From positions 1 through 20,185 of the IMG/VR virus record IMGVR_UViG_3300020450_000127: a stretch of DNA of 20,185 nucleotides. The stretch is one strand, 5' to 3'. How positions within the stretch are numbered: the first letter of the stretch is position 1; each line of letters begins with the position of its first letter. A program made the position numbers and the translations under genes. Shown here in pieces: positions 1 to 20,185 of this stretch. This DNA comes from a virus. The notes beneath the pieces were generated by a model. It was given only the letters and a program-made list of their open reading frames with translations. It did not search any database and was not told the DNA's origin.

Positions 1-67
1 CTATTGTAGCAACAATAGATGTATTTACATTATCTTCTGCGTGATATTTAGCTACTGTAATATTCAT
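1..67 (-). CDS. Start of a fibre-module protein, truncated by the window edge
   Basis: A minus-strand frame opens with ATG at 67-65 and stays open for 22 codons to the window edge. The product begins MNITVAKYHAEDN. It starts eight bases after the TAG stop of the preceding fibre gene, and an AGGATAT stretch overlapping that stop can serve as the ribosome binding site. Short proteins with this kind of beginning (MxITVAKYH) are familiar to me downstream of fibre genes in marine phages, but I know no function for them. The spacing and codon flow fit a continuing fibre operon. The rest of the gene is outside the window, so length and domains cannot be judged. Confidence 0.6.
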   Translation of the reverse strand, partial: MNITVAKYHAEDNVNTSIVATI

Positions 68-75
68 ACTATATC

Positions 76-1194
76 CTATAATTCTGCATCAAAACCTAAT
101 CCAACTAATGAATCTGTTGAGCTATTGATACCTACATGAGCAGGGTCATTATTTGTTAATGAGCCTGTTGTAAAATTAACTAAACAAGTTTGAAGACCAC
201 CTTGACTTATAGAAGCTACTGTAGCATCTACATCACTATTTCCTCCTGCATCTTCAACATGATAATTACCTGCATTGTCATCATCTAAAGCAGGAGTTGA
301 CCTCATTTCTCTTGGGTATGTAAATAAAGCTCTTAAATTTGTGGATGTTCTCATAAACCCTAGAGCCATTCGTGAAAAAGTTCCACTGCCACCTGCATGA
401 TATTTTATATAATACCTATAACATAAATCTAGTTCTTCCCCAAATGACCTATGCTCAAATGGTGTGGCTTGTGAGCCGAGTTCTAGTTGTATGCCTGTAA
501 TTTCTATTTCGTTATCAGTTGATGCAAAAATACTACCTATTCCTGCTGCTCTGTTTGCATTTGTTACTGCTTCTAATGACGCACTCATTGTTCCACTTGT
601 AAAGGTAGAACCTGCATGAAGCCAAAAATTTACTTGCATTTCGTTTGAATTATCATTGTCTATTTGCGTACTAGAAGCTGCTGGAACAGTAAAAGTATAT
701 CTTGCCCATGACGTTCCAATAGTGTGTAATTTACTTGCACTATTATTTGTTCCATTTGACATAGCAATTTCTGATGCTATTGCTCTACTTGCATTTGATT
801 TTGCATAAAATGATAAAGTCATAGCTCTTGTTGTTGTGCTTGTTGCTTTTAGTTGTTGTGCATTAAAACCCTCAATCTTTTGTTGTATAATTAATGCTTC
901 ACCTGCTGCAATAGAGGTGTCTGCTGTTGTGCAATCAATTTTTAATGCGTTTGAAAAACCTTCTAAATCTGTGACAGCAGATTGTGACATGGTAAATCTT
1001 CCTGCTGAAGCAGTATTTTCAATCATATAAAATCTATCTAAAGTAAAATATCCACTACTAGCACCCAATCCTGTTTCCGAGGTGCTTCTCTGTGCCACTT
1101 GCATTGCACCATTTATAACAATGTTCCTTCGCCCACCAATCTGACTATTGGTTAGGACCTCACCCATCTTTGCTAATTCTGCTGCTTTGGTCAC
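76..1194 (-). CDS. Tail fibre / receptor-binding protein with a carbohydrate-binding-like beta-sandwich
   Basis: This 372-residue protein begins MTKAAELAKMGEVLTNSQIG and continues with RRNIVINGAMQVAQRSTS, a signature I recognise from marine-phage fibre proteins. The middle (about residues 45-245) reads as a lectin or CBM-like beta-sandwich, with TLDRF, IIQQKIEG, LSFYAKS, SWARYTFTVPA and IEITGIQLELGSQATPFEHR in the usual order, then a GEELDLCYRYY segment. The C-terminal 110 residues are probably the variable distal part. The start codon is GTG: GGAG sits eight bases upstream, and the ATG at 1196-1194 is out of frame and immediately followed by TGA. The start lies just after the stop of the preceding small gene. 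The likely role is host-surface glycan binding at a fibre tip; the receptor cannot be inferred. Confidence 0.82.
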   Translation of the reverse strand: MTKAAELAKMGEVLTNSQIGGRRNIVINGAMQVAQRSTSETGLGASSGYFTLDRFYMIENTASAGRFTMSQSAVTDLEGFSNALKIDCTTADTSIAAGEALIIQQKIEGFNAQQLKATSTTTRAMTLSFYAKSNASRAIASEIAMSNGTNNSASKLHTIGTSWARYTFTVPAASSTQIDNDNSNEMQVNFWLHAGSTFTSGTMSASLEAVTNANRAAGIGSIFASTDNEIEITGIQLELGSQATPFEHRSFGEELDLCYRYYIKYHAGGSGTFSRMALGFMRTSTNLRALFTYPREMRSTPALDDDNAGNYHVEDAGGNSDVDATVASISQGGLQTCLVNFTTGSLTNNDPAHVGINSSTDSLVGLGFDAEL

Positions 1195-1195
1195 A

Positions 1196-1468
1196 TCAGT
1201 CTCCTGTAAATGTATCTGCGTCTTTTATAGCTTTGTCTATAACTGTAAAATCTTCTTTATCCCAATCAGTCAATGTCTTCTGATACTTGAGATATCCAAC
1301 ACTACGTCTTACTCTTGTTTTCTTCTCGTCATGTGTTAAGTCATATGAAAAGTCATTTACTGTTGCATCACTGCCTTTTGCATGGGTAGCAATTACAACA
1401 TTGATTGTATCTGCTCCATCTAAACAAGCCTTATGTGCTTGTGCTATTTCTTTTGCTGTTCTAGTCAT
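1196..1468 (-). CDS. Small protein of unknown function in the fibre module
   Basis: This is a 90-residue product beginning MTRTAKEIAQAHKACLDGAD. The frame is open from a GTG nine bases earlier, but the ATG at 1468 is the better start: it has AAGGTG six bases upstream and sits one base after the TAA of the 609-residue fibre gene. The protein is soluble, mixed-charge and has a basic stretch (KKTRVRRSVGYLKYQ) in its second half. It has no signal peptide or membrane segment. I do not recognise the family. Its position between two receptor-type proteins makes a fibre accessory or assembly role possible, but nothing in the sequence proves it. Confidence 0.75.
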   Translation of the reverse strand: MTRTAKEIAQAHKACLDGADTINVVIATHAKGSDATVNDFSYDLTHDEKKTRVRRSVGYLKYQKTLTDWDKEDFTVIDKAIKDADTFTGD

Positions 1469-1469
1469 T

Positions 1470-3299
1470 TTATTCACCTTTTAATGTTTTGACTTCTGCT
1501 TGTAATGCTGTTACTTGTGCAGATAATTCTTGAACTGCTTTTACTAATGGTATTGTAAACATTTCTCTTGATACTTGTTGAATTTCATATTCATCTTTAC
1601 TCCAACCTTTGAAATCATCAACTCCTGCTGTATCAAGGGCAGTTTTAACTTCTTGTGCTATAAATCCGTGCATAGTAGTTGTGGTATTCATATTATTTAT
1701 AACATTACCATCTTTATCTTTTTTTCTTAAATGCGTTAATTCTGCATCTGTTGCATCAAGCTCATCACTTGGTTTCCAATTATATTTAACAGTTCTTAAA
1801 TCATTAATAAAATCTAAACCCAAAGTGCTATTTTGAATATTTTTTTTAAGTCTTACATCTGAACTTCTTGTAAAGGCAGCATCCGTATCAAAATCGTTTA
1901 TTACTCTGTTACTTGCCTTACCAAATGTAAAATCATTAGCTGAACCAGTTATATCATGTCCAATTACAATGGCATCATCATCTGTTGCAGAAAAGTTATT
2001 TGCATTTTGACCGATACAGATATTTCTTGAAGCCTGTGTTGTTGTATCCCCTGCGTCTTTACCAACAAAAACATTAGAAGCACCTATTGTTAAAGCACTA
2101 CCTGCATTAGACCCAATTAACGTATTTGAAGTTCCTGTTGTTACTGACGCACCAGAGTTATATCCTACTGCTGTATTGAAACTGTCTGTAGAAGATGTGA
2201 AATTCTGACTTTGTAATGAACCAACACCTATAGCTACAGATTTGTTACCTTTAGTATCAGCACCTAAAGCAAGATTACCAACTGACACATTAAAATCTGC
2301 ATCAGTCAAAGCATCTCCTGCATTACCTCCTATTAAAGTGTTAAAAAGTCCTGTAGTTACACCAGCCCCTGCTTGATACCCTACTCCAGTATTACCAGAA
2401 TTTGTTGCACTAGTAAAATTTTGTGAGCCTAATGTTCCATATCCAACTGCTACATTTTGGCTACCTTGTGTATCTGTAGATAATGTTAACATTCCCAATG
2501 CTGTATTATTATTTCCTACAGTTAAAGCATCACTTGAAAGACTACCTAGAAAAGTGTTATTTTGACCTGTTGTTACTGCTGCTCCTGCATTATAACCAAT
2601 TCCTGTGTTGTAAGAATCTGTTGCACTAGTAAAGTTTTGAGTTGCTAATGTTCCATAACCAACTGCTGTACTTTTACTTCCTTGTGTCTCAGTGCTTAAT
2701 GCACTAGCTCCTATAGCAGTATTTGTTGACCCTGTTGTGTTTGCATCAAAAGCAATGTAACCTACTGCTGTATTTAAAGTTCCAGATGTCAGAGCAGTAG
2801 CAGTCGCATGACCTATTGCAACATTACCTGAACCATCTGTAATACTGTCAAGAGCAGTATCACCGATTGCAACATTAAAGTTACCAGTGGGATAATTACC
2901 ATCTAGCTTGATTGTACCACCATCTACTGAGAGGTTGCTTGATAATGTAGTAGCACCTGTAACTCCAAGTGTACCTGCCATCGTAATATTGCCATCAAAC
3001 GTACCACCATCTGCTTTACTTACAGTGTCTGCTACCGAGAACACATCAAATACCACGACCACCACGAGGTCACTTACTGACGCTGCTTGTGCTAGTACGA
3101 TTGATGTACCACTTGTTGATGTATAGTCTGCGTCACCTAACTTGATACCATTTTGGTACACATCTACGAAGTTACTGTCTTTGTAACTTAAAGATGTACC
3201 CTCTGCACCTGCACCACTGAATGTGGTCTGCGATGCTGTAGCAGTGTAGGTGTGAACCCTACGTACTCCATTAGACGGACTGACTCCTATATATGCCAT
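1470..3299 (-). CDS. Tail fibre with beta-roll repeats and C-terminal S74 intramolecular chaperone
   Basis: The 609-residue protein has four parts. Residues 1-95 are a beta-rich fibre-base domain (FSGAGAEGTSLSY, VDVYQNGIKLGDADYT, GTSIVLAQAASVSDLVVVVV). Residues 100-135 are a short spacer of LGVTGATTLSS type. Residues 140-450 are a shaft of NTAxG/NxxIG repeats resembling YadA-head beta-rolls, including three 72-residue superrepeats. Residues 476-609 are a peptidase S74 domain starting TRSSDVRLKKNI and ending in a probable coiled coil (LVKAVQELSAQVTALQAEV). In the S74 family a serine and a lysine five residues later catalyse release of the chaperone after trimer folding; S480 and K485 fit, predicting cleavage between S479 and S480. 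AAGGA lies nine bases upstream of the ATG. Confidence 0.92.
   Translation of the reverse strand: MAYIGVSPSNGVRRVHTYTATASQTTFSGAGAEGTSLSYKDSNFVDVYQNGIKLGDADYTSTSGTSIVLAQAASVSDLVVVVVFDVFSVADTVSKADGGTFDGNITMAGTLGVTGATTLSSNLSVDGGTIKLDGNYPTGNFNVAIGDTALDSITDGSGNVAIGHATATALTSGTLNTAVGYIAFDANTTGSTNTAIGASALSTETQGSKSTAVGYGTLATQNFTSATDSYNTGIGYNAGAAVTTGQNNTFLGSLSSDALTVGNNNTALGMLTLSTDTQGSQNVAVGYGTLGSQNFTSATNSGNTGVGYQAGAGVTTGLFNTLIGGNAGDALTDADFNVSVGNLALGADTKGNKSVAIGVGSLQSQNFTSSTDSFNTAVGYNSGASVTTGTSNTLIGSNAGSALTIGASNVFVGKDAGDTTTQASRNICIGQNANNFSATDDDAIVIGHDITGSANDFTFGKASNRVINDFDTDAAFTRSSDVRLKKNIQNSTLGLDFINDLRTVKYNWKPSDELDATDAELTHLRKKDKDGNVINNMNTTTTMHGFIAQEVKTALDTAGVDDFKGWSKDEYEIQQVSREMFTIPLVKAVQELSAQVTALQAEVKTLKGE
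2052..2699 (-). repeat. Three tandem 216-bp coding repeats in the S74 fibre shaft
   Basis: Residues 201-272, 273-344 and 345-416 of the 609-residue fibre form three units of exactly 72 residues with no insertions or deletions. Each unit contains, in order, a TxTQG/TKG turn, AVGYG or AIGVG, SQNFTS or TQNFTS, NTGIGY or NTAVGY, a VTTG turn, and NTxxG. In DNA terms they are 2484-2699, 2268-2483 and 2052-2267. The shaft looks built by duplication of a long unit rather than of a single beta-roll turn. Confidence 0.85.
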
Positions 3300-3302
3300 T
3301 GT

Positions 3303-3626
3303 TTATTCCTTTGGGTTATCATCTTTAATCTTCTTAATACGTGCTTTCCAAGCATCAATATCTTTATATATCTCATCTAGTTGGTCACCTATATCACCAT
3401 AGGCTAATCGTCTAGTATTTCGTACAACATCATTAGCTTCTTCAGTATTACCTGCTGTTTCATAAGTTTTTAATTGTTCATCTGTAGGTTTAGTTATCTT
3501 CAAATTCCATGATTCAATATAAGCACCTTTACCATCATCTCTTAATGTAACATCTTTAAGAAAATTTACTTCGGTAACACCATTTGCTTTTGCATATAAT
3601 TTTACTTTTGTGTGTAAATCTGCCAA
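3303..3626 (-). CDS. Small fibre-module protein, TTG start
   Basis: The 107-residue product begins MADLHTKVKLYAKANG and is highly charged. Its C-terminal third (RRLAYGDIGDQLDEIYKDID followed by AWKARIKKIKDDNPKE) is a motif I recognise from many small phage proteins next to tail-fibre genes, where assembly or chaperone roles are suspected but not shown to my knowledge. There is no methionine inside the frame, so the TTG at 3626-3624 is the only sensible start; AGGAG lies a few bases upstream and the start follows the preceding stop codon by one base. The N-terminal two thirds look like a compact alpha/beta domain (VNFLKDVTLRDDGKG). Function unknown. Confidence 0.78.
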   Translation of the reverse strand: MADLHTKVKLYAKANGVTEVNFLKDVTLRDDGKGAYIESWNLKITKPTDEQLKTYETAGNTEEANDVVRNTRRLAYGDIGDQLDEIYKDIDAWKARIKKIKDDNPKE

Positions 3627-3627
3627 A

Positions 3628-4125
3628 TTATGCTCCTATAAGTTTATAACCACCAAAAACAGCATATTGTGCTGAATCTTCTATTGCACCATTTCCTGTA
3701 CCTTGATATGTATAGGCTTCAACATAATTACCTGAACCATTTAAGGTAAAAATATTAGAAAGAAATACTCCACCTCCTTGACTTCCATCAGCAACTCCAA
3801 TGGTGTAATAATCACCATTAAGATGTAAGCTACCATAAATATGTGTATTTGGAGTACTTGAATATACATTCAAATATATATAGTATTTACCAGCAACAGT
3901 TGGTGTAAATCTATAATTTGTTGAAGGGTCATAGCAATTATCTGTGTCTAGAATTTCATCGTTAAACTGTATTTTTGTCCATGTATTAGCTGATATGGTT
4001 TGGTCACTAGATGTCCTTGATGCTATAAATGCAGGTGTGTTTGCCGCAGTACCACTTAAAGTACCAGTAAAAGCAAATGTATCTGCTAAATTTATTCCCT
4101 CTGCTTGTACTTTTGTTAATGCCAT
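3628..4125 (-). CDS. C1q-like (TNF/C1q jelly-roll) phage protein
   Basis: This 165-residue protein has a short N-terminal linker (MALTKVQAEGINLADTFAFT) and then a C1q-like domain at about 31-165. The visible landmarks are AFIASRTSSDQTISANTWTK, YRFTPTVAGKYYIYLNV, a central LHLNG strand, and the C-terminal FGGYKLIGA strand that closes the fold. C1q-like domains form compact trimers and are frequent as fibre tips or free virion adhesins in marine phages. No shaft is attached here, so it may cap a neighbouring fibre or act as a small separate adhesin. AGGA lies about eight bases upstream of the ATG, following the 99-residue gene's stop after nine bases. Confidence 0.82.
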   Translation of the reverse strand: MALTKVQAEGINLADTFAFTGTLSGTAANTPAFIASRTSSDQTISANTWTKIQFNDEILDTDNCYDPSTNYRFTPTVAGKYYIYLNVYSSTPNTHIYGSLHLNGDYYTIGVADGSQGGGVFLSNIFTLNGSGNYVEAYTYQGTGNGAIEDSAQYAVFGGYKLIGA

Positions 4126-4134
4126 TCGTTATTC

Positions 4135-4434
4135 CTACTCTTTTTTATTTGCATCATCTCTTTGTTTGCGTGTCTTATAATCACTTCTTGCAGTTACAAG
4201 TGCAACAAAGTCTGCTTGGTTGCTTGGTATGGGGTCTGTGAAGCTACTGTCGTTCATCAACTTTGTAGTCCACTCTTGTTGCATACGCTTCCAACAGTTG
4301 TTTATCTTACCTGTAATTGCACCATCAATCCAAGCATCTACACCTGCATTGTCTGATACGTCATTGTATAAATCATTAGACAGAATCTTCTGTTGTAAAT
4401 CTGTTAATGTTATTGTCTTTGTGTGATTTGCCAT
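4135..4434 (-). CDS. Small conserved-looking protein of unknown function
   Basis: The 99-residue product begins MANHTKTITLTDLQQKILSN. The central segment (DAWIDGAITGKINNCWKRMQ, then QEWTTKLMND) is a pattern I have seen in small proteins encoded beside fibre genes of marine phages; I know no demonstrated activity. It is predicted to be mostly helical, with no signal peptide or membrane segment and a charged C-terminal tail. A good AAAGGAG sits seven bases before the ATG. A 41-bp spacer separates it from the upstream C1q-tipped fibre gene; I see no promoter in that spacer. A fibre assembly or attachment role is a guess from position only. Confidence 0.72.
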   Translation of the reverse strand: MANHTKTITLTDLQQKILSNDLYNDVSDNAGVDAWIDGAITGKINNCWKRMQQEWTTKLMNDSSFTDPIPSNQADFVALVTARSDYKTRKQRDDANKKE

Positions 4435-4475
4435 TTTATAACTCCTTTATGTTACGTTGTTTCACTCTTGGCTAA

Positions 4476-5516
4476 TTAGCATACGAGATGCCCTGTAAAA
4501 TATGTCCACGATGTGTCACCACTTATATCTGTTGTCGCAGAACCACTTGCTTCTTGTAAAATAGCGACATAGGCAGTATCTGACGCATCCATATCTGCTA
4601 AAATACTAGCTTTCATTGTAAAATAAGCAGAATCTGTGTCAAAAACTCTAGTATCAAATATAGTACCATAATTTTTATTGCTTGTTTTTATATAAAGAGC
4701 ATAGTAATGAACGGCAGCTTGAACTGAGGACATCCTAATAGATGCATCAAGAAAATACTTACCAGTAACTGGAGCAGTAAAAGTGTTTGAAGCAAAGTCA
4801 CTATTCTGGTCAAACTGTTCACCACTAAATGTTACTGTTACATCACTCCCTTCTGATATGTTGTCTTGGGCAGAATTATTTTTATGGACACTAAAAGCAG
4901 GTTGTAGTGGTTTGGTTACAGCACCGATAGAACTAATACGCATATGCTCTGTATTTGCAGTCATAAATCTCATATCATCACTAGCATGAAGGTATGTAAT
5001 TAAACCTCTAGCATCAGAAAAAGCACCTGCTGTAGTATCTGAAAACATTATATTTCCATTAGCACTTGTTCCTGATAGAATAGCCATGCCACCATCCGAA
5101 GATGTGTCTGATATTATAAAATTATTTGAGCTTGACCAAAGAGATGGAGCAGAAGCAGCACCCAAAACAGTTTGTCCTGTTACACCAAGAGTTGTACTAA
5201 ACGTACCACTCGTTGCACTCAAAGCACTTGTTGCAGGGTGGTCTACTGTACCGACTGTTCTAAACAAATAATAAACAAATATATTATTACCTGAGTTACT
5301 TGATGGTGCAGCAGTAAATGTAAGTGTAGTTCCGTTGCTTACTGCATACGCTACAGATGGCTCTTGTATAACACCATCCACCGATACAAGTATATCCTCA
5401 TCAGACCCTACTGCATGGTCTAGTGTAAATGCGGTTGTAGAACCATCACCTGAAAACTGTGTGGCTGCTTTGGGTGCTACAAATCTATCTGGAGCAGGAG
5501 GTCCTATATATGGCAT
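4476..5516 (-). CDS. Tail fibre with C1q-like C-terminal tip
   Basis: The 346-residue protein begins MPYIGPPAPDRFVAPKAATQ. Residues 20-86 are a fibre-base beta domain (FSGDGSTTAFTL, VSVDGVIQEP, LTFTAAPSS, IFVYYL) of the type shared by several marine-phage fibres. Residues 95-200 form a shaft with LGVTGQTVLG and an LHASDDMRFMTANTEHMRIS segment typical of such fibres. Residues 205-346 look C1q-like: PAFSVHKNNS, FTAPVTGKYFLDASIRMSS, and a final TSWTYFTGHLV strand. This suggests a trimeric, elongated fibre with a jelly-roll receptor-binding head. The ATG follows the upstream gene's TAA after one base, with GGAG upstream, so translation is probably coupled. Confidence 0.85.
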   Translation of the reverse strand: MPYIGPPAPDRFVAPKAATQFSGDGSTTAFTLDHAVGSDEDILVSVDGVIQEPSVAYAVSNGTTLTFTAAPSSNSGNNIFVYYLFRTVGTVDHPATSALSATSGTFSTTLGVTGQTVLGAASAPSLWSSSNNFIISDTSSDGGMAILSGTSANGNIMFSDTTAGAFSDARGLITYLHASDDMRFMTANTEHMRISSIGAVTKPLQPAFSVHKNNSAQDNISEGSDVTVTFSGEQFDQNSDFASNTFTAPVTGKYFLDASIRMSSVQAAVHYYALYIKTSNKNYGTIFDTRVFDTDSAYFTMKASILADMDASDTAYVAILQEASGSATTDISGDTSWTYFTGHLVC

Positions 5517-5517
5517 C

Positions 5518-5877
5518 TTATGTTATCTCCATTATGCTTAATGTTCCTGATATCTTATCTGCTACAGAACAATCTATCTGTATAGCATCTGTTGTCTCAA
5601 GTATAACCTTACCACCTGATAGCAGTTCTAGTGATGAGCCTACAGGTATAGGCACATCGTTGGCTAAGAAAGCTGTTCCGTTGGTTGCTGCTCTACCACC
5701 ACCTGATGTGTCAGATACGAGCTTTACATCGGCTGTTACTTGAGCAGTATGTATGTTTGTAAGTATGAGTCCAATCACTACTGTAGTTGTACTACTAGGG
5801 GTTGTATATACTGTGTACGGAGTTCCTGCACTAGCAGGTTCGGCAGCGAATGTGACTACTTTGAAAGTATTTGCCAT
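5518..5877 (-). CDS. Small beta-rich structural protein common in marine phages
   Basis: This 119-residue protein begins MANTFKVVTFAAEPASAGTP. It is almost entirely beta-strand in character and contains TTVVIGLILTNIHT, VPIPVGSSLELLSGGKVILE and the C-terminal LSIMEIT. I recognise this pattern from small virion-associated proteins of marine phages and cyanophages, where the role is unassigned; a fibre-linked or surface beta-sandwich subunit is plausible. It is the first gene behind a consensus sigma70-like promoter and has an AAGGA about nine bases before its ATG. Being promoter-proximal, it should be the most strongly expressed gene of the fibre operon, which would suit a multi-copy structural part. 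Confidence 0.8.
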   Translation of the reverse strand: MANTFKVVTFAAEPASAGTPYTVYTTPSSTTTVVIGLILTNIHTAQVTADVKLVSDTSGGGRAATNGTAFLANDVPIPVGSSLELLSGGKVILETTDAIQIDCSVADKISGTLSIMEIT

Positions 5878-5896
5878 TTGTTTTTTTCCTTATATA

Positions 5897-5925
5897 ATTA
5901 TACTCGGTTTTGCTTGATTTGTCAA
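5897..5925 (-). promoter_or_regulatory. Consensus sigma70-type promoter of the fibre operon
   Basis: On the minus strand, TTGACA (5925-5920) is followed by a 17-bp spacer and TATAAT (5902-5897), a perfect match to the bacterial housekeeping consensus in both hexamers and spacing. It sits in the 54-bp gap between the stop of the 804-residue fibre gene and the start of the 119-residue gene, about 20 bases upstream of that start. A CTTGA-CAAA-TCAAG dyad (5913-5926) overlaps the -35 element and could be an operator, or could be chance. Confidence 0.85.
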
Positions 5926-5931
5926 GTAAAA

Positions 5932-8346
5932 TTATCCGAGGGCAATCGCTAATGCAGTTGGGTCATCCGTAGTAAAACCTGCACTAGTTAAGTATGTTTT
6001 AACATCTGTCAATGCTACTTGCTTCATTGTACCATTGTCATTTGTCACCACTCTGTCTGCATCAACTAACGTAGTAGAAGAAGCAGACGTATCACCATCC
6101 ATGATGTTTAGTTCTGTTGCTGTCGCAGTCACACCATCTAAGATGTTCAATTCGTCTGTGGTGGATGTTACACCATCCAATAGATTAAGTTCTGTAGTTG
6201 TAGCTGTTAAACCATCAAGTATGTTTATTTCTGTTGCAGTGGCAGTTACTGCTACATCTTCATTTATCTTTGGAGATGTTAATGTTTTATTTGTAAGTGT
6301 AGCAGTTGAAGTTGCTGAGACTAGTCTAGCATCTCCACCTGTACTAGGTAATGTAAGAACATTGTTAGCACTTTCAGAATGTGGTGCAGCTATAATTGTT
6401 TGTCCGTGACTGTTACTCTCACAGTTTAATACTATTTTACCTTGGTTAGTATTACCTCTTACAACAATCTTACCTGTGCCATTAGGTGCAAAGTTAATAT
6501 CACCATTACTAGCAGTCGCTATATTGGCAGAACCAATAGTAGCTCCATTGATTGTAGGAGTTGTTAATGTTTTATTTGTTAATGTATCTGTTGTTGCTCT
6601 TCCAACTATTGTGTCTGTTGTTGCAGGTAGTGTTAATGTGGTGTTCCCTGAGAAGTCAGCATGAGCAGGTGCTTGTAGTTGTGCATAGTGAGCATTGCTT
6701 GATTCACAGTAAAATCTTACATAAGATTGAGCACCTGAGTTCTTGATTGATATTGCACCTGATTGCATATCAATACCATTAGAACCATCTATTCTTACAA
6801 CACCTGTTCCATTTGGTGTAAGTGTGATGTTACCATTAGATGTAGAAACAATATCCTCTCCGTTTACATCAAGTGAACCTCCTAACTGAGGACTTGTATC
6901 AGCTACAACGTCTGTGATACCACCGAGAGCAGAGGATATAGAAGCTAGTGTAGCTTTTCTTAATGCACTAGCACTTGCATCATGTACAAGTAACGTATCA
7001 TTAGATGAGTCTAGTGATGTTTCAGCAGTCTGTCCTGTTATAACATTTGCATTTAACATTGCAGTTTCTACTGCATCATTAGCAATAGTTACTGCACCTG
7101 CAGAAGATATTGTAACATCACCTGATACTGCTACAGGATTAAAGTTAGTTCCATCTGCAACCATAATATGACCACTAGTATTAGTACCCATAGTCAAGTC
7201 ATCACCTGTTACAGTTAAGTCACCTGTAACAACTACATCACCACTGAAAGTAGCTTTACCATTTAGAGCCATGTCAATGTCAAGAGCAGTTATTGCACTA
7301 GAACCATCTGTTCCTTTTATTGCAAAGTTTTTATCTGCAGTGCTTACAGTTAACTCTACATCTGTTGAGTTGTTTGCTATATCAAGTATTGATGTGCCAC
7401 CATCCTTGAATATTACATTACCACCATCTGCATCTAAAACAATGTCTGTGGTAGCATCTAGTGTTATAGTAGAACCTGAATCTATTTCTGCAATTACAGG
7501 AGTTGTTAAAGTTTTGTTCGTAAGTGTCTTTGATGTAGCAGAAAAGTATGTGTCTAAGTCTGTAACAGCAACTTGCTTCATAGTTCCTGCATCGTTATAA
7601 ACAACTCTGTCTGCATCTGCTACTGTGGTTGATGTAGCACTAGTGTCACCATCTACAATGTTAAGTTCACCTACTACAGAAGTTATGCCATCAAGAACAT
7701 TAAGTTCATCTGTGGTGACTGTAGCACCATCTAGTATCTCTAGTTCTGCTTCAGATATACCTGCAGAACCTATTGTTACTGTTCCTGCAAAAGTTACGTT
7801 AGCACCATCAAATGTCATGGCAGTTGTACTACCTGACTTAATTATTAAGTTGCCACTAGTATTTGTAAGAGAAGCAAACTGTGTTCCACCATCTTTAAGT
7901 ACAACATCCCCACCATCTGCATCTAAAGTTATATCACCTGCAGTATCTACAAGAACTGCACCATCTGCTACTAAGTCTAATTGTCCATCTGTGCTTGAAC
8001 TGATGTGTATAGCTGTATCTCTGAACTGTAGCTTCTCTGTAGAAGCGATAAGTATGTCATCACTAAATTCAAAATAATCCTCATCTTCTTTCCATGTTAA
8101 AACACCATCATTTGATTCACCATCAAATGTGACTGCTATATCTGTACCTGCAGTGCCATCACCTATTGTGATTGCAGTTCCAAGTAATTTAGTTATAGGA
8201 CCACCTTCTGCAGTCGTACCATCGTGAGTATGTCCTGTACTCGCTGCAAAGGCTGCTAATAACTGATTAAACTCATCATTACTATGAGCAGCAGTTATTA
8301 TGTCTCCATCAGTAAATGTGGATTGTCTAGTGTATGTAGCTCCCAT
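5932..8346 (-). CDS. Large repetitive tail fibre / tail appendage protein
   Basis: The 804-residue protein begins MGATYTRQSTFTDGDIITAA and has an N-terminal module (residues 1-100, including STGHTHDGTTAEGG) that I recognise as the virion-anchoring end of marine-phage fibres. The rest is low-complexity beta-rich sequence: LTNKTLT repeats near 274, 589 and 684; LDADGG-V--KDGGT near 141 and 304; and two related blocks (202-266 and 705-786) made of DELN/TELN-I-LDG units followed by TMKQVA-TD. No hydrolase motif is visible. It ends abruptly after the second block with no S74 or C1q tip, so it probably bridges to separate adhesins. Its ATG abuts the preceding TAA. This is very likely a fibre; its exact place in the tail is inferred. 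Confidence 0.83.
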   Translation of the reverse strand: MGATYTRQSTFTDGDIITAAHSNDEFNQLLAAFAASTGHTHDGTTAEGGPITKLLGTAITIGDGTAGTDIAVTFDGESNDGVLTWKEDEDYFEFSDDILIASTEKLQFRDTAIHISSSTDGQLDLVADGAVLVDTAGDITLDADGGDVVLKDGGTQFASLTNTSGNLIIKSGSTTAMTFDGANVTFAGTVTIGSAGISEAELEILDGATVTTDELNVLDGITSVVGELNIVDGDTSATSTTVADADRVVYNDAGTMKQVAVTDLDTYFSATSKTLTNKTLTTPVIAEIDSGSTITLDATTDIVLDADGGNVIFKDGGTSILDIANNSTDVELTVSTADKNFAIKGTDGSSAITALDIDMALNGKATFSGDVVVTGDLTVTGDDLTMGTNTSGHIMVADGTNFNPVAVSGDVTISSAGAVTIANDAVETAMLNANVITGQTAETSLDSSNDTLLVHDASASALRKATLASISSALGGITDVVADTSPQLGGSLDVNGEDIVSTSNGNITLTPNGTGVVRIDGSNGIDMQSGAISIKNSGAQSYVRFYCESSNAHYAQLQAPAHADFSGNTTLTLPATTDTIVGRATTDTLTNKTLTTPTINGATIGSANIATASNGDINFAPNGTGKIVVRGNTNQGKIVLNCESNSHGQTIIAAPHSESANNVLTLPSTGGDARLVSATSTATLTNKTLTSPKINEDVAVTATATEINILDGLTATTTELNLLDGVTSTTDELNILDGVTATATELNIMDGDTSASSTTLVDADRVVTNDNGTMKQVALTDVKTYLTSAGFTTDDPTALAIALG

Positions 8347-9879
8347 TTATCTTCTTGCTCCTACTTGATATTCTAATCCAAAACCTCTTAACGCATAAGG
8401 TGCAGAAGTTCCATTGTCGTTAACTCTAAGTGCAACAGTAAATCCTGAACCCTCTACAGACTGTCTTAATAATGGCTCGGTCTGTCCACCATACGTTGCA
8501 GTTCCATATGTAGCACTTCCATAAACTGCCACAATGTCTGCTGCAGATAAAGAGTACGCTGCAGGTCTTGGTGTATCAGGGTCTTCATAGTCGTATCTTA
8601 AAAATAAATCTGCGTTAACCGAAGCCTCTGGTTTGTAACTTACAAGAACACGTTGCATATGTTTACGTATACCTGCATCACCAAAACTTAAATCAGGACT
8701 TCTATATTTACCATCTATAGCAGTTCCATCAAAATCGTTACCACTTTCTTGTTGATATACAAACCCATCAAATCCACCATGTATAACAGTTGTGCCACTT
8801 GTATCTGTAAAAGTAGATGTCGATGAAGGTTTTATACCTTTTAGCTTTGCAAACTCAAATGCTTGTCCTCTTAGAGAACATATAGCTCCCTCTGTTAAAA
8901 CCTCTGTCACACCTGACTTAGAAAAGAAAACTCTATACTGAGTTTTGTTAGGTATAACAACAGAAGTAAAACTTGTTGCAGTAGCTATATTAGTATTAAA
9001 CAAAGGCTGTACGTTTGCACTTATAGTTCCTAATTCAACGTCACCAATTCTTGCAGTACCTGCGATTGTGCGTAATCCATCAGGTGCTAAGAATATTAGG
9101 TCTCCTGCAAATTCCTGTATGGTCTGTCCATTTACACAACCTATATTTCTTGTTACAGGTGTTACTGCAAAGTTAGAACTTGATGTTCCTGACAATTTAA
9201 ATATTCTATTTTCACAAAATATAAATAAGTCTTCACGGAAAACTTTAAGTCCAACTATGGTGTCATCTACTTTTATACTACCTGCACCACTGCCTGTTGC
9301 AAAGTTGTCTTCATCAAAAGGTATGCTAAATACAACCTCTTGTTTATTACTTGACATTCCTGCATAAAACATATGGTCTTTGAATGCCTTAACGAACTTT
9401 GCACCTGTTACTGCAGTGCTTACTTCACCACTTCCTGCAGAGGATACATCTGTTGCACTAAATGACGTATTAAAAACTGTTGGTGCATTATTACCATCTG
9501 CTACTATAAACTTATCATTACCATCAAAGTTAAATATTTCAAAATCATATACACCTGCACTTGTTCTTCCTGTATCTATCTCTGTCCAAGAATTATTACC
9601 TGCAGTGGCAGTAAATATTTTTTGTCCTCTAGCAGCTACAATCTTGTCATTAAACTTTATTGATAATAACACTGCCTCTGTTGATGCACTTGTTTGTGGA
9701 ACTATGTTAGTAACAAGTTTAGCAAATCCATTTATTCTTCTATAACCACCTTCTATGTCAGGTTCAAAGTTTTGTAACTCTAGTGCCTCACCCGGTTGCA
9801 TAGCAAAAGTTGACTTGTTTAAAACTAAGCCACCCTGTAGGGGAAAGTTTACAGGTTGTACTTGTGATAAGTCTGCCAT
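8347..9879 (-). CDS. Tail hub / nozzle-like protein (beta-propeller-like)
   Basis: The 510-residue protein begins MADLSQVQPVNFPLQGGLVL and shows repeated short beta motifs: VAARGQKIFTAT, KFIVADGNN, FYAGMSSN, LFIFCENRIFKLSG. Around residues 247-290 it has GCVNGQTIQEFAGDLIFLAP and DGLRTIAGTARIGDVELGTI, a pattern I associate with tail hub or packaged-DNA-stabilisation proteins of podoviruses (functionally like P22 gp10 or the T7 tail nozzle). Such proteins close the head-tail channel after packaging. It follows the adaptor gene with a one-base stop/start overlap (TAATG), which supports assembly of both into one tail complex. A siphovirus tail-component role cannot be fully excluded. Confidence 0.72.
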   Translation of the reverse strand: MADLSQVQPVNFPLQGGLVLNKSTFAMQPGEALELQNFEPDIEGGYRRINGFAKLVTNIVPQTSASTEAVLLSIKFNDKIVAARGQKIFTATAGNNSWTEIDTGRTSAGVYDFEIFNFDGNDKFIVADGNNAPTVFNTSFSATDVSSAGSGEVSTAVTGAKFVKAFKDHMFYAGMSSNKQEVVFSIPFDEDNFATGSGAGSIKVDDTIVGLKVFREDLFIFCENRIFKLSGTSSSNFAVTPVTRNIGCVNGQTIQEFAGDLIFLAPDGLRTIAGTARIGDVELGTISANVQPLFNTNIATATSFTSVVIPNKTQYRVFFSKSGVTEVLTEGAICSLRGQAFEFAKLKGIKPSSTSTFTDTSGTTVIHGGFDGFVYQQESGNDFDGTAIDGKYRSPDLSFGDAGIRKHMQRVLVSYKPEASVNADLFLRYDYEDPDTPRPAAYSLSAADIVAVYGSATYGTATYGGQTEPLLRQSVEGSGFTVALRVNDNGTSAPYALRGFGLEYQVGARR

Positions 9880-10820
9880 TAGTTTAACCTTGCGTTAAGA
9901 GTGTTTGCTCCATAAGTTCCTGCTCTAGGTATATATGTTGAACGAACATACTGAAATTTGTTGACTAATAAAGTTTGCATATTCTTTATACCCTGTTCAA
10001 ATCTTTGAAAGTTTAGTTGATACTGCTGTGTTTCACCTCTATATTGATATACAAAAGCAGTAGCACCATCTGCTATAACAGCATCAAATCTTGCAGGTAT
10101 ACTTGTTGTGTCTGTTGATGCAGACATATCTGTTGGAAAGGTGAAGTGGTCAAACTTTATTGAATATGACCTGTTAGGAAAAGGGTAAAGTAGATAATTG
10201 TTATCAGGTGTTCTTACAACGTGTTCAGGAACACCCCCTTGGTCAAACTGTGCAACTGTTACACCACTTGCTATTGAAGCAGCAGTAGTGCCACCTGTGC
10301 CTCTCGTACATCCTGTAAATGTTGTACTGCTACCTATTGCAGTATATGTTATCTCTTCATTACCTATGTGTAATGTGCCTGAAGAATCAAAACCTGATGT
10401 ACTAGCTACTGTTATTGTATCTACACTATCTGTGTGTGTTGTGCTAGTAGTTGTAATATTAATCTCATCTTCTTGGTCACTTACTGCATTTATATATTCA
10501 TTATAATCTAGTTGTGCTAATCTATATCCTGAGTTACCTAAGTCACTATCTTTTACAATTCTAAACGTATGATAATCAACAGTTTTAGCAGAGGTAGGTA
10601 TACTATATCTAACCACACCTGCAGTTAAAGTTTTAGTTTCTGTGCTGTGATTAAACGGATAATTAAATTCTCTTTGATTTATATAACGCACTGCTTCATT
10701 CACTGCGTTTTTTGCCTGAACTTGTATCCCTCTAGCAGTAGAAAAAGAAGTAGAGGTAAGCTGTACCTCATTTAATCTAGCTAGAGTTTTATTTGTTAAA
10801 TCTAAAAAAGTTCCTGACAT
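9879..10820 (-). CDS. Head-tail adaptor (tail tubular A-like) with an inserted beta module
   Basis: The 313-residue protein has an N-terminal helical part (residues 1-50: LTNKTLARLNEVQLTS, AVNEAVRYINQREFNYPF) as in T7 gp11-like adaptors, a beta core (60-115), an inserted module at about 121-192, and a C-terminal core resuming at DQGGVPEHVVRTPDNNYLLY and ending with helices and an YVRSTYIPRAGTYGAN tail. The insertion (STSGFDSSGTLHIGNEEITY, then TFTGCTRGTGGTTAAS) is a small beta module seen in many unrelated phage proteins. T7 gp11 is about 200 residues, so the extra length is mostly this insert. It likely joins portal to tail hub. AGGA lies seven bases before the ATG. Confidence 0.75.
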   Translation of the reverse strand: MSGTFLDLTNKTLARLNEVQLTSTSFSTARGIQVQAKNAVNEAVRYINQREFNYPFNHSTETKTLTAGVVRYSIPTSAKTVDYHTFRIVKDSDLGNSGYRLAQLDYNEYINAVSDQEDEINITTTSTTHTDSVDTITVASTSGFDSSGTLHIGNEEITYTAIGSSTTFTGCTRGTGGTTAASIASGVTVAQFDQGGVPEHVVRTPDNNYLLYPFPNRSYSIKFDHFTFPTDMSASTDTTSIPARFDAVIADGATAFVYQYRGETQQYQLNFQRFEQGIKNMQTLLVNKFQYVRSTYIPRAGTYGANTLNARLN

Positions 10821-10838
10821 ATGTAATTCCTAAACGTG

Positions 10839-10866
10839 TAGAGGAGCAAGTTGCCCTGCTCCCCTA
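10839..10866 (-). other. Stem-loop between capsid-associated and adaptor genes
   Basis: In the 52-bp gap, the minus-strand transcript can form a 10-bp stem, UAGGGGAGCA with UGCUCCUCUA (one G-U pair), around an 8-base loop. No U-tract follows, so it is not a classical intrinsic terminator. It might stabilise the capsid mRNA end, mark a processing site or attenuate readthrough into the tail genes. Confidence 0.55.
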
Positions 10867-10872
10867 GAAAAG

Positions 10873-11406
10873 TTACGCTAATTGGTCTCTATCGACCTCG
10901 TCAGCCTTATCATCTAGTCCATGTCCTGATAAATCAATGACAGTGGCATACATTCTAAGTCTGCCTGTGGCAGGAGCAGCACCTGCAATCTTAGCATCAA
11001 TAGTATCTGTAGTAGTTACAAATTGAGTATAAGTTGAGGCTGCACTTCCTACAACAGTATTGGTCTGACCATTAGTTCCTGCTGCACAAAAACCTGTAGA
11101 GGTTATATCTGCACCATCAATAATGTCATCACCTGCTGCGAAGTCCATATCTAATGTACAACTAGAAGTGAATGCTTTCATAACTTCAGCACCTGCATTT
11201 AATACGAGTGTATTAGCAGGAATCTCAAGCACCTGAAAGATATCACCATCGGAAAAACTATTTCCCTTTGCCACTAAAGCATCTATATCTAAATATGCTT
11301 CAATGTTTCTCATAACATTAGAGTGTCCTTTTATTGAAGGTAAAACTGCGATAGAGTTACTTTCAACACCAGTGGTGTCTTTAGAAGTTAAATCAAAAGT
11401 TGCCAT
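10873..11406 (-). CDS. Small capsid-associated (decoration-like) structural protein
   Basis: The 177-residue protein begins MATFDLTSKDTTGVESNSIA and lies directly downstream of the capsid gene with a strong GGGAGG ribosome binding site five bases before its ATG. It is beta-rich and acidic, with FQVLEIPANTLVLNAGAEVM and a C-terminal RLRMYATVIDLSGHGLD. The segment about strand order (DGDIFQVLEIPANT) is typical of small phage structural proteins encoded after capsid genes in marine phages. Strong translation signals and position suggest a multi-copy head protein such as a cement or decoration subunit, but no specific family motif proves it; a minor head protein is the alternative. Confidence 0.65.
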   Translation of the reverse strand: MATFDLTSKDTTGVESNSIAVLPSIKGHSNVMRNIEAYLDIDALVAKGNSFSDGDIFQVLEIPANTLVLNAGAEVMKAFTSSCTLDMDFAAGDDIIDGADITSTGFCAAGTNGQTNTVVGSAASTYTQFVTTTDTIDAKIAGAAPATGRLRMYATVIDLSGHGLDDKADEVDRDQLA

Positions 11407-11417
11407 TCAAACCTCCC

Positions 11418-12491
11418 TTATGCTACGTTGTACTTAGCAGTCACGATTGCTTCAGGTCGAAGAATCTTTCTGCCATACATATGCATACCACGAACAATAT
11501 CAGCAAAAGAATCAGGGTCTCTGTAAGTCTCTGTCTTGTTGATTTGCTCTGCAGTAGCTACTGCTGAACTATGTCCTGCGACAATAACACCAAAGTTTGA
11601 GTTTTGGTTAGCAGAACCTGATGTTCCCGGACCTGTTCCAACTGCAGGTAAGTTGTTTGACATATATACGTCAAAGCCATGTATTCTACCTACAGATAGA
11701 CCTGCTCTTAATGCACCTGATTCACCGAAGTCACCATTTAAAAGACGTGAATCTTCATCTTTTAAGACTTCAATAAATGTAGGATGCAAGACAATCCATC
11801 TTCCATCAGTGTCTACAAACTGAGTATCAAGCAGTCTGCCCATTCTTGCAATAATTTGCAATGGTGTAGCAGTGGCTGTTGCTTGAGCAGTTGCACCACC
11901 CATTCTTGGAGCTATTGGGATAGAGTGGTCACCTGCACTTGAAGTAGTGATGTTACCGAAACTATCTTTTCTTAGCTTCATGCTTGTCAACAATTCGTCT
12001 GAACCTGCAGTTGACACTGCTTTAGTTCCATTAACTGTTGAGTTAGCTGAACTTGCTACAGCATTGTTAGATGCTTGTGCAAATCCTGATAAATAACCAA
12101 GTACGTCTTGGTCATAGTTGTCTTTCAGTCTGTATCCTGCTCTGTCACTTGCTAGTTGAGAGAAGTTTACGTGACTGTGAGCCTCTTCAATATCGTCTAT
12201 CTTGAAAGCAAAGTAGTTTGCTTTGTCAATAGTCAATGTGAAGTCCTCATCATCAAGGTCTTGAGGCTGTACGTTTGCACCTCTAGCATATTCCTTGACA
12301 GTGATTTCTGGCTCTTTTATTATTTTTACAGAATCACCCATGTTGGCAATCTCACCAAAATAATCTGAATTGGTGATATTTTCAACAACGGAGTTCTTCC
12401 TGAAGGCTAACTGAACCTGCTTAGAGTAAATAACTGGGGAGAAATTACCATTAGGCAGATTACCATAACCTGCTGCAGTTTTAAATGCCAT
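11418..12491 (-). CDS. Major capsid protein (probable HK97 fold)
   Basis: The frame opens at 12515, but the ATG at 12491 (MAFKTAAGYGNLPNGNFSPV) is the better start because GGAGAT lies just upstream, giving 357 residues. An N-terminal arm is followed by VVENITNSDYFGEIANMGDS and a KIIKEPEITVKEY strand, a helix-rich region around DDIEEAHSHVNFSQLASDRA, then GRWIVLHPTFIEVLKDEDSR and GRIHGFDVYMSNNLP, an order typical of HK97-fold phage coat proteins. The C-terminal KTETYRDPDSFADIVRG segment also fits. It is preceded by a scaffold-like gene and its own promoter, and followed by a small head protein. No N-terminal cleaved delta domain is seen, consistent with a separate scaffold gene. Confidence 0.9.
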   Translation of the reverse strand: MAFKTAAGYGNLPNGNFSPVIYSKQVQLAFRKNSVVENITNSDYFGEIANMGDSVKIIKEPEITVKEYARGANVQPQDLDDEDFTLTIDKANYFAFKIDDIEEAHSHVNFSQLASDRAGYRLKDNYDQDVLGYLSGFAQASNNAVASSANSTVNGTKAVSTAGSDELLTSMKLRKDSFGNITTSSAGDHSIPIAPRMGGATAQATATATPLQIIARMGRLLDTQFVDTDGRWIVLHPTFIEVLKDEDSRLLNGDFGESGALRAGLSVGRIHGFDVYMSNNLPAVGTGPGTSGSANQNSNFGVIVAGHSSAVATAEQINKTETYRDPDSFADIVRGMHMYGRKILRPEAIVTAKYNVA

Positions 12492-12517
12492 TTTTATCTC
12501 CATTGAAATAAACAAAT

Positions 12518-12534
12518 GTGTACATGAAGTACAC
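12518..12534 (-). other. Short inverted repeat just upstream of the capsid ribosome binding site
   Basis: GTGTAC and GTACAC flank a five-base loop. The sequence GTGTAC also appears at 12571-12576, at the edge of the longer dyad. In the capsid mRNA this hairpin would end about 18 bases ahead of the GGAGAT ribosome binding site. Confidence 0.5.
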
Positions 12535-12573
12535 GACAGTTTTACTCGTCATCGGCTAATTGTATCTGAGGTG

Positions 12574-12598
12574 TACATTTAATAGCTAGTTAAATGTA
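12574..12598 (-). other. Nine-bp inverted repeat in the capsid mRNA leader
   Basis: TACATTTAA and TTAAATGTA are perfect inverted copies around a seven-base loop (TAGCTAG on the plus strand). The stem is AT-rich and has no following U-tract, so it is unlikely to be a terminator. It lies in the 5' untranslated leader predicted from the promoter at 12681-12708. Confidence 0.6.
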
Positions 12599-12645
12599 GG
12601 CTCGTACTCTTAGGTAGGCTTCCAAGTGTATTGTTATGTGAGTTG

Positions 12646-12655
12646 TCCACGTGGA
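12646..12655. promoter_or_regulatory. Ten-bp perfect palindrome near the capsid transcription start
   Basis: TCCACGTGGA is a perfect palindrome. It would lie roughly 20-30 bases downstream of the expected transcription start of the capsid promoter, where an operator or a processing signal could sit. No copy was noticed elsewhere in the intergenic gaps. It may also be chance. Confidence 0.35.
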
Positions 12656-12680
12656 GAGGTCACACTTTTAGTTGATATTA

Positions 12681-12708
12681 GTTATACTTATAAATAACTG
12701 TTTGTCAA
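12681..12708 (-). promoter_or_regulatory. Sigma70-type promoter of the capsid gene
   Basis: On the minus strand, TTGACA (12708-12703) is separated by 16 bp from TATAAC (12686-12681). The -35 begins only six bases after the stop codon of the scaffold-like gene and drives toward the capsid gene, leaving a leader of about 180 bases. Like the fibre promoter, its -35 reads TTGACAAA. A separate strong promoter in front of the most abundant virion protein is what one expects. Confidence 0.75.
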
Positions 12709-12713
12709 CTACT

Positions 12714-13604
12714 TTATCTAGCTGAACCAGATAAATCATATATAAAGTTACCTGAACGTATTGCATCCATAATCATGTCAGCATTCTTTTCATATTGCTC
12801 TGCAGACATTTTTTGCACGTCAGACTCTAAAATCTTTGTAGCTTTTCCTTCAGCATCAGGCACAGACTTTTCACTTTTCGTCTTAATCTCAGTAGCAGCA
12901 CTCTTATTAGTCTTAGTTTTGCTCTTGACATTTAAACCTTTATCTGCTTTGTACAAGTCAATAGCTCTTGCTGCTGACCTCGCATCATTGTCATTCTCAT
13001 ATAATGCGTCTTGTACCCACTTTGGCTGTTGGTCTGCCCATTCATGGAAATCATCACTGTCTCTGATATCTGCAAAGTCAGGATGTATTCTCATTAACTC
13101 TGCTTCAGCTTTATCTTTCAAAGCCTCTGCAGACATTTCGTTTATCCTTTTAATCTCACCTTCTAGTGCTTCAGACTGTTCTCTAGCTTTCTTTATAGCT
13201 ATTGTCTCTACAATCTGTGCTACGTCAGGATACTCTTTTGTCCACTCTTCTATCTCTGCTTCTGTCTTAGGCAACTTAATTTCTTTTTTAGTAGCCTTTT
13301 CTAGTTGAGATTTTAAATCGTCAAGCTGTTTTTGAAACTCTTTTTCTTTTTCTTGAGAGTGTCTTCTTAAATCGCCATAACGCTTCTTGAAGGTTTTCTC
13401 TTCAGCACCTGTCGGCTCTTCTTCTTTCTCTGTTGTTTCTTCTTCTTTAACAGTTTCTTCAGTTTCACCTAATGCTTGTTTCTTTAACTGTTCGAGTTCT
13501 TCCTCATCTTTTTTAATTCTGTCTTCGTGAGTAGAACGCTTATTCATAAATGCTGTTTTTTTTGGTGTAGCATCTATCACCATTTCTTGTGCTTGTTCAG
13601 CCAT
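12714..13604 (-). CDS. Scaffold / capsid assembly protein (acidic coiled coil)
   Basis: The 296-residue protein begins MAEQAQEMVIDATPKKTAFM and is extremely rich in Glu and Lys. Residues 28-70 are a heptad-like acidic stretch (KKDEEELEQLKKQ, EETVKEEETTEKEEE). Residues 75-110 and 130-180 are predicted coiled coil. Residues 180-215 (IHPDFADIRDSDDFHEWADQ, then QPKWVQDALYE) and the C-terminal MSAEQYEKNADMIMDAIRSG are patterns recurring in phage scaffold-type proteins. Position immediately before the capsid gene, composition and lack of any enzymatic motif all fit a scaffolding role in procapsid assembly. AAGGAG sits just upstream of the ATG. No protease domain is visible, so scaffold removal would be by exit or another protease. 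Confidence 0.82.
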   Translation of the reverse strand: MAEQAQEMVIDATPKKTAFMNKRSTHEDRIKKDEEELEQLKKQALGETEETVKEEETTEKEEEPTGAEEKTFKKRYGDLRRHSQEKEKEFQKQLDDLKSQLEKATKKEIKLPKTEAEIEEWTKEYPDVAQIVETIAIKKAREQSEALEGEIKRINEMSAEALKDKAEAELMRIHPDFADIRDSDDFHEWADQQPKWVQDALYENDNDARSAARAIDLYKADKGLNVKSKTKTNKSAATEIKTKSEKSVPDAEGKATKILESDVQKMSAEQYEKNADMIMDAIRSGNFIYDLSGSAR

Positions 13605-13615
13605 TTTTTACTCCT

Positions 13616-13665
13616 TGGGGTTATCGTAGCCAAATATTGTTGGGGGATAAGTAGCCAACTATTGT
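13616..13665 (-). repeat. Two adjacent 25-bp imperfect repeats ahead of the scaffold gene
   Basis: Two 25-base units lie end to end (13641-13665, then 13616-13640). They share ACAATA, TTGGCTAC and CCCCA at the same offsets, with 19 of 25 bases identical by hand alignment. They fill nearly all of the 67-bp gap between the 881-residue gene and the scaffold-like gene, ending at the AAGGAG ribosome binding site. A protein-binding or RNA-structure role is possible. Confidence 0.7.
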
Positions 13666-13671
13666 GGGTTA

Positions 13672-16317
13672 TTAACGTGAAGCTAACCCACCTCGCTTCA
13701 TCTTCTTAACTTTTGTTTTTCTTTTTGCAAGTCCACCTTGTTTAAAATCTCCTATGCCACCAAAAGACCCTTCACTAGCTCCAAAACTACTGCCACTATC
13801 ACTAAAATCAGTATCATCAGATGATTCATTAGAAGCTATACTAACTTGAGGTCCTAAATCTCTACTTCCTTTACCACCAACTCCTGTAGCGATATCGGAT
13901 ACATCAATGTCTGATGTGTCTAACTGACCTGTTTTAGATTGTAATCCTGCATCTATAGACTTCATATCATCAAGGGTCATACCTGTGGTTGGGTCTGTTC
14001 CCACACCTGAAGGTGTTTCACTTAATCTCTTTTTAGCTTCCGTTTGAGCTTTTTTAATATTAGATACCTTAGTTCCACCCGGTAAATCTACACCAATCTT
14101 TTCTAATCCTGCTTGTACAACTGCTGTTGTCACACCTGCAGGTGTCATTTTGGCGAGGTCTACTATTTGACCTGCAGTCACAGCTTTTACATCTTTTGCT
14201 ATTTGTGAGTCTTTATTATATGTTTGTTTCTCCATAGTCTTAGGGTCAGTCAAAGTTACAGAGCCATCAAAATTATATCCTACTGCAAACTCTCTACCAC
14301 CCACATCCATTCTAGCACCACCTAATGTGCCAACATCATCATTGCTATCGCCACCATCATCTGCCTGTGTTTGTACTTTTGTTGTTTTTACTTTAGCTGT
14401 TTTTTGTTTAGTAGGCTCTTTTACTGTCTCTGCTTCAGCCACAAACCCTTCAGGTATTGGATACAAAGATTGTCCTGTTGCCTTGTTGAAAGGTATCATT
14501 CTAACCTGACCTGTAGTTTTGTTTACATATCTCCTGTTCTCTGTTTCAGGCACTCCTTGTGTCGATGCACCCAATAAAGATGTTCCTGTCGCAGGTTTAT
14601 AAGGAGCATAAGTTGTAGGAACAACTCCTGTTGGAGTGTATGGATTTACATTTGGGTTATATGGTGTAGCTGTTGGCACTTTCGGAGGAACAAACGTACC
14701 TATGTTTGCTTCTATTGTGTCATCAGTCATATCTAAGTCATCCATAGTAAAAGGTATATCATCAGGTAATGTTGCTTCATCTGCATTACCCATCTGACCC
14801 ATTTCTTCCATACGCTTGAGTCCTGCCTTTGCTTCTTGCCTCATCATCATAAGTTTTTCAAGACCTATGTATCTAACAACATCTGCAGGGAACACAAACT
14901 CTCCTTCACTTAGTTGTGCAGGTATGTCATCTCTAACTTCTTCTTGTGTTGAACCGGGTGGAACATTGTTGCCTGACACAGGGTCTACTGTGCCACCTTC
15001 ATCTTTTAACCCACCCTCTGAGAATAGTTCCATTTGTTTTGGCATTGAGCCACCTTTTGCTAATTCTTTTCTGCCTTCTCTGTACTTATCAATGTCTCTT
15101 AGTAATTCTTCACGTTCAAGAACTCTCTGTCTAACTATGTCAGCCTTAAGACCTTCTGTATTTATAGGTGCTCTAGGGTCATCATCTGTTATGATACCTC
15201 TCATTCTATCTAACTCTATTTCTTTCATGCCTTTGACATCAGGATTATCTTTAAGATATGTAAACAGTTCCATCTGATTAGATGGTCTCATCTTAGGCTT
15301 TGCTGCCTTTTCTACGTCTTTATCCACGATGTCTCCCCCTTTAGATAGTTTTTTTGACTCTTTTAAATTTAAATCTTTTAGTCTAGGTAAATCAGCAACA
15401 CCTGCTTTATCATTTATAGACTTTACCTCTTTATCACTTAATACTCTGTTTATTTTTAGTTCACCACCTATTAGCCAATTTCCTGTCATGTTTGGATTAG
15501 TTTTATATCTGTAATGCCCTCTTTCAGGAACTTGGTCTGTTATATGTGCTGTTTTAACTTGTACACTGCCATCTTTATTTCTTACTGCTCTTGAGTTTGC
15601 TATGGACTGCCAATCTACATCATTTCCAAATTCAACCTCTGCCCATACTTGATTATCTTTTCTATAATTTGGCTTTGTTACTTTGCCCTTTTTACCACCT
15701 ATATGAGTGGCTATAGGTAAATCCCCACCATGAAATCCGGGTCTATACGCTAAATCTCCTAGTGACGATTTTACTTTACCTGTTTTGGGGTTTAACTCTC
15801 CTGCCTCTGCCTTAGTCCACTTGTTTAATTCAAGAGGTTTATTGTCTTTCATTTTAACAAACAGAGGATATAAATCTCCCTTTTTATCTGTTTTGAATAG
15901 CTTATATGCTTTTACTGTTTTCTCAGGAGACTTAACATCACCTACTATTTTTTGTAAAGATTCTCCTACTTCATCTGCTTGTTTGCTGACTATATCTTCA
16001 TTTTTAACTAAAGCTCTGAAACCTTTTCTAGCAACATCTCCAACAACAGGAACTACACCCAAAACCAAAGATGCTAAATCTATACCTGCTGCTTTATACT
16101 CTCCCTTTCCGACATTAGTTCCTAAACTAATTATATCTTTAGTTTCACTAACACCCGGTATAAAATCTGTAGCAGTATCCACTACATCTCTAGCAGTTGG
16201 ATTAAACATACCTTTTGTTTTCTCACCTGCTATATACTTGTCAAAGAAAGTGTCTTCTTGTATAGGCTTTTTTTCTTGCTCAAGAATATTTTTTGTTTGT
16301 TGACTAAGCTCTTCCAT
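13672..16317 (-). CDS. Large multidomain virion or ejected protein, pretoxin-like segment plus conserved phage domain
   Basis: The 881-residue protein reads in order as follows. Residues 43-105 are a segment (DVVDTATDFIPGVSETKDII, GEYKAAGIDLASLVLGVVPV, VGDVARKGF) resembling the pretoxin region of polymorphic toxins. Residues 137-312 are a domain with AYKLFKTDKKGDLYPLFV, LAYRPGFHGGDLPIATHIGG, VWAEVEFGNDVDW, HYRYKTNPNMTGNWLIGG and NRVLSDKEV, a pattern I recognise from large phage proteins but whose activity I do not know. QMELF occurs at 348-352 and 428-432. Residues 437-510 are a widespread phage module (DPVSGNNVPPGS, DDIPAQLSEGEFVFPADVVR, YIGLEKLMMMRQEAKAGL). Residues 540-575 are proline-rich, the rest is low complexity, and the end is basic with GGLAKRK and RGGLASR. 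It lies between portal-linked and scaffold genes. Virion location is inferred. Confidence 0.72.
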   Translation of the reverse strand: MEELSQQTKNILEQEKKPIQEDTFFDKYIAGEKTKGMFNPTARDVVDTATDFIPGVSETKDIISLGTNVGKGEYKAAGIDLASLVLGVVPVVGDVARKGFRALVKNEDIVSKQADEVGESLQKIVGDVKSPEKTVKAYKLFKTDKKGDLYPLFVKMKDNKPLELNKWTKAEAGELNPKTGKVKSSLGDLAYRPGFHGGDLPIATHIGGKKGKVTKPNYRKDNQVWAEVEFGNDVDWQSIANSRAVRNKDGSVQVKTAHITDQVPERGHYRYKTNPNMTGNWLIGGELKINRVLSDKEVKSINDKAGVADLPRLKDLNLKESKKLSKGGDIVDKDVEKAAKPKMRPSNQMELFTYLKDNPDVKGMKEIELDRMRGIITDDDPRAPINTEGLKADIVRQRVLEREELLRDIDKYREGRKELAKGGSMPKQMELFSEGGLKDEGGTVDPVSGNNVPPGSTQEEVRDDIPAQLSEGEFVFPADVVRYIGLEKLMMMRQEAKAGLKRMEEMGQMGNADEATLPDDIPFTMDDLDMTDDTIEANIGTFVPPKVPTATPYNPNVNPYTPTGVVPTTYAPYKPATGTSLLGASTQGVPETENRRYVNKTTGQVRMIPFNKATGQSLYPIPEGFVAEAETVKEPTKQKTAKVKTTKVQTQADDGGDSNDDVGTLGGARMDVGGREFAVGYNFDGSVTLTDPKTMEKQTYNKDSQIAKDVKAVTAGQIVDLAKMTPAGVTTAVVQAGLEKIGVDLPGGTKVSNIKKAQTEAKKRLSETPSGVGTDPTTGMTLDDMKSIDAGLQSKTGQLDTSDIDVSDIATGVGGKGSRDLGPQVSIASNESSDDTDFSDSGSSFGASEGSFGGIGDFKQGGLAKRKTKVKKMKRGGLASR

Positions 16318-16525
16318 TGACCTCTTCTCTAAGCAGCTTTAATCTTTTTAGTGTAGCCACTGCTCCTTGTGACCTGTGAACAGTAAGCATATCATTACTC
16401 TGTTCCATAATTTTATACTGTGCTTGTATCTGCACGTCTAAATAATCATTGAAGCTGTTCAGGAGCTTGGGGTTGTTCACCAATGTCTTGAGTTGGCTCA
16501 ACACCTGCTTGTTGTCCTTGTCCAT
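16304..16525 (-). CDS. Small helical protein overlapping the portal gene
   Basis: The 73-residue product begins MDKDNKQVLSQLKTLVNNPK. The frame is open from a TTG at 16543, but the ATG at 16525 has AGGAAGGG seven bases upstream and is preferred. It is all-helical in character with a C-terminal HRSQGAVATLKRLKLLREEV-NG pattern that I know from small proteins encoded next to phage portal genes; function unknown. It overlaps the 3' end of the portal gene by 80 bases and the 881-residue gene by 14 bases, so translation of all three is probably coupled. It may be a head-completion or portal-accessory protein, or a partner of the following large protein. Confidence 0.75.
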   Translation of the reverse strand: MDKDNKQVLSQLKTLVNNPKLLNSFNDYLDVQIQAQYKIMEQSNDMLTVHRSQGAVATLKRLKLLREEVNGRA

Positions 16526-18596
16526 CTTGTGCCCTTCCTGCAAATCCTTGTTCTCCCGGTACAGGTGCTTGTCCTGTTCCTATGTTACCACCACCTGCTC
16601 CTGTTGGGTCAAGTGGGTTAGCTCCTGCAGGGGGTGCTGTTTGTTGTTGTGGTTGAGTGCCTTGAAAGGCTTTCAATAACTCTGCCTGAACTGCCGCCTC
16701 ATCCATATTGTTAGTTACCTTCTCAGGGTCTAACTCCATAGACTTAGCTATCTCTCTAATTATATAATTAAACTTGGCAAAAGGTGCTAACACAGGATTA
16801 GACGCAACTTGTAAGAAAGACATAAGCCTCTGACTTCTTACCTCGTTTGCCATCAAACTTTCTGTTCCACGTGCAACAACTTCTAAGTCACCCTTTGTCA
16901 TCTTGTCAAAGTCAAACTGCATATTAAATCTAAACAGACCTTCACCCAAAGGCTTGAGTAAGTAGTCATCTATGTTTTTAATTACAGTTTTTATACTTCC
17001 TGCTGCTGCGTTCATAAGCATGGATATACCTGATGCAGTTCTACCTACACCTGTTATACCTGTCTGCCCATGTGCATAGGATGGAAAGCCTGTGCTTTCA
17101 TCTGCCAACTGTCTTGCTTTATCAAACAGTTGCATATTTTCGTTTGATACATTTGGAAACTTTGTGCCAAAGATTGCTTGACCGGGTGCTCCACCTTGTC
17201 TTCTAAACACTTTGCCCGGATATACAGATAAATCTTGACCCGGCACTAGGTTTGTTTCATCAACTTCCATAATTAAGTTTCCTGACAATACAGCGTTGTC
17301 AACTGCCATTCTCATAAAACCATTCATCAAGGTTTGTGTATCATCCATGTTTTCTGCTATACCTACACCAAAAAACGAATATGGATTTAGTTCGTATGGT
17401 GCTGCCATATATGGTATCTTTGCAGGTTTAAATGGATTGAGAACCATTCTTAATAGTTTACCATTACAAACCCATATATTAGCCTGTAGTTCATCTTGTT
17501 CTTTTAGGTCTTCAGGTATCTCTACACCATTTTCCTCTAGTATAGAAACATCGCACATACCCCAATACTCTAAAACCTCAAATCGATATATTCCGTGGTC
17601 AGGTGCATAGTCAGATAAATCATCTTCCCAATACTTTTTAACGTAGGACTCACCTGCATATATGACTTCATCTATAACAGAACCTCTAAAGTAGGGTCTC
17701 TTTTTAAGAGAACGTAATTGTGTTCTTGACATCTTATGTCTTTCAATTACGTATTGTGCCTCATCCATGTTGTTTGCATCAGGGTCAGGATAAAAGTTCC
17801 AAACAGACACATGAGATGTAGACGGAACAGTTTTAAATATAGGATTATAGTTACCCTCTTCATCCCAATTAGGATACTCTTTGTCTGTTGCAAAAGGTCC
17901 TTTCATAACACCTGTGCCAAACAAAGACATCTCAAAAGCAGTGCTTCTTAGTTGTTTAGTTGCACCTGACTCTTGTAGTTGGTCTATTATCTTTCTTTCC
18001 ATATTCTTTGCAGCCACCATAGATGGACTGAAAGTTATCGCTGTCGGAGTTTTACCAACTTCTTCTTTAAGGTTTTCAACATCGCCCAACTTTTCTTCCA
18101 AAGGACCAAGCCTATCGAGTAGGCTTTTTTCGGTAGCACCTTTAGGAAGTTCCATACCATCACCAGAAAATCCATAAGGACTGACCTCCTCAGTTTCACC
18201 ACGCAACTGTTCAGGTTCTTTAGGGTCAAAACTGACATCTTTTGCGACACCTTCAGGTAGCACTGTCGGCTCAATGCTAATAGGAAATTTGTTACCTGCA
18301 AATAGTACGTCAACAATTTGTCCGTAAGCTGCGAGAGTTTTGGTCTTGGTAACTTTGATAAATACTCTTGACCTTTCTGCTTCAGTAAATTGAACATCAC
18401 TTCCGTATATCCCCCTATAATTTGTATAAGAACGTAACCATCGTTCTTCATCGTTTCTTCTGTAATCTTCTGCTCTGTCGTATCTTTCCTGTATAAAAGG
18501 AATTATACCACTTACTCCTGCATCAGCTATTTCAGAATCTTCAGTATCTTCTAATGCGATAGAATCACTATCTAATGTAATATCTTCTTCTGCCAT
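16446..18596 (-). CDS. Portal protein
   Basis: The 716-residue protein starts best at the ATG at 18596 (MAEEDITLDSDS), one base after the terminase stop; an in-frame TTG four codons earlier is the alternative. Landmarks are a helical N-terminal region (IPFIQERYDRAEDYRRNDEE, then RWLRSYTNYRGIYG), AYGQIVDVLFAGNKFPI near 90-105, a clip/stem region with STAFEMSLFGTGVMKGPF, the VWNFYPDPDANNMDEAQYVI stretch near 265-285, and GVGRTASGISMLMNAAAGSI near 516. The size and these motifs fit the long portals of podoviruses such as P22 (about 725 residues). The C-terminal 65 residues are rich in Gln, Gly and Pro and overlap the next gene. It forms the DNA channel at the unique capsid vertex. Confidence 0.9.
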   Translation of the reverse strand: MAEEDITLDSDSIALEDTEDSEIADAGVSGIIPFIQERYDRAEDYRRNDEERWLRSYTNYRGIYGSDVQFTEAERSRVFIKVTKTKTLAAYGQIVDVLFAGNKFPISIEPTVLPEGVAKDVSFDPKEPEQLRGETEEVSPYGFSGDGMELPKGATEKSLLDRLGPLEEKLGDVENLKEEVGKTPTAITFSPSMVAAKNMERKIIDQLQESGATKQLRSTAFEMSLFGTGVMKGPFATDKEYPNWDEEGNYNPIFKTVPSTSHVSVWNFYPDPDANNMDEAQYVIERHKMSRTQLRSLKKRPYFRGSVIDEVIYAGESYVKKYWEDDLSDYAPDHGIYRFEVLEYWGMCDVSILEENGVEIPEDLKEQDELQANIWVCNGKLLRMVLNPFKPAKIPYMAAPYELNPYSFFGVGIAENMDDTQTLMNGFMRMAVDNAVLSGNLIMEVDETNLVPGQDLSVYPGKVFRRQGGAPGQAIFGTKFPNVSNENMQLFDKARQLADESTGFPSYAHGQTGITGVGRTASGISMLMNAAAGSIKTVIKNIDDYLLKPLGEGLFRFNMQFDFDKMTKGDLEVVARGTESLMANEVRSQRLMSFLQVASNPVLAPFAKFNYIIREIAKSMELDPEKVTNNMDEAAVQAELLKAFQGTQPQQQTAPPAGANPLDPTGAGGGNIGTGQAPVPGEQGFAGRAQDGQGQQAGVEPTQDIGEQPQAPEQLQ

Positions 18597-18597
18597 A

Positions 18598-20145
18598 TTA
18601 ATATCCAAATGTTGCGTCTGCCATAGGCATACTATTCTGTGGTCTGCCTACAGGGTCATAGTCAAATATACTAAATCTAGGTCTTGACATAATACCATAT
18701 CTTAGTGCGTCATAAATATGGTCTTCGGCTCTTGTATCCACGTCTTCAGGATTTCTTTTGTCTAATGGTATTGCAGGTAGTTGTGAAATAGCGTTTGTAC
18801 AAGTGTTAAAAAATACCATTCTAGGTTGCTCTGTAAATTCGTCTGTCTGTAGTCTTCTATGTATTTCGTTCTTGCCTGACACTCTACTGCCTTTGCTTCT
18901 GTCTGATGGTCTGAATCTACATCCTCTTTGTATCATTTGTTCAGCAAGAGAAGGACCAGTATCACCACGTTTGTGCCAAAGAGAGCTATCCAAAACACCA
19001 TACTTAATATTTCCATCATCGGCTTCTAGCTCTAATATCATATCTGCCAAATCTGTTGCAAGGACTTTGCTAACGTACAACTCTCTATATACAACAAGTT
19101 GTTCATTTGGACTAACAGCAAACCACAACACAGCACTATAAGAACCATAACCATAATCGCAAGACCTAAATTTAACCCAATTTCTTGGAATTGAAAAAGG
19201 CTCAACAACGTGAGTATCCCTATTAAACTCAGTGAAAGCAGCACCTTCTTTAATATCCCAATCACCTTCCAACAACTGCTTTCGTTGATGTTCAGGGAGG
19301 GATAGAAGCATCGCTTCGTAATCTCCTTGAGATGATAAATATGGGTTATCAGATAACCTAGCAGGGATGAATCTTCTTTTAAATAAGGATTCTCCTGCTT
19401 TATTATGCCCATCAGGGTACTTGAGAACTTGTCCTGTTTCAATGTTTGTGGCATCAAATGCTCTTCCATAAGGTGCAGGGTCAATAAACATTTTCTTAAC
19501 CCATTGATGACCCGGACCTCCCGGGTTCGTTGTTGCCCTCATATACACAGGTAAATCAGGAGCAGTAGAACGTAGTCTTGACCTCATGTAGTTCCAAGCA
19601 AATGGTGTTGCCCATTGTGTTAATTCGTCAAAGCCTATCCAACTAAAGGCTAAACCTTGATATCTTAGTACATCATCATCTCGGTCTAGGTAGGACATCC
19701 ATAGTCTTGCACCTGAAGGAGCTACCCATTGCATCTTTCTTTCTGACCATTTTATCCCTTTGTATATCAAAGGATACAATTCTCTTGACTTCCAAACAAG
19801 TTCTCTTAGTTCTTCTGTCGTGTGTCGTAATAACAATCCACTAAACTGCGAGTGACCCATATAACGTAGTGGGTCTGCTAACATAGCATACGACTTACCA
19901 CCACCTGCACTACCACCATATAAGACTTCTCTTTCAGGTGAAGCAAGGAACTCTGTTTGAGGTCCTTCGTTTGGTTGGAATACTACATTCTGTTCTGCAA
20001 CAGGTATAGCTTCTACGTCATCTGTTATCTTAGGCTTTTGCTCCGACTCTACCTTCTTCGATGGCTTTCGCTTTCTCGATTGCTTTCGTGGCATACTCGG
20101 ACCATCGTTTAAGAGTTCTAGCCTTGTTCTTACGTTGTCGTTCAT
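18598..20145 (-). CDS. terL: Terminase large subunit (packaging ATPase and nuclease)
   Basis: The 515-residue protein carries a basic, probably disordered N-terminus (PRKQSRKRKPSKKVE) and then the ATPase: a Walker A at 77-88 (GGSAGGGKSYAM, K84), a Walker B ending in D173-E174 (FSWIGFDE), and the coupling motif TTNPGG at 205-210. The RNase H-like nuclease follows, with acidic residues at D330 (SCDYGYGS), D386 (GVLDSS) and D475 or D479 (EDHIYDALRYG). All parts needed for DNA translocation and headful or site cutting are present. An AAGGA lies twelve bases before the ATG at 20145; the internal ATG at 20094 is an alternative start. The upstream reading frame overlaps the N-terminal coding region. 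Confidence 0.96.
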   Translation of the reverse strand: MNDNVRTRLELLNDGPSMPRKQSRKRKPSKKVESEQKPKITDDVEAIPVAEQNVVFQPNEGPQTEFLASPEREVLYGGSAGGGKSYAMLADPLRYMGHSQFSGLLLRHTTEELRELVWKSRELYPLIYKGIKWSERKMQWVAPSGARLWMSYLDRDDDVLRYQGLAFSWIGFDELTQWATPFAWNYMRSRLRSTAPDLPVYMRATTNPGGPGHQWVKKMFIDPAPYGRAFDATNIETGQVLKYPDGHNKAGESLFKRRFIPARLSDNPYLSSQGDYEAMLLSLPEHQRKQLLEGDWDIKEGAAFTEFNRDTHVVEPFSIPRNWVKFRSCDYGYGSYSAVLWFAVSPNEQLVVYRELYVSKVLATDLADMILELEADDGNIKYGVLDSSLWHKRGDTGPSLAEQMIQRGCRFRPSDRSKGSRVSGKNEIHRRLQTDEFTEQPRMVFFNTCTNAISQLPAIPLDKRNPEDVDTRAEDHIYDALRYGIMSRPRFSIFDYDPVGRPQNSMPMADATFGY

Positions 20146-20185
20146 GTAATAATCTTTTCCTTAAACCAATATGAGATATCTGTCT
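20030..20185 (-). CDS. C-terminal part of an upstream gene overlapping the terminase start
   Basis: From the right edge, one minus-strand frame is open for 51 codons and ends in TAA at 20032-20030. The product is highly charged and helical (RQISHIGLRKRLLHERQRKN, then KARTLKRWSEYATKAIEKAK) and reads like a genuine protein C-terminus rather than a random frame. It would overlap the terminase gene by 116 bases in a different frame. If real it would be the gene just upstream of the large terminase, a place often held by the small terminase subunit, but too little is visible to name it. It could also be a chance open frame, because the terminase N-terminal region is itself basic and low complexity. 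Confidence 0.5.
   Translation of the reverse strand, partial: RQISHIGLRKRLLHERQRKNKARTLKRWSEYATKAIEKAKAIEEGRVGAKA

Follow-up and report, generated by a model that had tools for sequence, protein, structure and literature searches.

Genomic context of the coat gene leader

The window, by which we mean the whole stretch of DNA analyzed (20,185 bases), is an entire virus record and represents a fragment of an HMO-2011-like phage. We note that this affiliation, assigned to a fragment, is judged only on the coat protein and on the order of a scaffold-like gene followed by the coat gene, both of which match the HMO-2011/CRP type. Its coat protein shares 72.5% identity with the one from Puniceispirillum phage HMO-2011 and 67%–73% with those of Roseobacter phages CRP-1, CRP-9, CRP-13, and CRP-345. 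Phages of the HMO-2011 type have been described as dominant in the ocean and widely spread there (PMC9038755). Along the minus strand, the main genes of the window encode, in this order, terminase, portal, an 881-aa protein, scaffold-like protein, coat, and tail proteins. The name scaffold is inferred for the 13678-family gene from its placement before a P22-like coat gene. The genes and features flanking and filling the gap between these two genes are as follows.

12714 to 13604, minus strand: scaffold-like gene upstream of the coat gene, 296 aa, PHROG 13678 (a family without an assigned function)
12681 to 12708, minus strand: promoter TTGACA-16-TATAAC, the sole match to this form in the window and common in the leaders of relatives
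12492 to 12674, minus strand: predicted 5' leader of the coat mRNA, ~183 nt, with the start inferred from the -10 box
12655 to 12646, minus strand: 10-bp palindrome TCCACGTGGA, inside hairpin A
12598 to 12590 and 12582 to 12574, minus strand: 9-bp dyad with a 7-nt loop, TACATTTAA/TTAAATGTA, equivalent to helix P4
12534 to 12529 and 12523 to 12518, minus strand: 6-bp dyad GTGTAC/GTACAC, equivalent to hairpin T
12498 to 12501, minus strand: GGAG ribosome-binding site, read from the sequence
11418 to 12491, minus strand: major coat gene, 357 aa, P22-like coat family, ATG at 12491

The preliminary description of this DNA had drawn attention to an unusual gap before the coat gene, and the gap is indeed exceptional: 222 bp separate the scaffold-like gene from the ATG at 12491, compared with 67 bp for the next largest gap among the main minus-strand genes. 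The promoter claimed for the coat gene was recovered as TTGACA-16-TATAAC at 12708–12681. This form occurs once in the window compared with 0.04 expected in shuffled sequences, for a pattern that was picked after it had been seen. A simple promoter scan demands T at the last -10 position and therefore does not list it. Elsewhere in the window, a perfect TTGACA-17-TATAAT match is found at 5925–5897 (minus strand), in the 54-bp gap before a 119-aa gene at 5877–5518. All three dyads lie where they had been placed, and the letters that two of them were said to share do recur, with GTACAC repeated at 12576–12571, at the edge of the 9-bp dyad.

The predicted folding energy of the leader was modestly unusual (z = -1.95, matched by 10 of 200 shuffles; the core domain gave z = -1.80). 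Taken alone, folding energy is thus modest evidence, and it is the comparison with relatives that raises the leader structure far above chance.

Covariation and conservation

Structure in the leader had been proposed from its dyads, and the relatives bore this out: the stems showed strong covariation, rather than none coupled with poor conservation. In a plain MAFFT alignment of 16 leaders from one subgroup, which does not lean toward structure, 16 out of 34 pairs changed on both sides, with 59 both-side-change cells compared with 22.3 in shuffled alignments and 6–12 when the structure was slid along the alignment. In an alignment of 79 leaders, 32 out of 34 pairs changed on both sides (612 cells compared with 227.6 shuffled and 76–129 slid), with counts that lean toward structure, as the alignment was made by R1, our first covariance model, built from one subgroup (100 loci given, 79 above threshold). 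We note that the aligned leaders are kin, so that cell counts overstate the number of independent events. Within the window's own group of ten, 9 out of 33 pairs changed on both sides (16 cells compared with 7.3 shuffled), mainly in helix P4; helices P2a, P2b, and P3 nearly lacked variation there and were uninformative.

Conservation was compared with third codon positions in the flanking genes. For six close relatives, leader identity was 0.76–0.87, compared with 0.59–0.65 at third positions of the scaffold-like gene and 0.77–0.84 at those of the coat gene. A seventh close relative, L011, had a leader identity of 0.70, compared with 0.52 and 0.73, respectively. Because of the covariation, we reject the idea that the leader is a plain spacer. 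At the level of comparative sequence analysis, the same covariation shows that the leader of the coat mRNA is a conserved RNA structure.

The conservation could in principle act on DNA, through an operator, an origin, a packaging site, or restriction-site effects on palindromes. Phage DNA regulatory sites are often dyads, and the apical palindromes described below coincide with common restriction sites. However, paired positions stay complementary as their letters change, G-U pairs occur, and the element keeps a fixed place between promoter and coat start. We therefore strongly disfavor a DNA-level explanation.

A repeated internal loop at the center of the fold

The domain that recurs across relatives has the shape P2a - Y1 - P2b - P3 - X2 - P4 - Y2 - P3' - P2b' - X1 - P2a'. 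When the window's core was folded alone, without relatives, it gave the same helices as the comparative structure. Its predicted parts in the window are as follows.

12636 to 12665, minus strand: hairpin A, with outer stem 12665–12660/12641–12636 and CC at 12659–12658 opposite CAAC at 12645–12642
12545 to 12626, minus strand: core domain, from relatives and its own predicted fold (covariance-model match 12644–12523)
12626 to 12623 and 12548 to 12545, minus strand: core helix P2a, CTTG/CGAG, plus the closing pair C12618-G12553
12614 to 12617, minus strand: strand Y1, CUAC, of the outer CC/xYAC internal loop
12613 to 12610 and 12559 to 12556, minus strand: core helix P2b
12603 to 12601 and 12570 to 12568, minus strand: core helix P3
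12599 to 12600, minus strand: strand X2, CC, of the inner internal loop, CC in 78/78 rows with letters
12583 to 12588, minus strand: self-complementary UAGCUA in the apical loop of P4, a candidate kissing site
12571 to 12573, minus strand: strand Y2, CAC, of the inner internal loop
12554 to 12555, minus strand: strand X1, CC, of the outer internal loop, CC in 79/79 aligned relatives
12518 to 12534, minus strand: hairpin T (GTGTAC/GTACAC), weakly terminator-like and not kept in the family

The dyads differ in weight. The 9-bp dyad is the widely conserved core helix P4, whereas only close relatives have the 10-bp palindrome and the 6-bp dyad. The preliminary description is supported on promoter and structured leader, but it overlooked the conserved part, a repeated internal loop, and gave weight to the two dyads confined to close relatives. 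This recurring unit, the internal loop, consists of a strand X, reading CC, opposite a strand Y, reading xYAC, with a G-C (or A-U) pair closing it. The core holds two mirrored copies, the outer with Y on the 5' side and the inner with X on the 5' side, and both core strands read ...ACC...GCC..., so that a two-fold pseudo-symmetry is visible in the sequence itself.

Most alignment columns, helices included, vary widely, while the loop letters are nearly invariant across the 79 rows. Besides the invariant CC of X1 and X2, the A and C of Y1 were each found in 78/79 rows, and the letters of Y2 were C in 75/78, A in 78/78, and C in 78/78. Loop-closing pairs were also nearly fixed, such as the G (78/78) and C (77/78) beside X2 and Y2. 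A double-loop parser that requires only CC, AC, and pairable flanks recognized 98 out of 169 non-redundant leaders in its strict form, compared with 24 of 3,380 shuffles. With looser helices, it recognized 133/169 compared with 139/3,380, and at a score of 30 or more, 113/169 compared with 0/3,380. A third copy of the loop was detected in the upstream hairpin of 63 out of 112 leaders, compared with 58 of 2,240 shuffles; that of the window spans 12665–12636.

Invariant unpaired letters at the center of a covarying fold are also what a riboswitch would present, with a metabolite or ion reporting host state before coat synthesis. We consider this very unlikely. The leader carries several copies of a small loop rather than a single pocket, stands before no other gene in the records searched, and has no Rfam match, and predictions show no conserved expression platform (terminator-like hairpins in 5/114 leaders; ribosome site unmasked).

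Some joints and helices have features particular to one group. In the window's group, P2a (12626–12545) contains G-A mismatches (CUUGGAAGC/GAUGACGAG) that are nearly invariant in ten close relatives, and other groups have a plain helix. The P2b/P3 joints of L050 and 15 relatives carry AAGUA opposite GAAAA, nearly invariant in these 16 leaders (AAGUA and GAAA are the same in all 16) and similar to the sarcin-ricin or bulged-G motif, whose consensus is AGUA opposite GAA. The window has the AGUA, but no GAA opposite it. A hammerhead-like core, suspected by eye from GATGA, received no Rfam support and was dropped.

Distribution among relatives

The leader RNA was found in a large set of related phages, most of them marine. 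Our first coat-protein search returned 80 loci, of which 79 hold the coat start (all except L023) and 62 of these 79 have a gap of 194–322 nt before it. Among the remainder, seven had too little flanking sequence, and for ten another ORF was returned, an HNH ORF in six cases. The promoter form TTGACA-16/17-TATAAC was present in 61 out of 80 leaders (the window plus 79). In the other 19, an HNH ORF intervened (6), the contig end cut the region (3), or the form was absent within 300 nt (10). Among named phages, the gap measured 221–330 nt in HMO-2011 and the fetched CRP phages, 214 nt in phiM6, and 155 nt in RHph_N3_13; short gaps of 16–58 nt were found in pelagiphages HTVC115P and HTVC033P and in Pseudoalteromonas and Aeromonas relatives. 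No fetched record has an annotation in the gap except MW202701, which has an HNH gene there.

Covariance-model searches recovered most leaders. R1 matched 62 out of 98 sources at E ≤ 1 and missed the window and its close group. R2, a broader model built from the 79 leaders, found the window, which was outside its training set, at E-values of 3.6e-7 to 7.9e-6, to be read as rough. At E ≤ 0.05, R2 matched 137 out of 169 leaders, including 58 of the 90 outside the training set (32 missed), and four out of seven representatives of the window's group (L002, L003, L007, and L009; not L004, L005, or L011). The parser added 13 leaders beyond these 137, and both methods missed 19 of the 168 leaders other than that of the window; these include the leader-less pelagiphage L096 as well as L004, L005, and L011, which align with the window's group.

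The 136 R2 matches outside the window end 17–96 nt before the coat start codon. Among 23 whole records, 20 had one match each, and CRP-738, HTVC115P, and HTVC033P had none. A pattern scan of IMG/VR returned 113 places, 101 of them with a coat start within 400 nt; of the other 12, R2 confirmed four at contig ends and gave no match for eight, which we read as chance matches. R2 also matched five metagenome-assembled-genome loci (L453, L454, L455, L458, and L460) in the 10 searched out of 21.

An HNH endonuclease ORF lies inside the leader in 7 out of 333 loci: L091 (MW202701), L038, L042, L045, L055, L063, and L074. In L091, the ORF spans 815–1384, and its 3' end (1384) overlaps the 5' part of the RNA core, where the model match begins at 1341. 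In L460, the coat gene (1394–3400) is split by ~870 bp holding an ORF at 1752–2468 that by eye resembles a homing endonuclease of the LAGLIDADG type and probably lies in an intron; an intact leader RNA precedes the first coat segment. As a separate observation, the scaffold-like protein ends in YDxSGxAR in several leader-bearing phages (12717–12750 in the window, at the 3' end of the gene, and in relatives); this tail is absent from both leader-less pelagiphages and also from leader-bearing CRP-2.

A compensated palindrome in the apical loop

In most leaders, four bases of the apical loop form a palindrome, which alternates among GGCC, GCGC, GUAC, GAUC, and AGCU yet remains self-complementary. 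In the 66 rows of the 79 that have letters there, the central dinucleotide was self-complementary in all 66 (GC 55, CG 8, TA 3), compared with 46.9 expected if the letters were independent. The four central letters in these rows were GGCC in 43, GCGC in 8, GTAC in 3, and AGCT in 2; non-palindromic loops included GGCG and GGCA, with five rows each. Parsed apical loops gave a similar picture, with a four-base palindrome in 70 out of 110 compared with 23.8 expected. When the loops were placed on a tree of 95 coat proteins, at least 19 palindrome-to-palindrome changes were needed to account for the 75 sequences that have a palindrome. Leader recombination could inflate this count, and for eight rows, those of the window's group, the loop labels were assigned manually; the other 20 apical loops had no palindrome.

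Adjacent letters of one loop cannot pair with each other, so that the compensation points to pairing between two molecules. Covariation of adjacent loop letters as complements, the hallmark of a symmetric kissing loop, was observed here, and a 2025 Nature paper invoked such palindrome switching to support the self-pairing of RNAs (PMC12286853).

Such pairing could also belong to an RNA that works in trans, with the leader, processed or attached, oligomerizing through its palindrome like GOLLD and ROOL or packaging like the phi29 pRNA. We consider this improbable. The palindrome switches resemble those reported for OLE and GOLLD, and the RNA occurs as a single copy per genome among head genes. 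However, the core is separated from the coat start by 43–124 nt (median 56) that hold no conserved terminator, it stands beside the coat gene always in what was searched, it is far smaller than GOLLD, and it has one self-complementary candidate loop compared with the two complementary loops of the pRNA.

Proposed role in coat expression

No conserved terminator was found between the core and the coat gene: terminator-like hairpins occurred in 5 out of 114 leaders and 21 of 2,280 shuffles, a small excess over the 0.9% in shuffles, and a terminator or attenuator is not a trait of the family. The RNA should thus remain part of the coat mRNA. Simple masking of the ribosome site was not seen either, as the start site was predicted to be slightly more open (0.496) than when the upstream part was shuffled (0.453). 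Together, these two results favor a cis leader that acts by binding over simple masking.

We propose that the leader acts in cis to tune coat synthesis, with its repeated loops docking a protein and its apical loop joining two mRNAs, a reading to which we give about half of our confidence. Transcription from a dedicated promoter of the sigma-70 type, placed after the scaffold-like gene, would produce a coat mRNA whose ~183-nt leader folds into the conserved RNA, and this RNA would act in cis on coat expression. The repetition and mirroring of the loop suggest one partner bound several times, and a single protein may dock at the CC/xYAC loops, two or three times on each leader. Candidate partners are the coat or scaffold protein, a host RNA-binding protein, or a ribosomal protein. 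Once bound, the protein would alter the life or translation of the coat mRNA, by activation or repression, and the palindromic apical loop may pair with that of a second coat mRNA.

The P22 scaffold is said to be autoregulated. We considered the scaffold protein as the obvious binder and set this aside: its family also occurs in relatives without the leader, so that co-occurrence does not point to it. Pelagiphages HTVC115P and HTVC033P have the same coat and scaffold families and no leader, which indicates that leader control is not essential to this head type.

The leader could instead be a passive 5' structure, in which a strong promoter is combined with stable stems that protect the coat mRNA against host RNases and insulate its ribosome site with no specific partner. 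This is unlikely in our judgment. Coat protein is needed in large amounts, the promoter form is present in 61/80 leaders, and predicted access to the ribosome site slightly exceeds that in the control, with neither masking nor a conserved terminator. However, the unpaired loop letters are better conserved than the helices, and one loop recurs in three helical contexts; generic stability would not fix CC/xYAC.

A more elaborate form of the preferred cis-acting reading is speculative and, we think, doubtful. Coat mRNAs would pair through the self-complementary loop and present two to three protein sites in two-fold pseudo-symmetry, and bound coat or scaffold protein would both tune synthesis and gather new coat subunits where shells start assembling.

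A conserved RNA before the coat gene offers a handle on how a phage sets the amount of coat against that of scaffold. As a small natural RNA with compensated palindromes, it is also a tractable test of mRNA self-pairing by a DNA phage in cells, and its CC/xYAC loop, present in several copies, forms a compact unit for RNA recognition that is open to testing in isolation.

Comparison with known systems

At the gathering cut-off, Rfam 15 gave no matches in the window or in the loci of 20 relatives. Permissive Rfam scans of four leaders gave scattered sub-threshold matches, none near the cut-off, and a tRNA/tmRNA scan found none. In the literature searched, we found no mention of the leader RNA and no report of control elements for HMO-2011-type head genes. 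A term search of PMC9038755 and PMC8528129 found no mention of a promoter, leader, intergenic element, or non-coding RNA.

Several RNAs are partly comparable. GOLLD and ROOL, like the leader, are phage-linked conserved structured RNAs, and OLE L9.3 and GOLLD L21a form symmetric kissing loops whose palindromes switch among GGCC, GAUC, and AGCU or between GC and CG, as here (PMC12286853). Unlike the leader, GOLLD, ROOL, and OLE are far larger, and GOLLD and ROOL often lie near tRNA islands (PMC12286853). The leader, by contrast, is a domain of ~80–140 nt heading the coat mRNA, with one candidate kissing loop and no similarity to these RNAs by Rfam scans. The phi29 prohead RNA is likewise a phage RNA and multimerizes by four-base loop pairing, as is proposed for the leader, but in the pRNA the pairing joins two different loops, and the RNA is part of the packaging motor (PMC7357161). 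In the leader we see a single loop that is self-complementary and stands in cis to the coat gene. Like the C-loop motif (PMC8570644), the CC/xYAC loop is an asymmetric internal loop, and it is rich in C.

Further parallels are the T4 gene 32 leader pseudoknot and the gene 43 operator, which are structured, lie tens of bases before the start, and are bound by the product of their own gene, controlling translation (PMC3014915). The leader differs in that no pseudoknot was identified, it precedes a coat gene, and it carries repeated loops. A structured phage mRNA leader is therefore a known kind of element, as in T4 gene 32, and a leader RNA family that combines a repeated internal loop with a compensated palindrome is new, as far as we searched.
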